From positions 2,805,501 to 2,869,500 of the forward strand of contig NZ_AP028679.1 of NCBI RefSeq assembly GCF_037076455.1: a stretch of DNA of 64,000 bases, read 5' to 3'. How positions within the stretch are numbered: position 1 is the first letter of the stretch; every line of letters begins with the position of its first letter. The notes under the pieces were generated by a model that did not search any database, was not told where the DNA came from, and saw nothing but the letters and a program-made list of their open reading frames with translations. Source of the stretch: Desulfoferula mesophila (GTDB taxonomy: Bacteria > Desulfobacterota > Desulfarculia > Desulfarculales > Desulfarculaceae). The translations under genes were made by a program, and so were the position numbers. Below, in pieces: positions 1-64,000 of this stretch.

Positions 1-1331
1 ATCAGGACATCAGCCGCATCAACAACGCCGTGGCCAACGGCGAGTTGGGCCAAAACGCCGAGTTTCAAAAGGCCTTCGCCGCCGCCAAAAAAGACGGCCA
101 CGCCCTGCACCTCCTGGGCCTGGTCAGCGACGGGGGGGTGCACTCGCTGCTCACGCACCTGGAGGCGCTGATTAGCGCCGCGGGCCAGGCCGGGGTGAAG
201 CGCATCTTCATCCACGCCTTTTTGGACGGCCGCGACACCCCACCCGATTCCGGAGCTGGCTATCTCAAGCAACTCGAGGACTTTTTGAACGACAACTCCC
301 CCGCCCTGCTGGCCAGCGTGACCGGGCGTTATTGGGCCATGGACCGGGACAAGCGTTGGGACCGGGTTCAAAAGGCCTACGACGCCCTGGTGCGGGGCAA
401 GGGCCGCCTGGTGGGCGATCTGGTCACCGCGGTGGAAGAGGACTACTCCAACCAGGAGTTCGACGAATTCATCAAGCCCACGGTGCGCATGAACGAAGAC
501 GGCCAGGCGGTGGGCACGATCAAGGACGGCGACGCGGTCATCTTTTTCAACTTCCGCGCCGACCGGGCCCGGGAGCTGACCTGGGCCTTCAACGCGCCGG
601 ACTTCGACGGCTTCGACGTGCGCGATCGGCCCAAGCTGGGCTACTACGTATGCATGACCCAGTACGACCAGCATCTCCAGGTGCCGGTGGCCTTTGGACC
701 CCAACGACTGGAAGACACCTTGGCCGAGGTGGTTTCACGGGCGGGCAAAAAGCAGTTGCACATCGCCGAAACCGAAAAGTACGCCCACGTCACTTTCTTC
801 TTCAACGGGGGGGTGGAAGACCCGGTCCCCGGCGAAGACCGGGTGTTGATCCCCTCGCCCAAGGAAGTGGCCACCTACGACGAGAAGCCCGCCATGAGCG
901 CGGTGGAGGTGACCGACGAGGTGGTGGAACGTATCGCCTCCGACCGATATGATTTAATAGTCATGAACTACGCCAACGGCGACATGGTGGGCCACACCGG
1001 GGTGTTGGCCGCGGCCGTCGCGGCCATGGAGACCCTGGACCGCTGCCTGGCCCGGGTGGTGCCCGCCCTGCTGATAGCCGGCGGCCGGGTGCTCTTGACC
1101 GCTGACCACGGCAACGCCGAACAGATGATCGATCCGCTCACCGGGGGTCCCTACACGGCGCACACCGTGGGCAACCCCGTGCCCTTGGTGCTTATAGACC
1201 CCGCGCGCCAGGACGCCTCCTTGCGCTCCGACGGCGCCCTGCGCGACGTGGCCCCCACGGTCCTGGACTTGATGGGCCTGGTTCCGCCCAAGGCCATGAC
1301 CGGCAAGAGTCTGCTCGATACCGGAGAATAG
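1..1331 (+). CDS. gpmI: 2,3-bisphosphoglycerate-independent phosphoglycerate mutase, 5'-truncated by window edge
   Basis: Interconverts 3- and 2-phosphoglycerate in glycolysis and gluconeogenesis. The reading frame is open from base 3 (QDISRINNAV), so the ATG-like start further in is not the true start. About 443 residues are visible against roughly 510 in the family, so the N-terminal segment with the catalytic serine lies outside the window. Visible family motifs are FLDGRDT, FFNFRADR, the metal-binding TADHGNAEQM and HTVGNPVP near the C-terminus. The next gene starts 4 bases after the stop, so the two are probably co-transcribed. The Mn-dependent type is clear. A second, archaeal-type PGAM-like gene at 17 kb probably does another job. 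Confidence 0.96.
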   Translation, partial: QDISRINNAVANGELGQNAEFQKAFAAAKKDGHALHLLGLVSDGGVHSLLTHLEALISAAGQAGVKRIFIHAFLDGRDTPPDSGAGYLKQLEDFLNDNSPALLASVTGRYWAMDRDKRWDRVQKAYDALVRGKGRLVGDLVTAVEEDYSNQEFDEFIKPTVRMNEDGQAVGTIKDGDAVIFFNFRADRARELTWAFNAPDFDGFDVRDRPKLGYYVCMTQYDQHLQVPVAFGPQRLEDTLAEVVSRAGKKQLHIAETEKYAHVTFFFNGGVEDPVPGEDRVLIPSPKEVATYDEKPAMSAVEVTDEVVERIASDRYDLIVMNYANGDMVGHTGVLAAAVAAMETLDRCLARVVPALLIAGGRVLLTADHGNAEQMIDPLTGGPYTAHTVGNPVPLVLIDPARQDASLRSDGALRDVAPTVLDLMGLVPPKAMTGKSLLDTGE

Positions 1332-1335
1332 ACTT

Positions 1336-2844
1336 ATGGCCCAGCGTCTGCTTTGCCTGCTGCTTTGCCTGGTCCTCCTGGGCGGCTTGCTGCCGCCTCC
1401 GGCCAGCGCTCTGATCAGCCTGGAAGAAGAGCGCAAGATGGGCGAGGAGGCCTATGCCGAGGTGATCGCCGCCATCCCCCTGGTGGACGACCCGGACATC
1501 GTGGATTACGTGCGCAACCTGGCCAAGCGCCTGGAAGCCTACGTCCCCGACAAGCCGTTTCCCTTTACGGTATACGTGGCCGACGTGGGGCAGATGAACG
1601 CCTTCGCCATCCCCGGCGGATATATCTTCATGTACCGGGGTATGATGACCGCCCTGGAAAGCGAAGCCGAGTTGGCCGGGGTGCTGGCCCACGAAATGGG
1701 CCACGTGTGGCGCCGCCATATAGCCAAGCGCATCGAAAAATCCAAGAGCACCAACCTTGCCAGCATTGCCGGGCTGCTGGCCGGCCTGGTTCTGGGAGGC
1801 ATGGTCTCCCCGGCCCTGGGCCAGGCCCTGACCATGGGTTCGGTGGCCGGCGGTGTCCAACAGCAGCTGGCCTTCAGCCGGGAAGACGAGCAAGAGGCGG
1901 ACTGGGCGGCCTTCAAGACCATGACCTCCGCCGGTTACCCACCCCGGGAAATGGAACGCAGCTTCCAGCGCATCTGGAAGACGGAAGACTACATGGGGGG
2001 CAACACGCCGGTTTACCTGCGCACCCACCCCACCGGGCCCCAGCGCATGGAGGCCATGGCCGACATGACCCGGACCTGGAAGGGCAAGCCCCTGCACTAT
2101 GACAACAGCGAGTTCCTGCGCATCCAGACCCGCCTGATCGCCTTGTACGACCCCGAGCCTCAGGCGGAAAAGCTGTTGACCAACCGCCGCCTGAGCGACC
2201 CCAACAGCCCCTACCCCATTTATGGCTTGGCTCTGCTCAACATGAGGCGGCACCGCTACGAATCGGCCCTGCAGTTTCTGGAGCGCCTGGGCAAGCTGTG
2301 GCCGGACAACGTGTACCAGATCCGGGCCGAGGGGGTCTGCCGCCTGCTGATGGGCCAAGACGCCAAGGCCGAGGCGCTTTTGGAGCGCACCCTGGCCAAG
2401 AGACCCGACGATCAGGACACGCTTTTGGCCCTGGGGCAAGCATATCAGCGTCAGGGACGGCTCAACGAATCCGTCAAGGTCTTGCGCCGCCTGGTGGCCC
2501 AGGACGAAACCAATCAAGCCGCCCTGTACGAATTGGGCATCAGCCTGGGGCGCTTGGGCCAGGTGGGGGAAGCCTCCCTCTACCTGGGCCTTTCCTTTGT
2601 CCAGAGACACAATTACCGTTCGGCCCAGTACCATCTGAGCCGGGCGGTCAACAACCTGGCGGATAAGCCGGAACTTCAGGCCAAGGCCAAGCAGGCCCTG
2701 GAGCAGATGGATGTTAACGCCCGCCTCAAACGAAAGCGTCAGGCCAAAAAGGAAGACGAGCAACGCCCTAGCCCGTTCGTAAATTACGATCTGGACCGGC
2801 CCTACACCCTTCCTCTCATCCCGGCGCACCCATCCGGCCGCTAA
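1336..2844 (+). CDS. Periplasmic M48 metalloprotease with TPR repeats (BepA-like)
   Basis: A 502-residue zinc protease of the BepA/YfgC type, which in other Gram-negatives degrades or assists outer-membrane proteins at the BAM and LPT machineries. It opens with a signal peptide (residues 1-26, ending PPASA). The zinc motif HEMGH is at residues 119-123, and the third ligand is expected at the glutamate in EQEAD near residue 187. From about residue 240 to 450 the sequence is helical with TPR-like repeats (LLALGQAYQRQGRLNES is one). The C-terminus is basic. The start is supported by GGAG 9 bases upstream. It is probably co-transcribed with gpmI and the secreted protein downstream. Family assignment is firm; the BepA role is inferred. 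Confidence 0.9.
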   Translation: MAQRLLCLLLCLVLLGGLLPPPASALISLEEERKMGEEAYAEVIAAIPLVDDPDIVDYVRNLAKRLEAYVPDKPFPFTVYVADVGQMNAFAIPGGYIFMYRGMMTALESEAELAGVLAHEMGHVWRRHIAKRIEKSKSTNLASIAGLLAGLVLGGMVSPALGQALTMGSVAGGVQQQLAFSREDEQEADWAAFKTMTSAGYPPREMERSFQRIWKTEDYMGGNTPVYLRTHPTGPQRMEAMADMTRTWKGKPLHYDNSEFLRIQTRLIALYDPEPQAEKLLTNRRLSDPNSPYPIYGLALLNMRRHRYESALQFLERLGKLWPDNVYQIRAEGVCRLLMGQDAKAEALLERTLAKRPDDQDTLLALGQAYQRQGRLNESVKVLRRLVAQDETNQAALYELGISLGRLGQVGEASLYLGLSFVQRHNYRSAQYHLSRAVNNLADKPELQAKAKQALEQMDVNARLKRKRQAKKEDEQRPSPFVNYDLDRPYTLPLIPAHPSGR

Positions 2845-2865
2845 AAGCGGCAAAAGGGAGTTTCA

Positions 2866-3408
2866 ATGCGAAAGTTAGTATTGCTGTTGGGGTTGTGCCT
2901 TTGCCTCCTCCTGCCCTCCGTGGCCATGTCCGCCGACCAGCCCAGCGCCAAGGACACGGCCCAGCGCCTCCAGTCGGCCCAGGAGTATTGGAAACTCAGC
3001 GAGGTCCAAAAGCAGATCATGGACACCATCCAGCGCATCTCCGGCCAGCTGCCCCCGGACCAGCGCCAAAAGTTCATCGACCAGGGCAAAGCCTATTTCG
3101 ATGAAAAACGCATCGCCGGCATCAAAAAACAGTGGGTGGCCATGTGCGCCGAGGTGTTCACCGCCAAAGAGCTTAAGGCCATGGTGAAGTTCTACGGATC
3201 GCCCGAGGGCATGGCCATCCGGGACAAGATGCCCAAGCTCATGGACGGCAACACCAAGGTAATCGGGGGTGAGTTGAGCGGGTTCATCAAGCAGGAGCAG
3301 ACCCGTCTGGCCAAGGAAGCCCAAGAGAAGGCCAAGAAGGAGGCGGCCGCCAAGCCCGCCAAGACCCCGCCCGCCAAGGACGCCAAGCCCGCTGACGCCA
3401 AGAAATAG
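2866..3408 (+). CDS. Secreted DUF2059 domain protein
   Basis: A 180-residue exported protein with an N-terminal signal peptide (residues 1-22, ending in AMSA). The central region looks like DUF2059: helical, with the typical ELKAMVKFYGSPEG segment of proteins annotated as such. The last 35 residues are a low-complexity tail of Lys, Ala and Pro. The molecular function of DUF2059 is unknown. The start is preceded by AAAGGGAG. It is the last gene of the gpmI-M48-DUF2059 run and is followed by a strong terminator. The tail resembles Lys-rich ends on several unrelated proteins in this window. Confidence 0.85.
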   Translation: MRKLVLLLGLCLCLLLPSVAMSADQPSAKDTAQRLQSAQEYWKLSEVQKQIMDTIQRISGQLPPDQRQKFIDQGKAYFDEKRIAGIKKQWVAMCAEVFTAKELKAMVKFYGSPEGMAIRDKMPKLMDGNTKVIGGELSGFIKQEQTRLAKEAQEKAKKEAAAKPAKTPPAKDAKPADAKK

Positions 3409-3430
3409 CCGTTCAGCGCCACAAATGAAA

Positions 3431-3470
3431 CGGGCGCCCGGCTTGGCCGGGCGCCCGTGCTATTTTTTTT
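3431..3470 (+). terminator. Rho-independent terminator between convergent genes
   Basis: A perfect 12-bp stem (3431-3442 with 3446-3457) around a 3-base TTG loop, followed by a run of T at 3463-3470. It ends the upstream + strand run. On the other strand the same hairpin is followed by a weaker T-rich stretch, so it may also serve fusA. Confidence 0.92.
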
Positions 3471-3478
3471 CGCCGGCC

Positions 3479-5527
3479 CTACTTCTTGCGGTCGCCGGTG
3501 CGGTCGTAATGGCCGAACTGCATGGTGAAGATGGCCCGGCCCTGGGTGGCGGAGCGCAGGTCGGTGCTGTAGCCGAACATGTCCCTAAGGGGCACCAGGG
3601 CCTTGACCACGTTGGCCCCGCCCTTGGGCTCCACCGCCTCCACCGAGCCGCCCCGGGCATTGAGGTCGCCGATGACCTCGCCCATGAACTCCTCGGGCAC
3701 GATCACCTCCACCCTCATGATGGGCTCCAACAGGACCGCCGCGGCCTTTTCCAGGCCCTGTTTCAGGGCCATGGTGCAGGCCAGGCGGAAGCCCAGCTCG
3801 GTGGACAGGCCGGGGGTGAAAGTGCCGCCGGTAATGGTTACGGCGGTGTCCACCACCGGGTAGCCCATGACCACGCCGGAGGTGAGCCCCTCTTCCACGG
3901 CCCTTCCCAAGACCTCGTGATAATTCAGCGGCACCTGTTCCGGGTCGGCTTCCACCCGGAAGGTATTGCCGCCGCCCCGAGGGTTGGGCCTGATCTCCAT
4001 GGTTATTGCGCCAACCTGGCGGTCGCCGCCCAACTCGCGGTCGAAGCCCATGGAGCTCTCCGCCGGGACGGTCACCGTCTCGCGGTAGACCACCTGGGGC
4101 CGTCCCACGTTCACGTCCAGGTTGAACTCGCGCTTCATGCGGTGCACCAGCACTTCCAGGTGCAACTCGCCCATGCCGCTGATGATGGTCTGGCCGGTGT
4201 CTTCGTCCATGCGCACCTTGAAGGTGGGGTCTTCATCGGCCAGCTTGTCCAGGCTGGCGGCCACCTTGTCCTGGTCGCCCACCGTCTTGGGCTCCACCGC
4301 CACGCTGATCACCGGCTCGTAGGTGTCTATGGGCTCCAGCATGATGGGGCGGTCCTTGGTGGCCAGGGTGTCGCCGGTGCTGGTGTTTTTAAGCCCCATC
4401 ACCCCCACGATCTCGCCGGCCTTGGCCGCGTCCAGACGCTCGCGCTTGTTGGCGTGCATGCGCAGGATGCGGGCCACCTTTTCGTTCACGCCCTTGGCCA
4501 CGTTGTATACCTCGGCCCCCGCCTTGAGGGTGCCGGAGTATACCCGCACGTAGACCAGCTTGCGGCCCTGGTCCATCTGCACCTTGAAGGCCAACGCGGA
4601 CAAGGGAGCCCCGTCGTCGGCCTGGCGGCGCTCCAGTTCCCCGTTGCCCGGATCGGTGCCCTCCACGGGAGGCACGTCCAGGGGCGAAGGCAGGTAGTCC
4701 ACCACCGCGTCCAACACCGGCTGCACGCCCTTGTTGCGCAGGGCGCTGCCCGCGAACACCGGCACCAGCTTGAGGCCGCAACAGGCCTTGCGGATGGCGG
4801 CCTTGATATCCTTGGACGGGATTTCCTCCTCGCCCAGGTAAAGCTCCATGATGGCGTCGTCGATCTCGGCCACCGCCTCCAACAGCGCCTCGCGGGCCTG
4901 GGCGGCGTCTTCGGCCATTTCCTCCGGTATGGGCTGGCGCACGTAGGTGGCACCCAATTCCTCGTCTTCCCAGACCAGGGCCTCCATGGAGATGAGATCG
5001 ATCACCCCCCGGAAGTTGTCCTCCGCCCCCCAGGGTATGGTCAGCGGCAGGGGGTTGGCCCCCAGGCGCTCTTTCATCTGCACCAGCACGGCCTTGAAGT
5101 CGGCGCCGATGCGGTCCATCTTGTTGATGAAGGCGATCTTGGGCACCCGGTAGCGGTCGGCCTGGTGCCACACCGTCTCCGACTGGGGCTCCACCCCGCC
5201 CACCGCGCAGAACACCGCGATGACGCCGTCCAAGACCCGCAGGCTGCGCTCCACCTCGATGGTGAAATCCACGTGGCCGGGGGTATCGATGATGTTGAGG
5301 GTGTGCCCCTGCCATTCACAGGTGGTGGCCGCGCTGGTGATGGTGATGCCCCGCTCCTGCTCCTCGGCCATCCAATCCATCACCGCGGTGCCTTCGTGCA
5401 CCTCGCCGATCTTGTGGGTGCGGCCGGTGTAATAGAGCACCCGCTCGGTAAAGGTGGTCTTGCCCGCGTCGATGTGGGCCACCACGCCAAAGTTGCGGGT
5501 TTTTCTGAGGCGGCCTTCGCCTGCCAT
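3479..5527 (-). CDS. fusA: Translation elongation factor G
   Basis: Ribosomal translocase GTPase of 682 residues, close to the usual ~690. G-domain motifs are AHIDAGKTT (P-loop), RGITITSA (switch I), DTPGHVDF (G3) and NKMD (G4); domains II-V follow. I placed the start at 5527, where GAGGATGC-type context gives AGGAG a few bases before ATG and the protein begins [13 protein letters not shown] longer frame upstream has no support. The gene stands alone, away from any rpsL-rpsG-tuf cluster, so it may be either the only EF-G or a second copy. Confidence 0.95.
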
Positions 5528-5587
5528 TGATGCTCCTAAGTTCTCGAATAAAAAATGGCCGCCTGGATCCCGGCGGCTGCAGAAAAC

Positions 5588-5614
5588 GTTATACTTGCGG
5601 GGCCTGATTGTCAA
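5588..5614 (-). promoter_or_regulatory. fusA: Candidate sigma-70 promoter for fusA
   Basis: Read on the minus strand, a perfect TTGACA (5614-5609) is followed after 15 bases by TATAAC (5593-5588), about 60 bases upstream of the fusA start. The spacer is short of the ideal 17. Confidence 0.5.
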
Positions 5615-5676
5615 GCTGACGGCATCTGCCGGCCACCCGCCGAGTGGCGTCCAGCGGCCTTCACGGGGAGTTACGC

Positions 5677-6321
5677 ATGTCCACCAGCCAGCGCCTCAAC
5701 GAGCTTTACGAGCGCCTGTTAGAGGCCTACGGCCCCCTGAACTGGTGGCCCGGGGACAGCCCCTTCGAGGTCATGGTGGGGGCGGTGCTCACCCAGAACA
5801 CCAACTGGGGCAACGTGGAAAAGGCCATCGCCAATCTCAAGGAGGCCGGGGCGCTCTCCCTGGCCGCCATGAGCCGCCTGGAGCCCGCCCGCCTGGCCGG
5901 GTTGATCCGCCCGGCGGGCTACTACAATCTCAAGGCCAAGCGCCTGGCCAACCTTTTGGCCATGATCAACCAGCGCTACGAAGGCGACCTGGAGTGGCTT
6001 TTCGCCAGTCCCCTGGAAGAGATGCGCCGGGCTCTCATGGAGGTGAAGGGGGTGGGTCCGGAAACGGCGGACAGCATTTGCCTGTACGCGGCGGACAAGC
6101 CGGTGTTCGTCATCGACGCCTACACCTTCCGCATCCTGGGCCGCCACGGCCTGGCCGAGGAAGACATGGGCTACTTCGAGTTGCAGGAGCTGTTCATGGA
6201 CGCCCTGCCCCACGACCCCGCCATGTTCAACCAGTTCCACGCCATGCTGGTGCACCTGGGCAAGGACCGCTGCAAAAAGAGCAACCCCCGCTGCGAGGGC
6301 TGCCCGGCCCAAGACTGGTAA
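5677..6321 (+). CDS. MagIII/endonuclease III-related HhH-GPD DNA glycosylase
   Basis: A 214-residue base-excision DNA glycosylase. The helix-hairpin-helix is KGVGPETAD (residues 124-132), and the general-base Asp of the GPD motif is Asp147 in VIDAYTF. The Lys that makes endonuclease III a lyase (K-T-A in the hairpin) is replaced by Glu (PETA), as in monofunctional glycosylases such as MagIII. The N-terminal [15 protein letters not shown] segment is typical of this subfamily. The C-terminus has C199-x6-C206-x2-C209, and the position of the fourth cluster cysteine (215) is the stop codon. Start chosen for GGGGAG 6 bases upstream. Its substrate, possibly an alkylated base, is inferred. Confidence 0.88.
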
Positions 6322-6407
6322 GCGGCGCGGCGGGAACGCCGCCGATTCCTTCCAAACTCTTGACCCGTCTGCTCCTCGCAACGACGGGACGAATTATTAC
6401 CTCGCCC

Positions 6408-6439
6408 AAAAAAAAAGGGAGGGGATAAACCCCTCCCTT
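6408..6439 (-). terminator. Rho-independent terminator of the ASKHA gene
   Basis: On the minus strand an 8-bp GGGAGGGG/CCCCTCCC stem (6437-6430 with 6424-6417) with a 5-base loop is followed by nine Ts (6416-6408). It lies between two convergent genes. Confidence 0.92.
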
Positions 6440-6500
6440 ACATGGTCCGGCCCGGACCCGATTTTCAGGATTAGCCGGAGCGCCCGCCGAGGCAGTCGCG

Positions 6501-8453
6501 CTACTTGGCCGCCGCCTTGATGGCCGCCTTGGTCTCCTCCAACTTGGCGTAGGCCTCGGGGAACAGGGTCTTGGCCTCGGTGTGGGGCAGGAACTGGCTG
6601 CCGGTGTAGTTGTCCATGTAGCCCGGAGCCACCGAAAGCTCGAAGTTGGTCATCTGCTCCACTATGCCGCCCACATCGCCCCTGAGCGGGTTGCTCATGG
6701 CCACCAAGCGCGCGCCCAAAAGGGAGCCGTTGCCCACGAACATGAAGCGCTCCGGTTCCATCTCGGGCAGCAGGCCGATGATGGTGGCCCGCTCCAGGTT
6801 GATGGACTGGCCGAAACCGCCGGCCAGGATGACCCGCTCCAGGTCCTGGATGGACAGGCCCACCCCTTCCAAGAGGGTCATGTAGGCGGCATACATGGCC
6901 GCCTTGGCCCGCAAAAGGTTGTCCACGTCCGGCTCGGTGAGGGCGATGTCCCGGCCGATGGCCGTGTCCTTGGCCCAGGCCAGCACGTACTCGGGGCCGT
7001 CGTCGCCCACCCTGAGGCGATCGCTGGGGTGGTCCACCTGGAAGTGACCCCGCTCGTCGATGAGTCCGGTCATGAGCAGGGCGGCCACCACGGCGATGAG
7101 GCCCGAGCCGCAGATGCCCTTGGGCTTGGCGTGGCCCACGGTGACCAGGGCGGGCTCGCCGGTGAAGGGGTCCACCGAGAAGTTTTCGATGGCCCCCTTG
7201 GAGGCGCGCATGCCGAACTTGATGCCCCCGCCCTCGAAGGCGGGCCCGGCGCTGGCCGCGGCGCAGGCCATCCAGTCCTTGTTGCCCACCACCACCTCGC
7301 CGTTGGTGCCCAGGTCGATGAACAGGGTCAAGGCTTCGTCGCGGTGCATACCCACGCCCATGACCCCGGCCACCACGTCGCCGCCCACGTAGGAGGCCAC
7401 CGAGGGGAAGACCAGGGTGGATACGTGGTCGGGCAGCTCCAGGCCGAACTCCTTGGCCTTGATCGGCGGGTAGTAGGCCGCGCTGGGCACGTAGGGCTCC
7501 AGGCGGATGTACTTGGGCTGCACCCCCAGGAAGAGCTGGGTCATGGTGGTGTTGCCGGCCAGGGTGGCCAGGCTCACCTCGCTGAGATCGTTTTGGGTCT
7601 TTTTGGACAGCTGGTGCAGCACCTTGTTGATGGAGCGCACCGCCGCCTGGCGCACCTTTTCCAGGCCGCCGGGCTTGCCCGCGTACACGATACGGCTGAT
7701 CACGTCCTCGCCGTAGGATATCTGCTCGTTGAAATCGCCCTCGGTGCCGATGATCTCGCCGCTGCCCAGGTCGATGAGCTGGGCCCATACTGTGGTGGTG
7801 CCCAGGTCGATAGCCACGGCCAGGTTGCGGGCCGTGGTGTCTCCGGGCTCCACCCGGATGACGTGGTTGCGCCCCTTGGCCGGGTCCACCGGCCGCATGA
7901 TGGTGGTGGTCACGGTCCAGTCGCCGTCGCGCCAGGCGTCGGGCAGATCGCGGATGGCCTCGAAATCGAAAACGAAGCTGTGCTCGCCCGCCGCCTTGAG
8001 GGCGGTGAGCAGCCGGGCCACGTCGTTGCGGTTGTCTTCCAGGGAGGGAGGCGGCGCGCTGACCAACACCTTGACCAAGGCAGGCTGGAAACGGCCCTGT
8101 TCCTTGAGCTCCTCGGCCCCGATCAGCTTGGCTATCTTGGCGGGCCCGCTGGCCAGCGCGGCCAGACCAGCCTTGTCCATGGCCGAATCCACGGGGATGC
8201 GCACCACCAGGTCTTCCTGGATGACGCTTTGGCAGGCCAGGCGCACCCCCTGCTCCGCGTCGGCGGCGCTGATCTTTTCACTGAGGCCGCCTTGCACCTG
8301 TCCCTGTTCTATGTGCACCCGGCATTTGCCGCAGACCCCCTCGCCGCCGCACGACGCGTTGATGTGAACCCCTGCCTCCAGGGCCAAATCCAAAAGGCGG
8401 TCGCCCGCCTTGGCTTCAACCTCCACACCGAACGGCTCGAAGCGAACTATCAT
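6501..8453 (-). CDS. Ferredoxin-ASKHA protein, RACo-like (DUF4445)
   Basis: A 650-residue protein with an N-terminal plant-type [2Fe-2S] ferredoxin domain (Cys35, Cys41, Cys44, Cys74), a linker, and a C-terminal ASKHA ATPase-like domain (AIDLGTTT near residue 215, then GTNGEV and CGSGL). This is the architecture of RACo and related proteins, which use ATP to reactivate Co(II) corrinoid proteins. It has no corrinoid protein or methyltransferase next to it here, so its partner is unknown. The C-terminal 30 residues are Ala/Lys/Glu-rich and helical. The start at 8453 has only a weak ribosome-binding site. Family is secure; the reductive-activator role is inferred. Confidence 0.9.
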   Translation of the reverse strand: MIVRFEPFGVEVEAKAGDRLLDLALEAGVHINASCGGEGVCGKCRVHIEQGQVQGGLSEKISAADAEQGVRLACQSVIQEDLVVRIPVDSAMDKAGLAALASGPAKIAKLIGAEELKEQGRFQPALVKVLVSAPPPSLEDNRNDVARLLTALKAAGEHSFVFDFEAIRDLPDAWRDGDWTVTTTIMRPVDPAKGRNHVIRVEPGDTTARNLAVAIDLGTTTVWAQLIDLGSGEIIGTEGDFNEQISYGEDVISRIVYAGKPGGLEKVRQAAVRSINKVLHQLSKKTQNDLSEVSLATLAGNTTMTQLFLGVQPKYIRLEPYVPSAAYYPPIKAKEFGLELPDHVSTLVFPSVASYVGGDVVAGVMGVGMHRDEALTLFIDLGTNGEVVVGNKDWMACAAASAGPAFEGGGIKFGMRASKGAIENFSVDPFTGEPALVTVGHAKPKGICGSGLIAVVAALLMTGLIDERGHFQVDHPSDRLRVGDDGPEYVLAWAKDTAIGRDIALTEPDVDNLLRAKAAMYAAYMTLLEGVGLSIQDLERVILAGGFGQSINLERATIIGLLPEMEPERFMFVGNGSLLGARLVAMSNPLRGDVGGIVEQMTNFELSVAPGYMDNYTGSQFLPHTEAKTLFPEAYAKLEETKAAIKAAAK

Positions 8454-8660
8454 TATTGGCTACCACGCTAAGGGGTTTAATAGACTAATAAAATATGATC
8501 AGGTCCATCGAGGCCACTGCTTTAAACCGGTAGCACAGGCCCTGCGGGGTGTCAACCTGTGCCACATACAAGTTTGTAACATAAAATCCTCATGACGGCC
8601 TTTTAGCCGTATGATTAAATGAAACCTTGTTCAAACGGATCCAACAAGGAGTTGGCACAC

Positions 8661-9191
8661 ATGATTTCGACTCACAGGCTGCTCGGCGGGCTCGCCCTGG
8701 CGGCGTTTTTGCTTCTGACCCTATCGGCCGCACCGCCCGCCCACTCGGCCGAAGCCAAAAAGGTCCTGATAAAGTCCGTCAAGGAGGTGGGCACCAAGGT
8801 GGTGCTCATGGACGGCTCCGAGTGGACCATAGAAAACCCCTCCGACCAAGAGCTGGTCTACGACTGGCTGCCCTTCCAGACGGTGGTGATCAAAAACAAC
8901 AAGGTTCTGGTCAACCTCTACCGGGGTGACATCGTGGACGCCAAGATGACCAAGGGACCCACCGAAGCGGCCAAGGCCCCGGCCAGCACGCCCACCTACT
9001 CGGCCAGCGCGGTGCAAAGCACCAGCGGCGCTCCTGCCGCCGCTTCGGGCGGAACCCAGGTGGTGGTGTCCGAGGATCTGGTCAAGCGCATGGACAAGAT
9101 TCTCAATCGCATGGAAGACCTGGAGTTCACCCTGAAGTCCATCGAGGTGCGCCTGCTGCGCCTGGAGCGCATGGCGGGCGTGGGCCCCTAG
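8661..9191 (+). CDS. Secreted hypothetical protein with C-terminal coiled coil
   Basis: A 176-residue protein I do not recognise. A signal peptide (residues 1-30, ending AHSA) is followed by a small domain rich in beta-strand (KKVLIKSVKEVGTKVVL), a low-complexity Ser/Ala/Pro linker, and a C-terminal heptad-like helix with MDKILNRMEDLEFTLKSIE. I chose the start with AAGGAG 9 bases upstream rather than the longer frame at 8619. It is divergent from the ASKHA gene, and the ~200 bases between them hold both promoters; none stands out. Probably a small periplasmic oligomer. Confidence 0.7.
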   Translation: MISTHRLLGGLALAAFLLLTLSAAPPAHSAEAKKVLIKSVKEVGTKVVLMDGSEWTIENPSDQELVYDWLPFQTVVIKNNKVLVNLYRGDIVDAKMTKGPTEAAKAPASTPTYSASAVQSTSGAPAAASGGTQVVVSEDLVKRMDKILNRMEDLEFTLKSIEVRLLRLERMAGVGP

Positions 9192-9222
9192 GGCCCCCAC
9201 TCCCCGACAACCCGAACAACCC

Positions 9223-9251
9223 GGGCCGTGGCGCGCTTGACGCCACGGCCC
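9223..9251. terminator. Terminator-like hairpin between convergent genes
   Basis: An 11-bp perfect stem (9223-9233 with 9241-9251) and a 7-base loop lie between the secreted protein gene (+) and lpdA (-). No strong T-run follows on either strand, so termination may be partial. Confidence 0.6.
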
Positions 9252-9270
9252 GTTGTCTTGCGAACGAAAA

Positions 9271-10707
9271 TTACTTGAGCGGCGGCAGGTGCAGGCATTG
9301 GCCCAGGGCGGCCTCGGCCGCCTCGGGCAGCGCCTCGCTCATGGTGGGGTGGGCGTGGATGGTGTGGGCGATGTCGCTCACCGAGGCCCCCAGCCTGAGG
9401 GCCAGGGCGCATTCGTGCACCATCTCCCCGACGTGGGCCCCCACCAGATGGGCGCCCAGCAGGCGGCCCGAGCCTTTCTCGTGCACCAGCTTGACCACCC
9501 CGGCTAGCTCGCCCAGCGCCTGGGCCATGCCCAAGCCGCGGGGCATGAAGGAAGACGTCTCGGCCTCCAGGCCCAGCTCGGCGGCCTGGTCCAGGCTGAG
9601 CCCCACCCAAGCCACCTCCGGCGCGGTGAAGGCCACCGCCGGGACCACGGCGTAATCGACCAACTCCGCCCCGCCCAAAGCGTTGGCCGCCGCCGCCTTG
9701 GCCTCGGCCGAAGCCATGTGGGCCAGCAGCGGCCGCTTGGGCCCCAGCACGTCGCCCACCGCGTAGATACCAGCCCCGGCGGCCAGGTGGCGATCCACCT
9801 TGAGGGCCCCGCGCTCCAGCGTCAGCCCCGCCTCGGCCAGGCCCAGGCCTTCCCCGGCCGGGCGGCGCCCCACCGATACCAAGACCTGGGCCGCGCTCAG
9901 CGTGAGCGGCTGGGCCGCCTTGCCCTTGGCCTCGCTGCCCGGGGTGGGCTCCAGGGTGGCCGTGGCTCCCTGCTCCCCCCGCTCCAACGCGGCGCAGACC
10001 CGGCCGGTGTGCACGGTGATGCCCCGCTTCTTCATCTCCCGGAGCAAGAGCTTGGAGCATTCGGGGTCCAGGGAAGGGATGGGCAGCAAGCGATCCAGGG
10101 CCTCCACCAAAGTTACCCGGCAGCCGAAGCTCTGGAAGATGAAGGCCAGCTCGCAGCCCACAACCCCGCCGCCCACGATGAGCAGCGATTCGGGTATTTG
10201 GCTAAGGCTCAAGGCGTCGTCGGAGTTGATGACCACCCGCCCGTCGCGCTCCAGGCCGGGCAGGTCCACGGCCTCGGAGCCGGGGGCCAGGATGAGGCGC
10301 TCGTAATCCAGGGCCAAGGGGCCGCCTTCCGGCGGGGTAACTTCCAGGCGTCCCGCGCCGTCCAGGCGGGCCGAACCTTGCACCAGCTCCACCCCCCAGG
10401 CCTGGAACAAGCGCTCGATGCCCTGGGTCTGGGTGTCCACCACCTTCTGCTTGCGGGTCATTACCGCCGCCAGGTCAACCACGGGATCACCGCCGGGAGC
10501 CAGGCCGAACTCGCTCAAACGCCGGGCCGTGTCCAGGGCCATGGCGCTGGCCCGGAGGGCCTTGGTGGGGATGCATCCCCAATGCAGGCAAGTGCCGCCC
10601 ACTCGGGCCCGCTCCACCACGGTAACCTTGGCCCCCAGGGAGGCGGCCTTCAGCGCGGCCACGTAACCCCCCGGACCCGCTCCCACCACCACCACCTGTG
10701 TAGCCAC
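9271..10707 (-). CDS. lpdA: Dihydrolipoyl dehydrogenase
   Basis: FAD-dependent disulfide reductase that reoxidises dihydrolipoamide with NAD+, serving 2-oxoacid dehydrogenase or glycine cleavage complexes. It has 478 residues. The FAD-binding GAGPGG is at residues 9-14, the redox pair is Cys40 and Cys45 in GGTCLHWGC, the NAD-binding loop is VGGGVVGCE, and the C-terminal catalytic His is His453 in HAHPT. The start is GTG with AGGAG just upstream. It follows the DUF2080 gene by 8 bases and closes the CoA-disulfide reductase operon. No lipoyl-bearing partner is nearby, so it may act on another small disulfide. Confidence 0.93.
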   Translation of the reverse strand: MATQVVVVGAGPGGYVAALKAASLGAKVTVVERARVGGTCLHWGCIPTKALRASAMALDTARRLSEFGLAPGGDPVVDLAAVMTRKQKVVDTQTQGIERLFQAWGVELVQGSARLDGAGRLEVTPPEGGPLALDYERLILAPGSEAVDLPGLERDGRVVINSDDALSLSQIPESLLIVGGGVVGCELAFIFQSFGCRVTLVEALDRLLPIPSLDPECSKLLLREMKKRGITVHTGRVCAALERGEQGATATLEPTPGSEAKGKAAQPLTLSAAQVLVSVGRRPAGEGLGLAEAGLTLERGALKVDRHLAAGAGIYAVGDVLGPKRPLLAHMASAEAKAAAANALGGAELVDYAVVPAVAFTAPEVAWVGLSLDQAAELGLEAETSSFMPRGLGMAQALGELAGVVKLVHEKGSGRLLGAHLVGAHVGEMVHECALALRLGASVSDIAHTIHAHPTMSEALPEAAEAALGQCLHLPPLK

Positions 10708-10715
10708 CGCCGCTC

Positions 10716-10895
10716 CTAATCCAAACGGATGATCTTGACGCGCTTGCCCACCCAGGTGGGCGGCAGGTAGATGCGGCCGGAGTTGCCGCTCTGCTTGACC
10801 TGTTTTTCCAATACCTCGGAGCCGTGCACCTCGAACTTAACCGAGCCGCGTTCTTCAAGTTGTGTTTCTATTGTTGGGCTCTTGTCTTCCGGCAA
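10716..10895 (-). CDS. Small DUF2080 family protein, copy 1
   Basis: About 59 residues from a TTG start; the start is uncertain because the site is weak. The C-terminal 40 residues carry a VKF-VHG-E-EK-V-Q-G-SGR-YLP-W-GKRVK pattern, the DUF2080 signature that databases label as putative transposon-encoded and find largely in archaea. The SGRIYLP segment followed by GKRVKII resembles the strand-turn-strand core of AbrB-like DNA-binding domains. It sits inside a metabolic operon, 14 bases after the metallo-beta-lactamase gene and 8 before lpdA. No transposase or terminal repeat is visible. A paralogue lies at 35923-36126. Confidence 0.72.
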   Translation of the reverse strand: MPEDKSPTIETQLEERGSVKFEVHGSEVLEKQVKQSGNSGRIYLPPTWVGKRVKIIRLD

Positions 10896-10909
10896 TGGCC
10901 TTTTCCCGC

Positions 10910-11641
10910 TCAGGCTATGGTTCCTTGTTGGCCCGGCCACAAGGCGTGGCAGGGGACGATTAAATCGATCTCGCCGGAATCGGCCATTTGCTTGACCCGA
11001 TTCACGGTGTCCCAGGCCGCGTAGGCGTCGCTGTGCACTCCGGGGCATACCGCCGGTCCGGCGCTGGGGAAGTTTTTCTCGTTGCAGCAGAACCCGGTGA
11101 TGAGCACCTTGCCGCTACCCTCAGTGTCCACGATGACCGACTGGCCGCCCGGCGTGTGGCCGGGGGTGGGAATCACCCTGACGCCCGGCGCTATCTCGGC
11201 CTCGCCCTCCAGAGCCACCACCTCGCGGCCCTCCAGGTAGTCGGGGTCGTAGCGGTGGTCCAGGGGGTGGGGAGAGTTCATGAACTCGATCTCGGCGCGC
11301 TGGGCATAGACCTTGGCCCGGGGGCACAGGGCGTCGTTCTCGCAGTGGTCGTTGTGCAAGTGGGTGTGGATGATGACGTCGATCTCCTCGGGCCTCACCC
11401 CCAGGCGGGCCAGGCCGTCCTCGAAATATTCGGCCTTGAGCCCCAGCTTTTCTTCCAGGCCCTCGGGGATGATGAAATCCTCCAGGCCGGTGTCGATGAG
11501 GATCTTCTTATCTCCGCCCTCCAGATAAAAGACGTAGATGGGGATGTGGATGGCCTGACCATAGCCGCGCATGTAGGTCATGATCCCCTGGTCCGTGGCG
11601 TTGAGCCCCACCACGATGGGATGTATCTTGTAGGTGCTCAT
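10910..11641 (-). CDS. Metallo-beta-lactamase fold hydrolase, AHL-lactonase-like
   Basis: A 243-residue MBL-fold enzyme. The metal motif is H94-x-H96-x-D98-H99 (THLHNDH), with a further His in PGHTPGGQS and one near the C-terminus (PCHALWPG). The position that usually holds the bridging aspartate in lactonases reads TGFCCN by my alignment, so one metal site may be altered. Similarity by eye is to the N-acyl-homoserine lactonase subgroup, but the substrate is unknown. The neighbours suggest a thioester, persulfide or lactone made by or for the CoA-disulfide reductase 10 bases upstream. Confidence 0.82.
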   Translation of the reverse strand: MSTYKIHPIVVGLNATDQGIMTYMRGYGQAIHIPIYVFYLEGGDKKILIDTGLEDFIIPEGLEEKLGLKAEYFEDGLARLGVRPEEIDVIIHTHLHNDHCENDALCPRAKVYAQRAEIEFMNSPHPLDHRYDPDYLEGREVVALEGEAEIAPGVRVIPTPGHTPGGQSVIVDTEGSGKVLITGFCCNEKNFPSAGPAVCPGVHSDAYAAWDTVNRVKQMADSGEIDLIVPCHALWPGQQGTIA

Positions 11642-11651
11642 GACTGCGGCC

Positions 11652-13391
11652 CTACCCTTCCCCGTCCTTGACCGGCAGAATGGGCTCGCCCCATTTCTTT
11701 ACCGCGGCCACGCCGCCCGAGAGGTTGTAGGTGTTGTGGATGCCCGCGGCGTCCAGCATCACCTGGCCCTCGTAGGAGCGCACCCCGGAGTTGCACACCA
11801 GCACCACGTCCTTGTCCCGGGGCACCTCGTCCAGGCGCTGGGTCAGGGTCTCCTGGGGCAGGTGGCACCATTGGGGCGCCAGGCACTCCAGGAAGGGCTT
11901 GGCGTTGTCGATGGCCCGCATGTCCAGCACCACGGTGTTGCCGCCCACGCCCTCGGCCAGGCGGCGGCTGAACTCCTGGGGAGACATGGGCCTGAGCTTG
12001 CCGGCCAGCATGTTCTCGCAGGTGTTGGCCGCCGCGTTTAGCACGTCCACCGCCGCGCCCAAGGGCGGGCTGTAGGCCAGCTCCAAGTTGCTCACGTCCT
12101 CCAGCAGCGCGCCCTGGGCCAAGAGCCCGGCCACCGCGTTGACCCGGCCCACCACCGCGTCGCCGTTTTCGCCCAGGGCGGTGAGGCCCAGCACCCGGCG
12201 GGTGCCCTCTTCCACCACCAGCTTCAAGTACATGAGCTTGTTGTCCGGGTGGAAGTGGGCCCGGTCGGCCTGCACCACCAAAGGAGCCACGCAATTTAGG
12301 CCCTCCTGCTCCGCCTGGGCCTGGTTCAGGCCGGTGCGGGCCAAGCTGAGGCCGAAGAGCTTGATGCAGAAGCTGCCCACCGCGCCGGGGAAGGTGGCCT
12401 GGCCGCCACACACATTGGTGGCGATTACCCGGCCCATGCGGTTGGCCAGGGACCCGGCTGGAATGTACATGGGCTGGTGGGTGATGATGTTGGTCAGGCT
12501 CACGCAGTCGCCCCCGGCGAAGACGTCCGGGTCGCTGGTCTGCATGAACCGGTTCACCTTGATGCCGCCGTTGGCCTCCAGCTCCAGGCCCGCCTCCTGG
12601 GCCAGGGCGCTGTTGGGGCGGTAGCCGGTGGCCAGGATCACCTGCTCCACCTCGTACTCCACCCCGTCGGCCTTGATGGCCCGCACCTTGCCGTCCTCGC
12701 CGCCCAGGATGGCCTCCACCTTGGCGGCCAGGTGCAGATTGATGCCCTCCTGCTCGGCCAGGTGGCACTCCATCATGCGCACCATCTCCGCGTCGCCCAG
12801 GCCGGGCAGAATCTGGGGGGCCATCTCGAAGATGTGCACCTCCACGCCCCACAGGTCGGCCAAGGCCTCGGCCATCTCCAGGCCGGTGGCCCCGGCCCCG
12901 ATCACCGCCGCGGAGCCCACCTGCCCCTGGGCCACCGCGTTTTTGATGGCCTCGGCATGGTGCAGGTTGGCCACCGGCACCACCCCCTCCAGCTCCACCC
13001 CGGGAATGGGGGGCACGAAAGGCTGGCTGCCGGTGGCGATCACCAGCTTGTCGTAGGGCAACTCGCGCTCCTCGCCGGTGGCCAGGTTCTTGGCCCGCAC
13101 GATCTTGTCGGCGCGGTCGATGGCCGTCGCCTCGGTGCCGGTCAGCACCTCGATGCCCTTGGCGCCCTTGAAAAAGGCGGGGTTGCGCTCCATGTGAAAG
13201 CTGGTGGAAGTGAGTCCCTGGAGGTCGGCCACGTCGCCGGAGACGTAGAAGGGAATGCCGCAGCCGCCATAGGAGATATAGGTGTCCCGGTCCAGCATGG
13301 TGACCGAGGAATCGGGCAACAGGCGCTTGATGCGGCAACCGGCCTTGGGACCGGCCGCCACCGCGCCGATGATGACAACGTTAAGGCTCAC
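11652..13391 (-). CDS. CoA-disulfide reductase with C-terminal rhodanese domain
   Basis: A 579-residue FAD/NAD(P)H enzyme fused to a rhodanese. The N-terminal half is a CoA-disulfide reductase type flavoprotein with catalytic Cys44 in GGCGIPF and the NAD-binding GAGATGLE. The last ~100 residues are a rhodanese domain with catalytic Cys533 in CNSGVR. This fusion is known from Shewanella and other anaerobes as an NADH-dependent polysulfide or CoA-persulfide reductase, so a role in sulfur or polysulfide turnover is likely. The GTG start at 13391 has AAGGAG correctly spaced; a longer frame to 13436 lacks a site. It heads the operon with the MBL protein, DUF2080 and lpdA. Confidence 0.9.
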   Translation of the reverse strand: MSLNVVIIGAVAAGPKAGCRIKRLLPDSSVTMLDRDTYISYGGCGIPFYVSGDVADLQGLTSTSFHMERNPAFFKGAKGIEVLTGTEATAIDRADKIVRAKNLATGEERELPYDKLVIATGSQPFVPPIPGVELEGVVPVANLHHAEAIKNAVAQGQVGSAAVIGAGATGLEMAEALADLWGVEVHIFEMAPQILPGLGDAEMVRMMECHLAEQEGINLHLAAKVEAILGGEDGKVRAIKADGVEYEVEQVILATGYRPNSALAQEAGLELEANGGIKVNRFMQTSDPDVFAGGDCVSLTNIITHQPMYIPAGSLANRMGRVIATNVCGGQATFPGAVGSFCIKLFGLSLARTGLNQAQAEQEGLNCVAPLVVQADRAHFHPDNKLMYLKLVVEEGTRRVLGLTALGENGDAVVGRVNAVAGLLAQGALLEDVSNLELAYSPPLGAAVDVLNAAANTCENMLAGKLRPMSPQEFSRRLAEGVGGNTVVLDMRAIDNAKPFLECLAPQWCHLPQETLTQRLDEVPRDKDVVLVCNSGVRSYEGQVMLDAAGIHNTYNLSGGVAAVKKWGEPILPVKDGEG

Positions 13392-13436
13392 GATGGCTCC
13401 TTGTGGGTTAACCGGATGGAAAGGGCCAAATACCAC

Positions 13437-13448
13437 GTATGACCATAC
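13437..13448. promoter_or_regulatory. 12-bp palindrome upstream of the CoA-disulfide reductase gene
   Basis: GTATG-AC-CATAC is a perfect dyad about 45 bases upstream of the GTG start, with related half sites nearby (GGTAT beside it and CCGTATGG near 13495). It could be an operator, but no promoter elements are clear. Confidence 0.35.
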
Positions 13449-13514
13449 CCTTGCACACCGGGACCGCGCAAGCCTTGTGTAGCTGTTTTGTAACCGTATG
13501 GCAGGTGGGGGAGA

Positions 13515-13856
13515 CTAGCCGCCGTGGTTGTGACGGTAGACGATCACCGTGGCCTTTTCCAGGGTAACTAGGCCCTCGCGGATGACCTCGTCCAGCCAGG
13601 GCAGCAAGGCCTGGATCTTCTCGGAGGTGTCCACGATCTCCACCACCACGGGCAGGCCCTCGCTGAGCCGGAGCACCTTGGAGGTGTGCACCCGACTGTT
13701 GGCCCCGAAGCCTAGAATGCCCCGGTACACCGTGGCTCCGGCCAGGCCCTGTTCGCGGGCCTTTTCCACGATCAGCTCGTAGAGCAGGCGGCCGTCGTAC
13801 TTGTCGCCCTCGCCGATGAAAACGCGCAGCAGCTCCGCCTCGCGCGGCAGGTTCAT
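13515..13856 (-). CDS. DUF190 PII-like protein
   Basis: A 113-residue protein of the DUF190 family, which has a PII-like ferredoxin fold. Typical segments are LLRVFIGEGDK at the N-terminus and GATVYRGILGFG, followed by VVVEIVDT. DUF190 is often encoded next to or fused with CrcB fluoride channels and may sense a nucleotide or the anion. Here it follows crcB by 14 bases on the same strand, which matches that pattern. Function beyond this association is unknown. Confidence 0.9.
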   Translation of the reverse strand: MNLPREAELLRVFIGEGDKYDGRLLYELIVEKAREQGLAGATVYRGILGFGANSRVHTSKVLRLSEGLPVVVEIVDTSEKIQALLPWLDEVIREGLVTLEKATVIVYRHNHGG

Positions 13857-13870
13857 TGCGGCCCTCCTCT

Positions 13871-14245
13871 CTAAAGCGCCCTGGCCAAGGCCCAGCCCGC
13901 GAACACCGCGGCCAGGCCCACCACGTTTTGCAATAGCAGATTACCCGCGGCCAGCGCCCACTGGGAATCCCGGAGCAACTCCCCGGTTTCGAACATGAAG
14001 GTGGAAAAGGTGGTAAAGGCGCCCATGAAGCCGGTGAGCACGATGATGCGGGTCTCGGCGCTGATCATGGTGCGCTCCTGGGCCAGGGCGAACACCAGCC
14101 CGAAGAGAAAGCTGCCCAGGAGGTTGACCGCCAAGGTGCCCCAGGGAAAGGGCCATGGCACCAGGCGATGCACTAGGCCGCCCAGGCCGTAACGAGCCAG
14201 GGTTCCCAGGGAACCGGCCAGGGCTATCAAAAGTATCTTGCTCAA
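13871..14245 (-). CDS. crcB: Fluoride channel protein CrcB/Fluc
   Basis: A 124-residue four-helix membrane protein of the Fluc family, which exports fluoride as a dual-topology dimer. Motifs include GSLGTLARYG in helix 1, WGTLAVNLLGSF in helix 2 and TGFMGAFTTFSTF around helix 3, which holds the phenylalanine box. I chose the TTG start at 14245 (MSKILLIALAG) because GGAG sits at the right distance and the length fits the family; a longer frame reaches 14296. It forms an operon with DUF190. Confidence 0.92.
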   Translation of the reverse strand: MSKILLIALAGSLGTLARYGLGGLVHRLVPWPFPWGTLAVNLLGSFLFGLVFALAQERTMISAETRIIVLTGFMGAFTTFSTFMFETGELLRDSQWALAAGNLLLQNVVGLAAVFAGWALARAL

Positions 14246-14570
14246 GGTTCCGCTCCCGCCTTCCTGGAGCATCAGCGACGGACGCCCAGGCTCCAAGCCA
14301 TTATATTAGCAGCGAATGCCGGTTTTGGCTTGCCCGTGGCAACGCCTGGAGCCCAAACACCTGGGACTATCCATGGTATTGAGCCGAGCCAAGGGCTTCA
14401 ACCGGCCGCTCTACCTCTCCCAAAGGGGGCCGAAGGGAGTTTTTACCGTCACCAGGCCAGCTTGACACACCGCCACCCCTGGGATAAATTCCATAATTCA
14501 GCCGCAGTTAGGCCTTTTGGGCCCCCTGACGGCGAGAGTGGCCTTCACTTTTTCACATGGACACCTGAGT
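14246..14570. other. Divergent intergenic region, crcB / aminotransferase
   Basis: These 325 bases hold the upstream region of crcB (minus strand) and the promoter of the aminotransferase operon (plus strand). I see no ORF, tRNA or insertion element in it. The crcB side has several short self-complementary stretches but no convincing riboswitch. Confidence 0.6.
14462..14490 (+). promoter_or_regulatory. Sigma-70 promoter of the aminotransferase-hom operon
   Basis: A perfect -35 TTGACA (14462-14467), a 17-base spacer and a -10 TAAATT (14485-14490), about 80 bases upstream of the first gene. The spacing is ideal. Confidence 0.75.
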
Positions 14571-15749
14571 ATGCAAGAGTTTCGCCGGATGAAACGACTG
14601 CCGCCTTACGTTTTCGCGGTAGTCAATGAGCTCAAGATGGAAGCTCGCCGCCGTGGCGAGGATATCATCGACCTGGGGATGGGCAACCCCGATCTGCCCA
14701 CTCCCCCCCATGTAGTGGAGAAATTGGTGGAAGCGGCCCGCAAGGGCACCAACCACCGCTACTCGGCTTCCAAGGGCATCACCCGGCTGCGCCACGCCAT
14801 CTGCGCATGGTACGAGCGCCGCTACGGCGTAACTCTGGACCCTGACACCGAGGCCGTGGCCACCATCGGGGCCAAGGAAGGCCTCAGCCACCTGGTCCTG
14901 GCCACCATCAGCCCCGGCGACGTGGTGCTGGTCCCCAGCCCCACCTACCCCATCCACCCCTACAGCGTGGTGATCGCCGGCGGCGACTTGCGCTCGGTGC
15001 CGCTGTTGCCCGGCCGCGACTTTTTCGAAGACCTGCTCACGGCCTTCCGCCAGACCTGGCCCCAGCCCAAGATGCTGATCATCAGCTTCCCCCAGAACCC
15101 CACCGGCATGGTGGTGGACATGGAGTTCATGCAAAAGATCGTGGATTTCTGCCGCAAGCACGAAATCTGGATCATCCACGACTTCGCCTACGCCGACCTG
15201 ACCTTCGACGACTACGTGGCCCCCTCCATCCTGCAGGTGCCCGGGGCCAAGGACATCGCCGTGGAGCTGTTCTCCATGTCCAAGTCCTATTCCATGGCCG
15301 GCTGGCGCCTGGGCTACTGCGTGGGCAATCCCGAGTTGATCAACGCCCTGACCCGCATCAAGAGCTATCTGGACTACGGCGTGTTCCAGCCCATCCAGAT
15401 CGCGGGCATCATCGCCCTCAACGAGGACCAGGCCTGCGTCAAGGAAATCGTGGACGTGTACAAGGCCCGGCGCGACACCCTGGTAAACGGCCTGAACCGG
15501 GTGGGCTGGGACGTGGAAAGCCCCAAGGGCACCATGTTCCTGTGGGCCAAGATTCCCGAACGCTGGGCCCACCTGGGCTCGGTGGAGTTCGCCAAGCTGT
15601 TGATCAACGAGGCCAAGGTGGCGGTGAGCCCCGGCCTGGGCTTCGGCGAATACGGCGATGAGTACGTGCGCTTCGCCCTGGTGGAGAACGAACAGCGCAT
15701 CAACCAGGCCATCCGCGGCCTGCGGCGCTTCTTCCAAAACGGAGACTAG
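14571..15749 (+). CDS. Class I/II PLP aminotransferase (AlaC-like)
   Basis: A 392-residue aspartate-aminotransferase fold enzyme. The PLP lysine is in [12 protein letters not shown], and PQNPTG and YPIHPYS are conserved segments. The N-terminus (RLPPYVF, then [11 protein letters not shown]) closely matches the AlaC glutamate-pyruvate aminotransferase group. In front of homoserine dehydrogenase it may equally transaminate aspartate or a related amino acid of the aspartate family. The start at 14571 fits the family N-terminus, though the ribosome-binding site is weak; the next Met at 14589 is possible. First gene of the operon; hom follows after 6 bases. Confidence 0.9.
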
Positions 15750-15755
15750 GAGGCC

Positions 15756-17060
15756 ATGGCCAACAAAGCGGTCAAAGTCGGCCTCTTGGGCCTGGGCACC
15801 GTGGGCGGCGGGGTGGCCCGCCTGCTCATGGAAAAACGCGCCGAGCTTTCCGCCTATCTGGGCGTGGATCTCCAATTGGCCCGGGCGGTGGACCTGGAGC
15901 CTGCCCGGGCCGAGGAACTGGGCCTGGCCCCCGGCGTGTTTTCCAGCGACTCCTGGTCGATTTTGGAAGACGGCGACATCGACATCGTGGTGGAGACCGT
16001 GGGCGGCCTGGAACCGGCCAGGGCCATGGTGCTCACCGCGCTCAACAAGGGCAAGGGGGTGGTCACCGCCAACAAGGCCCTGCTGGCCAGCCATGGGGTG
16101 GAGATTTTCCAAACCGCCCGCCAGCAGGGGGTGGGCATCGCCTTCGAGGCCTCCGTGGGCGGGGGCATTCCCCTGGTGCGCTCGCTGCGCGACAGCCTGG
16201 CGGCCAACCGCGTCACCTCCTGCCTGGGTATCCTCAACGGAACCTGCAACTTCATCCTGAGCCGCATGACCGCCGAGGGCGCGCCCTTCGACCAGGTGCT
16301 GGCCCAGGCCCAGGAAAAGGGCTACGCCGAGGCCGACCCCACCTTTGACGTGGAGGGCACCGACACCGCCCACAAGCTGGCCATCGTGGCCAGCCTGGTT
16401 ACCGGGGCCCAGCCTCGCCTGGACGACATCCCCACCGAGGGCATCACCAAGATCACCCCCCTGGACATCCAGTTCGCCGGGGAGTTCGGCTTCAAGATCA
16501 AACTCCTGGCGGTGCTCAACAACCAGGGCGGCAAGGTGGAGGCCAGGGTGCATCCCGCCCTGGTGCCCCACGACCATTTGCTGGCCTCGGTGGAAGGCCC
16601 CTTCAACGCCCTGCACGTGAACGGCGACTGGGTGGGCCAGGTGCTCCTCTACGGCCAAGGGGCGGGACGCCGTCCCACCGCCTCGGCGGTGGTGGGCGAC
16701 GTGCTGGAGCTGGCCCGCGACGTGGCCGCCGGAGTGCCCGGCCGGGTGCCTCCCCTGGGCACCCAGGCCAGCGGCGGCCGCCGCCTGGACCTGGCCCCCC
16801 TGGACGACGCCAGGTGCCAGTACTACTGCCGCTTCGCGGCCCTGGACCAACCCGGCGTGCTGGCTTCGGTGGCCCGGGAGCTGGGCTCGTTCAACATCAG
16901 CATCGAGAAGGTGACCCAAAAAGGCCGCCAGGAAGCCGGGCCGGTGCCCATCGTCATGCTCACCCACGAGGCCCGCGAGGCCGACCTGCGCGGGGCACTC
17001 AAAAAGATAGACGCGCTGCCGGAGATCGTGGAGCCCACCGTGGTCATCCGCATGGCCTAG
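15756..17060 (+). CDS. hom: Homoserine dehydrogenase
   Basis: NAD(P)H-dependent reduction of aspartate semialdehyde to homoserine, for threonine and methionine synthesis. It has 434 residues: the nucleotide-binding GLGTVGGGV at residues 10-18, the TANKALL and NGTCNFIL segments of the catalytic domain, and a C-terminal ACT domain (from about residue 350, LDQPGVLASVA) that probably binds threonine for feedback inhibition. AGGAGG precedes the start. It lies between an aminotransferase and a PGAM-like enzyme, in a conserved-looking aspartate-family operon. Confidence 0.97.
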   Translation: MANKAVKVGLLGLGTVGGGVARLLMEKRAELSAYLGVDLQLARAVDLEPARAEELGLAPGVFSSDSWSILEDGDIDIVVETVGGLEPARAMVLTALNKGKGVVTANKALLASHGVEIFQTARQQGVGIAFEASVGGGIPLVRSLRDSLAANRVTSCLGILNGTCNFILSRMTAEGAPFDQVLAQAQEKGYAEADPTFDVEGTDTAHKLAIVASLVTGAQPRLDDIPTEGITKITPLDIQFAGEFGFKIKLLAVLNNQGGKVEARVHPALVPHDHLLASVEGPFNALHVNGDWVGQVLLYGQGAGRRPTASAVVGDVLELARDVAAGVPGRVPPLGTQASGGRRLDLAPLDDARCQYYCRFAALDQPGVLASVARELGSFNISIEKVTQKGRQEAGPVPIVMLTHEAREADLRGALKKIDALPEIVEPTVVIRMA

Positions 17061-17084
17061 CCCGGGTCGAAAGGAACCAGCAAC

Positions 17085-18281
17085 ATGAAGTACCTGATCC
17101 TGGTGGGCGACGGCATGGGCGACCTGCCCCTGGCCGAGCTGGACGGGCGCACCCCCTTGCAGGCGGCGAACACCCCCAACATGGACCGGCTGGCCCGCGA
17201 GGGAGTCCTCGGCCTCACCCGGACCGTGCCCCCCGGCAAGGAGCCGGGCAGCGACACGGCCAACATGTCCCTGTTGGGCTACGACCCGGCCATCTACCAC
17301 ACCGGCCGCTCGCCCATCGAAGCCGCGTCCATGGGGGTGGACCTGGCTCCCGGTGAAATAGCCTTCCGCTGCAACCTGGTCACCCTGGAACACTCCGCCG
17401 GCAAGACCGTGATGGACAACTATTCCGCCGGCCACATCGACAGCGAGGCCGCCGCCCGGCTCATCGAGACCCTGGACCGGGAGCTGGGCAGCGAGGGCCT
17501 GCGCTTTTACGCGGGGGTCAGCTACCGCCATCTGCTGGTGTGGAAGGACGGCCCCCTGAGGGCGGCCACCGTGCCGCCCCACGACCGCTCCGGCCAGAGC
17601 GTGGACGACGTGCTGAGCGGAGGCGACGGCCTGGAACTGGTGGCCGAGCTGACCCGGGCCTCCTGGCCCCTGCTCAAGGGGCACCCGGCCAACGCCGAGC
17701 GCCTGGCCCAGGGCATGCCCGCGGCCAATTCCATCTGGCTGTGGGGCCAGGGCACCAAGCCCAGCTTCACCACCTATCAGGAGCGCTTCGGCCTGAGCGG
17801 GGTGGCGGTGAGCGCGGTGGACCTCATCAAGGGCCTGGGGGTGCTGGCCGGCCTGTACCCCGTGGAGGTTCCCGGGGCCACCGGCTGGCTGGACACCAAC
17901 TACGAGGGCAAGGTGGCCGCGGCCCTGGCCGGGCTGGATCAAGGCCAAGTGGCCTACGTGCACGTGGAGGCCCCGGACGAGGCCAGCCACGGCGGCGACC
18001 TCAAGCTCAAGATGCAGGCCATCGAAGACTTCGATCGCCTGGCGGTGGGGCCGCTGCTCAAGGGCCTGGCCCAGGTGGGACCCCACCGGGTGTTGTTGGC
18101 CACCGACCACTTCACCCCCATCAGCACCCGCACCCACGGCACCCAGCCGGTGCCCTACGTTCTGTGGGATTCCCAGAACCCGCGCCAAGGCCAAGCCGGC
18201 TTCAACGAGGCCGACGCGGCCCAGGGGCGCCGGGAGCCCGAGGCGCACCGGCTGGTGGAGCGCCTGGTGGAGGGCTTCTGA
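17085..18281 (+). CDS. PGAM-like phosphotransferase, candidate homoserine kinase (archaeal-type apgM family)
   Basis: A 398-residue member of the cofactor-independent phosphoglycerate mutase family of archaeal type (ApgM), within the alkaline phosphatase superfamily. Conserved metal and catalytic segments are GDGMGD at the start, PGSDTANMSLLGYDP (probable nucleophile Ser), HVEAPDEASH and LLATDHFTP. A bacterial branch of this family is annotated as proposed homoserine kinase because it sits beside hom in genomes without ThrB. The position immediately after hom, and a normal gpmI at the start of this window, favour that role here. Mutase activity cannot be excluded. The stop overlaps the next start (TGATG). 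Confidence 0.85.
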   Translation: MKYLILVGDGMGDLPLAELDGRTPLQAANTPNMDRLAREGVLGLTRTVPPGKEPGSDTANMSLLGYDPAIYHTGRSPIEAASMGVDLAPGEIAFRCNLVTLEHSAGKTVMDNYSAGHIDSEAAARLIETLDRELGSEGLRFYAGVSYRHLLVWKDGPLRAATVPPHDRSGQSVDDVLSGGDGLELVAELTRASWPLLKGHPANAERLAQGMPAANSIWLWGQGTKPSFTTYQERFGLSGVAVSAVDLIKGLGVLAGLYPVEVPGATGWLDTNYEGKVAAALAGLDQGQVAYVHVEAPDEASHGGDLKLKMQAIEDFDRLAVGPLLKGLAQVGPHRVLLATDHFTPISTRTHGTQPVPYVLWDSQNPRQGQAGFNEADAAQGRREPEAHRLVERLVEGF

Positions 18282-18694
18282 TGCACCGCAGCCAAGTGCG
18301 GCCCCTGTTCGGCGACGTGGACGCCATGAACGTGGTGTACTACGGCAACTACCTCAGGTTTTTCGAGCTGGGCCGGGCGGAGCTGATGCGCTCCACCGGC
18401 CGGGCCTACAGCGACTTGGCCCAAGAGGGGATGCACCTGGCGGTGACCGAGACCGGGGTGCGCTATCATCGCTCCGCCCTCTACGACCAACTTCTCACCG
18501 TGGAAGCCTCGGTGGCCTGGATCAAAAAGGCCTCCCTGCGCTTCAACTATAAGGTTTTGGGCCCGGAGGACCGGGGGGAGCTTCCCCTGCTGGCCACGGG
18601 CTTCACGGTGCACGCCTGCGTGGACCTTTCAGGAAGGATCAAGCCATTCCCCGCCTGGGTCGCCCCCCTGTTGGAGCCTCATCTGGAAAATTGA
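18281..18694 (+). CDS. Hot-dog acyl-CoA thioesterase, YbgC/4-HBT family
   Basis: A 137-residue hot-dog fold protein. The N-terminal FGDVDAMNVVYYGNY matches the 4-hydroxybenzoyl-CoA thioesterase/YbgC signature, in which the second Asp is catalytic. It probably hydrolyses a small acyl-CoA. It starts in the TGATG overlap with the preceding gene, so the two are translationally coupled. The link to homoserine metabolism is not obvious. Confidence 0.88.
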   Translation: MHRSQVRPLFGDVDAMNVVYYGNYLRFFELGRAELMRSTGRAYSDLAQEGMHLAVTETGVRYHRSALYDQLLTVEASVAWIKKASLRFNYKVLGPEDRGELPLLATGFTVHACVDLSGRIKPFPAWVAPLLEPHLEN

Positions 18695-18747
18695 CTCCTA
18701 CCGTCTGGTAGGGCGGCCAAGGCATATGCTATACTTCTTTGATTCCA

Positions 18748-18776
18748 TTGACCCAAACACCCGTATTGGGCGTATT
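18748..18776 (+). promoter_or_regulatory. ppdK: Candidate promoter of ppdK
   Basis: TTGACC (18748-18753), a 17-base spacer and CGTATT (18771-18776), about 60 bases before the GTG start. The -10 element is weak. A separate TATACT near 18730 has no good -35 partner. Confidence 0.35.
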
Positions 18777-18837
18777 TACTAAGGAGTTCGCCCAGTTATG
18801 CGGGAATTGGTTACCAACTGGCCTAGGGAGGACTATC

Positions 18838-21588
18838 GTGGCCAAACAGAAATACGTATACTTCTTTGGAGATGGTAAGGCCGACGGCAAAGCCGATATG
18901 AAAAACTTGCTGGGTGGCAAGGGCGCCAATATCGCCGAGATGACCAATCTCGGAATCCCGGTTCCGGCCGGCTTCACCATTACCACCGAGGTTTGCACCT
19001 ACTTCTACGACAAGGGACAAAAATATCCCTTGGGCCTCAAGAAGGACGTAGCGGCGGCCCTGAAGAAGGTGGAAAAATCCATGGGCGCCAAGTTCGGCGA
19101 CCCCAAGAACCCCCTGCTGGTATCGGTGCGCTCCGGCGCGCGCGTTTCCATGCCCGGCATGATGGACACGGTGCTCAACATCGGCTTGAACGACACCACC
19201 ATCCAGGGCCTGATCGACAAGACCGGTAACGAGCGCTTCGCCTACGACGCCTACCGCCGCTTCGTCAACATGTACGGCGACGTGGTCATGGGCGTGCGTC
19301 CCCGCAACGAGAAGGAGCATGACCCCTTTGAGGAGGTCATGGAAGCCAAGAAAAAGAAGCGGGGCATCAAGATGGACCTTGAGCTCAGCGCCCAGGACCT
19401 CAAGGAGTTGGTGGGCGAGTTCAAGGCCCTGATCAAAAAGCGCCTGGGCGTGCCCTTCCCCGAGGAGCCCATGGACCAGCTTTGGGGCGGCATCAGCGCG
19501 GTGTTCGAATCCTGGAACATCCCCCGCGCCATCAGCTATCGCCAGATTCACGGCATTCCCGAGGACTGGGGCACCGCGGTCAACGTGCAAGCCATGGTCT
19601 TCGGCAACATGGGTGACGACTCGGCCACCGGCGTGGCCTTCACCCGCGACCCCGCCACCGGCGAAAACTACTTCTACGGCGAGTACCTCACCAACGCCCA
19701 GGGCGAGGACGTGGTGGCCGGCATCCGCACCCCGCAGCCCATCAACCGGGCCAAGAAGGTGCCCAAGGGCATGAACACCCTGGAAGACGAGATGCCGCCG
19801 CTGTACAAGCAACTGGCGGGCATCCGCACCACCCTGGAAAAGCACTACCGCGACATGCAGGACATCGAGTTCACCATCCAGCAGGGCAAACTGTGGATGC
19901 TACAGACTCGTACCGGCAAGCGCACCGCCGCCGCCGCCGTGAAGATCGCGGTGGACATGGTCAAGGAGCGCCGCATCACCAAGCCCGAGGCGGTCATGCG
20001 CGTCAGCCCCGACCAGCTCGACCAGCTCCTGCACCCCACCCTGGACCCCAAGGCCGTCAGGGAAAAGATCGCCAAGGGCCTTCCCGCCAGCCCCGGCGCG
20101 GCGGTGGGCCAGGTGGTGTTCTCCGCCGAGGAGGCCGAGCAGTGGGCCAATGAAGGCAAAAAGGTCATCCTGGTTCGCATCGAGACCAGCCCAGACGACA
20201 TTCGCGGCATGAACGTGGCCGAGGGCATCCTCACCACCCGCGGCGGCATGACCAGCCACGCGGCGGTGGTGGCCCGCGGCATGGGCAAGTGCTGCGTGGC
20301 CGGCGTCGGCGAGATCTCGGTGGACTACAAGAAGGGCAACTTCAGCGTAGGCAAGACCGTGGTCAAGGAAGGCGCCTGGATCTCCATGGACGGCACCAAG
20401 GGCGAAGTCTACCTGGGCCAGGTGCCCAAGGTGGAGCCCAAGCTGACCGGCGACTTCGGCACCTTCATGAAGTGGGCCGACGAGATCCGCGTGCTCAAGG
20501 TGCGCACCAACGCCGACACCCCCCACGACTCCGGGGTGGCCCGCGCCTTCGGCGCCGAGGGCATCGGCCTGACCCGCACCGAGCACATGTTCTTCGAGGG
20601 CGAGCGCATCAGCGCGGTGCGCCAGATGATCCTGTCCGAGGACGTGGAGGGCCGCAAGAAGGCCCTGGCCAAGATCCTCCCCATGCAGCGCGAGGACTTC
20701 GTGGGCATCTTCCGGGCCATGGCAGGGCTGCCGGTGACCATCCGCACCCTGGACCCGCCCCTGCACGAGTTCCTGCCCGGGCACAACGACACCAAGGAGA
20801 TCAACGAGCTGGCCAAGGAAATGGGCGTGAAGCCCGCTCAGCTCAAGAAGAAGATCGCCTCCCTGGCCGAGTTCAACCCCATGCTGGGTACCCGCGGCTG
20901 CCGCTTGGGCATCAGCTACCCCGAGATCACCGAGATGCAGGCCCGAGCCATCTTCGAGGCCGCCTGCAAGGTGGCCCGCGAGGGCAAGCGGGTGATGCCC
21001 GAGATCATGATCCCCCTGGTGGGACATGTGAACGAGCTCAAACTGCAGCGGGCCATCGTGGAAGAAGTGGCCCAGGAGGTCATGGGCAAACAGGGCGTGA
21101 AGATCAAGTACATGGTAGGCACCATGATCGAGCTGCCCCGCGCCGCTCTGACCGCCGATCAGATCGCCGAAGAGGCCGAGTTCTTCTCCTTCGGCACCAA
21201 CGACCTCACCCAGACCACCTTCGGCATGTCGCGTGACGACACCGGCGCGCTGTTGGCCTTTTACGTCGACGAGGGCATCCTGCCCAAGGATCCCTTCGTC
21301 AGCATTGACGAAGCGGGCGTGGGCCAGCTGGTGGCCATGGGCGTCGAGAAGGGCCGCGCCACCCGCGCGGGCCTCAAGTGCGGCATCTGCGGCGAGCACG
21401 GCGGCGATCCCGACAGCATCGACTTCTGCCACCGGGTTGGCCTGGACTACGTGAGCTGCTCTCCCTACCGGGTGCCCATCGCCCGCTTGAGCGCGGCCCA
21501 GGCCGCCATCCGTCACCAGGCTCCGGCCAAGGCGGCCCCCAAGAAGAAGGCCGCGGCCAAGAAGGCCAAGGGCGGCAAGAAAAAATAG
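18838..21588 (+). CDS. ppdK: Pyruvate, phosphate dikinase
   Basis: Interconverts pyruvate, ATP and Pi with PEP, AMP and PPi; in anaerobes it serves gluconeogenesis or PPi-based glycolysis. It has 916 residues. The N-terminal ATP-grasp domain starts [12 protein letters not shown], the phosphohistidine domain has [13 protein letters not shown] with its catalytic His, and the C-terminal PEP/pyruvate barrel includes GTRGCRLG and [11 protein letters not shown]. The GTG start has AGGGAG 7 bases upstream; a longer frame from 18739 overlaps the promoter. The last ~20 residues are an Ala/Lys tail that is not part of the conserved enzyme. Confidence 0.97.
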
Positions 21589-21603
21589 CTGACCACATTG
21601 CAA

Positions 21604-21635
21604 GGGCCGCGCTCCCTCGGGGGCGCGGCCCGCTT
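21604..21635 (+). terminator. Terminator-like hairpin after ppdK
   Basis: GGGCCGCGC (21604-21612) pairs with GCGCGGCCC (21623-21631); only a short T-run follows. Read-through into fabH is possible. Confidence 0.55.
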
Positions 21636-21655
21636 TACCAGTTGCGGAGAGTTTG

Positions 21656-22642
21656 ATGGTTCCCATCCGCCTGGCGGGCACGGGCCTGTACGTACCCCAA
21701 AAAGTCCTGACCAACTTCGACTTGCAAAAGACCCTGGACACCACCGACGAGTGGGTGGTCAAGCGCACCGGGGTGAGCGAGCGCCGCATAGCCGCCCCCG
21801 ACGAGGCGGCCAGCGACCTGGCCCTGCACGCGTCGCGCCAGGCCATGGAAGCCGCCGGGGTGACCGACCGGGACCTGGATTTCATCATCCTGGCCACCAT
21901 AACTCCGGACACCCATTGTCCATCGGGGGCCAACTGGCTCCAGGCCAAGATGGACGCCCCTCAGGCCATATCCTTCGACGTCACCGCCGCCTGCAGCGGC
22001 TTCGTATTCGCCCTGGACGTGGCCACCCGCTACATCCAATGCGGCATGGCCAAAACCGTCCTGGTGGCGGCCAGCGAGGTCATGAGCCGTGTGCAGGACT
22101 GGACCGACCGGACCAATTGCATCCTCTGGGGAGACGGCGCCGGAGCGGCGGTGCTCACCGCGGCCGAAGGCGCCCCCCAGATCATTGACACCTATATCGG
22201 CACCGACGGGGCCAACGGCCAGAACTTGTTGATGCCCGGCGGCGGCTCCAAGACCACCCCCATCAGTCACGAATCGGTGGACGCCAAGGCCCACACCCTC
22301 AGGATGATCGAGGCCTCGGCCTCGGTCAGGGTGGCGGTGAAACACTTCGCCGAGTCGGTGCTGCTCATCTTGGAACGCAACGGCTACAAGCTGGAGGACG
22401 TGGACCACTTCATCCCCCACCAGGCCAACCTGCGCATGCTGCAATCGGTGGCCAAGCGCCTGGGGGTGGACTTCGACAAGTTCGTCATCACCGTGGACCG
22501 CTACGGCAACATTTCCTCGGCCTCGAGCATCATCGCCCTGGCCGAAGCCGTGCATTCCGGGCGCATCAAGCCAGGCGACCTGGCGTGCATCACCGTGTTC
22601 GGCGGCGGGCTCACCTGGGGCAGCGTCCTGATCCAGTTCTGA
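21656..22642 (+). CDS. fabH: 3-oxoacyl-ACP synthase III (KASIII)
   Basis: Condenses acetyl-CoA with malonyl-ACP to start fatty acid synthesis. It has 328 residues. The catalytic triad is Cys113 in AACSGF, His in FIPHQAN and Asn in GNISSAS. ATG at 21656 has GGAG 7 bases upstream; TTG at 21653 is an alternative start. It is a stand-alone fabH without plsX, fabD or acpP beside it, so it could be a FabH-like enzyme of another pathway, but all key residues are present. Confidence 0.93.
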   Translation: MVPIRLAGTGLYVPQKVLTNFDLQKTLDTTDEWVVKRTGVSERRIAAPDEAASDLALHASRQAMEAAGVTDRDLDFIILATITPDTHCPSGANWLQAKMDAPQAISFDVTAACSGFVFALDVATRYIQCGMAKTVLVAASEVMSRVQDWTDRTNCILWGDGAGAAVLTAAEGAPQIIDTYIGTDGANGQNLLMPGGGSKTTPISHESVDAKAHTLRMIEASASVRVAVKHFAESVLLILERNGYKLEDVDHFIPHQANLRMLQSVAKRLGVDFDKFVITVDRYGNISSASSIIALAEAVHSGRIKPGDLACITVFGGGLTWGSVLIQF

Positions 22643-22656
22643 GTATTTACGCTATT

Positions 22657-22679
22657 CTCCCCGGCATCGGGCCGGGGAG
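22657..22679 (+). terminator. Hairpin after fabH
   Basis: A 9-bp stem CTCCCCGGC/GCCGGGGAG (22657-22665 with 22671-22679) lies 14 bases past the fabH stop. No T-run follows. Confidence 0.5.
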
Positions 22680-22737
22680 GCCCCCATTGCTCCTGAGCGC
22701 CAAACGCCGCCCCCTCTTCCGCTCCCCGCCAGGCTAT

Positions 22738-22803
22738 CTCATGTTATAAATATTTATTATCGAGGTATTGAGACAATTAATTAATATTTTACTTTAACTA
22801 TTG
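22738..22803. other. AT-rich island between convergent genes
   Basis: About 65 bases made mostly of A and T, in sharp contrast to the surrounding sequence, between fabH (+) and the DHH gene (-). It contains TTAATTAATATT and TAAATATTTATTA. No ORF starts here, and both flanking genes end towards it, so it is not an obvious promoter for either. Confidence 0.6.
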
Positions 22804-22826
22804 TGGAGGCCGAAAAACGGCCCTCC
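22804..22826 (-). terminator. Possible terminator of the DHH gene
   Basis: GGAGGCCG and CGGCCCTCC form an imperfect stem around AAAAA. On the minus strand it is followed by an A/T-rich tract. Weak candidate. Confidence 0.4.
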
Positions 22827-22866
22827 CCTGCCCGGCGGGCCGGAGTTTCTTGCCCGAGAATCAGAT

Positions 22867-23913
22867 TTATTTTTTGGGGGCGGCTTTTTTGTGGGGGCCG
22901 TACGCCTTGGCCAGGCGGCGCATCACAAAGCGGGACAGGCTCTCGTCGCTGGAGTCCTTGCATGCCTTTTTGATGGCGCTGAGCGACAGCTCGGCCCGCG
23001 CCATGGCCTTGTGCCCTCCGGCGGGGCCATACTCGCCAAAGGCCTCTTCGGCCAGGCGTCCGGCGTTGATCCGGTAGCCCGCGTTGCGCAGGATCACCAC
23101 CAAGTGGTCCTGGTGCACCCCGCTCACCGCGCAGGTGTCCACGGAATCCACCCGCAGGAAAAAGTCGGCGATCTGTACCAGGTTGTCGGGACTGGACACC
23201 TCGCCCAGGTGCACGTACATGGAGTGCTTGCGCACCACGAAACGGTCCAAGGCCAAGTGCAACAGGGCCAGATCCTTCAGGCGCATTTCGCTGAACTCGA
23301 TCTTGCGCAAAACCGAGTGATTGGCCTTGGGGAACAGGTATTGGAAGGCCTGCACGTCCTCCAGCTGGGAGGAACGGCCGAAGCTGTAGGTGTCGGTCTT
23401 GATTCCGTAGACCAGGGCCGTGGCCAGGCGGCTGGAGGGTTTTATGCCCGCACCCCGGATGTATTCAGTCAAAATGCTGCTCGCCGCCCCATAACGCGGC
23501 CGGATGTCGCAGAAGCCGCAGGTGGCGGTCACCTCCCCCACCGGATGGTGGTCGATGACCACGTCCACCTTGATGCCTTCAAAAGCGGCGTTGTGGTGGG
23601 GCTGGCTGTCGAGCATCACCTTCTTGCTGAAGGCGCTCACGTCCACCTTGTCCAAGGGGGTCAGGGGGATATTGAGCAAGCGGGTCATGGCCAGGTTGTC
23701 GGGCCGGCTTATCTGGTTCACGTTGGCGATGGTGACGTTGGCCACCTTGCGCCACAGCAGCCGTTTTAGGGCCAGGGCGGCGGCCAAGGCGTCAGGATCG
23801 GCCGCTATGAGCACCAGCACCCGGTCTTCCGGACCAAAGCGGGCCAACAGGCGCTTTACCAAATCAGCGGGCCGGGCAGGTCTGGCTGCCGACTTCTTCT
23901 TTTCCTTGGCCAT
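22867..23913 (-). CDS. DHH/DHHA1 family phosphoesterase (NrnA-like)
   Basis: A 348-residue DHH-family phosphoesterase. The DHH motif is Asp121-His122-His123 (VIDHHPVG). The DHHA1 substrate-binding motif GPAGGHKAMAR lies near the C-terminus. Relatives hydrolyse nanoRNA, pAp or cyclic dinucleotides. Motif I reads ADPDA (residues 38-42) and lacks the usual leading His, so metal binding may differ from Bacillus NrnA. Both termini are Lys-rich. GAGGT precedes the start. It stands alone between convergent fabH and divergent carboxyltransferase genes. Confidence 0.85.
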   Translation of the reverse strand: MAKEKKKSAARPARPADLVKRLLARFGPEDRVLVLIAADPDALAAALALKRLLWRKVANVTIANVNQISRPDNLAMTRLLNIPLTPLDKVDVSAFSKKVMLDSQPHHNAAFEGIKVDVVIDHHPVGEVTATCGFCDIRPRYGAASSILTEYIRGAGIKPSSRLATALVYGIKTDTYSFGRSSQLEDVQAFQYLFPKANHSVLRKIEFSEMRLKDLALLHLALDRFVVRKHSMYVHLGEVSSPDNLVQIADFFLRVDSVDTCAVSGVHQDHLVVILRNAGYRINAGRLAEEAFGEYGPAGGHKAMARAELSLSAIKKACKDSSDESLSRFVMRRLAKAYGPHKKAAPKK

Positions 23914-24032
23914 AGGGGCGGACCTCTTTAAACACGTAACCCCTCATCGATCTGATGTGGGGCTCATTAACCATAGCATTACCGGCTCACCGTAACAAGA
24001 GGGTGACGCCGACCCGCTTCACAATGTGATAC

Positions 24033-24061
24033 TTGACGTAACCGGCATCCCCGCATAGATT
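24033..24061 (+). promoter_or_regulatory. Sigma-70 promoter of the carboxyltransferase gene
   Basis: TTGACG (24033-24038), a 17-base spacer and TAGATT (24056-24061), about 115 bases upstream of the start at 24175. Good -35 and spacing, moderate -10. Confidence 0.6.
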
Positions 24062-24174
24062 AGTAAACTTGAAAAAAGGCCGCTCCTGGGCGGTAGCCGG
24101 CGGTTTACCCACCCCGGCACAATTTTTTGGCGGCCCCGTGCACACCACGGCGAGCACGCAAGAAGGAGGGGAAA

Positions 24175-25620
24175 ATGAGCCAGGAATTGGATTGGGGCGG
24201 CAACCCCACTCCCCTGAAAATCGAGGACCTGACCCTGCGCGACGGCACCCAGTCCCTATTCGCCACGCGCATGCGCACCGAGGACATGATCCCGGCCATC
24301 GAGATGATGGACGAAGCCGGTTTCTGGGCCCTGGAGGTATGGGGAGGCGCCACCTTTGACGCCATGAGCCGCTTCCTGGGCGAGGATCCCTGGGAGCGTC
24401 CCCGCACCCTGCGCAAATACGCCCCCAAGACCCCCTTCGGCATGCTGCTCAGGGGCCAAAACCTGGTGGGATACCGCAACTACGCCGACGACGTGGCTAA
24501 GGAATTCGTGGATTTGTCCTGCGAGGCGGGCATCAACGTTTTCCGCGTGTTTGACGCCCTCAACGACTACCGCAACTTCGAGACGGTGGTGGAGCGCGTC
24601 AAGGCCAACGGCGAGCACTTCCAGGGGACCATCTGCTACTCCCTGACCGAGCGCAAGATGGGTGGCCCGGTGTTCAACCTGGACTACTACCTGGACAAGG
24701 CCAGGCAGCTCGACGAAATGGGCGCGGACAGCATCTGCATCAAGGACATGGCCGGGCTCATCGCTCCCTACGACGCCTATACCCTGGTCAGCGCCCTCAA
24801 AAAGGCCACCAAGACCCCCATCCATCTGCACAGCCACTACACCAGCGGCATGGCCTGCATGAGCATGCTCAAGGCGGCCGAGGCCGGCGTGGACATCATC
24901 GACTGCTGCCTGGCCCCCTTTGCCCTGCGCACCAGCCACCCGGCGGTGGAGCCCATCATGGTGGCCCTGGAAGGCACCCCCCGCGACCCGGGCCTGGACC
25001 TGAACCTGATGCTCAAGATCGGCCACGAGCTGGAAAAGGTGGCCCCCAAGTACTACGACTTCTGGAAGCCCAACAAGATGGCCACCATCGACACCGGCGT
25101 GCTGGTGCACCAGGTGCCGGGCGGCATGATCTCCAACCTGGTCAGTCAGCTCCGCGAGGCCAACGCCCTGGACCGCATCGACGAGGTGTACGCGGAAGTG
25201 GCCCACGCCCGCGAGGAACTGGGCACCCCGCCCCTGGTCACCCCCACCAGCCAGATCGTGGGCGTACAGGCGGTGCTGAACGTCCTGTTCGGCAAGTACA
25301 AGATGGTCACCAACGAGACCAAGGGCCTGGCCTACGGCCTCTACGGCAAGACCCCCACCCCGGTGGACCCGGAGCTGCGGGCCAAGATTCTCAAGGGCTA
25401 CAAGTACGGCAAGGACCCCTTTGACGCCCGCCCGGCCGACATCCTGGAGCCGGAGATGGACGCGGCCAAGGCACGGGTCAAGGACATTCCCGGCGTGGAC
25501 AAGTTCGACGTGATGACCGCGGCCATCTACGACCAGACCGGCACCGAGTTCGTCAAGATCAAGCACGGCGTGGTGCCCATGCCCGAGAGCATGAAGCCCA
25601 AGGACGCCCAAGGCAAATAA
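24175..25620 (+). CDS. Biotin-dependent carboxyltransferase subunit (pyruvate/oxaloacetate carboxyltransferase, OadA-like)
   Basis: A 481-residue TIM-barrel carboxyltransferase of the OadA / pyruvate carboxylase B / transcarboxylase 5S family. DLTLRDGTQS is at the N-terminus, the carbamylated Lys is in CIKDMAGL and the metal His pair is in HLHSHYTSG. The biotin-carrier domain of OadA is absent, so biotin must be supplied by another protein encoded outside this window. The enzyme links pyruvate and oxaloacetate and fits with ppdK, fumarase and fumarate reductase here. AAGGAGG precedes the start, and a strong terminator follows, so it is probably monocistronic. Confidence 0.92.
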   Translation: MSQELDWGGNPTPLKIEDLTLRDGTQSLFATRMRTEDMIPAIEMMDEAGFWALEVWGGATFDAMSRFLGEDPWERPRTLRKYAPKTPFGMLLRGQNLVGYRNYADDVAKEFVDLSCEAGINVFRVFDALNDYRNFETVVERVKANGEHFQGTICYSLTERKMGGPVFNLDYYLDKARQLDEMGADSICIKDMAGLIAPYDAYTLVSALKKATKTPIHLHSHYTSGMACMSMLKAAEAGVDIIDCCLAPFALRTSHPAVEPIMVALEGTPRDPGLDLNLMLKIGHELEKVAPKYYDFWKPNKMATIDTGVLVHQVPGGMISNLVSQLREANALDRIDEVYAEVAHAREELGTPPLVTPTSQIVGVQAVLNVLFGKYKMVTNETKGLAYGLYGKTPTPVDPELRAKILKGYKYGKDPFDARPADILEPEMDAAKARVKDIPGVDKFDVMTAAIYDQTGTEFVKIKHGVVPMPESMKPKDAQGK

Positions 25621-25651
25621 GCCGCGCTCAGGTTTCCAGCCGGCAATTACC

Positions 25652-25686
25652 GCCCCGCCGCTCCTAAGAGCGGCGGGGCTTTTTTT
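25652..25686 (+). terminator. Strong Rho-independent terminator
   Basis: A perfect 12-bp stem (25652-25663 with 25668-25679), a CTAA loop, and seven Ts directly after. Confidence 0.97.
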
Positions 25687-25821
25687 GCGCCCTCGCCCGC
25701 GCGCATATAAAGCAAACCCGCCCGGCCGGACCGACTATACTGAACTGAGTGAGCCTGCTTAAAAATCTTTTTTGCCGCAATGCGCCGGCGCATTGATCCC
25801 GGCCACGCAATGGAGGTCTAA

Positions 25822-26613
25822 ATGACGCTGCGTTCTACACTCAGGCTGGTTGGCGCGGGGCTCTTGTGCCTGCTGTTCTTGTTCCCTGCCCTGGCCCAAG
25901 CCAAAAAGGCCGCGACCGGCCCCACTCCGCAGCAGGCCTGGGAAATGCTGAAGGCGAGTAATGCGCGCTTTGTCGCCGGCAAGCCCCTGCGTGGCCATCA
26001 GGACGCCGCCCGCATCCAGTTGGCCGACGCCTCCAATCAGGCGGATCACGCCTATGCCACGGTGCTTTCCTGCTCCGACGCCCGGGTGCCGGTGGAGATC
26101 GTTTTCGATGCCGGGATCATGGATCTGTTCGTGGTGCGGGTGGCGGGCAACGTGGTCAAGACCGACGAAGCCGGCACCATTGAATACGGCCTGGCCCACG
26201 TGTACACCCCTCTCCTGGTGGTGATGGGGCACACCAAATGCGGCGCGGTTTCCGCCGTGAGCGCCCAGGTTCAGGGAACCGACCTGACCTTGGAACGCAA
26301 CATTCCTCCCCTGCTGTCGCCCATCTTTCCCGCGGTGCGCACGGCCATGCACGACCATCCCGAGGCCAAGGGCGCGGCGTTGGTCCCCTTTGCCATCGAG
26401 CAAAACGTCAGTCAGGCCATCAGCGACCTGTTCGTGATGAGCCCCACCGCCCGCAAGATGGCGGGCTCGGGCAAGGTCCTGGTCAAGGGCGCCATATACG
26501 ACCTAGCCAGCGGCAAGGTGCGCTGGCTGCCCCAAGACAAGGTGAACGCCCTGTTACAGGCCGCGGAAAAGAATCCCCAGCGGGTCATGGAGGCCATGGC
26601 TCCCCTCAAGTAA
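25822..26613 (+). CDS. Periplasmic beta-class carbonic anhydrase
   Basis: Zinc enzyme interconverting CO2 and bicarbonate. It has 263 residues with a signal peptide (1-27, ending LAQA), so it acts in the periplasm. Zinc ligands of the beta class are Cys84 and Asp86 in SCSDARVP, and His137 and Cys140 in GHTKCGAV. GGAGG lies 6 bases before the start. It may speed periplasmic CO2/bicarbonate exchange for carboxylating metabolism. It is flanked by a terminator upstream and a separate promoter downstream, so it is probably a single-gene unit. Confidence 0.94.
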   Translation: MTLRSTLRLVGAGLLCLLFLFPALAQAKKAATGPTPQQAWEMLKASNARFVAGKPLRGHQDAARIQLADASNQADHAYATVLSCSDARVPVEIVFDAGIMDLFVVRVAGNVVKTDEAGTIEYGLAHVYTPLLVVMGHTKCGAVSAVSAQVQGTDLTLERNIPPLLSPIFPAVRTAMHDHPEAKGAALVPFAIEQNVSQAISDLFVMSPTARKMAGSGKVLVKGAIYDLASGKVRWLPQDKVNALLQAAEKNPQRVMEAMAPLK

Positions 26614-26687
26614 GTCACTCCCGCCTACCCGGGGTGGCGGACGATCCCACGTCCGCCGCCCTCAAAACAACATAACCGCATAGTGGA

Positions 26688-26716
26688 TTGACCCCGTAGG
26701 AGTCAACATAATATGA
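26688..26716 (+). promoter_or_regulatory. Candidate promoter and dyad upstream of the CRP/FNR gene
   Basis: TTGACC (26688-26693) is followed 17 bases later by ATATGA (26711-26716), with TAATAT overlapping. The -35 is also the left arm of a dyad, TTGAC-N9-GTCAA (26688-26706), which could let the regulator control its own gene. Confidence 0.45.
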
Positions 26717-26776
26717 TTTGGTAGGAATTTGGTCCTTGGCCCAAAGTGGCCCGACTCTCTGGCGGAAAACGAATCT

Positions 26777-27505
26777 ATGCCTGACAGCGTACCCACAGCC
26801 GACCCCAAAGGCGAACAGGTGGACAGCCCCCTGGAGGCTCGGATCGAGCTGTTCCAAGACGCCATGGGCTTCAGCGGCATCCCCCGCCAAGGCCTCCGCA
26901 AGCTGGCCGCCTTGGCCAGCCTGCGGCGCTTTTGCAAGGGGCAAATGGTTTTCGAGCAAGACCAGCCCTGCGACCATTTTCATCTGGTGGCCTCGGGCTT
27001 GGTCAAGGTCTACATATGCTCGGCCAGCGGCTCCCGCATGACCTACCTCTTGGCCCGGCGGGGCGAGCCCCTGAACCTCATCGGCCCCTTTACCGGCGAC
27101 CCCCGCTTTTTGTGCGCCGAGGCCATGCAGACCACCGAGGTGGCCCACATCCCCCGGCAGGACTTCGTGCGCTTCGTGGCCGAACACCCCGTCTTGTTCA
27201 GCAACATAATGGCCATTTTGAGCAAGGCGGTGGACAGCGCCAACAGCCGGCTCATCGACATGGTGGACAAGAAGGTGGAAGAGCGCCTGCTCCGGGTGCT
27301 ACTGACCCTGCTGGACAAATTCGGCTCGGAGATCAAGCTGACCAGCACGGAGTTGGCCGAGCTGGCCGGGACCACGGTGGAGACCACCCTGCGCACCATG
27401 GCCCGCCTGCGCAGCTTGGGCATCATCTCATCGGAGCGGGGCCAGATAACCATTATTCGCCCCACCTCCCTGAAAAATCCCGAACGCCTGCCCCTTTGGG
27501 TATAA
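26777..27505 (+). CDS. CRP/FNR family transcriptional regulator
   Basis: A 242-residue regulator: cyclic-nucleotide-binding-like beta-roll (residues ~20-140), long dimer helix, and a winged helix-turn-helix near the C-terminus (TSTELAELAGTTVETTLRTM). The recognition helix TVETTLR keeps the Glu and Arg of FNR's TVETISR, while FNR's Ser is Leu. There is no FNR-type N-terminal cysteine cluster, and the residues of a cAMP pocket are not evident, so the effector is unknown. Start taken at the ATG; a TTG at 26729 with a nearby TAGGAA is an alternative. It lies directly upstream of the TRAP/molybdenum hydroxylase operon and probably controls it. Confidence 0.88.
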   Translation: MPDSVPTADPKGEQVDSPLEARIELFQDAMGFSGIPRQGLRKLAALASLRRFCKGQMVFEQDQPCDHFHLVASGLVKVYICSASGSRMTYLLARRGEPLNLIGPFTGDPRFLCAEAMQTTEVAHIPRQDFVRFVAEHPVLFSNIMAILSKAVDSANSRLIDMVDKKVEERLLRVLLTLLDKFGSEIKLTSTELAELAGTTVETTLRTMARLRSLGIISSERGQITIIRPTSLKNPERLPLWV

Positions 27506-27534
27506 TAGCTTCAATTCAGTTATTTTGTAGCTTC

Positions 27535-27578
27535 TATGACGGCGGTCATACAAAAGCCGCCCTCTGGCCGCCTACAAT
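27535..27578 (+). promoter_or_regulatory. Candidate CRP/FNR-type operator and class II promoter of the TRAP operon
   Basis: TATGAC-GGCG-GTCATA (27535-27550) is a perfect 16-bp dyad with the geometry of FNR sites. A good -10, TACAAT, lies at 27573-27578 with no -35. With a start near 27585 the dyad is centred about 42 bases upstream, the class II activator position. The site is 30 bases past the stop of the CRP/FNR gene. A leader of about 200 bases then runs to dctP. Confidence 0.65.
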
Positions 27579-27791
27579 ACGATGCACACCCAAGGCACGA
27601 CATAATTTCAACACAACTTTGCTGGGCCAGAACGAAGCACGGGCGGTCCGCCGCGTAGCAGGCCTCCCGGAATCGCAAACACCCGACTAGTGGCGTTTTG
27701 CCGTTTTCCACGGCCCCACCCCGCGGGCCTGTGATCTGTTCCCAAGCAACCGTGACGGCTACCAAGCCGTCGCAACCCAAGGGAGGGAATT

Positions 27792-28817
27792 ATGTCGAAG
27801 AAACTTTTGGTGTTGACCTTGCTCGTGGCCCTGGGTGCCTTTTTCTCCGTCGCCCCGGCGCCCGCATCGGCCGAGGAGGTGGTCAAACTGACCTACTCCT
27901 GCTTCTTTCCGCCCACCCACGTCCAATCCAAACTGGCCGCGGCTTGGTGCAAGGAAGTGGAAAAGCGCACCAAGGGCAAGGTCAAGATCGAATACTACCC
28001 CGGCCAGACCCTGACCAAGGCCAAACAGGTCTATGACGGCACGGTGCAGGGCATGAGCGACCTGGGCTTCTGCCTGTTCGCCTACAACCGGGGCCGCTTT
28101 CCTCTCATGGAGGTGGTGGACCTGCCCCTGGGCTACACCAGCGGCATGACCGCCACCCTGGTGGCCAACGCGGTCTACGAGAAGTTCAAGCCCAAGGAGC
28201 TGGATGACGTGCAGGTGATGTATCTGCATGCCCATGGGCCGGGCCTGCTGCACACCAAGGACAAGGCCGTCCATAAGATGGAAGACATCAAGGGCCTGAA
28301 GATCCGGGCCCACGGCACCACCGCCAAGGTGGTCGAGGCCCTGGGCGGCACCCCGGTGGCCATGCCCATGCCCGAGCTGTACCAGGCCCTGCAACGCGGC
28401 GTGGTGGACGGCGCCATGTACCCGGTGGAGACCAACAAGGGCTGGCGCATGGCCGACGTGGTCAAGTATTGCACCGAGAACTATTCCAACGCCTACACCT
28501 CCACCTTCTACATTGTGATGAACAAGGGCAAGTGGAACGCCCTGCCCAAGGACGTGCAGGAGATCATCATCCAGATCAACAAGGAATGGATCCCCAAGCA
28601 CGGCGCCGCCTGGGACGAGTCGGACAAGGAGGGCCGCGAGTTCATGCTCAAGAAGGGGCGCAAGTTCATCGCGCTCACCCCGGAGGAGGCCGCGCGCTGG
28701 AAAAAGGCCACCGATCCGGTCTTGGCCTTCTACGTCAAGGAGACCACCCCCAAGGGCGTGCCCGCCCAAGAGGCGCTCGTGTTCACCCAAAAGAAGCTGG
28801 CCGAGTTGAGCAAGTAG
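27792..28817 (+). CDS. dctP: TRAP transporter substrate-binding protein DctP
   Basis: Periplasmic binding protein of a tripartite ATP-independent transporter, 341 residues. The signal peptide is 1-27 (ending APASA). The conserved Arg that binds the substrate carboxylate is expected at Arg172 in LKIRAHG, followed by the GVVDGAMYP segment typical of the family. The substrate is therefore an organic acid; which one is not readable from sequence. GGGAGG precedes the start. It heads the import, CoA-ligase and molybdenum hydroxylase operon. Confidence 0.93.
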   Translation: MSKKLLVLTLLVALGAFFSVAPAPASAEEVVKLTYSCFFPPTHVQSKLAAAWCKEVEKRTKGKVKIEYYPGQTLTKAKQVYDGTVQGMSDLGFCLFAYNRGRFPLMEVVDLPLGYTSGMTATLVANAVYEKFKPKELDDVQVMYLHAHGPGLLHTKDKAVHKMEDIKGLKIRAHGTTAKVVEALGGTPVAMPMPELYQALQRGVVDGAMYPVETNKGWRMADVVKYCTENYSNAYTSTFYIVMNKGKWNALPKDVQEIIIQINKEWIPKHGAAWDESDKEGREFMLKKGRKFIALTPEEAARWKKATDPVLAFYVKETTPKGVPAQEALVFTQKKLAELSK

Positions 28818-28827
28818 TGAACCACCA

Positions 28828-28857
28828 CCCGGGAGCGGCCCTGGCGCCGCTCCCGGG
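28828..28857 (+). promoter_or_regulatory. Intercistronic hairpin dctP-dctQ
   Basis: A 12-bp stem (28828-28839 with 28846-28857) without a T-run. Hairpins at this place commonly stabilise the binding-protein mRNA or reduce expression of the membrane genes relative to it. Confidence 0.6.
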
Positions 28858-28874
28858 ATAGCGGGAGGCAGCCC

Positions 28875-29360
28875 TTGGATTCCTGGGTATCGCTGGTTAC
28901 CAAGCTCATAAACGTACTCAAGCGCCTGGGTGGCGCGGCCATGGTCGGCATGATGGTGGTCACCTGCGTGGACGTCATCTTCCGCGGCTTCAACCGCCCC
29001 ATCTTCGGGGCGGTGGAGGTGGTCAGCTTCATGGCCACCCTGGTGCTGGCCTGCGCCATGCCGCTGACCGAGATGGAAAACGGCCATGTTGGGGTGGACC
29101 TGTTCATCCGCCACCTCAGCCCTCGGGGCCAGGCCTGGTTCGACGCCGTAACCAAGCTGCTCAGCGGCAGCCTGTTCGGCCTGGTGTGCTGGCAAATGTG
29201 GCTCTACGGCAACACGGTAAAGGAAACCGGGGAGGTTTCCATGAGCCTGCAGTTCCCCGACTACATCCTCATCTACATAGTGTCGGTGGCTTTCGGGGTC
29301 TTGAGCCTGGTCATCCTTACCGAGTGCCTCATAAACCTGAGAAAGGCTGGTGCGCGATGA
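28875..29360 (+). CDS. dctQ: TRAP transporter small membrane subunit DctQ
   Basis: A 161-residue protein with four predicted transmembrane segments and the DctQ-type FRGFNRPIFGAVEVV and MPLTEMENGHVGVD segments. It pairs with DctM in the inner membrane. Start is TTG with GGGAGG 6 bases upstream. Its stop overlaps the dctM start by 4 bases (ATGA), which indicates coupled translation. Confidence 0.92.
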   Translation: MDSWVSLVTKLINVLKRLGGAAMVGMMVVTCVDVIFRGFNRPIFGAVEVVSFMATLVLACAMPLTEMENGHVGVDLFIRHLSPRGQAWFDAVTKLLSGSLFGLVCWQMWLYGNTVKETGEVSMSLQFPDYILIYIVSVAFGVLSLVILTECLINLRKAGAR

Positions 29361-30658
29361 GTCCCACCCTGTTGGGCATAATCGGCATCCTGGCCTTGAT
29401 GGTGATCATTTTCACCCGCATGCCGGTGGCCTACGTGATGACCCTGGTGGGCTTCGTGGGCTTCGCCGCCCAGGTAAGCCCCGAGGCGGCCCTCAAGCTG
29501 TTGTCCCGCGACTTCTACAGCGTCTACTCTTCCTACGGCTTGACCATCATCCCCCTGTTCATCCTCATGGGCCAGATCGCCTTCAACGCGGGCATCAGCC
29601 ACCGCCTGTACGATTCGGCCCACATGATGGTGGGCTGCTACCGGGGCGGCCTGGCCACGGCCACGGTGTGCGCCTGCACCGCCTTTGGCGCGGTGTGCGG
29701 CTCCTCGCCGGCCACGGCGGCCACCATGGCCACGGTGGGCCTGCCGGAGATGAAGCGCTACGGCTACGCCGACGAGCTGGCCACCGGCTCGGTGGCGGCC
29801 GGAGGCTCCCTGGGCATGCTCATGCCCCCCAGCGTGGTGCTCATCGTCTACGGCATCCTCACCGAGCAGTCCATCGGCGCCCTGTTCGTAGCGGGCATCG
29901 TTCCGGCGGTGTTCATGACCATGCTCTTCGCGCTGGCCGTCTACGTCTACTGCCTCATCTCCCCCAAACAGGGGCCGGCCTGTCAGTTCTACCCCTGGAG
30001 CCAGAGGCTCAAGTCCCTGGTGCACACCATGGACATCATGCTGGTGTTCGTGGTGGTGATGCTGGGGCTGTTCCTGGGCTGGTTCACCCCCACCGAGGCG
30101 GGCGGGGTGGGCGCGGCGGCGGTGACCTTGGTGGCGCTGATCAGAAGGCAGCTCACCTGGGCCGGCTTCGTGAAAAGCCTCTATGAAACCCTCCGCACCT
30201 CCTGCATGGTCCTTTTGCTGGTGGCCGGGGCCACGGTGTTCGGCCACTTCCTGGCCGTGACCCGCATCACCTTCGACGTGGCCAACTGGGTCGCGGCCAT
30301 GGACCTGCCGGGGTATGCGGTGGTGGCCATGATCGTGCTGGTCTACCTCATCGGCGGCTGCTTTATCGACGCGCTGGCCCTCATCATGCTGACCATTCCC
30401 ATCTTCTATCCCATCATCCTGGACCTTGGTTACGACCCCATCTGGTTCGGGATCATCATCGTCCTGGTGACCCAAATGGGGGTGATCACCCCGCCGGTGG
30501 GCATCAACGTCTACGTGGTCAACGGAATCGCCGGCGACGTGCCGCTCGAGAAAATCTTCAAGGGCGCCCTGCCCTTCCTGTTAGCCCTTATCGTGGGCAC
30601 CGCCCTGATCGTGATGTTCCCCCAGATAGCCCTTTTACTGCCCACCCTGATGTATTAA
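29357..30658 (+). CDS. dctM: TRAP transporter large permease DctM
   Basis: A 433-residue permease with about 12 hydrophobic segments that carries out sodium- or proton-driven uptake of the acid delivered by DctP. Family segments include GFAAQVSPEAALKLL, the glycine-rich GAVCGSSPATAATM in the first transport repeat, and TPPVGINVYV near the C-terminus. The start overlaps the dctQ stop; an in-frame extension upstream is inside dctQ and is not real. The CoA ligase gene follows after 10 bases. Confidence 0.93.
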   Translation: MSPTLLGIIGILALMVIIFTRMPVAYVMTLVGFVGFAAQVSPEAALKLLSRDFYSVYSSYGLTIIPLFILMGQIAFNAGISHRLYDSAHMMVGCYRGGLATATVCACTAFGAVCGSSPATAATMATVGLPEMKRYGYADELATGSVAAGGSLGMLMPPSVVLIVYGILTEQSIGALFVAGIVPAVFMTMLFALAVYVYCLISPKQGPACQFYPWSQRLKSLVHTMDIMLVFVVVMLGLFLGWFTPTEAGGVGAAAVTLVALIRRQLTWAGFVKSLYETLRTSCMVLLLVAGATVFGHFLAVTRITFDVANWVAAMDLPGYAVVAMIVLVYLIGGCFIDALALIMLTIPIFYPIILDLGYDPIWFGIIIVLVTQMGVITPPVGINVYVVNGIAGDVPLEKIFKGALPFLLALIVGTALIVMFPQIALLLPTLMY

Positions 30659-30668
30659 GAGGCTGCCG

Positions 30669-32006
30669 ATGACTACCCTGGCAAGCAACTATTGGAACCC
30701 CTACCTGGAAACCATGGCCCCGGAGGAGTTGCGGCGGCTGCAGTTGGAGAAATTTCAACGCATCATCGCCTGGGCCTATGAGCGCTCGCCCTTTTACCGG
30801 GAGCTCTACTCCCAGGCGGGCCTGGAACCGGGGGACATAAAGACCTGGCAGGACGTGCGCCGGGTGCCCACGGTGGACAAGGGCATGCTCAAGTCGGCCC
30901 AGGAGGCTCAGCCCTTCCCCTATGGCAGCCGTCTCTGCGTGCCCCTGGAGCAGGTGGCGGAGTTCCGCCAGACCTCGGGCACCACCGGCACCCCGGTGTA
31001 CCAGGCCGACACCTGGCAGGACTGGGAGTGGTGGTCCGAGTGCTGGTCCTACATCCTCTGGGCCCAGGGCTACCGCGCCACCGACCGGGTGTTCATCCCC
31101 TTTGGCTACAACATCTTCGTGGCCTTTTGGGCCGGGCACTACGCGGCCGAGAAACTGGGCTGCGAGGTGGTGCCCGGCGGGGTGCTGGACACCGCCTCCA
31201 GGGTGCTCAAAATAAAGGAGCTGCAGGCCACCGCCCTCATGGGCACCCCCACCTACATGCTCAACATGGCCGACGTGGCCAAGAACCGCCTGGGCATCGA
31301 TCCGGCGGGCTTGGCCATCAAGCGCATCACCTGCGCCGGGGAGCCGGGGGCCAGCCTGCCCAGCACCAAAAAGCGCATGGAAGAGGCCTGGGGAGCCAAG
31401 GTCTTCGACCACGCCGGAGCCACCGAGATCGGGGCCTGGAGCTACGAATGCACCGCCCAGTGCGGCGGCATCCACGCCAACGAGGGCATGTTCCTGGTGG
31501 AGATAGAGGACCCGATGACCGGCGAGATCATCGAGGAACCAGGCCGCAAGGGCAAGATGATAATCACCGCCCTGGACCGCCTGGCCCAGCCCTGCCTGCG
31601 CTTTGACAGCAAGGACATCATCGAGTGGGCCGCCGAGCCCTGCCCCTGCGGGCGCACCTACCGCATCATCAAGGGCGGGGTCCAGGGAAGAGCCGACGAC
31701 ATCACCAAGGTCAAGGGCGTGCTGCTGTCGCCCTCGGCCATCGAGGAGGTGGTGCGGGGCTTCGACGAGCTGGCCGATGAATACGAGGTGGTGGTGGAGC
31801 GCATCGGCGACAATGACAAGATCACCCTCAAGGTGGAGTTCAACCCCGGCGCCCAAGCGACGGAGCAGGAAGTTTTGGGCCGCCTCAAGGATCAACTGCG
31901 CCTGAAGACCAACCTGGGGTATCAGATCGAGGTCCATCCCCTGGGCAGCCTGACCCGCTACGAGGTCAAGGCCCGGCGCTTCAAGGACACGCGGCATTTG
32001 CACTAA
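30669..32006 (+). CDS. Acyl/aryl-CoA ligase, phenylacetate-CoA ligase (PaaK) family
   Basis: A 445-residue AMP-forming ligase that activates a carboxylic acid with ATP and CoA. The P-loop-like motif TSGTTGTP is near residue 103, the adenylate-binding AGATEIG near 250, and the C-terminal lid ends TRYEVKARRF with a probable catalytic Lys. The SPFYRE and CPCGRTY segments are typical of PaaK-like enzymes, which favour aromatic acids. Its place between a TRAP importer and a molybdenum hydroxylase suggests that the imported acid is made into a CoA thioester before hydroxylation or dehydroxylation. The exact substrate is unknown. Confidence 0.9.
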   Translation: MTTLASNYWNPYLETMAPEELRRLQLEKFQRIIAWAYERSPFYRELYSQAGLEPGDIKTWQDVRRVPTVDKGMLKSAQEAQPFPYGSRLCVPLEQVAEFRQTSGTTGTPVYQADTWQDWEWWSECWSYILWAQGYRATDRVFIPFGYNIFVAFWAGHYAAEKLGCEVVPGGVLDTASRVLKIKELQATALMGTPTYMLNMADVAKNRLGIDPAGLAIKRITCAGEPGASLPSTKKRMEEAWGAKVFDHAGATEIGAWSYECTAQCGGIHANEGMFLVEIEDPMTGEIIEEPGRKGKMIITALDRLAQPCLRFDSKDIIEWAAEPCPCGRTYRIIKGGVQGRADDITKVKGVLLSPSAIEEVVRGFDELADEYEVVVERIGDNDKITLKVEFNPGAQATEQEVLGRLKDQLRLKTNLGYQIEVHPLGSLTRYEVKARRFKDTRHLH

Positions 32007-32022
32007 TTTGGGAGATAGCAAC

Positions 32023-32208
32023 ATGGAGCCGAACAAAGTCGAAGATCTGCGCCGGCGTCTGCGGACCCTGCGCGACCAGACGCGGGAACTACAGCAAGCG
32101 GCCGGCGATTTTCCGGCCCTGGCGCGCAACACCTCGCGCATCCAAGCCAGCTTGACCATGATCGCCATCGACCTGGGCATGGCGCAGGAAGGACGAGGGG
32201 AATACTGA
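32023..32208 (+). CDS. 61-residue helical protein of unknown function
   Basis: I do not recognise this protein. It is 61 residues, highly charged and helical in its first half (NKVEDLRRRLRTLRDQTRE), then more hydrophobic (SLTMIAIDLGMA). GGGAGA lies 9 bases upstream of the ATG. Its stop is shared with the start of the FAD subunit (TGATG), so it is translationally coupled to the molybdenum hydroxylase. It has no signal peptide and no cysteine. It could be an accessory or assembly factor. Confidence 0.7.
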   Translation: MEPNKVEDLRRRLRTLRDQTRELQQAAGDFPALARNTSRIQASLTMIAIDLGMAQEGRGEY

Positions 32209-33095
32209 TGCTGCTGCCTGCTTTTGAATACTACCGCCCCCAAAGCCTGGCCGAGGCCATTACCCTGCTGGGTGAAATGGGCGAGGCGGCCCGGCCCCTG
32301 GCCGGAGGCACCGACCTTCTGGTCAACCTCAAGCTCAAGAAGCTGGCCCCCAAGGCCTTGTTGGACCTCAGCGGTCTGGCGGAGCTCCAGGGCCTGGCCC
32401 AGGAAAACGGCAAGGTGAGCCTGGGCGCCTTGAACACCGCTTCCCGCCTGGCCGTGGGCTCGCCCCAGGTGCCCAGGGTGCTGTCGATGGGGGCCGGGGC
32501 CCTGGGTTCGCCCCAGGTGCGCAACCGGGCCACCCTGGGCGGCAACCTGGTAACCGCGCGCCCGGCGGCGGACATCTGTCTTCCCCTGCTGGCCTTGGGG
32601 GCCCAGGCGGTTTTGGCCGGGCCCGGCGGAACCCGCGAGGTTCCCCTGGACGGCTATTTCAAGGGACCCGGCTACACCGTAAAGGAGCCGGGCGAAATCC
32701 TCACCAAGGTGCTCCTGGAGGCTCCCCGCCCCGGCGTGGGCGGCGGCTACCAGAAGCTTGGCCTTCGCCAGGCGATGGAGATTGCGCTGGTGAACGTTGC
32801 GGCGGTGGTGATGCTGGAGGACGACGGGTCCACCATCAAGGAGGCCCGGGTGGCCCTGGGGGCGGTGGCTCCCACTCCCCTGCTCTCTCCGGGCGCGGCC
32901 CAGGCGCTGGCCGGCCAGTCGGCCGACGAGGCGGCCATCGAGGCGGCGGCGGAGGCGGCGGCGGCCGACGCCAAACCCATCGACGATCACCGGGGCTCGG
33001 CGGCCTACCGCCGGGACATGGTGCGTACCCTGACCAAGCGGGCCCTGAAGCAGGCCCTGGCCCAGGCCCAAGGCAACGAGGAGGCGCAAGCATGA
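32208..33095 (+). CDS. Molybdenum hydroxylase FAD-binding subunit (CoxM/HcrB type)
   Basis: The 295-residue flavin subunit of a xanthine oxidase family enzyme. FAD-binding segments are LAGGTDLLVNLK (near residue 32) and NRATLGGNL (near 106). It contains a single cysteine, so the extra [4Fe-4S] loop found in the FAD subunit of 4-hydroxybenzoyl-CoA reductase is missing. The stop overlaps the next start by 4 bases (ATGA). It passes electrons between the iron-sulfur subunit and an external carrier. Confidence 0.93.
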   Translation: MLLPAFEYYRPQSLAEAITLLGEMGEAARPLAGGTDLLVNLKLKKLAPKALLDLSGLAELQGLAQENGKVSLGALNTASRLAVGSPQVPRVLSMGAGALGSPQVRNRATLGGNLVTARPAADICLPLLALGAQAVLAGPGGTREVPLDGYFKGPGYTVKEPGEILTKVLLEAPRPGVGGGYQKLGLRQAMEIALVNVAAVVMLEDDGSTIKEARVALGAVAPTPLLSPGAAQALAGQSADEAAIEAAAEAAAADAKPIDDHRGSAAYRRDMVRTLTKRALKQALAQAQGNEEAQA

Positions 33096-33568
33096 GCAAG
33101 CAAGCCATCACTCTTACGGTAAACGGCGTGGTGCGCCAGGCGTTGGTGGAGCCCAACCAGACCCTCACCTCCCTGCTGCGCGACGAGCTGGGGCTCACCG
33201 GCACCAAGCACGGCTGCGGGGTGGGCGACTGCGGCTGCTGCACGGTGATCCTGGACGGCGAGACGGTCAATTCCTGCCTGGTGCTGGCGCTGCAGGCCCA
33301 GGGCCGGGAGGTGCTGACCATCGAGGGGCTGGCCAGCGGCGGCGAGCTGCATCCCTTGCAGCGGGCCTTTGTGGACGCCGGGGCCATCCAGTGCGGCTTT
33401 TGCACCCCGGGCATGATCCTTTCGGCCAAGGCGCTGCTGGACGTTATCCCGCAGCCCAGCCGGGAGGAGATCACCAAGGGCCTTTCAGGCAACCTGTGCC
33501 GCTGCACCGGGTATGAAAAGATCGTGGAGGCGGTGAGTGACGCCGCCGCCAAGATGAGCGAGGCGTAG
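33092..33568 (+). CDS. Molybdenum hydroxylase [2Fe-2S] subunit (CoxS/HcrC type)
   Basis: A 158-residue iron-sulfur subunit with two [2Fe-2S] clusters. The N-terminal plant-type cluster is in CGVGDCGCC with a fourth Cys shortly after (NSCL). The second cluster is in CGFCTPG and CRCTGY. It carries electrons between the molybdopterin site and FAD. Overlaps the FAD gene by 4 bases; the large subunit follows after 3 bases. Confidence 0.96.
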   Translation: MSKQAITLTVNGVVRQALVEPNQTLTSLLRDELGLTGTKHGCGVGDCGCCTVILDGETVNSCLVLALQAQGREVLTIEGLASGGELHPLQRAFVDAGAIQCGFCTPGMILSAKALLDVIPQPSREEITKGLSGNLCRCTGYEKIVEAVSDAAAKMSEA

Positions 33569-33571
33569 ATC

Positions 33572-35926
33572 ATGAGCGGCAACTTCTCGGTAATCGGAGG
33601 CCGGGCGGCCCGCAAGGACGCCCCCGACAAGTCCACGGGCAAGGCCCGCTACATCGAGGACCTCAAATTCGTAGGCGAGCTGGCCGGGGCCATGCTGCAA
33701 TCCAGCCAGGCCCACGCCAAGATCAAGAGCATCGACATTTCCAAAGCCCAGGCTTTGCCCGGGGTGGTGGCGGTGATCACCGCCCAGGACGTGCCGGACA
33801 TCAAGTACGGGGTGTCGCCGGCCCGCTACGACGAGAATCTTTTCGCCAAGGACCGGGTGCGCTACGTGGGCGACGAGATCGCCGCGGTGGCCGCCGAGGA
33901 TCTGGCCACCGCGCTCAAGGCGGTGGAGCTGATCGAGGTGGAGTACGAGCCCCTGCCGGTGCTGCTCACGGTGGAGGAGGCCATGGCCGAGGGGGCTCCC
34001 TGGATCCACGACGAATTTCCCGACAACGTCTGCGCCAAGGTGGAGCAGGAGTTTGGCGACGTGGAGGCGGCCTTCGCCGAGTGCGACATCATCCAGGAGG
34101 GCAGTTTTTATTCCAAGCGTCAGGACGGGGCCTTTATCGAGCCCAACCAGTGCGTGGCCCTGGTGGACTCTGACGGGGTGCTCAACCTGCACAGCTCCAC
34201 CCAGGTGCCCCACTACGTGCAGCGCACCGTGGCCATGGTCACCGGCCTGGGCATGAGCCGGGTGCGGGTGGCCAAGCCCTACGTGGGCGGCGGCTTCGGC
34301 CCCAAGGCCTCGGCCACCCCCATCGAGCTGGCCTCGAGCTTTTTGGCCATCAAGACCGGGCGTCCGGTGCGCATGGCCTACACCAGGGAGCAGGTGTTTC
34401 TTTTCAGCCGGGCCCGCCACGGCTTCACCCACCACATGAAGCTGGGGGCCAAGAAGGACGGCACCCTGATGGCCCTGGACCACCAGGCCACGCTGGAGGG
34501 CGGGGCCTACTCCTCCTTCGGCATCGCCACGGTTTACTACGCCGGCTCTCTCTTGGGCGGCCCCTACAAGCTGCCCAACATGCGCTACCAGGGCCAGCGC
34601 ATCTACACCAACAAGCCCGCCTGCGGGGCCCAGCGGGGCCACGGCGGGGTTATCGCCCGGGGTCTTTTCGAGCAGCAGCTGGACCTGGTGGCCGAGAAGC
34701 TGGGCATGGACCCCATCGAGCTTCGCCTGAAGAACATGATGGAGACCGGGGACGTTACTTGCAACGACCTGGCCATGAGCAGCCTGGGCATGCGCGAGTG
34801 TTTGGAGGCGGTGAAAACCGGCTCCGGCTGGGCGGAGAAAAAGGGCAAGCTGCCGCCGGGCAAGGGCATCGGCGTGGCCTGCGGCTTCTTCGTCTCCGGC
34901 GCGGGTTATCCCATCTATCGCAGCGACACCTATCACTGCACCATCATCATCAAGGCCGACGAGGACGGCGGGGGCATTTTGCTCTACACCGCCTCGGCCG
35001 AGATCGGCCAGGGCTCTGAGACCACCATGGCCATGATCGCCGCCGAGGCGGTGGGCATCGACTACGAGCAGGTGCGGGTCAAGAGCGGCGACACCGACTT
35101 CGGCATCGACCTGGGGGCCTATTCCTCGCGCACCACCCTGATGACCGGCCACGCCGCCAAGGAGGCGGGGGAAAACCTCAAGGCCATGATTCTGGAGACC
35201 CTGGCCCAGGAGCTGGGCATCGAGCAGAGCCGCCTGGACATCAAGGAGGGCCGGATCAAGATCAGCGGCGATCCGGTGGACTTCAGCGCCATCCGCACGG
35301 GCTACATCAAGGAGCACCGCGGCTGGCCGGACCCGCCGGAGGGCGACGAGCTGACCTTCCGCGAGGCGGCGCGCCTGGCCTACCTGCGCCGGGGCACGGT
35401 GGTGGCCACGGGCAAGTACAAGCCTCCGGTCTTGGGCGGCAAGTACAAGGGCGCGGCGGTGGGCACCAGCCCGGCCTACGGCTGCTCGGCCCAGGTGGCC
35501 GAGGTGAGCGTGGACTTCGAGACGGGCCAGATCAAGGTGGAGCGCATCACGGACGCCCACGACTGCGGCCAGGCGGTGAACCTGACCAGCGTGGAGGCCC
35601 AGATGCAGGGCTCGGTGTCCATGGGCCTGGGCGAAGCGCTTTTCGAGGAGGTGAAATTCGACTCCCAGGGGCGCATCATCAATCCCAGCCTGGGCGAGTA
35701 CCACATCCCCACGGTGATGGACATGCCCGAGACCAAGTGCATCGTGGTGGAGTCGGGCGAGCCCAACGGGCCCTTCGGGGCCAAGGAGGTGGGCGAGGGA
35801 GCCATCATGCCCACCATCCCGGCCATCCTCAACGCGGTGCGCAACGCCACCGGCCTAGTGCTCGATGAAACCCCGCTGACCCCCGAACGCGTCTACCAGG
35901 CGTTTAAGAAACAGAAAGGGGCATGA
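33572..35926 (+). CDS. Molybdenum hydroxylase large molybdopterin subunit (CoxL/HcrA type)
   Basis: The 784-residue catalytic subunit of a xanthine oxidase family enzyme. VGGGFGPKAS and GAQRGHGG are the usual cofactor-binding segments, and the base Glu is expected at Glu742 in GEGAIMPT. It hydroxylates, or reductively dehydroxylates, a substrate at a Mo-pyranopterin cofactor. With the CoA ligase upstream the substrate is probably a CoA thioester. The absence of the [4Fe-4S] loop in the FAD subunit argues against classical 4-hydroxybenzoyl-CoA reductase. The stop overlaps the DUF2080 start (ATGA). Confidence 0.94.
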   Translation: MSGNFSVIGGRAARKDAPDKSTGKARYIEDLKFVGELAGAMLQSSQAHAKIKSIDISKAQALPGVVAVITAQDVPDIKYGVSPARYDENLFAKDRVRYVGDEIAAVAAEDLATALKAVELIEVEYEPLPVLLTVEEAMAEGAPWIHDEFPDNVCAKVEQEFGDVEAAFAECDIIQEGSFYSKRQDGAFIEPNQCVALVDSDGVLNLHSSTQVPHYVQRTVAMVTGLGMSRVRVAKPYVGGGFGPKASATPIELASSFLAIKTGRPVRMAYTREQVFLFSRARHGFTHHMKLGAKKDGTLMALDHQATLEGGAYSSFGIATVYYAGSLLGGPYKLPNMRYQGQRIYTNKPACGAQRGHGGVIARGLFEQQLDLVAEKLGMDPIELRLKNMMETGDVTCNDLAMSSLGMRECLEAVKTGSGWAEKKGKLPPGKGIGVACGFFVSGAGYPIYRSDTYHCTIIIKADEDGGGILLYTASAEIGQGSETTMAMIAAEAVGIDYEQVRVKSGDTDFGIDLGAYSSRTTLMTGHAAKEAGENLKAMILETLAQELGIEQSRLDIKEGRIKISGDPVDFSAIRTGYIKEHRGWPDPPEGDELTFREAARLAYLRRGTVVATGKYKPPVLGGKYKGAAVGTSPAYGCSAQVAEVSVDFETGQIKVERITDAHDCGQAVNLTSVEAQMQGSVSMGLGEALFEEVKFDSQGRIINPSLGEYHIPTVMDMPETKCIVVESGEPNGPFGAKEVGEGAIMPTIPAILNAVRNATGLVLDETPLTPERVYQAFKKQKGA

Positions 35927-36126
35927 GCGCCCCTCCCTCCCCAGGCAAGCGCCCGGCGGCAAGTTCGCCGCCGGGCGCCGACCTTTCCTCTCGGCCGGTC
36001 AAGTTCGTGGTCCACGGCGAAGAGATGGTGGAAAAGAAGGTGCACCAGACCGGCACCAGCGGCAGGGTTTATTTGCCCCAGGCCTGGATCGGCAAGCGGG
36101 TCAAGGTTATCCTAGTTACCAAGTAA
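35923..36126 (+). CDS. Small DUF2080 family protein, copy 2
   Basis: A 67-residue paralogue of the protein at 10716-10895. The first 25 residues are Pro/Ser/Ala-rich and probably disordered; the rest repeats the VKF-VHG-E-EK-V-Q-G-SGR-YLP-W-GKRVK pattern. Its ATG overlaps the stop of the molybdenum hydroxylase large subunit, and a ThiS-like gene follows after 22 bases, so it is fully embedded in the operon. The family label, transposon-encoded, does not fit this setting. An AbrB-like or other small beta-fold is plausible. Confidence 0.78.
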   Translation: MSAPPSPGKRPAASSPPGADLSSRPVKFVVHGEEMVEKKVHQTGTSGRVYLPQAWIGKRVKVILVTK

Positions 36127-36148
36127 TAATTCTTGCGCGGGATCGATC

Positions 36149-36361
36149 ATGCCCTCAAGCATCACCATAACCGTGGACGGCCTGGCCGAGTCCGTACCCC
36201 AGGACACGAGCCTGCCCCAACTTATCCTTTTGCACCAGGCGCAGCACAAAGACCTGATCGTGGAGATCAACGGCCGGTTCGTGCATCCACGAGAATATGA
36301 GCAGGTAAGCTTCGCCCAAGGAGACCGGGTGGAACTCATCCACCCCGCCTTCGGGGGCTAG
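36149..36361 (+). CDS. ThiS/MoaD-like sulfur carrier protein
   Basis: A 70-residue ubiquitin-like beta-grasp protein ending in Gly-Gly (HPAFGG). The C-terminal glycine is the site for adenylation and conversion to thiocarboxylate, the sulfur donor for molybdopterin or thiazole. VEINGRFVHPREY and GDRVELIHPAFGG are typical. The E1-like partner follows directly. In this operon it most probably supplies sulfur for the pyranopterin of the adjacent molybdenum enzyme. Confidence 0.9.
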   Translation: MPSSITITVDGLAESVPQDTSLPQLILLHQAQHKDLIVEINGRFVHPREYEQVSFAQGDRVELIHPAFGG

Positions 36362-36363
36362 GC

Positions 36364-37101
36364 TTGGACTCCCGCTACACCATGCAGGAGCGCCTGGCCG
36401 GGTGGGGGACCCAGGGACAGTCCCGCCTGGCGGCCGCCACGGTGGTGATCCTGGGCCTGGGCGGTTTGGGGGGCACCGCGGCCCTGCTCCTGGTCCGGGC
36501 CGGGGTGGGCCGCTTGCGCCTGGTGGACCCGGACCGGGTGGCCCTGGACAACCTGCACCGCCAAATGCTCTACGACGAGGCCGACGCGGCCCAGGCCGCT
36601 CCCAAGGCCGAGGCTGCCGCCCGGCATCTGGCTCGCGTCAACCAAGAGGTGGCCCTGGAACCGGTCCAGGCCGAGTTTGGCCCGGACAACGGAGCGGAAC
36701 TGCTGGCCGGTGCGGACCTGGTCCTGGACTGCCTGGATCGTCCCGAACCACGCCTGGTGCTCAACCGCTTGTGCCTGGAGCTGGGCCTGCCCTGGGTGCA
36801 CGCCGGAGTTACCGCCACCCAGGGCCAGGTGCTGGTGTTGCGCCCCGGCCGCGGCCCCTGCCTGCGCTGCTGGTTGCCCGATCCCGGCGAACCGGCCCTT
36901 ACCAGCGCCCGCGACGGCATCCTGGGCCCGGCCGCCGCGCTCATGGCCTCCTTGCAGGCCAACGAGGCCCTGAAGCTGCTCCTGGGCCGCGAGGAGGCCC
37001 TGCTCGGCGGCATGCTGGTGGCCCGCCTGTGGCCGCCCCGTTTTCATGAGGTGCGCTTCGTCCGCGACGCGGACCAGCCCTGCCCGGTCTGCGGCTTTTG
37101 A
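36364..37101 (+). CDS. ThiF/MoeB/HesA-family E1-like adenylyltransferase
   Basis: A 245-residue E1-like enzyme that adenylates the C-terminal glycine of a ThiS/MoaD-type carrier. It has ATP-binding GLGGLGG, the DNLHRQ motif with catalytic Arg, and a zinc site made of CLRC (near residue 180) and CPVC at the extreme C-terminus. The TTG start 2 bases after the carrier gene gives the expected RYTMQERL N-terminus; an internal ATG at 36382 is the alternative. Last gene of the TRAP/molybdenum operon. Confidence 0.92.
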   Translation: MDSRYTMQERLAGWGTQGQSRLAAATVVILGLGGLGGTAALLLVRAGVGRLRLVDPDRVALDNLHRQMLYDEADAAQAAPKAEAAARHLARVNQEVALEPVQAEFGPDNGAELLAGADLVLDCLDRPEPRLVLNRLCLELGLPWVHAGVTATQGQVLVLRPGRGPCLRCWLPDPGEPALTSARDGILGPAAALMASLQANEALKLLLGREEALLGGMLVARLWPPRFHEVRFVRDADQPCPVCGF

Positions 37102-37240
37102 GCCTTCGTCCGCGCGGGGCCCTTTAGGAAACTTGCCCCCCTTTCCCTCCAACGCGCTATTATAGAAAAAACGCTTCATCCATGGCCCCACCCGCCCCAC
37201 GGTCCCCGCATGACCGGGGCGTCGTGAGGCCTTGATGACC

Positions 37241-37254
37241 TTGATTAAGCTCAA
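37241..37254. promoter_or_regulatory. FNR-like dyad just upstream of the ferritin gene
   Basis: TTGA-TTAAGC-TCAA lies 17 bases before the ferritin start, overlapping the ribosome-binding region. A TATTAT near 37158 could be the -10 of the promoter. The position would suit repression. Weak evidence. Confidence 0.3.
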
Positions 37255-37270
37255 TTGAGGAGTTGGCAGA

Positions 37271-37786
37271 ATGCTCAACGAAAAAATGGAAGCGGCCATC
37301 AACGGACAAATCAACGCCGAGATCTATTCCTCTTATCTGTACATGTCCATGGCCACCTGGTTCGACGCCCAAACCCTGCCGGGCATGGCCCACTGGATGC
37401 GGGTACAGGCCCAAGAGGAGTGGACCCACGCCATCAAGTTCTACAATTATGTCAACGACCGGGGCGGCCGGGTGAAGCTCAGCGCCATCGACGGACCTCC
37501 CACCGACTGGGACGACGCCCTGGCCGTGTTCAAGGCCGTGGCCGAGCACGAGGCCAAGGTCACCGGGCTCATCAACGGGCTCATGGACCTGGCTCTCAGC
37601 CTCAGCGACCACGCCACCAGCAGCTTCTTGAAGTGGTTCGTGGACGAGCAGGTGGAAGAAGAAGCCAGCGCCGCCGAGGTGGTGGGACAGATGAAACTGG
37701 CCCAGGCCAACCCCAGCGCCCTGTTGATGCTGGACAAGGATCTGGCCACCCGCGTCTTCAACCCGCCGGTGTGGTTGGTCATCTAA
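37271..37786 (+). CDS. ftnA: Bacterial non-heme ferritin
   Basis: A 171-residue four-helix iron-storage protein. Ferroxidase ligands are recognisable as Glu in NAEIYSSY, Glu-x2-His in QEEWTHA and Glu in EHEAKVT, as in FtnA. It oxidises and stores iron in the cytoplasm and limits Fenton chemistry, which suits an anaerobe exposed to traces of oxygen. GGAG precedes the start. An octaheme cytochrome gene follows after about 30 bases, so the two may be co-transcribed. Confidence 0.94.
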   Translation: MLNEKMEAAINGQINAEIYSSYLYMSMATWFDAQTLPGMAHWMRVQAQEEWTHAIKFYNYVNDRGGRVKLSAIDGPPTDWDDALAVFKAVAEHEAKVTGLINGLMDLALSLSDHATSSFLKWFVDEQVEEEASAAEVVGQMKLAQANPSALLMLDKDLATRVFNPPVWLVI

Positions 37787-37816
37787 GCCGCGTCCCCCAG
37801 CCCCACGGAGCGAGTG

Positions 37817-39307
37817 ATGCCCCTGTTGCGAACCCTGACCTGCGTGCTGGCCCTGGTGGCGGCCCTGGCCCTCCCGGCCCTGGCCGCGCCCCAGGCCCCC
37901 CTCAGCGAAGCCACCCAGGCCTGTCTGGACTGCCACAACGACGCCACCCCCGGCATCGTGGCCGACTGGCGGCGGGGCCGCATGTCCCAGAAGACCCCGG
38001 CCCAGGCCCTCCAGGAGCCCGAGGCGGCCCGCCGGGTGTCGGCCAAAAAGGTTCCCGCCGATCTGATGCTGGTGGCTGTGGGCTGCGCCGAATGCCACAC
38101 CGGCGACGCCAAGGCCCACGCCGACAGCTTCGATCACGGGGGCTACCAGGTGCACCCGGTGGTCACCCCGGCCGACTGCGCCCGCTGCCATCCCCAGGAG
38201 CGGGAGCAGTATAGCCACAACCTCATGGCCCACGCCAGGGGCAACCTGATCAACAACCCCATCTACATGGACCTGGCTTTGCAGGTCAACGGCGTGCCCA
38301 AGGTGGAGGGCGGCAAGGCCGTGCTTACGCCGCCCAGCGCCCTGGCCGAGGCCGAGTCCTGCCTCTATTGCCACGGAACCGAGATCAAGGTGGAGGGCAA
38401 GCTCACCCGCGACACCGGGGACTTCGGGGAAATGGAGTTCCCCAAGCTGAGCGGCTGGCCCAACCGGGGGGTGGGCCGCAAGAATCCCGACGGCACCTTG
38501 GGCTCATGCAGCGCCTGCCACACCCGCCACCAGTTCGCCATAGAGATGGCCCGTTCGCCCTACACCTGCTCCGAGTGCCACAAGGGCCCCGACGTGCCGG
38601 TGTACAAGGTGTATCAGGTGAGCAAGCACGGCAACATCTACTACGCCATGCACAAGCAGTGGGACATGGCCAAGGTGCCCTGGACCCCGGGCAAGGACTT
38701 CACCGCTCCCACCTGCGCGGCCTGCCACGTCAGCCTCTTGAGCGACGCGGGGGGCAACGTCATCGCCCAGCGCACCCATCAGATGACCGACCGGCTGTGG
38801 GTGCGTCTGCTGGGGCTCATCTACGCCCACCCCCAGCCCAAGAGCCCCGAGACCTGGAAGATAACCAACGCCAACGGGCGAACCCTGGCCACCACTCTCA
38901 CCGGCCAGCCGGCCGCCAAGTTCCTCATTGACGCCCATGAACAGAAGGCGCGCCAAGAGCGCATGGCCAAGGTGTGCGGGGCCTGCCACGCCCAGGGCTG
39001 GGTGCAGGGCCAGTTCGCCCGCCTGGACCAGACCGTCAAGGACTCCGACGCCATGGTCCTGGCCGCCACCCGTCTGATGATGGAGGCCTGGCAAAAGGGC
39101 TTGGCCCAGGGCCCGCCCAAGGCGAGCCCCTTTGACGAATACGTGGAGATGCTGTGGACCAGGCAGTGGCTGTTCTACGCCAACTCCACCCGCTTCGCCT
39201 CGGCCATGATGGGCGCGGACATGGGGGTGTTCGACAACGGCCGCTGGGACATGAACAAAACGGTGCGTCACCTCGAAGACTGGATCAAGGTGCACCAGAA
39301 GCCCTAG
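37817..39307 (+). CDS. Periplasmic octaheme cytochrome c, HAO-like
   Basis: A 496-residue secreted cytochrome with a signal peptide (ending PALA) and exactly eight CxxCH heme sites: CLDCH, CAECH, CARCH, CLYCH, CSACH, CSECH, CAACH and CGACH. Number, length and the SKHGNIYYA segment after the sixth site fit the hydroxylamine oxidoreductase / octaheme reductase group. By my alignment the C-terminal tyrosine that crosslinks to the P460 heme in ammonia oxidisers is not present (GADMG), as in reductive relatives. Its substrate (nitrite, hydroxylamine or a sulfur oxyanion) is unknown. ATG at 37817 has GGAG 6 bases upstream. Confidence 0.85.
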   Translation: MPLLRTLTCVLALVAALALPALAAPQAPLSEATQACLDCHNDATPGIVADWRRGRMSQKTPAQALQEPEAARRVSAKKVPADLMLVAVGCAECHTGDAKAHADSFDHGGYQVHPVVTPADCARCHPQEREQYSHNLMAHARGNLINNPIYMDLALQVNGVPKVEGGKAVLTPPSALAEAESCLYCHGTEIKVEGKLTRDTGDFGEMEFPKLSGWPNRGVGRKNPDGTLGSCSACHTRHQFAIEMARSPYTCSECHKGPDVPVYKVYQVSKHGNIYYAMHKQWDMAKVPWTPGKDFTAPTCAACHVSLLSDAGGNVIAQRTHQMTDRLWVRLLGLIYAHPQPKSPETWKITNANGRTLATTLTGQPAAKFLIDAHEQKARQERMAKVCGACHAQGWVQGQFARLDQTVKDSDAMVLAATRLMMEAWQKGLAQGPPKASPFDEYVEMLWTRQWLFYANSTRFASAMMGADMGVFDNGRWDMNKTVRHLEDWIKVHQKP

Positions 39308-39327
39308 GGCCATAACTAGCGACGCCG

Positions 39328-39358
39328 ACGCCCCGCCGAGATGGCGGGGCGTTTTTTT
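39328..39358 (+). terminator. Strong Rho-independent terminator
   Basis: A 10-bp stem ACGCCCCGCC/GGCGGGGCGT (39328-39337 with 39343-39352), a 5-base loop and a run of Ts. It closes the ferritin-cytochrome unit, 12 bases before the stop of the convergent queE gene. Confidence 0.95.
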
Positions 39359-39369
39359 CGGCTCCGAGC

Positions 39370-40017
39370 CTACACCCCGCGGGTATGCTCGGGCCAAAGC
39401 TCCTTGTGCAGGGGAAGCTGGAAGCGCACCGGCAGGCGGTCTTGCAATATCCAATCGGCCACCTGGCTGGACGCGATGGCCCCATGAACGCAAGAGATGA
39501 GCACCCCCGCGCGTTCCGCCAGGCGGTGCTGCTCTATCATGCGGAGGGCATAGTCGTAGTCGGCCCGGTCGGCCAACACGAACTTGACCTCGTGATGGGG
39601 CCGCAGCATTTCCAGATTGGGCCAATGCATGCGCTCATGCATGCCCGAGGAAGGGCATTTGAGGTCCATGATCACGTGAACCTCCTCGGGCACCTGGGCC
39701 AGGCTGAAGGCCCCGCTGGTCTCCAGGAGCACCGTATATCCCTCCTGAAGAAACAGCTCCATCATGCGGGGCGTCGCTTCTTGGGCCAGGGGCTCTCCAC
39801 CGGTGAGCTCCACCAACTCCACCCCCAGGCCGGCCACCTTGCCCAATATCTCCTCCAGGATCATGTCATGCCCTTCGGTCTTGGCGTAGGTGGTGTCGCA
39901 CCAACGGCACTCCAAGGGGCAACCGCTGGTGCGCACGAAGACGCAGGGCAGCCCCACAAAGCTGCTCTCGCCTTGCAGGCTGAGAAATATTTCGCACACC
40001 TTGAGCTTGTACATCAT
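39370..40017 (-). CDS. queE: 7-carboxy-7-deazaguanine synthase
   Basis: Radical SAM enzyme that makes 7-carboxy-7-deazaguanine in the preQ0/queuosine pathway. It has 215 residues. The iron-sulfur cluster is bound by Cys33-x3-Cys37-x2-Cys40 (CPLECRWC), preceded by SLQGESSF as expected for QueE, and TGGEPL follows. The later steps of the pathway, tgt and queA, are encoded at 58.6-60.8 kb. GGGGAGA precedes two adjacent ATG codons; I use the first. Convergent with the octaheme cytochrome gene. Confidence 0.93.
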   Translation of the reverse strand: MMYKLKVCEIFLSLQGESSFVGLPCVFVRTSGCPLECRWCDTTYAKTEGHDMILEEILGKVAGLGVELVELTGGEPLAQEATPRMMELFLQEGYTVLLETSGAFSLAQVPEEVHVIMDLKCPSSGMHERMHWPNLEMLRPHHEVKFVLADRADYDYALRMIEQHRLAERAGVLISCVHGAIASSQVADWILQDRLPVRFQLPLHKELWPEHTRGV

Positions 40018-40123
40018 CGCGCTCTCCCCGCGGCGGCCTTGGCCTTTCCCTTGAATTTAAGATATCATTTTTTAACGAGGCGGTGAATCTTCGGCCGGGC
40101 CGCCTCTTGCACGCTTGCCAAAC

Positions 40124-40924
40124 ATGGCCGTGGGAGCACTTTCGTTGCCCTACTTCGCTTTGGACAAAAAGTATTTCAGCAAGTTCGCCATTGCGCTGGG
40201 TCTGTTGGCCATCTCGGGAATATTCTTCCTGGGCTTCTGGGCCGCCACCGGGGATTTGGCCTATATCTCCAAGTATTTTTACATCCATCTGGCTTTCCTG
40301 CCCATACACGCCCTGGTGCTGGGCCTTATCCTGGACGAGTTGATCCAGCTGCGCGAGAAAATGGAGCGCCGCAAACGCCTCAACATGTTCCTGGGCATTT
40401 TCTATCGGCAAATGGGCATCGACATCATGCTCAACCTGCTCAACCTGGTTAGCAACCGGGACGAGTTGGAAGAGCAAATGCTGGTGGACAAGAGTTGGAA
40501 CGCCAGGCGTTTCGCCAAGGCCCGCCGGGACCTGCACGGCTTCAAGTTAAAGATGGAGCCCAACCCCAGAATGTTGGCCGCCCTTATGGATACTCTGGTA
40601 TCGCGGGAACAGGAAATCATCGCCATGACCCGCAACCCCCTGATGCTGGAGTTCGAGAGCCTGCATCATTGCCTGCTCAGCCTGTTCCACCTCATCGAGG
40701 AGTACCATTTCCGGGGGCCCATGGATAAGCTCCGCCCCGAAGTGCTCAAGCACTTGGCCCAGGACGCGGGTAAGGCCCTGACCAACCTGGCGACCCTATG
40801 GGTGGCCTATCTGGAGCACCTCAAGGACGAGCACCCGGTGCTTTTCGGCTTCCAGGTGGGGCTGCACAACAGTATCCAGCCCATGGAACTGGATGCCAAC
40901 GGAGACTCGCCCGAGGACGACTGA
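40124..40924 (+). CDS. Membrane protein of unknown function
   Basis: I do not recognise this 266-residue protein. Two hydrophobic helices (about residues 20-42 and 50-72) anchor it, and the remaining two thirds are cytoplasmic, helical and charged, with several His and Glu (LHHCLLSLFHLIEEYHF). The C-terminus is acidic (GDSPEDD). Neither the ATG used here nor a TTG at 40115 has a strong ribosome-binding site. A glycosyltransferase gene follows within 20 bases, so they may be one unit. Confidence 0.7.
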   Translation: MAVGALSLPYFALDKKYFSKFAIALGLLAISGIFFLGFWAATGDLAYISKYFYIHLAFLPIHALVLGLILDELIQLREKMERRKRLNMFLGIFYRQMGIDIMLNLLNLVSNRDELEEQMLVDKSWNARRFAKARRDLHGFKLKMEPNPRMLAALMDTLVSREQEIIAMTRNPLMLEFESLHHCLLSLFHLIEEYHFRGPMDKLRPEVLKHLAQDAGKALTNLATLWVAYLEHLKDEHPVLFGFQVGLHNSIQPMELDANGDSPEDD

Positions 40925-40942
40925 GGGTGAACCGTAGAAGCC

Positions 40943-41680
40943 TTGCGTGAATCACGCCCAACCGGCCCAGCGCCCCAGGAACAGGAGCAACGGAGTCTGC
41001 GCCCCGCCGGCATAAGCGTGGTCATCCCCACTCTTGACGAGCAGGCGGGCATCGCCGCCTGTCTGGCCGCCGTGGGCTCCCCGACCGGGGTGGAGGTCAT
41101 CGTGGCCGACGGCGGCAGCCGCGACGCCACCATCAGCGCCGCCCGCCGGGCCGGGGCCAAGGTCATCCATGCCCCCCGGGGCCGGGCCCGGCAAATGAAC
41201 GCGGGCGCCGCCACCGCGCAAGGCGACGTCCTGCTTTTCCTGCACGCCGACACCCTGCTCCCCCCCGCTTGGGAGGGGGAGGTCCGCCGCATCCTGGCCC
41301 GGCCCCGGACGGCGGCCGGGGCCTTCACCTTTCGCCTGGACCGGCGCGGCGCTGGTCTGCGCTTCATCGAACTGAGTGTGGCCTGGCGTTGCCGCCTGGC
41401 GGCCATGCCCTATGGGGACCAGGCGCTGTTCGTGCGCCGGGAAGATTTCCTGGCTGCTGGCGGCTATCCCGACCTGCCCATCATGGAAGATTGCGAACTT
41501 GTGCGGCTGCTGAAAAAACGCGGGAGTATCATTGTTTCGCCCGCCGTGGCCACGACCTCGGCCCGCCGCTGGCAACGCAAGGGCCTTGTGGCCACTACCC
41601 TCTTTAACTCCCTGGTTGTGGTGGCCTTTTACCTGGGATACCCGCCCGCTCTCCTGCGCCGACTCTACGACCGTATTTGA
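40943..41680 (+). CDS. Family 2 glycosyltransferase, TIGR04283-like
   Basis: A 245-residue GT-A fold glycosyltransferase. SVVIPTLDEQ is the N-terminal nucleotide-binding strand, ADGGSRDAT the next motif, LHADT the metal-binding variant of DxD, and GYPDLPIMEDCEL the acceptor-side acidic motif. The overall pattern matches the rSAM/selenodomain-associated transferase 2 group, whose sugar donor and acceptor are unknown. A hydrophobic segment near the C-terminus may attach it to the membrane. The start (TTG) is uncertain. Confidence 0.85.
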   Translation: MRESRPTGPAPQEQEQRSLRPAGISVVIPTLDEQAGIAACLAAVGSPTGVEVIVADGGSRDATISAARRAGAKVIHAPRGRARQMNAGAATAQGDVLLFLHADTLLPPAWEGEVRRILARPRTAAGAFTFRLDRRGAGLRFIELSVAWRCRLAAMPYGDQALFVRREDFLAAGGYPDLPIMEDCELVRLLKKRGSIIVSPAVATTSARRWQRKGLVATTLFNSLVVVAFYLGYPPALLRRLYDRI

Positions 41681-41738
41681 CCCTCGCCGGCTCCCGTAAG
41701 GGTCCCTCATGAAATCCATTCAGCTATCATATAGCGGG

Positions 41739-41767
41739 TTGACAGTAACATTGCTCGCGGATACTAA
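41739..41767 (+). promoter_or_regulatory. Sigma-70 promoter of the fumarase-fumarate reductase operon
   Basis: Perfect TTGACA (41739-41744), a 17-base spacer and TACTAA (41762-41767), about 58 bases upstream of the fumarase alpha start. Confidence 0.75.
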
Positions 41768-41824
41768 TGGTTATTCACGATGAGGACTCGCGGGCCCGGC
41801 CCGCAAAACAGCGGGAGAAAAATC

Positions 41825-42673
41825 TTGTCTAACCCACGCACCGTAGAGGTGTCGGCCATCGCCGACACCGTGGCCCGCCTATGCGGCGAGGCCGACCTCT
41901 ATCTACCTGAAGACGTGCGCCGCGCCTTTACCCAGGCTCAAGCCGACGAGCCCTCGCCGGTGGGCCGGGAAGTGCTGGCGCGCTTGTTGGAAAACGCGGA
42001 CATCGCGGCCGAGGAAAAGATGCCCATCTGCCAGGATTGCGGCCTGGCGGTTATCTTTATCGACGTGGGCCAGGATGTTCATCTATCCGGCGGCGACCTG
42101 GCCGAGGCCATCAACGAGGGCGTGCGCCGGGGCTACAAGGACAATTACCTGCGCAAGAGCTCTTGCCACCCCTTCAGCCGAGAAAACACCGGCGACAACA
42201 CCCCGGCCATCATCAACTACAGCATCGTCCCCGGCGACAAGGTCCACCTGTGGGTGGTGCCCAAGGGCGGGGGCAGCGAAAACATGTCCAAGGTCTTTTT
42301 GCTCACCCCGGCGGTGGGCATCGCCGGGGTCAAAAAGGCGATTCTGGAAACGGTGGAAGCGGCCGGCCCCAACCCCTGTCCTCCCATCATCCTGGGCGTG
42401 GCCGTGGGCGGCACCTTTGACCAGGCGGCGGTGCGGGCCAAGCGCACCCTGCTCAGGGAGTTGGACTCGGTGAATCCCGACCCCGAGGCGGCCGTTTTGG
42501 AAAAGGAGCTTTTGGAGGAAGTCAACAAGTTGGGCATCGGCCCGGCCGGCCTGGGCGGAGGCACCACCTGCCTCAAGGTGTTCGTGGACATCAAGCCTTG
42601 CCACATCGCCAGCCTGCCGGTGGCCGTCAACGTGCAGTGCCACGCCGCGCGCCACAAGGAGGCCGTGCTATGA
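41825..42673 (+). CDS. Class I fumarate hydratase, alpha subunit
   Basis: Catalytic iron-sulfur subunit of the oxygen-sensitive two-subunit fumarase, which interconverts fumarate and malate. It has 282 residues. Cluster cysteines are expected in MPICQDCG, SSCHPFS and GGTTCLK. The TTG start gives the usual length and has GGGAG upstream; a longer frame to 41780 lies over the promoter region. The stop overlaps the beta start by 4 bases (ATGA). The hydratase feeds fumarate to frdCAB directly downstream. Confidence 0.94.
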   Translation: MSNPRTVEVSAIADTVARLCGEADLYLPEDVRRAFTQAQADEPSPVGREVLARLLENADIAAEEKMPICQDCGLAVIFIDVGQDVHLSGGDLAEAINEGVRRGYKDNYLRKSSCHPFSRENTGDNTPAIINYSIVPGDKVHLWVVPKGGGSENMSKVFLLTPAVGIAGVKKAILETVEAAGPNPCPPIILGVAVGGTFDQAAVRAKRTLLRELDSVNPDPEAAVLEKELLEEVNKLGIGPAGLGGGTTCLKVFVDIKPCHIASLPVAVNVQCHAARHKEAVL

Positions 42674-43227
42674 GCGAGATCATCCTTCTGAGCCCTCCCT
42701 TGGTGGATTCCGACGTCTCCTCGCTCAAGGCCGGGGACAAGGTTTTGGTCAGCGGCACCATATATACTGGACGCGACGCGGCCCACAAGCGTATCGTAGA
42801 AGCCCTGGCCGAAGGCAAGGAGCCTCCCTTCCCCTTGGAAGGCGCGGTTATCTTCTATGTGGGGCCCTCCCCGGCCCCTCCCGGCCGGGTCATCGGCGCG
42901 GCTGGCCCTACCACCAGCTACCGCATGGATGCCTATGCGCCCACGCTGATGGAGCATGGCCTCAAAGCCATGATCGGCAAGGGCAAGCGCAACGATGAAG
43001 TGAAGCAGGCCATGCAGAAGAACAAGGCGGTCTACCTGGCGGCCATCGGCGGCGCCGGGGCCCTCATGGCCCGCTGCATCAAGGAGGCCGAGGTCATCGC
43101 CTACCCCGAATTGGGGCCCGAGGCGGTGCGGCGCCTGGTGGTGCAAGACATGCCCCTATTTGTGGTCAATGACGTGCAGGGCGGCGACCTCTACCAGCAG
43201 GGCCGCCAAGCCTACGCGCGCCAATAA
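42670..43227 (+). CDS. Class I fumarate hydratase, beta subunit
   Basis: The 185-residue partner of the alpha subunit, corresponding to the C-terminal domain of single-chain class I fumarases. SGTIYTGRDAAHKR and GPTTSYRMD are the characteristic segments; they bind the substrate carboxylates. Translationally coupled to the alpha subunit through an ATGA overlap. Confidence 0.95.
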   Translation: MSEIILLSPPLVDSDVSSLKAGDKVLVSGTIYTGRDAAHKRIVEALAEGKEPPFPLEGAVIFYVGPSPAPPGRVIGAAGPTTSYRMDAYAPTLMEHGLKAMIGKGKRNDEVKQAMQKNKAVYLAAIGGAGALMARCIKEAEVIAYPELGPEAVRRLVVQDMPLFVVNDVQGGDLYQQGRQAYARQ

Positions 43228-43236
43228 ACATAAAAC

Positions 43237-43257
43237 CTCCGCCGCCCGGCGGCGGAG
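43237..43257 (+). promoter_or_regulatory. Intercistronic hairpin fumarase-frdC
   Basis: A compact GC stem CTCCGCCG/CGGCGGAG just after the fumarase beta stop, with no T-run. Likely an mRNA processing or stability element, or a partial terminator. Confidence 0.5.
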
Positions 43258-43280
43258 CTGGAGAGCGAGGCAAGGCAACC

Positions 43281-43946
43281 ATGAGTAGTAGCGTAGATAC
43301 CGCTATTTTTGTCAAACCCCCCACCCGGGCGTCGGCCTATCTGGACTGGCTCCAGATGCTGACCGGGGCGGGGCTTATCTTGTTCATGTGGAGCCACATG
43401 GTGCTGGTGGCCAGCGTTAACCTGGGCCCTAACGTGATGAACGCCATCGCCTGGTTTTTCGAGGCCACCTACATGGCCCAGGTGGGCGGACCCATCATCG
43501 GGGCCACCATGCTGCTGCACTTCGTGCTGGCGGCCCGCAAGATTCCCTACACCTCCGACGCCCAGGGCATAATCTGGCGGCACGCCCGCATGATGCGCCA
43601 CACCGACACCTGGCTGTGGCTCATCCAGGCCGTCACCGCCATGGTCATCTTGATCATGGGCTCCATCCACATCTGGACCGTATTGACCAACCTGCCCATC
43701 ACCGCGGCCAAGAGCGCCATGCGGGTGCAGGGCGGCTTCTGGGGCGTGTTCTACCTGATCCTGCTGCCCTGCGTGGAGTTGCACGTGGGCATCGGCTTCT
43801 ACCGCATCGCCGTGAAGTGGGGCTTCATCAAAAGGGACACCCGCAAGGGCTTCCACCGCTTCGAGAACATCTGGACCGGCGTCTTCATCCTGATCGGGCT
43901 AATCACCATCATTCGGCTGTGGACCCTGCCGATTGCTGGCAACTAA
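43281..43946 (+). CDS. frdC: Fumarate reductase diheme cytochrome b subunit
   Basis: A 221-residue membrane anchor with five hydrophobic helices. Four histidines at 39, 80, 130 and 168 have the spacing of the two b-heme ligand pairs in Wolinella FrdC, so this is a diheme quinol-reactive subunit. It exchanges electrons with menaquinol. The gene order C-A-B is also that of Wolinella. The complex may run as fumarate reductase or succinate dehydrogenase; sequence alone does not decide. Confidence 0.93.
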   Translation: MSSSVDTAIFVKPPTRASAYLDWLQMLTGAGLILFMWSHMVLVASVNLGPNVMNAIAWFFEATYMAQVGGPIIGATMLLHFVLAARKIPYTSDAQGIIWRHARMMRHTDTWLWLIQAVTAMVILIMGSIHIWTVLTNLPITAAKSAMRVQGGFWGVFYLILLPCVELHVGIGFYRIAVKWGFIKRDTRKGFHRFENIWTGVFILIGLITIIRLWTLPIAGN

Positions 43947-43959
43947 GGAGGACGCCACC

Positions 43960-45804
43960 ATGGAACACGAGACTTTCTACACTGATCTTCTGTGCGTGGG
44001 GGCCGGCCTGGCCGGCGAGCGGGTCGCCATCTCCGCCGCGGCGGCCGGGTTCGACGCCATCCTCCTCAGCCTGGTGCCCGCCCGGCGCTCCCACTCCTGC
44101 GCGGCCGAGGGCGGCATGCAGGCGGCCCTGGGCAACTGCGCCATGGGCGAGGGCGACAGCCCGGACGTGCACTTCGCCGACACGGTGAAGGGCTCCGACT
44201 GGGGCTGCGACCAGGAATGCGCCCGCATCTTCGCCGACACCGCGCCCACCGCGGTGCGCGAGGCCGCCTACTGGGGCATGCCCTGGAACCGCGTGGTGGC
44301 CGGCAAGGCCAAGTACTGGAAGGGCGGCGAGGAGTTCGAGGCCGAGGAAAAGAAGGACAAGCACGGCCTGATCACCGCCCGCGCCTTTGGCGGCACCGCC
44401 AAATGGCGCACCTGCTACACCGCCGACGGCACCGGCCACACCCTGCTCTACACCCTGGACAACAAGATCACCCAACTGGGGGTGAGCGTGCACGACCGGG
44501 TGGAGGCGGTGAGCCTGATCCACGACGGCGCCAACTGCATGGGCTGCGTGGCCCGCGACCTCAAGACCGGCAAGCTGAGGGTCTACCTGGCCAAGGCCAC
44601 CCTCATCGCCACCGGCGGCTACGGGCGCCTCTACTCCGAGACCACCAACACGGTGATCAACGACGGCGGCGGCCACATCATCGCCCTGGACACCGGCCTG
44701 GTGCCCTTCGGCAACCCCGAGGCCGTGCAGTTCCACCCCACCGGCGTGGTGCCCACCAACATCCTGGTCACCGAGGGCTGCCGCGGCGACGGCGGCACCC
44801 TGCTGGACGTGGACGAGAAGCGCTTCATGGACAAGTACGAGCCCGCCAAGGCCGAGCTGGCCTCGCGGGACGTGGTCAGCCGCTGGATGATGTATCACAT
44901 CGCCCAGGGCAAGGGCGTGCCCTCCCCCTACGGCGACCACCTGTGGCTGGACATCCGCCACCTGGGGGCCAAGCACATAACCACCAAGCTGCGCGAGGTC
45001 TACGACCTGTGCCGCAACTTCCTGGGGGTGGACCCCATCCACCAGCTCATCCCGGTGCGCCCGGCCCAGCACTACTCCATGGGCGGGGTGCGCACCAACA
45101 GCGACGGCGCGGCCTACGGCCTCAAGGGCCTTTTCTCCTGCGGCGAGTCCGCCTGTTGGGACATGCACGGCTTCAACCGCCTGGGCGGCAACTCCCTGGC
45201 CGAGACCATCGTGGCCGGGCGTCACGTGGGCACCAAGGTGGTTGAATTCCTTGAAGGGGCCCAGGTCACTCTTAGCTCCGCCCTGGCCGACGAAGGTCTG
45301 GCCAAGATGGACGAGCGCGTCAAGCGGCTGGTGAACCGGACCGACGGCGCGGAAAACGTCTACGCCATCAGGGACGCCATGCAAAAGGTGATGATGGACA
45401 AGGTGGGCATTTTCCGCAACGGCGACGACCTGCAGTCCGCGGTGGACACCCTGCGCGAAATCTATGCCCAGGCCCAGAAGATCGGCCTGCGCAGCAGCGG
45501 CGTGGGGGCCAACCCCGAGCTGGCCCTGGCGCTCAAGATGCCCGGCATGGTGCGCCTGGCCATCTGCGTGGCCTACGGCGCACTGATGCGCACCGAGAGC
45601 CGGGGCTGTCACGCCCGCGACGACTACAAGGCGCGCAACGACCGTGACTGGCTCAACCGCACCCTGGCCTATTGGCGCGACACCCAGGCGGACCTGCCAA
45701 CGCTGGAGTACGAGCCGTCCACCCAGGTCATGTACCTGCCGCCCGGCGACCGCGGCTATGGCAAGACCGAGATTATTCCCATGGACGCCCCCAAAGAGGA
45801 CTAG
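43960..45804 (+). CDS. frdA: Fumarate reductase flavoprotein subunit
   Basis: The 614-residue catalytic subunit with covalent FAD. The FAD-linking His45 is in RSHSCAAEGG. The active-site segments are QFHPTGVV, EGCRGDGG and RPAQHYSMGG. AAGGAGG precedes the ATG; an upstream in-frame extension overlaps frdC. It interconverts fumarate and succinate on the cytoplasmic side of the membrane. Confidence 0.97.
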   Translation: MEHETFYTDLLCVGAGLAGERVAISAAAAGFDAILLSLVPARRSHSCAAEGGMQAALGNCAMGEGDSPDVHFADTVKGSDWGCDQECARIFADTAPTAVREAAYWGMPWNRVVAGKAKYWKGGEEFEAEEKKDKHGLITARAFGGTAKWRTCYTADGTGHTLLYTLDNKITQLGVSVHDRVEAVSLIHDGANCMGCVARDLKTGKLRVYLAKATLIATGGYGRLYSETTNTVINDGGGHIIALDTGLVPFGNPEAVQFHPTGVVPTNILVTEGCRGDGGTLLDVDEKRFMDKYEPAKAELASRDVVSRWMMYHIAQGKGVPSPYGDHLWLDIRHLGAKHITTKLREVYDLCRNFLGVDPIHQLIPVRPAQHYSMGGVRTNSDGAAYGLKGLFSCGESACWDMHGFNRLGGNSLAETIVAGRHVGTKVVEFLEGAQVTLSSALADEGLAKMDERVKRLVNRTDGAENVYAIRDAMQKVMMDKVGIFRNGDDLQSAVDTLREIYAQAQKIGLRSSGVGANPELALALKMPGMVRLAICVAYGALMRTESRGCHARDDYKARNDRDWLNRTLAYWRDTQADLPTLEYEPSTQVMYLPPGDRGYGKTEIIPMDAPKED

Positions 45805-45806
45805 CC

Positions 45807-46571
45807 ATGAGCAGGCAACTGACATTCCATATATTCCGTTTCAACCCCGAGGATCCCAAATCGGAGCCTCATACCGATACCTTCGTGCTGGAGGAGACCC
45901 CCAGCCTGACCCTGTTCATCGCCCTCAACAAGATCCGCGAGGAACAGGACCCGTCGTTGATGTTTGACTTCGCCTGCCGCATGGCCATCTGCGGCTCCTG
46001 CGGCATGGTCATCAACGGCCGTCCCGGCCTGGCCTGCAAGACCCTGACCACCGAATTGCCACAGGAAATCACCTTGATGCCCCTGCCGGTATTCAAGCTG
46101 GTGGGCGATCTGTCGGTGGACACCGGCACCTGGTTCCGCCAGACCAACACCAAGATCGAGTCCTGGATTCACACGGACCAGGAGTTCGATGCCGAGGCCG
46201 TCGAAGAGCGCATGGAAAACGACCTGGCCAACGCCATCTTCGAGCTGGAGCGCTGCATCGAGTGCGGCTGCTGCGTGGCTTCCTGCGGCACGGCCAACAT
46301 GCGCCCGGACTTCGTGGGGGCCTTCGCCCTCAACCGCATCGGACGCTTCATCATGGACCCCAGGGATAAGCGTAGTAATCCCGACTACTTCGAGGTGGTG
46401 GGCACCGATCAGGGCATCTTCGGCTGCATGGGCCTGCTGGCCTGCGAAGACGTCTGCCCCCGCGAGATCCCCTTGCAGGATCAGTTGGGCATCCTCAGGC
46501 GCAAAATGGCCTTCCAAGGGCTCAAGAACATCTTCAAGCCCAAGGAGAAAGGCCATCACCGGCGCTTCTAG
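45807..46571 (+). CDS. frdB: Fumarate reductase iron-sulfur subunit
   Basis: A 254-residue subunit with three clusters: [2Fe-2S] in CRMAICGSC plus a later LACK cysteine, [4Fe-4S] in CIECGCC and [3Fe-4S] in CMGLLACEDVCP. It connects the flavin in FrdA to the hemes of FrdC. The start is 2 bases after the frdA stop. A strong terminator follows. Confidence 0.97.
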   Translation: MSRQLTFHIFRFNPEDPKSEPHTDTFVLEETPSLTLFIALNKIREEQDPSLMFDFACRMAICGSCGMVINGRPGLACKTLTTELPQEITLMPLPVFKLVGDLSVDTGTWFRQTNTKIESWIHTDQEFDAEAVEERMENDLANAIFELERCIECGCCVASCGTANMRPDFVGAFALNRIGRFIMDPRDKRSNPDYFEVVGTDQGIFGCMGLLACEDVCPREIPLQDQLGILRRKMAFQGLKNIFKPKEKGHHRRF

Positions 46572-46592
46572 CGCCCTTGGCCGACTTTGTGG

Positions 46593-46623
46593 CGGGCCGC
46601 CCCTCAGGGCGGCCCGTTTCTTT
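46593..46623 (+). terminator. Rho-independent terminator of the frd operon
   Basis: A 10-bp stem CGGGCCGCCC/GGGCGGCCCG (46593-46602 with 46607-46616), a 4-base loop and TTTCTTT. Confidence 0.93.
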
Positions 46624-46651
46624 GCGGCAGACCGCCGGGGGGAGTTTGTGT

Positions 46652-46681
46652 TTGACACTTCCCCGGGCTCTGGTCTAGCAT
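46652..46681 (+). promoter_or_regulatory. hpt: Candidate sigma-70 promoter of hpt
   Basis: Perfect TTGACA (46652-46657), an 18-base spacer and TAGCAT (46676-46681), 70 bases upstream of the TTG start. Confidence 0.55.
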
Positions 46682-46752
46682 AAACTGAGATTAATTATTG
46701 AAATTGGGCGGTTGGAGCACCAGGCCAATCCGCGGCTTCACGGGAGCTTCTT

Positions 46753-47295
46753 TTGAGCGACAACTCGCAAATCAAGGTCGTTTTTTCACCAGAGGAGATC
46801 CAGCGCCGGGTGCGGGAGTTGGCCGAGCAGATCACCAGCGACTTCGCCGGGCAGGAGCCTATCATGCTGGGGGTGCTCAAGGGGTGCTTCATCTTTTTAA
46901 GCGACCTGGTGCGCCAGGTGGATCTGCCTCTTGAAATCGACTTCGTGCGCCTGGCCTCCTACGGCAGCTCCGACACCTCCAGCGGCCGGGTGCAGCTGGT
47001 CAAGGCCCCTGAAATCTCCATCAAGGGCCGCCCGGTTTTGGTGGTGGAAGACATCATCGACACCGGCAACACCCTCAAGTGGCTGGTGGAATACCTTGAG
47101 GGCATGCAGCCCAGCTCCGTCAATCTGTGCGTGCTGGTGGACAAGGCTGAGCGCCGCGAGGTGGAGGTGGAGGTGGACTACGTGGGCTTCAAGGTGCCCG
47201 ACGGCTTTCTTGTGGGCTACGGCCTTGATTTTGACGAGCGGTTTCGTTTTCTGCCGGGGATTTACGAACTCAACCCGCAAAGAGGCGGCGCGTAG
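46753..47295 (+). CDS. hpt: Hypoxanthine phosphoribosyltransferase
   Basis: Purine salvage enzyme that joins hypoxanthine or guanine to PRPP. It has 180 residues. The PRPP motif VVEDIIDTGNT is at residues 97-107 and the LKGCFIF loop near 42. Start is TTG with CGGGAG 6 bases upstream. The zinc-ribbon gene follows after 2 bases. Confidence 0.95.
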   Translation: MSDNSQIKVVFSPEEIQRRVRELAEQITSDFAGQEPIMLGVLKGCFIFLSDLVRQVDLPLEIDFVRLASYGSSDTSSGRVQLVKAPEISIKGRPVLVVEDIIDTGNTLKWLVEYLEGMQPSSVNLCVLVDKAERREVEVEVDYVGFKVPDGFLVGYGLDFDERFRFLPGIYELNPQRGGA

Positions 47296-47297
47296 CC

Positions 47298-48161
47298 ATG
47301 AAGGTACAATGTCAAGGCTGCGGCACCGCTTTTCGCCTGGACGAAGCCCTGGTTCCTGCGGAGGGCGCCTGGGTGAAATGCTCGCAATGCGGCGAGGTCT
47401 TCCAGATCCACCCCGAACCAAAGCACGCGGGGCATTGGGAAAGCGGCGAGGACGGCGTCCTGGACTTGAGCGACCGGCCGCGTCCCGAGGATGAGTCGCT
47501 GCGCGAACGGGCGGATTTCGGCCTGCGGCAGCAACGTCTCGTCGCCGAGCGGCCACCCAGGGGCCTTTTGTTCAAGCTGGTTTTCTGGCTCATCGGGCTG
47601 CTCCTGCTGGTGGCCCTGACCGCCCTGGGCGCCGTGGTGGTGATGTCGCGCCTGGGGGTGGGCCACGAGGTGGTGGAGCGCGCCGCCCGTCTGCCTGGTC
47701 TGGCCCCCTTGCTGGGCCGCCCCGCCGGGGCGGGAGCGCCCAAGGTGCCCCCCGGGGCGGAGGCCTTCAGCCTGACCGAGGTGAAGAGCTTCAGCCGGAT
47801 CAACGACGCCTCGGGCCGCATTTTCGTTATCCTAGGCAAGGTGGTCAACCACAACCCAGGCCCCCGTTCCCTGGTGTTGGTGCAGGGCACGTTGCGCGAC
47901 GCCACGGGCAAGGTCGTGGGCCAGGCCACCTCCTACGCGGGCGGCGTCTTCAACCCCGATCAACTGCGCGACCTGGGCCTGGAAACCATAAAACAGCGCT
48001 TGTCCAGCCCCGAGGGCCTGGACGGCAAGCCTTATGTGGTGGCGGCGGGCCAAGCGCTGCCCTTTATGATCGTGTTGAGCGACCTGCCCGACCAGCCATT
48101 GGAGTACACCGCGGCAGTGATCGGTTCGGACCCGGTAAAGGAAAGGCCGGTGCGGCCCTGA
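47298..48161 (+). CDS. Zinc-ribbon (MJ0042-type) membrane protein with DUF3426 domain
   Basis: A 287-residue protein with an N-terminal zinc ribbon (CQGCG and CSQCG, residues 5-31), a disordered charged linker, one transmembrane helix (about 92-115) and a C-terminal DUF3426-like domain (GKVVNHNPGPRS, then GTLRDATGKVVG) that would face the periplasm. This architecture is widespread in Deltaproteobacteria and its function is unknown. It follows hpt by 2 bases and is probably co-transcribed with it. Confidence 0.85.
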   Translation: MKVQCQGCGTAFRLDEALVPAEGAWVKCSQCGEVFQIHPEPKHAGHWESGEDGVLDLSDRPRPEDESLRERADFGLRQQRLVAERPPRGLLFKLVFWLIGLLLLVALTALGAVVVMSRLGVGHEVVERAARLPGLAPLLGRPAGAGAPKVPPGAEAFSLTEVKSFSRINDASGRIFVILGKVVNHNPGPRSLVLVQGTLRDATGKVVGQATSYAGGVFNPDQLRDLGLETIKQRLSSPEGLDGKPYVVAAGQALPFMIVLSDLPDQPLEYTAAVIGSDPVKERPVRP

Positions 48162-48214
48162 ACCCGCGCGCACAGCGCAAGTCCTTTTGGGCGGGGCCGG
48201 GGCAACCGGCTTAC

Positions 48215-49225
48215 ATGAACATGATTCAACGCGTAATTTGGGGCGTGGTTTGCAGCCTGGGCGTGGTGCTCATGGGCACCTTCGGCTACCGTTTGATCGA
48301 GGACTACACCTGGCTGGAAGCCCTTTACATGACCATCATCACCGTTACCACGGTGGGCTTCGGCGAGGTGCGCCCCCTCAGCAGCGCCGGCCGCATCTTC
48401 ACCATGGTGTTGATGCTCATGGGCGTGGGCACCATCCTGTACCTGCTCACCACCCTCACCCAGTTGGTGGTGGAGGGCAAGCTCCGGGAAATAATGGGGA
48501 GAAGAAGCTTGGAACGCGCCATACGCTCCTTGAAGGACCATTACATAGTCTGCGGCTACGGCCGCATCGGGGCCCTGGTGGCGGAGATGATACGCGAGGC
48601 GGGCCGCGAGGTGGTGGTCATCGACAACAGCGAGGAAGTGACCCGCCGCCTGGAAAACGACGGCATCCACTACGTGTTGGGTTCGGCCACCGAGGATGAG
48701 AGCCTCCTGGCCGCGGGGGTGGAGCGGGCCCAGGGACTCATCGCCACCGTAAGCTCCGACGCGGACAACGTGTACATCGTGCTCACCGCCAAGGACATGC
48801 GCCCGGACATCTTCACCATCGCCCGGGCCACCGAGCCGGGCAGCGAGCGCAAGCTCAAGCACGCCGGGGCCGACAAGGTGGTGAGCCCTTACTTCATCGG
48901 CGCCCGGCGCATCGCCCAGACGGTGATCCGCCCTTCGGTAGCCGACTTCATCGATCTCACCTTTCACAGCACCACCGATCAGCCCCTGCGCATGGAGGAG
49001 TTGACCGTGGGCGCCCAAGCCCAGTTGGCCGGAGTGAGCCTCAAGGATTCCGGCATACGCCAAACCCTGGACCTCATCGTGCTGGCCGTGAAGAAATCAG
49101 ACGGCAACATGCACTTCAACCCGCCGGCGGACACGGTGGTGGAGGTGGGCGACACCCTCATCGCCATGGGGCCGGGCTCTTCCATGAGCAAACTGGCCAA
49201 GATCTTGGACGGAAGGCAGGTCTAG
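48215..49225 (+). CDS. Potassium channel with RCK (TrkA-N/TrkA-C) domains
   Basis: A 336-residue two-helix K+ channel of the MthK/Kch type. The selectivity filter is TTVGFG (residues 45-50), flanked by two transmembrane helices. The cytoplasmic RCK domain begins IVCGYGRIG (near 112), a nucleotide-binding fold, and a TrkA-C domain closes the protein (GDTLIAMG). It gates potassium flow in response to a ligand such as Ca2+ or a nucleotide. ATG at 48221 is an alternative start. Confidence 0.92.
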   Translation: MNMIQRVIWGVVCSLGVVLMGTFGYRLIEDYTWLEALYMTIITVTTVGFGEVRPLSSAGRIFTMVLMLMGVGTILYLLTTLTQLVVEGKLREIMGRRSLERAIRSLKDHYIVCGYGRIGALVAEMIREAGREVVVIDNSEEVTRRLENDGIHYVLGSATEDESLLAAGVERAQGLIATVSSDADNVYIVLTAKDMRPDIFTIARATEPGSERKLKHAGADKVVSPYFIGARRIAQTVIRPSVADFIDLTFHSTTDQPLRMEELTVGAQAQLAGVSLKDSGIRQTLDLIVLAVKKSDGNMHFNPPADTVVEVGDTLIAMGPGSSMSKLAKILDGRQV

Positions 49226-49247
49226 CCTGGGCTCGGGGCCGCGGCCC

Positions 49248-50111
49248 TCAACCCATAAGCAATATCACCACCGCCCCGGCCACCATCAGGCCGCTGGCCA
49301 TGAAGTGTTGGGCCAGGCGCTCCTCCTTGAGAAACACCCCGCCGTAAAGCACGGCCATGATGATGCCCAGGCGCTTGATCGCCACCATGTAGGCGGCCGG
49401 GGCCAGGGACAACGCCCAGAAGTGGCACACCAGCATGGCCGTCATGCACGCCCCCACCCCCAGCGCGGCCCCGGGCCGACGCAACCAATCCCAGCCCAAC
49501 TGGCGCCGCGCGGCCAGAACCGACACTATCACCGCCGACATTCCCAGGGGATAGGCCGAAGCCATGAACCAGGGGCTGGAGGCGGCCAGGGCCACCTTGC
49601 CCAAAGAAATGGTGTAGGCGTACAGGGCGCTGGCGGCCAGGGCCAACAGGGAGCCCCTCTCCCTGGTCATGGCCAGAAAAGGCGCGGCCCAGCCCCTGCG
49701 GACTTGGTGCAGGTTGAGGGCATAGGCCCCGGCCACCACCAGAAGCACCCCGCCCACTCCCGCGGCGTTGGGCACTTCTCCCAGAAACAGCCAGGCCGTG
49801 CCTATGACCAACAGCGGCGTAAAAGCCAAAAAAGGCATGGTCAGGCCCAGGGGAGACACCTGGATGGCCTTCAGATAGCAGAACAGGGCCAACACCTCGG
49901 CGGGCAGGGCCATGGACACGGCCCAAAAAAAGGCCGGCTCTACGGGGGGCATCGGAGTCAGGGCCAGCAATACCAGACACACCGGGACCAGGCCGGTCAG
50001 GCGCACCAGGATCATCTGTCCCAGCGGCAGGTCGCTGAAATGACGCTTGGTGAGATAATCGGCCGTGGCCATGCAAAATGCCGAGGCCAGAGCCAGCCAG
50101 AACCAGCTCAC
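49248..50111 (-). CDS. EamA-family drug/metabolite transporter
   Basis: A 287-residue protein with about ten transmembrane helices in two EamA repeats. The second repeat has the typical FGGVFLKEE-like segment (GGVFLKEERLAQ). It probably exports or imports a small metabolite; the substrate is unknown. GTG start in a 4-base overlap with the stop of the PfkB kinase (GTGA), so the two are translationally coupled. A longer frame lies inside the kinase gene. Confidence 0.87.
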   Translation of the reverse strand: MSWFWLALASAFCMATADYLTKRHFSDLPLGQMILVRLTGLVPVCLVLLALTPMPPVEPAFFWAVSMALPAEVLALFCYLKAIQVSPLGLTMPFLAFTPLLVIGTAWLFLGEVPNAAGVGGVLLVVAGAYALNLHQVRRGWAAPFLAMTRERGSLLALAASALYAYTISLGKVALAASSPWFMASAYPLGMSAVIVSVLAARRQLGWDWLRRPGAALGVGACMTAMLVCHFWALSLAPAAYMVAIKRLGIIMAVLYGGVFLKEERLAQHFMASGLMVAGAVVILLMG

Positions 50112-51055
50112 GCGCTTCGTTCTCGCAGAAAGGACTCCAGGCCGGGCCGGTCGGGCAAAGCGGTGCGCCCGCCCAGGGCGGTGACGCTGATGGCGGCCAG
50201 GGCGCAGGCCGTGGCCAGGGCCTCGCGCGGCCCCTGGCCCAGCAAGACGGCGTGGGCCAGGCCCGCGTGAAACACGTCGCCCGCCCCGGTGGTGTCCACC
50301 GCCTCCACCGCGAAGCCGGGATGGCTCGCCAGCTCTCCCTCGGCCAGCATCTGGGCACCCCCCTCCCCCCGGGTGCGCCCGGCCCAAAGCGGGCCCATGG
50401 CCGCCAGAGCCTCCAAGGCCTCGCGGGGGTCGTCCTTGCCGGTCAGGCGCTGGGCAAAGTCGTGCTGGCCCACCACCACGTGGCACAGGCTCACCAACTC
50501 GGCGGTGCCGGGCTCGATGCGCTCGGCGTCCAGGGTGAGCACCGCTCCAGCGGCGCGGGCGATGCGGGCGGCCTCCAGGCTGGCCGCCATGAAATGGCCG
50601 TCCAGGTGCAGCAGGCGGCAGGAGGCCAGGCGCTCCCGGTCCAGGTCGCCCGGCTCCAGGCGACAGGCCTCGTCCCTGGTCCAGACGATGGTGCGCTCGC
50701 CTCCCTGCTCCTCCACCAAAATGAAGGCCTCCTGGCTGCCCAGGCCGAGCTTGACCACCAGTGAGCCGGTATCCACCCCGAAGCCGGCCAGGCGCGGCCC
50801 GGCCAGTCCGCCGGCCTCGTCGTCGCCCACCACCCCGGCGTAGCTCACCCTATGGCCCAGGCGAGCCAGGGCGCAGGCGGCGGTGGCCGCCTGGCCTCCG
50901 CCGGAGTTGACCATGCGGCGCATGCGAATCTTGCTCCCCCGCCGGGGATAGCGGGGGATGAGGCAGAGATGGTCCGAGGCGTTGAGCCCCAGGCAAACGG
51001 CGTCCCAGGGACGCTGCCCGGCCGCGGGCAAACGAAGGGGCCCGCCGCCGGGCAA
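50108..51055 (-). CDS. PfkB-family carbohydrate/nucleoside kinase
   Basis: A 315-residue ribokinase-fold kinase. The NSGGGQAATAACALARLG segment binds substrate, and the anion-hole and catalytic motif DTTGAGDVFHAGLA lies near residue 255. It phosphorylates a sugar or nucleoside that cannot be named from sequence. I chose TTG at 51055 for the AGGAAGG 8 bases upstream; it overlaps the end region of the preceding gene. Coupled to the EamA transporter, which may carry its substrate or a product. Confidence 0.85.
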   Translation of the reverse strand: MPGGGPLRLPAAGQRPWDAVCLGLNASDHLCLIPRYPRRGSKIRMRRMVNSGGGQAATAACALARLGHRVSYAGVVGDDEAGGLAGPRLAGFGVDTGSLVVKLGLGSQEAFILVEEQGGERTIVWTRDEACRLEPGDLDRERLASCRLLHLDGHFMAASLEAARIARAAGAVLTLDAERIEPGTAELVSLCHVVVGQHDFAQRLTGKDDPREALEALAAMGPLWAGRTRGEGGAQMLAEGELASHPGFAVEAVDTTGAGDVFHAGLAHAVLLGQGPREALATACALAAISVTALGGRTALPDRPGLESFLRERSA

Positions 51056-51059
51056 GTGG

Positions 51060-51707
51060 TTAGCCTTCCTTGGGCAGGATGCGCACCGGCACCAGGCCTT
51101 CCAGGGAGTTGGCAAAACGCTCGGCGTCGCTCAACTCGCCCACGATGGCCCCGTAGTGCATGGGGATGGCCAGCTTGGGCCCGATGGCCTGGGCCGCCGC
51201 CACCGCCTCCTCGGCGGTCATCACGTAGGTGCCGCTGACCGGCAGCAGGGCCACGTCCACGTGCAGCTGATCCATCTCCGGGATGTAGTCGGTATCCCCG
51301 GCGTGATAGATGCTCACCCCGTCCACGGTGAGGATGAACCCCAGCCAGTTGTTGGCCCGGGGGTGGAAGTCCTTGTTGAGGTTGTAGGCGGGCACCGTCT
51401 GCACGGTAAGGTCGCCCAAGGTCACCTTCTGGCCGGGCTCCAGGGCTTTCACCTTGCCGCTCAGCTTGCCCGCGCTGTCGGACTCGGTGAGGATCACCGT
51501 ATCCTCGCCCTGAATCTTGGCCACGTCCTCGGGCACGCAGTGGTCGAAATGATCGTGGCTGATCAGGATCAAGGCGGCCTGGGGTCCCGCGGTTATCTCA
51601 TAAGGGTCAAAGTAGATGGCGCCCTGGGGCCGGTCCAGGCGAAAGGTGTCATGTCCCAGCCAATGCAGGTTGCTCACCACCTTGTCGATGGCAGCTTGGT
51701 CGGCCAT
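51060..51707 (-). CDS. MBL-fold metal-dependent hydrolase, UPF0173-like
   Basis: A 215-residue metallo-beta-lactamase fold protein. Metal ligands are expected in SHDHFDH (residues ~50-56), in YHAGDTDY and at the late PMHYG. It matches the small UlaG/UPF0173-like group, whose substrates are mostly unknown. It precedes the PfkB kinase on the same strand with almost no gap, so the three genes form an operon. Confidence 0.88.
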   Translation of the reverse strand: MADQAAIDKVVSNLHWLGHDTFRLDRPQGAIYFDPYEITAGPQAALILISHDHFDHCVPEDVAKIQGEDTVILTESDSAGKLSGKVKALEPGQKVTLGDLTVQTVPAYNLNKDFHPRANNWLGFILTVDGVSIYHAGDTDYIPEMDQLHVDVALLPVSGTYVMTAEEAVAAAQAIGPKLAIPMHYGAIVGELSDAERFANSLEGLVPVRILPKEG

Positions 51708-51734
51708 GGTTCCTCCCTTGTCTCGTCGGATGGC

Positions 51735-51929
51735 TTACGCTTCGGCCAGCACCACGCGATGGTTGACCAGGGACATGGACTTGATGCGCCCGGCCAGGGT
51801 CTTTTGCTCGCCGTATATGGAAACCAGCCGAATGGTTCCGTCTTCTTGAGGCTCGATTAGATCCACGTCGGCCAGATAAAGCTCTTCCTGGCCCTTTTGA
51901 TTGAGCAGATAAGCTGTGGCTTCACACAT
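51735..51929 (-). CDS. cooT: CooT-family nickel-binding protein
   Basis: A 64-residue protein of the CooT family. In Rhodospirillum rubrum CooT binds Ni(II) through Cys2 and helps mature CO dehydrogenase. The conserved start Met-Cys-Glu is present, and VDLIEPQEDG and the LAGRIKSMSLVNHRVVL core fit the family. AAGGAG lies 8 bases upstream, inside the end of the DUF3842 gene, with an 8-base overlap. No CO dehydrogenase is in the window. Confidence 0.85.
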   Translation of the reverse strand: MCEATAYLLNQKGQEELYLADVDLIEPQEDGTIRLVSIYGEQKTLAGRIKSMSLVNHRVVLAEA

Positions 51930-52341
51930 GGGAAATCATCTCCTTAAGTCTGACCTGCACGATATGGTCCACTTGGTGGGGTAGGGGCTCGCGGTTGACG
52001 CTGGCCACTTCCACGTTTTCCTGGGTAAGGGGCAGGAGGAACTTGCGGGCGCGGCAGGAGGCCACCGCGGCGGCCACGGCCGGGGTTATCTCGCCCATCA
52101 TGGAGTTGGCCAACACGATGCCGATGGGCCCGATAACCACGTCGGCGTCCTTGATGGTGACCAGGATGGCGTTTTCGCCGGTGGCTCCCCGGTTGGCCCC
52201 GGCCTTCATCATCTGGGCGGTGGCGATGGCGTTGCTGCCCAGGGCCAGCACTTCCACCGTCTCGCCATATTCATCCTTGAGGCGGCGAATGATGACGCTG
52301 CCGATGCCTCCGCCCTGGCCGTCTATTACACAGATGCGCAC
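51922..52341 (-). CDS. DUF3842 family protein
   Basis: A 139-residue protein beginning RICVIDGQGGGIG, a glycine-rich nucleotide-binding-like loop typical of DUF3842. The rest (ALGSNAIATAQMMKAGAN, then DVVIGPIGIVLANSMMGE) is a compact alpha/beta domain of unknown role. The GTG start at 52341 has AAGGAGG upstream; the longer frame to 52440 crosses the promoter. It overlaps cooT by 8 bases, so the two are translationally coupled, which suggests a metal-handling or redox role. Confidence 0.88.
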   Translation of the reverse strand: MRICVIDGQGGGIGSVIIRRLKDEYGETVEVLALGSNAIATAQMMKAGANRGATGENAILVTIKDADVVIGPIGIVLANSMMGEITPAVAAAVASCRARKFLLPLTQENVEVASVNREPLPHQVDHIVQVRLKEMISHV

Positions 52342-52362
52342 GCTTGCCTCCTTATTTAAAAG

Positions 52363-52406
52363 AGAATACACTGATGCCCTATAGCTGACAAGCCCGAGCT
52401 CGGGCT
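52363..52406 (-). promoter_or_regulatory. Promoter and palindrome for DUF3842-cooT
   Basis: On the minus strand TTGTCA (52391-52386), a 17-base spacer and TATTCT (52368-52363). A perfect 16-bp palindrome, AGCCCGAGCTCGGGCT (52391-52406), abuts the -35 and lies between this operon and divergent plsY, so it could be a regulator site for either. Confidence 0.6.
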
Positions 52407-52420
52407 CAAGCAAGCCGGAA

Positions 52421-53023
52421 ATGGAGAGTATTGGTCGCATGATCCTAGTGGGCCTGGCCTTGATAGTCGGAGGCTATCTTTTAGGCGCCGTACCCTTTGG
52501 GCTCCTGATAAGCCGCGCCTTGGGCGGACCTGATCCCCGCCAAGGAGGCTCGGGCAACATCGGAGCCACCAACGTGTCCCGTCAGGCGGGCAAGGCCGCC
52601 GGGGCGCTCACGCTTTTGCTGGATATCGGCAAGGGCTTGGGCCCGGCCCTGCTGGCCGACTACTGGCTCACCCCCTGGTGGGCCGGCGCGGTGGGTCTGG
52701 CCGCCTTTGTGGGCCACTGCTGGCCGGTGTATCTGCGCTTCCGGGGCGGCAAGGGCGTGGCCACCTTTTTGGGCGTCCTGTTCGGCCTGGCCCCCTGGGC
52801 CGGACTGGCCACCGGCCTGGTGGTCATCCTCCTGGCCTTTGTAAGCAAGCACATGTCCCTGGGGTCCATGGTGGGCTGCACCAGCTCGGTGGGCTGGCTG
52901 TGGGTCGCCGGGGCGCCGGTCGCCTTCATGGTCATGGCTTCGCTGATGAGCCTGATCGTCGTGTACAAACACCGGGAAAATATCGGCCGCCTCAAGGCGG
53001 GCCAGGAGCACGGCTGGCGCTGA
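52421..53023 (+). CDS. plsY: Acyl-phosphate:glycerol-3-phosphate acyltransferase
   Basis: Membrane acyltransferase that makes lysophosphatidic acid from acyl-phosphate, the first step of phospholipid synthesis. It has about 200 residues and 5-7 hydrophobic helices. The three PlsY motifs are present: GSGNIGATN, RFRGGKGVAT and HRENIGRL. Its own start is ambiguous between the ATG codons at 52421 and 52439, neither with a clear site. Divergent from DUF3842. Confidence 0.94.
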   Translation: MESIGRMILVGLALIVGGYLLGAVPFGLLISRALGGPDPRQGGSGNIGATNVSRQAGKAAGALTLLLDIGKGLGPALLADYWLTPWWAGAVGLAAFVGHCWPVYLRFRGGKGVATFLGVLFGLAPWAGLATGLVVILLAFVSKHMSLGSMVGCTSSVGWLWVAGAPVAFMVMASLMSLIVVYKHRENIGRLKAGQEHGWR

Positions 53024-53028
53024 GACGG

Positions 53029-53529
53029 CTATAGGCGTCCCTTGCGACGGACCTTCTTGCGCTGGGCCTTGGGCAGGCGCTTGGCGGGCCCTCTCTTTTT
53101 GGTGGTGAAGTCCCAACCATCTTCCCCGCCCTCTCCGGTGGGGGGTAGGCCCAAGGCCACCTCCAACAGACGACCGCCGAACTCCTCGGAAGAGATGACC
53201 ACCGCGCCGTGCGCCCGGCAGCGCCCGGCCAGCTCACGATCGCTGGTCACCACGGTGATGCCGTTGCCCTCCTTGGCGGCCAGGGCGGCGATCACGTCGT
53301 CGGCCGAGCGCTCGGCCCCGGAAAAGCTCACCGGCGTGCCGGCCAGGCGATCCTTGGCGCCGCCCGGCTCTATCCCGCCATCGAACACCACCTTGACCTT
53401 GTGGGGACGTTTCTTGCGGTACAGGCGCAGGGCCTCCATGAGGGCCTCGCGGCCCTGGCCATTTTCCGAGGCAAAGGCCAGCTCGGGCACGGTGTGGATG
53501 AGGTTGTATCCGTCGATTACCAGGCGCAT
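53029..53529 (-). CDS. NYN domain (YacP-like) endoribonuclease
   Basis: A 166-residue PIN-like protein. The catalytic acidic residues are in LVIDGYNLIH, VVFDGG, SADDVI and VTSDRELAG, as in YacP/Rae1, which cleaves mRNA on ribosomes in Bacillus. The last 25 residues are strongly basic and probably bind RNA. It follows parB by 9 bases on the same strand, an unusual place for this family. Function is inferred from the fold. Confidence 0.88.
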   Translation of the reverse strand: MRLVIDGYNLIHTVPELAFASENGQGREALMEALRLYRKKRPHKVKVVFDGGIEPGGAKDRLAGTPVSFSGAERSADDVIAALAAKEGNGITVVTSDRELAGRCRAHGAVVISSEEFGGRLLEVALGLPPTGEGGEDGWDFTTKKRGPAKRLPKAQRKKVRRKGRL

Positions 53530-53538
53530 GGAAAGAAG

Positions 53539-54441
53539 CTAGCCGTTGAAGAGCTCCAGCAGTCGCTCCAACTCCTTGTTGGAAGAAAAGCGGATGGTGA
53601 TGGCCCCCTTTTTGCCCTTGCGCTTAATCTCCACCGGAGCGCCCAGGCGATAGCGCAGATCTTCGGCCAGGCTGGCCAGGTGCACCTCTTCCCGGGTGGG
53701 GGCCTTGGGCGGGGCCGGGGCGCTGGATAGCTTTTTGACCAGGGCCTCGGCGGCGCGCACCGAAAGCCCCTTGGCCACGATCTCGTCCCGGGCGGCGCGC
53801 ATGGCCGCCTCGTTGCCCAGCGACAGGAGAGCCCGGGCGTGGCCGGCGGTCAGCAGCCTGGCGGCCAGATCCCTTTGCAGCTCGTCGGGCAGCTTGAGCA
53901 GGCGCAGGCTGTTGGCCACGGTGGATCGGTCGCGCCCCACCCCCTTGGCGATATCCTCCTGGTTGAGCTGAAACTCCTCGCCCAGGCGGCGGTAGGCCTG
54001 GGCCTCTTCCAGGGGATTGAGATCCTCGCGCTGCAGGTTCTCCAAAAGGGCCAAGAGCAGGGCCTGCTGATCGGTGGCCTGGCGCACCACCACCGGCACG
54101 GAGGTGAGGCCGGCCATCTGGCTGGCCCTGAGGCGCCGCTCGCCGGCGATAAGCTGATAGCCCTGATCCACCGGCCGCACCACCAGGGGCTGCAACACCC
54201 CGTGCTCGGCAATGGACTCGGCCAGGGCCTTGATGGCGTCACCGTCGAAAATGCGGCGCGGTTGGTAGGGGTTGGGTTCCAGGCGTTCGATGGGCAGGGC
54301 CACCACCCTCTCGCCGGGTCCGGGTTCGGTGGCCAGGCCCCCGCCGGGGTAGTCGTCATCACCCAAAAGGGCGGCCAGGCCTCTTCCCAGGGCGGGCGCC
54401 TTGCGGCGCGGAGGCTTCTTTTTTTCCTTGCGCTCGCTCAT
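53539..54441 (-). CDS. parB: Chromosome partitioning protein ParB
   Basis: A 300-residue centromere-binding CTPase. The basic N-terminus holds the ParA-stimulating region, the CTP-binding motif GERRLRA starts at residue 100, and the helix-turn-helix follows (EDIAKGVGRDRSTVANSLRLL). It spreads from parS and works with ParA in origin segregation. The ATG overlaps the parA stop by 4 bases. I found no consensus parS site in the window. Confidence 0.96.
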   Translation of the reverse strand: MSERKEKKKPPRRKAPALGRGLAALLGDDDYPGGGLATEPGPGERVVALPIERLEPNPYQPRRIFDGDAIKALAESIAEHGVLQPLVVRPVDQGYQLIAGERRLRASQMAGLTSVPVVVRQATDQQALLLALLENLQREDLNPLEEAQAYRRLGEEFQLNQEDIAKGVGRDRSTVANSLRLLKLPDELQRDLAARLLTAGHARALLSLGNEAAMRAARDEIVAKGLSVRAAEALVKKLSSAPAPPKAPTREEVHLASLAEDLRYRLGAPVEIKRKGKKGAITIRFSSNKELERLLELFNG

Positions 54442-55238
54442 GCCGCCCGGCCCTCCTGGGGCGCCCCCGAATTACCCCGGGGGCCTTGTATTACTTCCTG
54501 GGCCAGGGCCTGATAGCTCTGGGCTCCGGCGCAGCGAGAATCATAGAGGATCACCGGCAGGCCGTGACTGGGGGCCTCGGAAAGGCGCACGTTGCGCGGC
54601 ACCACCGTGTCGTAGACCATGCCCTTGAAATGACCCCGCACGTCCTCGGCCACCTGATGGGAAAGATTGTTGCGCTGGTCGAACATGGTCAGCAGAATGC
54701 CTTCCATCCGTAGCCCGGGATTCAGGGTGCGGCGCACCCTGGCGATGGTGTGCAACAGCTGGGTGAGCCCCTCCAGGGCGTAGTATTCGGTCTGCAAGGG
54801 CACCAACACTCCGTCGCAGGCCGTGAGGGCATTGAGGGTCAGCAGGCCCAGGGAGGGGGGGCAATCCAGTAGGATGTAGCCGTAGTCATCCTTCAGGGGA
54901 GACAGGACCTCGGCCAGCAGGCGTTCGCGCCCCGCCGACCCAGCCAGCTCCACCTCGGCTCCAAAGAGGTTCACGTCCGAGCCCAACAGGTGGAGATGCT
55001 CAACCTCGGTGGCCCGAACCGCGTCCCGGGCCGCTACCTGGTCGATCAGGACGTGGTACAGGGTGGGGTCACCGGGCTCCAAATCGACCCCCAGGCCGCT
55101 GGTGGCGTTGCCCTGGGGGTCGCAGTCAACCAGGAGGGTGATTTGCCCGGCGCTGGCCAGGCAGGCGGCCAGGTTGACCGCCGTGGTGGTCTTGCCCACC
55201 CCACCCTTCTGATTGGCTATGGTTATGATTCGGCCCAT
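54438..55238 (-). CDS. parA: Chromosome partitioning ATPase ParA (Soj)
   Basis: A 266-residue deviant Walker ATPase with KGGVGKTT at residues 11-18, the DCDPQGNAT motif and LLDCPPSLG. It moves the origin region together with ParB. The absence of an N-terminal helix-turn-helix shows it is the chromosomal Soj type, not a plasmid type. First gene of parA-parB-yacP. The origin markers often nearby (mnmG, rsmG) are not in the window. Confidence 0.97.
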   Translation of the reverse strand: MGRIITIANQKGGVGKTTTAVNLAACLASAGQITLLVDCDPQGNATSGLGVDLEPGDPTLYHVLIDQVAARDAVRATEVEHLHLLGSDVNLFGAEVELAGSAGRERLLAEVLSPLKDDYGYILLDCPPSLGLLTLNALTACDGVLVPLQTEYYALEGLTQLLHTIARVRRTLNPGLRMEGILLTMFDQRNNLSHQVAEDVRGHFKGMVYDTVVPRNVRLSEAPSHGLPVILYDSRCAGAQSYQALAQEVIQGPRGNSGAPQEGRAA

Positions 55239-55290
55239 GCCCTACAACTTAGCCGGGCCAGGCCGGCTCAAGCAAGCCCCAAAGGGCCGG

Positions 55291-56511
55291 TTAATGCCGT
55301 TTGCCCTTTTTCCCACTCTTTTTCTTGGCCTTTTTTTGCCGGGCGGCGCCGGCCGCCTTGCCTGGGCTGACCTGGGCCGGGGCGGCCACGGCCTCCACGG
55401 GCTCTGGACGGGCCACCGCGGCCTTGGCCGGGGCGGAACTCCGCATGCTCATGGGCTTGCCTTCCGGCAAAAGCAACAGCACCGGGCTGGCCACGAAGAT
55501 GGAGGAATAGGTTCCCACCACCACGCCCACCAACAGGGCCAGGGCGAAGTCTTCGATGACCCCGCCGCCCAGGACGAACAGGCACAGCAACACCAGCAAG
55601 GTGGTGCCCGAGGTCAAAATGGTGCGGCTCAAGGTCTGGTTGATGGACTCGTTGATGGTCTGGCCCAGGGGCTGCTTGCCGGCCGTCTTGAGGTTCTCGC
55701 GGATACGGTCGTAGACGATGATGGTGTCGTTGAGCGAGTAACCGATGATGGTCAGCAAGGCGGCCACCGTGGCCAGGGTGAACTCCTTGTCCAGCAAGCT
55801 GAACACGCCCACGGTGATGACCACGTCGTGAATCAGGGCCACGATGGCCCCCAGGGCGTAGCGCAGCTTGAGCAGCCAGCATGCGCCCACCGTCACCACC
55901 AAGGCGGTGAGGATGAGCAGCACCATGGCCATGCCCTCTTCTCCGCCCATGGCGGCGATGAGGGCCTGCACCAAAAGGGTGGCCCCCACCAGCACCCCGG
56001 CCATCACCGCGGCCAATCCCCATTTCTGCTCAAAGCGTCCGGAGATGTAAACCGCGATCATGACGATGGCGTAGAAGATGGCCAAAAGCGCCTTTTCCCG
56101 CAGATCCTGGCCCACCTTGGGGCCCACCATCTCCACCCGGCGCACTTCCACCTTTCCCTTGCCGTAGCTTTCGGCCAGGGTTTGGCGGACCCGGTCGCTC
56201 AGGCCTTGCAGCTTGAGCCCGGCGCGCTCATTGCGGATGAGGAACTCGTTGTTCTTCTTGTCGCCAAAGCCCTGCACCAAGGATTGGTCCATGCCCAGGG
56301 GGGCCAGGGCCTTTTTAATGGCCGAGGCATCGGTGGGTTCGCTGAAGCGCACCTGCACCAAAATACCGCCGGCGAAGTCGATGCCGTAGTTGGGGCCGCC
56401 GTGGGCGAACAGGGTCACCACGGTCATCAAGATCAGCAGGCCGCTGAGGATGAAGGCCTTGCCGCGGCTGCCAACAAAATTGATGTTTACGTTCGGCTTT
56501 ATAAATTCCAT
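55291..56511 (-). CDS. secF: Protein translocase subunit SecF with long basic C-terminal tail
   Basis: Membrane component that with SecD uses the proton-motive force to help protein export. It has 406 residues against about 300-320 in the family. The first 320 are typical (six transmembrane helices, NYGIDFAGG near the start, SLNDTIIVYDRIRE in the core). The last ~60 form a disordered Ala/Pro/Lys tail that ends in a basic cluster (KKAKKKSGKKGKRH) and would be cytoplasmic. It follows secD by 12 bases. Confidence 0.95.
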   Translation of the reverse strand: MEFIKPNVNINFVGSRGKAFILSGLLILMTVVTLFAHGGPNYGIDFAGGILVQVRFSEPTDASAIKKALAPLGMDQSLVQGFGDKKNNEFLIRNERAGLKLQGLSDRVRQTLAESYGKGKVEVRRVEMVGPKVGQDLREKALLAIFYAIVMIAVYISGRFEQKWGLAAVMAGVLVGATLLVQALIAAMGGEEGMAMVLLILTALVVTVGACWLLKLRYALGAIVALIHDVVITVGVFSLLDKEFTLATVAALLTIIGYSLNDTIIVYDRIRENLKTAGKQPLGQTINESINQTLSRTILTSGTTLLVLLCLFVLGGGVIEDFALALLVGVVVGTYSSIFVASPVLLLLPEGKPMSMRSSAPAKAAVARPEPVEAVAAPAQVSPGKAAGAARQKKAKKKSGKKGKRH

Positions 56512-56523
56512 GGATGCTCCACC

Positions 56524-58131
56524 CTAGATCAGAAGCTTCCGGGGCCTGAACTGGTGCAGGTAAAGGTCAAACAGCAACCTGGTGAAGGTGATGGCCGTAA
56601 ATAGCGACGAGGCGATACCAATGGACAGGGTCACCGCGAATCCCCGGATGGGGCCGGTGCCGAATTGGAACAACACCAGGGCCGCGATCAGGGTGGTGAT
56701 GTTGGCGTCCAAAATGGTAAGGGTCGCCTTGCCGTAACCGGCCTCCACCGCCGCGAAAGGCGTTTTGCCCATCCTGACCTCTTCACGCACCCTCTCGAAG
56801 ATCAGCACGTTGGCGTCCACCGCCATGCCGATGGTCAAGATGATGCCCGCGATGCCCGGCAGGGTCAGGGTCGCCTGGAAGGCGGCCAGGGCCCCGGTGA
56901 TAAGCACCAGGTTCAGCAACAGGGCCAGGTCGGCGAATGCGCCCGCCAGGCGGTAGTAGAGCAGAATGAAGCCAACCACCAGGAGCAGGCCCACCACCAT
57001 GGACAAGATGCCCTGGTCGATGGAGTCCTGGCCCAGGCTGGGGCCCACGGTGCGCTCTTCCAAAATCTTCACCGGAGCGGGCAGCGCGCCCGAGCGCAGC
57101 ACCACGGCCAGGTCCCTGGCCTCTTCCATGGTGAAGTCGCCGGAGATGCGGGCCTCGCCGCCGGTGATGGGTTCTTGGATCACCGGAGCCGACTGCACCT
57201 TGCCGTCCAGGATGATGGCCAGGCGCTTCTTCACGTTGCGGGTGGTTATGTCGGCGAACTGGCGCGCGCCGGCGCTGTCGAAGGCCACCGAAACGTAGGG
57301 CTGGTTGTACTGGGAGTCCATCTGCACGCGAGCGTCGGTGATGGTGGCCCCGGTCATGGCCACCCGGCGGTGCACCACGATGGGCTCCTTGTCCACCCGG
57401 CCGCTGGCGTGGTCGCGCCGGTACATGGTCAGTATCTCGTCGCCCGGGGGCAAGGTGGCCTTGGTCGCCGTGGCGGCATTCACCGAGTCGTCAACCAGCT
57501 TGAACTCCAACTGGGCCGTCTTGCCGATGAGGGCCACCGCCCGCTGGGGGTCTTTCACGCCGGGGAGTTGGATCAGGATGCGACCCTCGGACTGGGGCAT
57601 GATCTCCGGCTCGCTCACCCCGAACTGGTCCACCCGGTTGCGGATGGTCTCCAGCGCCTGGGTGGAGGCCTGGTCGGCGATGTGCTTGGCCGCCTTGGCG
57701 GTCAGCTGCAAGACCACCTTGATCTTGCCGTCCTCCAAGGTGCGGCTGGAGGCCACGGAGAAGTCGGGGTATTCCCGCTTCACCAGGTCTTCCAGCTTGG
57801 CCCGGTCGCTGTTGTGCAAAAGCACCAGGCTGATGGTGTTGTCCGCTCCGGTCTGGGGGCTGATGGCGCGGATGTTTTCCTCGCGCATCTTGCGCTGCAG
57901 CTCTTGGCTGGTGCGCTCCACGGAGGCGGAAACCGCTTTTTGAGTCTCCACCTCCAGGATGAGATGCATGCCGCCCTGCAGGTCCAGACCCAGCCGGATC
58001 TTGTCGCTGGGCAGGGTGTTGGTCCACCAGGCGGGCAGCTTGCCGCCTCCTATGGTGGGCACCAGGTAGAGCAGGGCCAAAATGACGACCACAGCCACCA
58101 AGGTGGACTTCAAAAAGAAGTTCTTAGGCAA
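56524..58131 (-). CDS. secD: Protein translocase subunit SecD
   Basis: A 535-residue RND-like membrane protein that works with SecF and YajC in the Sec holotranslocon. GLDLQGGMHL lies in the first periplasmic domain, QLPGVKDP and TTRNVKKRLAIILDG later, and GMAVDANVLIFERVREE in the membrane core. About six transmembrane helices. Part of the queA-tgt-yajC-secD-secF run. Confidence 0.97.
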   Translation of the reverse strand: MPKNFFLKSTLVAVVVILALLYLVPTIGGGKLPAWWTNTLPSDKIRLGLDLQGGMHLILEVETQKAVSASVERTSQELQRKMREENIRAISPQTGADNTISLVLLHNSDRAKLEDLVKREYPDFSVASSRTLEDGKIKVVLQLTAKAAKHIADQASTQALETIRNRVDQFGVSEPEIMPQSEGRILIQLPGVKDPQRAVALIGKTAQLEFKLVDDSVNAATATKATLPPGDEILTMYRRDHASGRVDKEPIVVHRRVAMTGATITDARVQMDSQYNQPYVSVAFDSAGARQFADITTRNVKKRLAIILDGKVQSAPVIQEPITGGEARISGDFTMEEARDLAVVLRSGALPAPVKILEERTVGPSLGQDSIDQGILSMVVGLLLVVGFILLYYRLAGAFADLALLLNLVLITGALAAFQATLTLPGIAGIILTIGMAVDANVLIFERVREEVRMGKTPFAAVEAGYGKATLTILDANITTLIAALVLFQFGTGPIRGFAVTLSIGIASSLFTAITFTRLLFDLYLHQFRPRKLLI

Positions 58132-58204
58132 AATGAACTCCTAACGCAGCAGTTGGCCATCCCGCCCCGATGGGGGGATGGTGCACTTGGATTCCAGCTA
58201 GCGG

Positions 58205-58588
58205 CTACTTTTTGGCCGGCGGGGCGGGGGGCGTTCCCTCGGCGCCGACCACGCCGGCTACGTGTCCCCGGCTGACCTTGATGCGAACCTGGGGAGCGAT
58301 CTCCAGGGTCAGGGTCTGCTCGTCCATACCGGTCACGCGGCCGAAGATGCCGCCGTTGGTCAGAATCTTGTCGCCTTTTTTGATGTTGCCCAGCATGGCC
58401 TTGTGGGCTTTGGCCTTTTTCTGTTGGGGCCTGATGAGCAGGAAGTAGAAAATCACGAACATCAGGACGAGCATGGGGATGGGGCCGGAGAGAAGTCCGC
58501 CCAGGCCGCCCGCGCTTTCTCCACCGGTGGCGCTCTTTTGCCCAGCGCCCATGGCCCAGGCGGTGCCCGTGGTCAACAAGTCAAACAT
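58205..58588 (-). CDS. yajC: Sec translocon accessory protein YajC
   Basis: A 127-residue single-pass membrane protein. A Gly-rich N-terminus precedes the helix (residues ~37-52) and the conserved FLLIRPQQKK, followed by a small domain (KKGDKILTNGGI). It associates with SecDF. Located between tgt and secD, the common bacterial order. Confidence 0.95.
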   Translation of the reverse strand: MFDLLTTGTAWAMGAGQKSATGGESAGGLGGLLSGPIPMLVLMFVIFYFLLIRPQQKKAKAHKAMLGNIKKGDKILTNGGIFGRVTGMDEQTLTLEIAPQVRIKVSRGHVAGVVGAEGTPPAPPAKK

Positions 58589-58600
58589 TTAGTATCCTCC

Positions 58601-59734
58601 CTAGGTTAACGCTACCCGCTCTTGGCCCGGGGACTCCAGCCCAGCGAGCACCTGGCGGGCGTAGCTGTCATATCTGTTTTCGGCGATGGCCCGGCGCAGC
58701 CCGGCCATTAACTGAAGAATGTAGTGCAAGTTGTGCACTGTGTTCAAGCGATAAGCCAACAATTCCTTGGCCATTATAAGATGGCGCAAGTAGGCCCGGC
58801 TGTAATGGCGGCAGGTGGGGCACTGGCAGCCCTCCTCCACCGGCGCGGGATCGTCCTTGAACCGGCTGTTGCGCAGGTTAAGGCGACCCCGGGAAGTCAA
58901 CAGGGTCCCGTTGCGGGCCATGCGGGTGGGCAACACGCAATCGAACATGTCCACCCCCAGGCCCACGCAGCGCACCAGGTCGGCCGGCTCGCCCACCCCC
59001 ATGAGGTATACAGGCTTGCCTTCCGGCAATTGGGGCGTGGTGCCCTCTATGACCTCCATCATGCGTGGCTTGGGTTCGCCCACGCTGAGGCCGCCCAGAG
59101 CGTAGCCGTCCAAATCAAGCTCTGCCAGCAATTCCACGCTACGCGCTCGCAGGTCACTATACACCCCGCCCTGCACTATTCCCAGCAGAGCGCCCCCTTT
59201 ATCGCCGCGCGCGGCCAGGGCGCGGGCCGCCCAACGGGCGTCGCGCTCCAGGGAAGCGGCCAGATAATCCCGCTGGGAACCGGGCGGCGGGCACTCGTCC
59301 AAAACCATCATCAAGTCCGAGCCTAACAACTCCTGGGCCCGCACCACCGACTCCGGGGTCATGCGCAGCAGCTGGCCGTCCAGGTGGGAGCGGAAGCTGG
59401 CCCCCTCCTCGTCCAGGCTGCGCAGGCCGCTCAAGGAAAACACCTGAAACCCGCCGCTATCGGTGAGGATTGGGCCGGGCCAGTTCATGAAGCGGTGCAG
59501 CCCCCCCAGCTTGTCCACGGTCACCACCCCCGGCCGCAGCATGAGGTGGTAGGTGTTGCCCAGGATCATCTGGGCCCCCAGGCCGGAAACCTCTTCAGGC
59601 AAGAGCCCCTTGACCGTGCCCTGGGTACCCACCGGCATGAAGGCCGGGGTATCCACCACCCCCCGCCGGGTGTGCAGCCGCCCGGCGCGGGCCTTGCCGC
59701 TGACGGCGGTTATTTCGTGCCTCAAACGCGCCAT
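58601..59734 (-). CDS. tgt: Queuine/preQ1 tRNA-guanine transglycosylase
   Basis: Exchanges guanine for preQ1 at tRNA position 34 in the queuosine pathway. It has 377 residues. DSGGFQVFSL, the ALGGLSVGEP segment and a zinc site CQCPTC followed by His (residues ~309-340) are present. Its start shares bases with the queA stop (TGATG), so the two are coupled. Works with QueA downstream in the pathway and with QueE encoded 20 kb away. Confidence 0.96.
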   Translation of the reverse strand: MARLRHEITAVSGKARAGRLHTRRGVVDTPAFMPVGTQGTVKGLLPEEVSGLGAQMILGNTYHLMLRPGVVTVDKLGGLHRFMNWPGPILTDSGGFQVFSLSGLRSLDEEGASFRSHLDGQLLRMTPESVVRAQELLGSDLMMVLDECPPPGSQRDYLAASLERDARWAARALAARGDKGGALLGIVQGGVYSDLRARSVELLAELDLDGYALGGLSVGEPKPRMMEVIEGTTPQLPEGKPVYLMGVGEPADLVRCVGLGVDMFDCVLPTRMARNGTLLTSRGRLNLRNSRFKDDPAPVEEGCQCPTCRHYSRAYLRHLIMAKELLAYRLNTVHNLHYILQLMAGLRRAIAENRYDSYARQVLAGLESPGQERVALT

Positions 59735-60825
59735 CAGATTATCAACATGGCGTCGCCGTAGCTATAAAAACGATAACCCCGCTGAACGGCCTGTTCGTAG
59801 GCGGCCAAGACCCGCTCGCGGCCGGCCAGGGCGGCCACCAGCATGAGCAGGGTGGTGCGGGGCAGGTGAAAATTGGTTATGAGGCCGTCGGCCACCCGGA
59901 AGGAGTGTCCAGGCGCGATGAGCAGCTCGCACCATCCCGCGCCGGGCTGGGGCACCCCGCCGGGGCCGGGCCGCCACTCCAGGGAGCGCAGGCTGGTGGT
60001 GCCCACGGCAATGACCCGCCCTCCCCGCTTTTTGGCCATGGCCACCGCTTCGGCCGCGGCGGCGGAAATCTCCACCCACTCCGCGTGCAGGCGCCCGGCC
60101 GCCAGGCGGGCCGGGTCGGGCTCGGCAAAGGTGCCATAGCCCACGTGCAGGGTCAGGCTGGTGTGCTCCACTCCCCGGCGGGCCAGGGCGGCCAGCAATT
60201 CACGGCTCAGGTGCAGCCCGGCGGTGGGGGCGGCCACCGCGCCGGGGTGGGCGGCATACACGGTCTGGTAGCGCCGGGCGTCCGCCTGGTCCGGCCCCCG
60301 GGGTCGCTTGATGTAGGGCGGCAGAGGGGTGGCTCCCCGGGCCGCGGCCAACTCCAGGGCCGAGCCGGAAAACTCCACCAGGGCTTGCCCCCGCTTGCCC
60401 CGCTCTATTACCCGCGCCCAGGTCTCCGGTTCGCCCTCCAGGCGCAAATCGGCGCCGGGGGCCAAGGTCTTGTGGGAGCGCAGCAGGCACTCGTGACGCT
60501 CGCGACCATCGGCCAGGCGCTCTCGGGGCATGGCCGGAGACAGGAGCAATATCTCCACCTTGCCGCCGGTGGGCTTGGCCGCCCGCAAACGGGCCGGAAC
60601 CACCCGGGTGTCGTTGAGGACCAACAGGTCTCCAGGACGCAGCAGCTTGGTGAGTTGGGCTATCTTGTGATGGCTGGACGGTCCCTGGCGGCGGGGCAAA
60701 CAAAGCAACCGGGCCTGCACCCGGCGGCGGGCCGGGGATTGGGCGATTAGCTCCGGGGGCAGCTCATAAGCGTAGGGCGCCAGCAGGTCTTGGGGTTGGC
60801 TGTTGTGGGGGAGGGTTTCCGCCAT
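59734..60825 (-). CDS. queA: S-adenosylmethionine:tRNA ribosyltransferase-isomerase
   Basis: Adds the cyclopentene-bearing group of epoxyqueuosine to preQ1 in tRNA. It has 363 residues. Family segments are LPPELIAQSPA at the N-terminus, RPGDLLVLNDTRVVPARL, APTAGLHLS and TNFHLPRTTLLMLV. It heads the queA-tgt-yajC-secD-secF run. A tail of the neighbouring intergenic region supplies its promoter, which I could not identify. Confidence 0.96.
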   Translation of the reverse strand: MAETLPHNSQPQDLLAPYAYELPPELIAQSPARRRVQARLLCLPRRQGPSSHHKIAQLTKLLRPGDLLVLNDTRVVPARLRAAKPTGGKVEILLLSPAMPRERLADGRERHECLLRSHKTLAPGADLRLEGEPETWARVIERGKRGQALVEFSGSALELAAARGATPLPPYIKRPRGPDQADARRYQTVYAAHPGAVAAPTAGLHLSRELLAALARRGVEHTSLTLHVGYGTFAEPDPARLAAGRLHAEWVEISAAAAEAVAMAKKRGGRVIAVGTTSLRSLEWRPGPGGVPQPGAGWCELLIAPGHSFRVADGLITNFHLPRTTLLMLVAALAGRERVLAAYEQAVQRGYRFYSYGDAMLII

Positions 60826-61122
60826 GAGTCCCGCTTTTGGTCCCGTCAGGCCATGCCGAAAATAGTCACGGCATATTGAGTGGTTAGATGGGCAGCTCCC
60901 CCGTGGGGAGCAATTCAGTTGAACTATGCATATTACGGTGAGGCACCCCGCTTGTCAAGGAAGGCCGGGAGCTACAACTGCTTTAATCCAAAGCACTTGA
61001 GGCTTTTTGCTTGACAGAAACGGGCCGGACAAACAACCATAGGCACGTGCTATCAACCAAGGCATATACTATTACTGAACGCCCAGCCGGGCGCGCATAC
61101 AAACTCAAACCGGAGTGGGCAC
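60826..61122. other. Divergent intergenic region queA / small zinc-ribbon gene
   Basis: Nearly 300 bases with no ORF of note. It includes a CTCCCC/GGGGAG inverted repeat near 60896-60910, a TTGACA at 61011-61016 without a good -10 at 17 bases, and a TATACT at 61065-61070 without a good -35. One of the last two may serve the zinc-ribbon gene. Confidence 0.5.
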
Positions 61123-61299
61123 ATGGCCATCTACGTAAAGTGTAAAACCGAGGACTGCGGCAACGAAATCCTGGCGCCGGAATACGCTCAAACCCCCTTT
61201 GACAAGTTGGAAGACGCCTTGCACAAAAAAAATTACTACCTGTGCCCCAAATGCGGCCAGGTCAATCCCTACCTCAAAGAGGATCATTACGAAAAATAA
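61123..61299 (+). CDS. 58-residue zinc-ribbon protein
   Basis: A short gene encoding MAIYVKCKTEDCGNEIL and ending DHYEK. Two cysteine pairs, Cys7/Cys12 and Cys41/Cys44 (LCPKCGQVN), would bind one zinc. GGAG lies about 8 bases before the ATG, and a terminator follows 20 bases after the stop, so it has its own transcription unit. I do not recognise a named family; small ribbons like this often bind nucleic acid or regulate metal. Confidence 0.75.
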   Translation: MAIYVKCKTEDCGNEILAPEYAQTPFDKLEDALHKKNYYLCPKCGQVNPYLKEDHYEK

Positions 61300-61318
61300 A
61301 CGGTATTTGAGTATGTTG

Positions 61319-61349
61319 GGGCGGGCCTGCCGGGCTCGCCCTTTTTTTT
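61319..61349 (+). terminator. Rho-independent terminator after the zinc-ribbon gene
   Basis: GGGCG and CGCCC arms with further internal pairing (GCC/GGC), then eight Ts at 61342-61349. Confidence 0.85.
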
Positions 61350-61475
61350 GCCCTCGGGGCGCCCAGAGGGCGGACCAAGTAGCCCGCCACCAAGCGGCCG
61401 CGCCGCCTTGGCTTGACACCAGAGGCCCCATGGCTTAGCGTGCCAGCAGCGGTCCTGTTCGCGGTGGAGGCTCCC

Positions 61476-62075
61476 ATGACACAAATGGTCAAGGATTTCG
61501 ATTGGCGGCGTCCAGGCACCTTTTTACCGGTGGCCATGGCCGCCTCCTTCAAGCCTCGGGCCTTTTTCGCCCAGATGGAAAACCGGGGCGACCTTATCAC
61601 CCCGCTGATGTTTTTGGTGTGGGTCCATCTGTTGGCCTCCCTGGCCGCGCTCGTCGCCGGCTTCCCCCTGAGTGCCGTGGCCTGGGGTTTGGCCACCCGC
61701 CTGGTGGTGGACCTCATTTTCGTCGGCCTGGTCTACACCATCGGGCACCACATAATGCGCAATCCGCTAAACGCGGGCGGCTTTCTGCGCGTGGTGTGCT
61801 ATTGCCTGGGCATCAAGCTCATCGCGGTGATCCTGCCCTTTTTGCCGGCCTATCAAGACGCCTTGATGGTGCTGGTCTATGTCTTCTTTTTCATAACCCT
61901 GTACTTCGGGCTGCGGGCGGCGGCGGGCTTCACCTTTTTGCAATCCGCCACCTGCGTGCTGTTGTCCGTGGTGGGCATGGTGCTGCTGATGAGCCTCATC
62001 GGCAACATGACCGTAACCGTGCCTTCCCAAGGCGTCGCCGGAGGCGGAGCCCCGTCCACCGGTGCCGTCCGCTAG
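61476..62075 (+). CDS. Yip1-family membrane protein
   Basis: A 199-residue protein with about five hydrophobic helices and the Yip1-like layout: a short cytoplasmic N-terminus with FKPRAFFAQM, then a helical bundle (LDLI-like segment VVDLIFVGLVYTIGH, RVVCYCLG). The function of bacterial Yip1 proteins is unknown. TGGAGG lies 5 bases before the ATG; the longer frame from 61413 lacks a site. It may be co-transcribed with the efflux genes 60 bases downstream. Confidence 0.8.
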   Translation: MTQMVKDFDWRRPGTFLPVAMAASFKPRAFFAQMENRGDLITPLMFLVWVHLLASLAALVAGFPLSAVAWGLATRLVVDLIFVGLVYTIGHHIMRNPLNAGGFLRVVCYCLGIKLIAVILPFLPAYQDALMVLVYVFFFITLYFGLRAAAGFTFLQSATCVLLSVVGMVLLMSLIGNMTVTVPSQGVAGGGAPSTGAVR

Positions 62076-62138
62076 CAACCCCAACCGCCATGTTATAAAA
62101 TCTGCCCAAGTCGGCACCCTCATAATCGGGAGCGCTTC

Positions 62139-63389
62139 TTGAAAAAAGCCAAAGGGCTAAAATGGACGGCGGCCGCGCTGGTGATCTTGGCCCTGGCCGC
62201 GGGGCTGTGGACTTGGTGGCCCCAGGGCGATCAGGGCTTGCAGGTCAGCGGCAAAGAGTTTCAGGTCAAGCGCGGCACCATCCGACGCATGGTGGTGTCC
62301 ACCGGTACGGTGAAGCCCCAGGTGGGGGCCGAGGTCAAGGTCGGCGCGCGGGTCAGCGGCCGGGTGGAAAAGCTATTGGTCAGCATCGGCCAGACGGTCA
62401 AGGCGGGCCAGGTGGTGGCCTTGATCGAGCACCAGGACCTGGAGGCCAAGCTGCGCCAGGCCCAGGCCGAGCTCAACGCCGACCAGGCCCGCCTGGTGCG
62501 GGTGCAGACCACCGGCCCCAAGGAGATCGCCCGGGCTCAGGCCGAGCTGACCGAGGCCAAGGCCACCCTGGACCTGACCACCCTGGACTATGGCCGTCAG
62601 GAGAAGATGCGCTCCAGCGACCTGGTGGCCCAGGACGCCCTGGATCGGGCCCGGGAAAAGCACCAGGTGGCCCAGGCCCGCCTCAAGGCGGCCCAAGCCA
62701 AGCTCAACCAGGTCCGCCACACCTATGAGCAGGACGTCAAGGTGGCCCAGGCCGACCTGGCCGCTTCCCAGGCCAAGCTGGCCACCGCCCAGGTAAACCT
62801 GGACTACGCCACCATCCGGGCCCCCATCGACGGCGTGGTCTCCAGCGTGTCCACCCAGGAGGGCGAGACCGTGGCCGCCAGCCTGAGCGCGCCCACCTTC
62901 ATCACCATCGTGGATCTGGCCCGCCTGCAAGTGGACGATTTCGTGGACGAGACCGACATCGGCCTGGTCAAGCTGGCGCAAAAGGCCTTTTTCACGGTGG
63001 ACGCTTATCCGGAGCAAAAGTTCCGGGGCGAGGTGGAGGCCATCCAGCCCTCGGCCAAGATCGTGGACGACGTGGTCTACTATCCGGTGACCGTCAAGAT
63101 CCTGGGCGACTACCAGGACAAGCTCAAGCCGGAGATGACCGCCACGGTGAACATCATCGCCGGGGTGCGCCGGGACGCCCTGCTAATCCCGGCGCCGGCC
63201 ATCCGCCGCAAGGCCGGCAAGACCATGGTCTACGTGAAGCGCGAGGGCACGGTGGTCCTGGTTCCGGTGGAGGTGGGCTGGACCGAGGAGTTGCGCGCCC
63301 AGATCACCAAGGGCCTTCAGGAAGGCGAGACCGTAATTATTCCCACCAGCGCCCCCCTGACCTCCGCCAGACCGGGCGCGGGGCACTGA
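62139..63389 (+). CDS. MacA-like periplasmic adaptor (RND/HlyD family)
   Basis: A 416-residue membrane fusion protein: N-terminal transmembrane anchor (residues 9-27), lipoyl halves (GARVSGRVEKLLVSIGQTVKAGQ and YATIRAPIDGVVS), a long coiled-coil hairpin rich in Ala/Gln/Lys (about 100-215) and beta-barrel domains. It links an inner-membrane pump to an outer-membrane channel. TTG start with CGGGAG 8 bases upstream. The ATPase gene follows after 7 bases. Confidence 0.93.
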   Translation: MKKAKGLKWTAAALVILALAAGLWTWWPQGDQGLQVSGKEFQVKRGTIRRMVVSTGTVKPQVGAEVKVGARVSGRVEKLLVSIGQTVKAGQVVALIEHQDLEAKLRQAQAELNADQARLVRVQTTGPKEIARAQAELTEAKATLDLTTLDYGRQEKMRSSDLVAQDALDRAREKHQVAQARLKAAQAKLNQVRHTYEQDVKVAQADLAASQAKLATAQVNLDYATIRAPIDGVVSSVSTQEGETVAASLSAPTFITIVDLARLQVDDFVDETDIGLVKLAQKAFFTVDAYPEQKFRGEVEAIQPSAKIVDDVVYYPVTVKILGDYQDKLKPEMTATVNIIAGVRRDALLIPAPAIRRKAGKTMVYVKREGTVVLVPVEVGWTEELRAQITKGLQEGETVIIPTSAPLTSARPGAGH

Positions 63390-63396
63390 TACCCCG

Positions 63397-64000
63397 GTGA
63401 TCAAGCTAAAGGGCATCACCAAGACCTATTACCGGGGCAAGGTTGAGACCCCGGTGCTGTTGGGCATCGACCTGCACGTGCGCCCCGGCGAGTTCCTGGC
63501 CATCATGGGCCCCTCGGGCTCTGGCAAGTCCACCTTGCTGCACATCCTGGGCCTGCTGGACCGCCCCAGCGGCGGCTCCTACCTCCTGGATGGCGCGGAG
63601 GTATCCACCCTGAGCGACGACGAGCTGGCCCGGCTGCGCAACGACAAGCTGGGCTTCGTGTTCCAGGCCTTTCACCTGCTGCCCAAATCCACCGCCCTGG
63701 ACAACGTGCTGCTGCCCTTCACCTACGCCGGTCACTATCCCCCCGACGCCCGGGAGAAGGCCCGCGTGGCCTTGGGCCGGGTGGGCCTGGAGCACCGGCT
63801 GCACCACCGTCCCGGCGAGATGAGCGGCGGGGAGTGCCAGCGGGTGGCCATCGCCCGGGCCCTGGTCAACGACCCGGAAGTGATTTTCGCCGACGAGCCC
63901 ACCGGCAACCTGGACCAGCGCTCCTCCCTGGAGATAATCAGCATCCTGCAGGGGCTGCACGCCGAGGGACGCACCATCGTCCTGGTCACCCACGACTCGG
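63397..64000 (+). CDS. ABC transporter ATP-binding protein, MacB/LolD-like (3'-truncated)
   Basis: The first 201 codons of an ABC ATPase cut by the window end. Walker [10 protein letters not shown] at residues 38-46, signature MSGGECQR, Walker [13 protein letters not shown] and the start of the H-loop (LVTHDS) are visible. The signature has Glu-Cys in place of the usual Gln-Gln. GTG start with a modest site. With the adaptor upstream it forms a MacAB-type macrolide or peptide export system; whether it is fused to the permease cannot be seen. Confidence 0.92.

Follow-up and report, generated by a model that had tools for sequence, protein, structure and literature searches.

A candidate class II operator joining a CRP/FNR-family regulator to a TRAP uptake and acid-activation operon in Desulfoferula mesophila

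The locus described here raises the question of whether a short perfect inverted repeat, lying between a gene for a CRP/FNR-family regulator and an operon for TRAP transport and acid activation, is the site through which the one controls the other. The DNA analysed (64,000 nucleotides of the Desulfoferula mesophila genome, hereafter the window) contains the following relevant features.

26688-26717, plus strand: predicted sigma-70 promoter of the regulator gene, TTGACC (26688-26693), N18, TATGAT (26712-26717)
26777-27505, plus strand: CRP/FNR-family regulator, 242 aa, recognition helix at 201-213 (VETTLR...)
27535-27550, no strand assigned: operator dyad TATGAC-GGCG-GTCATA, predicted class II activator site
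27573-27578, plus strand: -10 element of dctP, TACAAT, 22 bp after the dyad; TA..AT stands there in all seven genus loci
27792-28817, plus strand: dctP, TRAP solute-binding protein (Pfam DctP, 2.3e-52)
28875-29360, plus strand: dctQ (Pfam DctQ, 2.6e-22)
29348-30658, plus strand: dctM (Pfam DctM, 3.2e-95)
30669-32006, plus strand: PaaK-like aryl/acyl-CoA ligase (TIGR02155, 2.1e-71)
32023-32208, plus strand: 61-aa ORF directly after the ligase, core AGDFPALxRNxxRIQASLxMI
32208-35926, plus strand: Mo hydroxylase of the xanthine dehydrogenase/4-hydroxybenzoyl-CoA reductase family, with FAD (32208-33095), 2Fe-2S (33092-33568) and Mo (33572-35926) subunits

Conservation of the dyad with its regulator gene

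The first-pass annotation of this DNA had drawn attention to the perfect dyad about 30 bases after a CRP/FNR-type gene, and the dyad is indeed present, 29 bp beyond the regulator stop codon (27503-27505). By itself such a dyad is weak evidence, because a perfect 6-N4-6 dyad of any sequence arises in 6.5% of shuffles of its own intergenic region and 45 of them exist in the window; its significance derives from its conservation among the genus genomes and not from the window alone. An ortholog of the regulator was found in seven of the eight genus genomes examined (61-86% identity to the protein of the window across the six others), and each of the seven has the orthologous dctP as the following gene (67-87% identity in the six others). 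The annotation had made its reading depend on whether the dyad is kept upstream of orthologous dctP genes, and it lies between the two genes in every one of the seven genomes that have the regulator.

When the seven intergenic sequences were aligned without gaps, anchored on the dyad, the only invariant columns were ATGAC..C.GTCAT and the TA..AT exactly 22 bp past the dyad, with none of 128 flanking columns invariant. At two loci (L008 and L009) the outermost pair of the dyad is altered on both arms, giving CATGAC...GTCATG, a symmetric change of the kind expected of a protein-bound palindrome. The dyad lies at a variable distance from the regulator stop codon (about 30 to 120 bp) but at a constant one from the -10 element, which ties it to the dctP promoter and not to the 3' end of the regulator gene.

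The eighth genus genome, in which our search found no ortholog of the regulator, has dctP-dctQ-dctM (dctP 79% identical) and lacks the dyad. The dyad is likewise missing from ten more dctP homologs that lack the regulator (54-73% identity, some of them paralogs from the same genus), so that its presence goes with that of the regulator gene. Regulator, dyad and a promoter without a -35 element have been kept together in related bacteria while the surrounding DNA has diverged.

Pattern searches of the 4.48 Mb genome found the exact TATGAC/GTCATA arms once. Four other matches to the 14-bp ATGAC-N4-GTCAT all lie inside open coding frames, as do five of the six one-mismatch matches examined (in frames of at least 150 aa; the sixth lies outside). 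As the extra matches mostly sit in open coding frames, no second regulon target is evident, and the operon beside the regulator is the single evident target of the switch. The description of regulator, site and operon as a self-contained unit appears apt, insofar as the dyad follows the regulator gene and has this one evident target.

The regulator, its promoters and its predicted target

The regulator matches the Pfam families cNMP_binding (PF00027, 1.7e-16) and HTH_Crp_2 (PF13545, 4.8e-12), both above gathering score, and its AF2 model (pLDDT 88) superimposes in structure comparison on GlxR and MtbCRP with Z of about 26 and rmsd of 1.6-1.8 over 215-218 aligned residues. Both domains together with the fold place it in the CRP/FNR superfamily. 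These solved relatives are generic CRP-family proteins only and do not indicate an effector; CprK and HcpR are not named among the matches listed (for CprK, phmmer at E<=1e-3).

CRP and FNR themselves were considered and rejected as identities for this protein. CRP has Arg180 paired with a TGTGA half-site; the present regulators have Val or Thr at the equivalent of Arg180 and the half-site is TATGA, and the score against the CRP model PRK11753 is 39 bits for a cut-off of 266. FNR has N-terminal cysteines that ligate a [4Fe-4S] cluster, whereas the regulator has no cysteine before residue 52 and none that is invariant among its orthologs, so that it is not an oxygen-sensing FNR by the Fe-S mechanism; in addition, Leu or Ile replaces Ser212, the operator is ATGAY rather than TTGAT, and the FNR model PRK11161 scores 37 bits for a cut-off of 228. 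The geometry that the annotation had ascribed to FNR is therefore that of CRP/FNR proteins in general, since the cysteines specific to FNR are absent.

If transcription of dctP starts 7 bp past the -10 hexamer, the start falls near 27585 and the dyad centre near -42.5, in agreement with the annotated TACAAT without a -35 element and a dyad centre about 42 bases upstream. In the window the best -35 match is 3/6; in all seven genus promoters it is 2-3/6 at spacers of 15-19, and none of the seven has a TGn extension of the -10 element. Judged from the predicted start, the promoter has the features of class II, in which the site is centred near -41.5, a -10 element is present and a -35 element is dispensable. 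The CprK dehalobox is centred at -41.5 (PMC7062800) and FF-41.5 serves as a class II test promoter for FNR (PMC4505428). Upstream of the regulator gene, by comparison, all seven genus orthologs have TTGACN-N17/18-TANNNT with a -35 match of 5-6/6. A second inverted repeat there, TTGACCCCGTAGGAGTCAA, was set aside as an operator; it is not conserved and coincides with the -35 region of the regulator promoter.

The predicted dctP leader is 207 nt long and has further conserved blocks, which make another promoter or leader control possible. One such block (window 27590-27660, GACATAAT.TCAACACAACTTTGC.GGGCCA) is conserved in the four closest genomes and could be a second promoter or a leader element; an Rfam scan found no known leader RNA at dctP.

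The target named by the annotation, a TRAP/Mo operon, requires partial correction. The dctPQM genes and the PaaK-like ligase (which scores below the PaaK cut-off, 240.7 against 646.3 bits for TIGR02155) follow the regulator in the window and at the six orthologous loci, but the Mo genes of the xanthine dehydrogenase family occur at five of the seven loci, the window counted, and are absent there in G001 and G006. Within the window the 61-aa ORF fills an apparent 200-bp gap between the ligase and the Mo genes. It gave no significant family in a Pfam search, homologs of it stand behind the ligase in other members of the genus and, on the minus strand at L065:6751-6948, in Desulfonema magnum, and neither promoter nor terminator was seen in the stretch that it occupies. 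The large subunit of the Mo hydroxylase scores nearest to 4-hydroxybenzoyl-CoA reductase, but the three subunits all score below the cut-offs for that enzyme (848.5/994.55 for TIGR03194, 127.5/404.55 for TIGR03195 and 179.5/257.8 for TIGR03193).

Two further observations concern neighbouring or paralogous genes. In G006 (L055:5922-9249, minus strand) the ligase is followed by a molybdoenzyme of the DMSO-reductase family and then by a 421-aa protein without a Pfam match, so that a different Mo enzyme appears to lie behind the same switch and transporter. Ahead of dctP paralogs of the genus and family, with 55-61% identity (L130, at G000:C1 ~342700-343000, minus strand, and L132, L133, L134, L135 and L129), there is a conserved tyrosine-rich ORF of 18-25 aa, for example MVSSASHSVRAYAYVYCYYYRPPRG; in the genus a weakly folded stretch rich in C and poor in G, ACTACCCCTACATAAACACCCATACCCCC, comes after it. 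Together they resemble a tnaC-like leader peptide and Rho-type attenuation site.

Proposed activation at the dyad and its alternatives

Computation yields a conserved dyad at a fixed spacing from a -10 element that lacks a -35 partner, dependent on the regulator gene and perfect at a single genomic site, and from these features we infer that the neighbouring regulator binds the dyad and is most probably a class II activator of the uptake and acid-activation operon. An ordinary sigma-70 promoter of its own would supply the regulator, which would bind a small-molecule effector; the likeliest candidate, in a guess modelled on CprK and HbaR, is the transported acid or the CoA ester of that acid. 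The effector-bound dimer would then occupy the dyad, centred near -42.5, and recruit RNA polymerase to a promoter that has a -10 but no -35 element. The transcript switched on would cover dctPQM and the CoA ligase and, in the window, also the small ORF and the Mo-hydroxylase genes. A constitutively made sensor acting on a promoter without a -35 element is the most economical reading of the locus, and the class II interpretation first put forward for it is, as far as comparative sequence analysis can speak to it, supported with the corrections given here.

Of the alternatives, the one that survives best is that the regulator, bound at the dyad, represses the promoter and is released by an inducer. 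The overlap of the dyad with the -35 region would also allow a bound dimer to keep polymerase out; none of the seven promoters, however, has a -35 element (at most 3/6), and the fixed 22 bp from dyad to -10 element is the geometry of class II CRP/FNR activators, so that we consider repression unlikely. More improbable still is that the dyad is read by another CRP/FNR protein, such as an HcpR-like paralog (TTGACNNNNGTCAA), which would make the operon part of a global regulon. TGAC-N4-GTCA is the published half-site of delta-proteobacterial HcpR (PMC1274295) and the genome has other, more distant CRP-family matches, but the perfect site is single in the genome with the other 14-bp matches in open coding frames, its presence tracks the adjacent regulator gene, and its outer base, A and not T, fits the helix type of that regulator. 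Finally, a terminator or processing hairpin at the 3' end of the regulator transcript, for which the position 29 bp past the stop codon and a possible perfect 6-bp stem might speak, can hardly be entertained, given that no T run follows the dyad, a plus-strand terminator scan found nothing there, Rfam gave no match, and it is the distance to the -10 element, not that to the stop codon, which is fixed.

Recognition residue, operator base and related systems

FNR reads its box, TTGATNNNNATCAA, through Glu209, Ser212 and Arg213 (PMC4505428), and Rodionov et al. correlated CRP positions 180 and 181 with half-site bases (PMC1274295). In the regulator of the window the recognition helix reads V-E-T-T-L-R, with Glu and Arg kept and Leu for the Ser of FNR, as the annotation had recognised; among the orthologs the Glu and Arg are invariant and the Ser is replaced by Leu or Ile. 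The annotation had further taken the Leu to fit the TGAC half-site. That link was misplaced, because regulators with Leu or Ile occur with both C and T as the final base of the half-site; moreover, a TGAC half-site was already known from the sites TTGACNNNNGTCAA described for HcpR in delta-proteobacteria (PMC1274295). The residue correlates instead with the outer position, where the distinctive trait of the site is A rather than T or G. Among regulators with an adjacent site, ATGA is found with Leu or Ile at the Ser212 position, and TTGA with Ser (helix PETLSR and similar). A Fisher test of residue against outer base, for sites chosen by hand and sequences that are related, gave p of ~1e-5, or 4e-4 when the genus enters as a single case; a Bacteroidales K-E-S-x-I-R group, in which the base is A or G, was excluded. 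With related sequences and few independent events, the correlation of Leu/Ile with an outer A may be regarded as indicative only.

Regulators of other families and phyla, 27-58% identical to that of the window, have a TATGAY-N4-RTCATA-like site nearby. In Dethiosulfatarculus (L010/L063) TATGATCCAGATCATA lies ahead of another TRAP operon; CATGACCGCTGTCATA precedes a dctP with 66% identity in G322 (L140), CATGATCTAGATCATA an ABC solute-binding gene in G105 (L141) and TATGACCGTCGTCATA a symporter-CoA ligase pair in Desulfonema magnum (L065), while in Desulforhopalus (L064) two matching sites stand upstream of a transporter-containing operon. Matching sites also occur near the regulators of a Desulfobacteraceae MAG (L068, TATGATCACCATCATA) and of two Omnitrophota (L066 and L070, TATGATCCACATCATG and TATGACACAGATCATA). 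No -10 element is evident at exactly 22 bp past the site in L010, L066 and L068. Eight more distant homologs of the same helix type (L142-L149) have no site adjoining the regulator, so that the pairing is common and not universal.

As a separate observation, a perfect GATGAT-N4-ATCATC dyad lies some 150-190 bp ahead of the aligned start in Bacteroidales CRP/FNR genes with the helix KESFIR (L079, L091, L097 and L110), which hints at autoregulation or at divergent targets.

The switch proposed here is comparable to several known systems. Like CprK/RdhK of Desulfitobacterium, which are effector-sensing, the regulator would be a local CRP/FNR-family activator of nearby genes with an N4 palindrome; the half-site is ATGAY instead of the dehalobox TTAAT-N4-ATTAA, and the target is uptake and a CoA ligase rather than a reductive dehalogenase. 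HbaR of Rhodopseudomonas palustris, a 4-hydroxybenzoate sensor whose paper is cited by title in PMC8547461, is a CRP/FNR member controlling anaerobic aromatic-acid genes of which a CoA ligase is the first, and the present regulator, beside an operon with a CoA ligase, may be likened to it by description. HcpR1 shares the TGAC-N4-GTCA core and the broad bacterial group (delta-proteobacteria) and is also without the FNR cysteines (PMC1274295), but the outer base of its site (TTGACNNNNGTCAA) is T whereas that of the present dyad is A in all seven genomes, the regulators of TTGAC sites found in our analysis have Ser and not Leu or Ile at the Ser212 position, and the evident target is not hcp, no hcp gene being recognised beside the regulator. 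With E. coli FNR it has in common the equivalents of Glu209 and Arg213, the N4 geometry and the predicted class II placement, and it differs in the lack of an N-terminal cysteine cluster, in Leu for Ser212 and in ATGAC for TTGAT. A literature search for the motif or the operon found no relevant paper. A local CRP/FNR class II switch is a mechanism of a type already known, of which this is, on good support, a new example.

For an uncharacterised operon of uptake and acid activation in anaerobic relatives of sulfate reducers, the analysis provides a precise candidate operator and a proposed unit of regulator, operator and promoter. More broadly, there is about an even chance that a widespread [VT]-E-x-x-[LI]-R branch of the family forms private uptake switches (TRAP, ABC and symporter) in Desulfobacterota and Omnitrophota, acting through ATGAY-N4-RTCAT, and that the residue at the Ser212 position sets the outer base (Ser with T, Leu or Ile with A). 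If true, this rule would extend the published residue-base code of the CRP/FNR family, and the sites of many unannotated CRP/FNR regulators might become predictable from a single residue of the helix.

Follow-up and report, generated by a model that had tools for sequence, protein, structure and literature searches.

An IhOCC-type octaheme cytochrome c paired with ferritin in Desulfoferula mesophila, a possible stress-defence reductase

The closest solved relative of the protein described here is structure 4QO5, which we take to be IhOCC, the octaheme cytochrome c of Ignicoccus hospitalis. In hydroxylamine oxidoreductase (HAO), the active-site heme is the fourth heme; Asp267-His268 of the Nitrosomonas enzyme (1FGJ) is presumably its catalytic pair, and Tyr467 of NeHAO presumably the crosslinking tyrosine of the P460 heme. 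In their accessible parts, two studies (PMC5276818, PMC12758564) discuss the HAO-like octahemes of anaerobes among the enzymes of the nitrogen cycle, and such annotation feeds biogeochemical inference from metagenomes. For sulfate reducers exposed to O2, the accessible text of PMC11451228 names Roo, desulfoferrodoxin, rubrerythrin and oxidases, and no octaheme. The literature searched, with subscription papers largely outside it, yielded no report tying an octaheme to desulfoferrodoxin, superoxide reductase or rubrerythrin genes. Here we describe an octaheme cytochrome gene in a 64,000-nucleotide stretch of the D. mesophila genome (the window; NZ_AP028679.1, positions 2,805,501 to 2,869,500) and compare it with its relatives across the phylum.

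The ferritin-cytochrome locus and its family placement

In the window, the ferritin gene lies upstream of the octaheme cytochrome gene on the same (+) strand, with a gap of 30 bp between them (Table 1). A GTG at 37814 is an alternative start of the cytochrome reading frame, and the N-terminus of the protein is, by eye, hydrophobic and similar to a Sec signal peptide. The hairpin downstream of the cytochrome gene has a 12-pair stem with 9 G-C pairs and is consistent with a two-gene ferritin-cytochrome operon; four terminator-like sites were found in the region versus 2.5 expected in shuffled sequences. The promoter-like element was not called by the promoter/terminator scan, and the ferritin upstream regions of two related loci (L036 and L048) bear a weak resemblance to it by eye. 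Inspection by eye of 11 aligned upstream regions revealed no convincing palindrome that could serve as a shared PerR/Fur operator upstream of ferritin.

Table 1. Features of the ferritin-cytochrome locus (positions within the window)
Feature	Position	Strand	Remarks
Promoter-like TTGCCC-(19)-TATTAT, 5′ of ferritin	37133..37163	+	Alignment by eye, weak
Ferritin, 171 aa	37271..37786	+	PF00210, E 6.2e-43
Octaheme cytochrome c, HAO fold family, IhOCC-type clade	37817..39307	+	496 aa from ATG 37817
Fourth CxxCH, C182-H186	38360..38374	+	Sequence
Asp259-Val260	38591..38596	+	Aligned with Asp267-His268 of Nitrosomonas HAO (1FGJ)
Met469	39221..39223	+	Aligned with PDY tyrosine of sister-clade octahemes
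Terminator-like hairpin and T-tract	39327..39353	+	About 20 bp past the cytochrome stop codon

Among 13 related loci of the window's family, ferritin is directly upstream of the cytochrome in ten, about 3.3 kb upstream in one and absent in two, and the pairing is kept while the flanking genes vary. Ferritin is the only stress-type gene linked to the octaheme cytochrome in the window genome, whose two desulfoferrodoxin genes both lie more than 0.5 Mb away from it. The description of the cytochrome as an 'orphan' in the initial annotation is misleading, because it has this recurrent ferritin partner and because the genome has two other octahemes of the HAO family, both of the sister clade.

With PF13447, the HAO-family profile, the cytochrome scores 73.5 bits (cut-off 21.9), so the match is not a chance one, and 4QO5 is the best solved relative (E 2.4e-128; the other seven matches are at 1.4e-20 or weaker). 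The window clade groups with 4QO5 with a support of 99 in a quick tree of 109 rows and of 100/99 in a careful reduced tree of 44 rows, in which the bootstrap was not fully settled, and the data reject a topology in which 4QO5 joins the NrfH-linked sister clade (p-AU 0.005). The branch of 4QO5 is long and the quick tree flagged long branches; the reduced tree agreed on the grouping. Furthermore, the 109-row tree sets the window clade apart from the HAO and HAOr references 1FGJ, 4N4J and 6H5L (support 100). The phylogeny, suggested beforehand as a check, gave no placement outside the HAO/octaheme reductase clade, in trees built without OTR, MccA and ONR and, for the 109-row tree, without HDH.

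The NCBIfam hydrazine dehydrogenase equivalog model scores the cytochrome at 66.3 bits versus a cut-off of 900, and the NrfA and NrfH models give only a sub-threshold NrfH match. An AlphaFold model, built without hemes, has a pLDDT of 83.7 and a pTM of 0.82; its whole-chain superpositions are poor (rmsd ~19 Å) and it was used for family confirmation only, while a fold comparison with OTR (1sp3) gave a Z of 2.0. Judged by its sequence, the window cytochrome is an HAO-fold octaheme of the IhOCC-type clade and not HAO proper. This clade is present in 32 of the 118 sampled genomes of the phylum.

Heme ligands and active-site residues

The window cytochrome contains eight CxxCH motifs, with the first cysteines at residues 36, 90, 121, 182, 231, 251, 300 and 387, and an SKHG segment at residues 269-272. 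Cys9 of the signal-like segment aside, all 16 cysteines pair up in these motifs, and the sequence holds no CxxCK. The initial annotation had assigned the protein to the HAO family from the eight motifs and SKHG, an assignment upheld by the PF13447 score, the 4QO5 match and the fold comparison. Among 86 clade members, the candidate distal ligands His101, His107, His238, His271 and His321 are conserved in 86/86, His113 in 85 and His338 in 79; in 26 independent loci the counts are 24 (His101), 25 (His107), 26 each (His238, His271 and His321) and 22 each (His113 and His338). Since there are eight hemes and seven well conserved histidines outside the motifs, one heme would be five-coordinate, and this is presumed to be the fourth. 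D259, Y266 and H271 make up a conserved pocket segment of the clade.

The catalytic histidine of HAO is replaced in 112/112 clade members, by Val in 109, Ala in two and Thr in one. These members comprise the set of 86, all with Val but partly biased toward it in that one of the two retrieval patterns included that residue, and 26 from independent loci (23 Val, two Ala and one Thr). At the alignment position of the PDY tyrosine, the window cytochrome has Met, 6H5L has Val and 4QO5 has Trp. The C-terminus of 1FGJ did not align by sequence in three attempts, so the match of Met469 to Tyr467 of NeHAO is indirect and the position is defined by the sister clade, 6H5L and 4QO5. The earlier statement that the crosslinking tyrosine is absent, as in reductive members, holds for this protein but does not extend to the clade as a whole: with Tyr as the aligned residue in 98 of the 112 members, it is chiefly the window's family that has lost it. 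Loss of the catalytic histidine, overlooked in that reading, is more diagnostic than loss of the tyrosine.

Gene neighbourhoods and candidate functions

In 80 loci of the clade, the genes within 6 kb of the octaheme include desulfoferrodoxin (29 loci), exported peroxiredoxin (28), rubrerythrin-like (24), flavodiiron (20), ferritin (16), rubrerythrin (12) and TlpA-like (9) genes, each hit having a same-strand copy except at one peroxiredoxin locus. At least one of these seven families is present in 51/80 loci and in 21 of the 30 with full flanks; none is present in 29, nine of them with full flanks, among which is the locus of the cultured Thermosulfurimonas dismutans (L109). The families were picked after viewing the 80 loci, with ten neighbour-cluster representatives named by Pfam, and the list was fixed for a replication sample of 26 loci, obtained by even sampling of the phylum and scored with the same HMMs after removal of three duplicates of the 80. 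In this sample, which gives the lower rate, any of the seven families occurs in 12/26 loci (8/15 with full flanks), at least two of six in 9/26 and none of the seven in 14/26; the sole stress match of L191 and one of the two of L185 are on the opposite strand.

As controls, segments of 20 kb were placed arbitrarily in seven carrier genomes, and none of the 20 contained a stress family; of the sister-clade loci, some on short contigs, 2/17 had one within 6 kb. Desulfoferrodoxin lies within 6 kb in 18/40 genomes versus 0.22 expected (Pfam copy number, 50 copies placed uniformly), a difference for which a binomial significance is overstated because related genomes inherit clusters by descent. A Fur-family gene is near 9/80 loci, with one member confirmed by Pfam, and 14/80 carry a 2-oxoacid:ferredoxin oxidoreductase-like gene with no obvious stress role. 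Across the phylum and in Zixibacteria, roughly half or more of the clade's loci have the octaheme clustered with oxygen/ROS-defence genes, a grouping cut down to the ferritin-cytochrome pair in the window's family. The hint at oxidative or nitrosative stress that the initial annotation drew from ferritin is strengthened by these phylum-wide neighbourhoods.

No NapC/NrfH match was found at the 80 clade loci, many on short contigs, with the window genome's own NrfH as query, by which a diverged homologue could be missed. Of the further 26 loci, one (L177) has a NapC-like gene, ~4 kb from the octaheme. In the 4.48-Mb window genome, PF03264 has a single match, ~0.5 Mb off and beside another HAO-like gene; the lack of an adjacent quinol dehydrogenase, as first reported for the window, is nearly clade-wide. 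An epsilon-HAO or reverse-HURM system is ruled out for the window gene by the missing NapC/NrfH partner, and an epsilon-HAO-type arrangement exists at a paralog in the same genome. The NrfH-linked paralog has a desulfoferrodoxin gene ~10 kb away and a flavodiiron-like match ~8 kb away, so stress-gene context is not wholly absent from the sister clade.

Because genes of the clade often sit among oxygen- and peroxide-defence genes in strict anaerobes, the window cytochrome is probably an enzyme of stress protection and not of nitrogen respiration. For it we favour, with about even confidence, a role as a periplasmic stress-defence reductase of strict anaerobes, of the IhOCC type. Specifically, seven hemes would act as bis-His wires and one, five-coordinate, would be catalytic, with electrons supplied by periplasmic c3/c554-type cytochromes or by a membrane donor whose gene lies elsewhere. 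The catalytic heme would reduce small reactive species crossing the envelope, candidate reactions being the conversion of NO, hydroxylamine or nitrite to ammonia and possibly of H2O2 to water. A cytoplasmic arm, represented by ferritin here and by desulfoferrodoxin, rubrerythrin and flavodiiron protein elsewhere, would clear superoxide, peroxide, O2 and iron freed from damaged clusters. With ferritin cytoplasmic and the cytochrome exported, the two could not act by contact unless their localisation differs. NrfA of Wolinella is cited, in the accessible text of PMC9144841, as a defence against nitrite, NO, hydroxylamine and H2O2.

A broader proposal, which we advance only tentatively, is that the IhOCC-type clade could be an arm of oxygen defence in strict anaerobes that lies in the periplasm and has so far escaped recognition, a dedicated octaheme peroxidase or NO reductase evolved on the HAO fold. 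It would act together with exported peroxiredoxin and with the desulfoferrodoxin/rubrerythrin/flavodiiron/ferritin set of the cytoplasm. Low-potential respiratory electrons would then serve to reduce peroxide, O2 or NO on the outer side of the inner membrane, with a small residue (mostly Val, in a few cases Ala or Thr) in the place of the HAO catalytic histidine.

Respiratory ammonification, with the octaheme as a growth-supporting nitrite (or hydroxylamine) reductase of the nitrate/nitrite-to-ammonium pathway fed from quinol through an unlinked donor, is a rather unlikely role. It draws on the presence in the clade of IhOCC, which reportedly reduces nitrite and hydroxylamine in vitro, on the NapC-like gene near the octaheme of L177 and on the absence from the window genome of NrfA matches that pass the Pfam cut-off. 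A part in nitrite reduction is also proposed for HAO-like genes of T. dismutans in the accessible text of PMC5276818. However, a NapC/NrfH match is found in only 0/80 and 1/26 loci, that role is already covered in the window genome by an NrfH-linked HAO-like gene, oxygen-defence genes are the most recurrent neighbours, and inspection by eye of the recurrent neighbour clusters, of which ten representatives were named by Pfam, turned up no nitrogen-cycle gene. We regard as unlikely, too, that the octaheme is an electron-transfer hub wiring periplasmic carriers to an exported peroxiredoxin/TlpA or a c554-like cytochrome with no substrate chemistry of its own. Its candidate partners recur in the 80 loci: a five-heme c554-like cytochrome lies near the octaheme, mostly directly upstream, in nine, and within 400 bp, 11 loci have peroxiredoxin upstream and eight have a TlpA-like gene downstream. 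The octaheme cytochromes of I. hospitalis are, moreover, reported to be reduced by its hydrogenase (PMC4429474, accessible text). Seven distal histidines for eight hemes, together with the conserved pocket of D259, Y266 and H271, point instead to one open site.

Reduction of a sulfur oxyanion (sulfite or tetrathionate) in the manner of MccA or OTR, raised in the initial annotation, gained no positive evidence and is very improbable. Many hosts are named as sulfate reducers or sulfur anaerobes, and multiheme nitrite reductases can reduce sulfite too; against this, all eight sites are plain CxxCH, whereas the heme motif of MccA is unusually long (CX15CH), and a look by eye through the recurrent neighbours revealed no sulfur oxyanion gene, a DsrE-like gene in 9/80 loci being the sole sulfur-related hint. 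The least credible role is HAO-like oxidation of hydroxylamine or another N-compound, which the HAO fold and the Tyr found at the aligned position in most relatives would favour. The clade lacks the counterpart of His268 throughout and the window protein also has Met at the Tyr position, the clade is separated from the HAO references with full support, and the hydrazine dehydrogenase score is far below its cut-off; an oxidative HAO is rejected on Val260, Met469 and the tree placement.

If the stress-defence role is confirmed, nitrogen-cycle annotations of the clade need correction, and there is a hypothesis to test on what IhOCC does in Ignicoccus. The tyrosine alone, present or absent, would also be an unsafe guide to whether an HAO-type enzyme is oxidative or reductive, given that Tyr fills the aligned position in most members of a clade that lacks the catalytic histidine.

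Comparison with known systems

The active-site heme of OTR is Lys-ligated, and the active-site CxxCK of NrfA and ONR is absent from the window cytochrome, a difference that is weak alone since some NrfA have CxxCH. Nor does the window cytochrome have the long heme motif of MccA. NrfA of Wolinella and E. coli offers a precedent for a multiheme nitrite reductase that detoxifies NO, hydroxylamine and H2O2 (PMC9144841, accessible text), but it is a pentaheme of a different family, usually with CxxCK. HAOr of Kuenenia (kustc0458, 6H5L), which is reductive and nitrite-reducing, shares the HAO fold and the lack of Tyr at the aligned position with the window cytochrome, but keeps the Asp-His pair and forms a separate branch. 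According to the accessible parts of PMC12485887, HAOr has a redox partner, kustc0457, and the title of the 6H5L paper, as given in the reference list there, states that there is no Tyr crosslink.

The NapC/NrfH-linked, reverse-HURM-like octahemes of the sister clade (L035 and relatives) occur in the same host genomes and have the same HAO fold and eight hemes in the octaheme part. They differ in having a NapC/NrfH match at 14/17 loci and a stress family within 6 kb at 2/17, and in keeping GPDH in 18/20 reading frames and PDYxWW in 17/20. PMC12758564, a study of anammox evolution whose accessible text uses 'oxidative stress' 0 times, groups the HAO5A lineage with Ignicoccus and Ferroglobus, within large clades that take in many species of Desulfobacterota; HAO5A is probably the same clade as that of the window cytochrome or a neighbouring one. 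IhOCC itself (4QO5) is archaeal and a long branch, but belongs to the same clade as the window cytochrome and shares with it full-length similarity, eight motifs, the same Asp-Val and a residue other than Tyr at the aligned position (Trp in IhOCC, Met in the window protein).

An IhOCC-type octaheme cytochrome downstream of ferritin

The cytochrome contains exactly eight CxxCH motifs, no CxxCK was found in its sequence, and its hydrophobic N-terminus resembles, by eye, a Sec signal peptide. The protein matches PF13447 at 73.5 bits, above the Pfam cut-off of 21.9. Ferritin and the cytochrome look like a two-gene operon, since a terminator-like hairpin with a T-tract follows the cytochrome stop. 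Upstream of ferritin there is a promoter-like element, seen by eye only and not called by the scan.

Genes and elements discussed (L-numbers, fetched loci of related genes; Mb positions, window genome; other positions, window)
Feature	Position	Strand	Remarks
Octaheme cytochrome ORF	37814/37817-39307	+	496 aa from ATG 37817
Ferritin gene	stops 30 bp upstream of cytochrome	same as cytochrome	PF00210
Terminator-like hairpin	~20 bp past cytochrome stop		12-pair stem and T-tract
Fumarate reductase-like flavoprotein and cytochrome-b-like gene	43281-45804	+	after fumarase-like genes; by eye from ORF translations; synteny
Paralog 1	~2.318 Mb		directly after NapC/NrfH tetraheme gene
Paralog 2	~1.386 Mb		fused to CopD-like membrane domain
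Nine-CxxCH module	L034:8213-10432	-	about 1385.2-1387.4 kb of window genome contig (G000:C1)
Nine-CxxCH modules, other loci	L152:6755-8956; L154:9506-11734; L159:7861-10026; L161:7418-9595
NapC/NrfH-like gene	L177:12719-13192		four heme motifs; locus also with desulfoferrodoxin and peroxiredoxin

The closest solved structure by sequence is 4QO5 (E 2.4e-128), the IhOCC protein of Ignicoccus hospitalis, an archaeon, with weaker matches to Kuenenia HAOr (6H5L, 1.4e-20) and Nitrosomonas HAO (1FGJ, 8e-15). Foldseek with an AlphaFold model (pLDDT 83.7) also places 4QO5 at the top (E 2.6e-35), followed by HAO-type structures. A quick 109-row tree, with 86 clade rows including two identical copies of one protein, groups the clade with 4QO5 (SH-aLRT 99), makes the NrfH-linked genes its sister group and sets 1FGJ, 4N4J and 6H5L, the HAO references, apart with support of 100. 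A careful tree of 44 rows supports the clade with 4QO5 at 100/99. The grouping of 4QO5 with the NrfH-linked genes is rejected in the careful tree (p-AU 0.005). The closest relatives by cytochrome protein include Desulfarculaceae-named records, and the clade also occurs in Zixibacteria-labelled records (L060, L100, L105, L120, L127). One member, in L189 (G171:C5), carries one in-frame TAG stop and may be broken, or the stop may be a sequencing error.

Heme ligands and active site

Residues were counted in 86 deduplicated, aligned sequences, one from the window and the others from 85 loci. A further 26 loci, whose selection used no sequence pattern, were counted as well; contig ends cut a few of their rows. 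Outside the heme motifs, His101, His107, His238, His271 and His321 are present in 86/86 sequences, His113 in 85/86 and His338 in 79/86; the counts in the further loci are 24, 25, 26, 26, 26, 22 and 22, respectively. Because there are seven distal ligands for eight hemes, seven of the hemes would have bis-His ligation and one would be open, a reading that the two less conserved histidines weaken for some members.

Asp259-Val260 of the cytochrome align with Asp267-His268 of 1FGJ, the catalytic pair of that enzyme. Position 260 is Val in all 86 sequences, a count partly biased by retrieval, as one of the two search patterns contained this Val; among the 26 independent loci, 23 have Val, two Ala and one Thr, and none has His. 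Sister-clade ORFs carry His at the corresponding motif in 18 of 20 cases, with Glu in one and no motif in the other. Most of the 86 sequences (73) have Tyr at the position aligned with the sister-clade PDY tyrosine; Met occupies it in 6, Leu in 5 and His in 2. The independent sample has Tyr there in 25 of 26 loci and a gap in the other. By the family labels of the genome collection, Met and Leu are confined to the window's family, the window included; L046 and L047, of the same family, keep Tyr. The equation of this position with Tyr467 of Nitrosomonas HAO is indirect, the C-terminus of 1FGJ being unaligned by sequence.

Stress-response genes around the clade

Neighbour families were defined by ORF clustering, Pfam naming of ten representatives and HMM counting within a 6-kb radius, in the best 80 of 388 relatives in the genome collection. 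Among these 80 loci, seven stress families were counted: desulfoferrodoxin (29), exported AhpC/TSA peroxiredoxin (28), rubrerythrin-like (24), flavodiiron protein (20), ferritin (16), rubrerythrin (12) and TlpA-like (9). A 2-oxoacid:ferredoxin oxidoreductase-like gene is present in 14, a Fur-family gene (one member Pfam-named) in 9, and a five-heme c554-like cytochrome in 9. Each of these families has a same-strand copy at every locus in which it was counted, bar one peroxiredoxin locus. At least one stress family occurs in 51/80 loci (21/30 with at least 6 kb on both sides) and at least two of six in 33/80 (13/30 with full flanks), and a stress gene lies inside a same-strand run with gaps below 350 bp in 43/80. 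There are counter-cases: 29 of the 80 loci, 9 of them fully flanked, have no stress family within 6 kb.

For replication, we searched an even sample of the phylum and found the clade in 32 of 118 genomes (protein search, E ≤1e-100). Twenty-nine of the 32 neighbourhoods were newly taken, and removal of three identical to members of the 80 left 26, some cut by contig ends. The same seven families gave at least one within 6 kb in 12/26 loci (8/15 with full flanks) and at least two of six in 9/26: desulfoferrodoxin 8, rubrerythrin 7, rubrerythrin-like 6, flavodiiron 5, peroxiredoxin 4, ferritin 2 and TlpA 1. A single peroxiredoxin case and a single rubrerythrin-like case are found solely on the opposite strand. 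As 12 of the 26 loci carry a stress family, the link is real, in about half of the clade, a rate below that suggested by the first sample.

None of the seven families occurred in 20 arbitrarily placed 20-kb control segments of seven carrier genomes, and any stress family lay within 6 kb in 2/17 sister-clade loci, six of the 17 being on stretches shorter than 12 kb. Pfam counts 50 desulfoferrodoxin copies in 40 genomes that were picked from the 80, chiefly because their flanks are long. A copy lies within 6 kb of the cytochrome in 18 of these genomes, versus 0.22 expected under uniform placement, a test whose formal probability is too small because of shared descent.

In the window's family, all that is left of this context is a ferritin gene immediately upstream of the cytochrome (10/13 loci examined, two of the three exceptions belonging to other families of the class). 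The pair persists while xanthine-dehydrogenase-like, thiF-like and fumarase-like neighbours, assigned by eye, vary. Elsewhere, rubrerythrin-like and flavodiiron genes adjoin the clade gene in the Zixibacteria-labelled L060 and L105, and other multiheme cytochromes are close by in L120 and L127, labelled likewise. Downstream in L077, L085 and L093 are, by eye, a small CopZ-like heavy-metal-binding protein, a copper-type P-ATPase and an MscS-like gene, and no stress genes.

Candidate electron partners and proposed role

With the window genome's own protein as tblastn query, NapC/NrfH was found near none of the 80 clade loci (best 80 of 388) and near 14/17 sister-clade loci. The 26 further clade loci gave two matches, a NapC-like one ~4 kb from the octaheme in L177 and a weak one in L169, a five-heme cytochrome. 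In L061, L065, L067, L070, L088, L089, L095, L096 and L126, the gene just upstream of the octaheme, or the next one beyond it, encodes a c554-like multiheme cytochrome, which has five CxxCH when its sequence is complete; in L169 one lies within 6 kb. The c554-like cytochrome is a candidate electron partner of the octaheme.

The window genome, one 4.48-Mb contig, encodes three HAO-family octahemes, the window cytochrome among them. Its sole NapC/NrfH gene found (PF03264) adjoins the ~2.318-Mb paralog, and NrfA (PF02335) gave a sub-threshold match only. Its desulfoferrodoxin genes lie >0.5 Mb from the cytochrome, one of them ~10 kb from the NrfH-linked paralog, and a flavodiiron-like match lies ~8 kb from that paralog. 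The sister-clade modules of L034, L152, L154, L159 and L161 have nine CxxCH in all and a long N-terminal extension, which in 3/3 tested (L034, L152, L161) includes a CopD-like membrane domain and matches cyt-b5 weakly; such CopD-fused modules are possibly self-contained membrane-anchored octaheme reductases.

We propose that the cytochrome may be a periplasmic reductase within the anaerobe's oxygen/nitrosative stress response, an exported octaheme that would be fed by low-potential periplasmic cytochromes, with turnover at the single open heme. NO, hydroxylamine or nitrite is a candidate substrate in view of the activity reported for IhOCC. H2O2 is another candidate because of the neighbour genes and a precedent in NrfA, described in PMC9144841. 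Ferritin would bind stress-released iron in the cytoplasm, and its partnership with the cytochrome would be regulatory, not by contact.

In the portions of the open-licence literature covered, no report was found of an octaheme link to desulfoferrodoxin, rubrerythrin or peroxiredoxin clusters. Nitrite reduction is suggested for HAO-like genes of T. dismutans in PMC5276818. The protein family is already known via 4QO5, and a 2025 study (PMC12758564) groups HAO5A with Ignicoccus and Ferroglobus, in clades rich in Desulfobacterota species.
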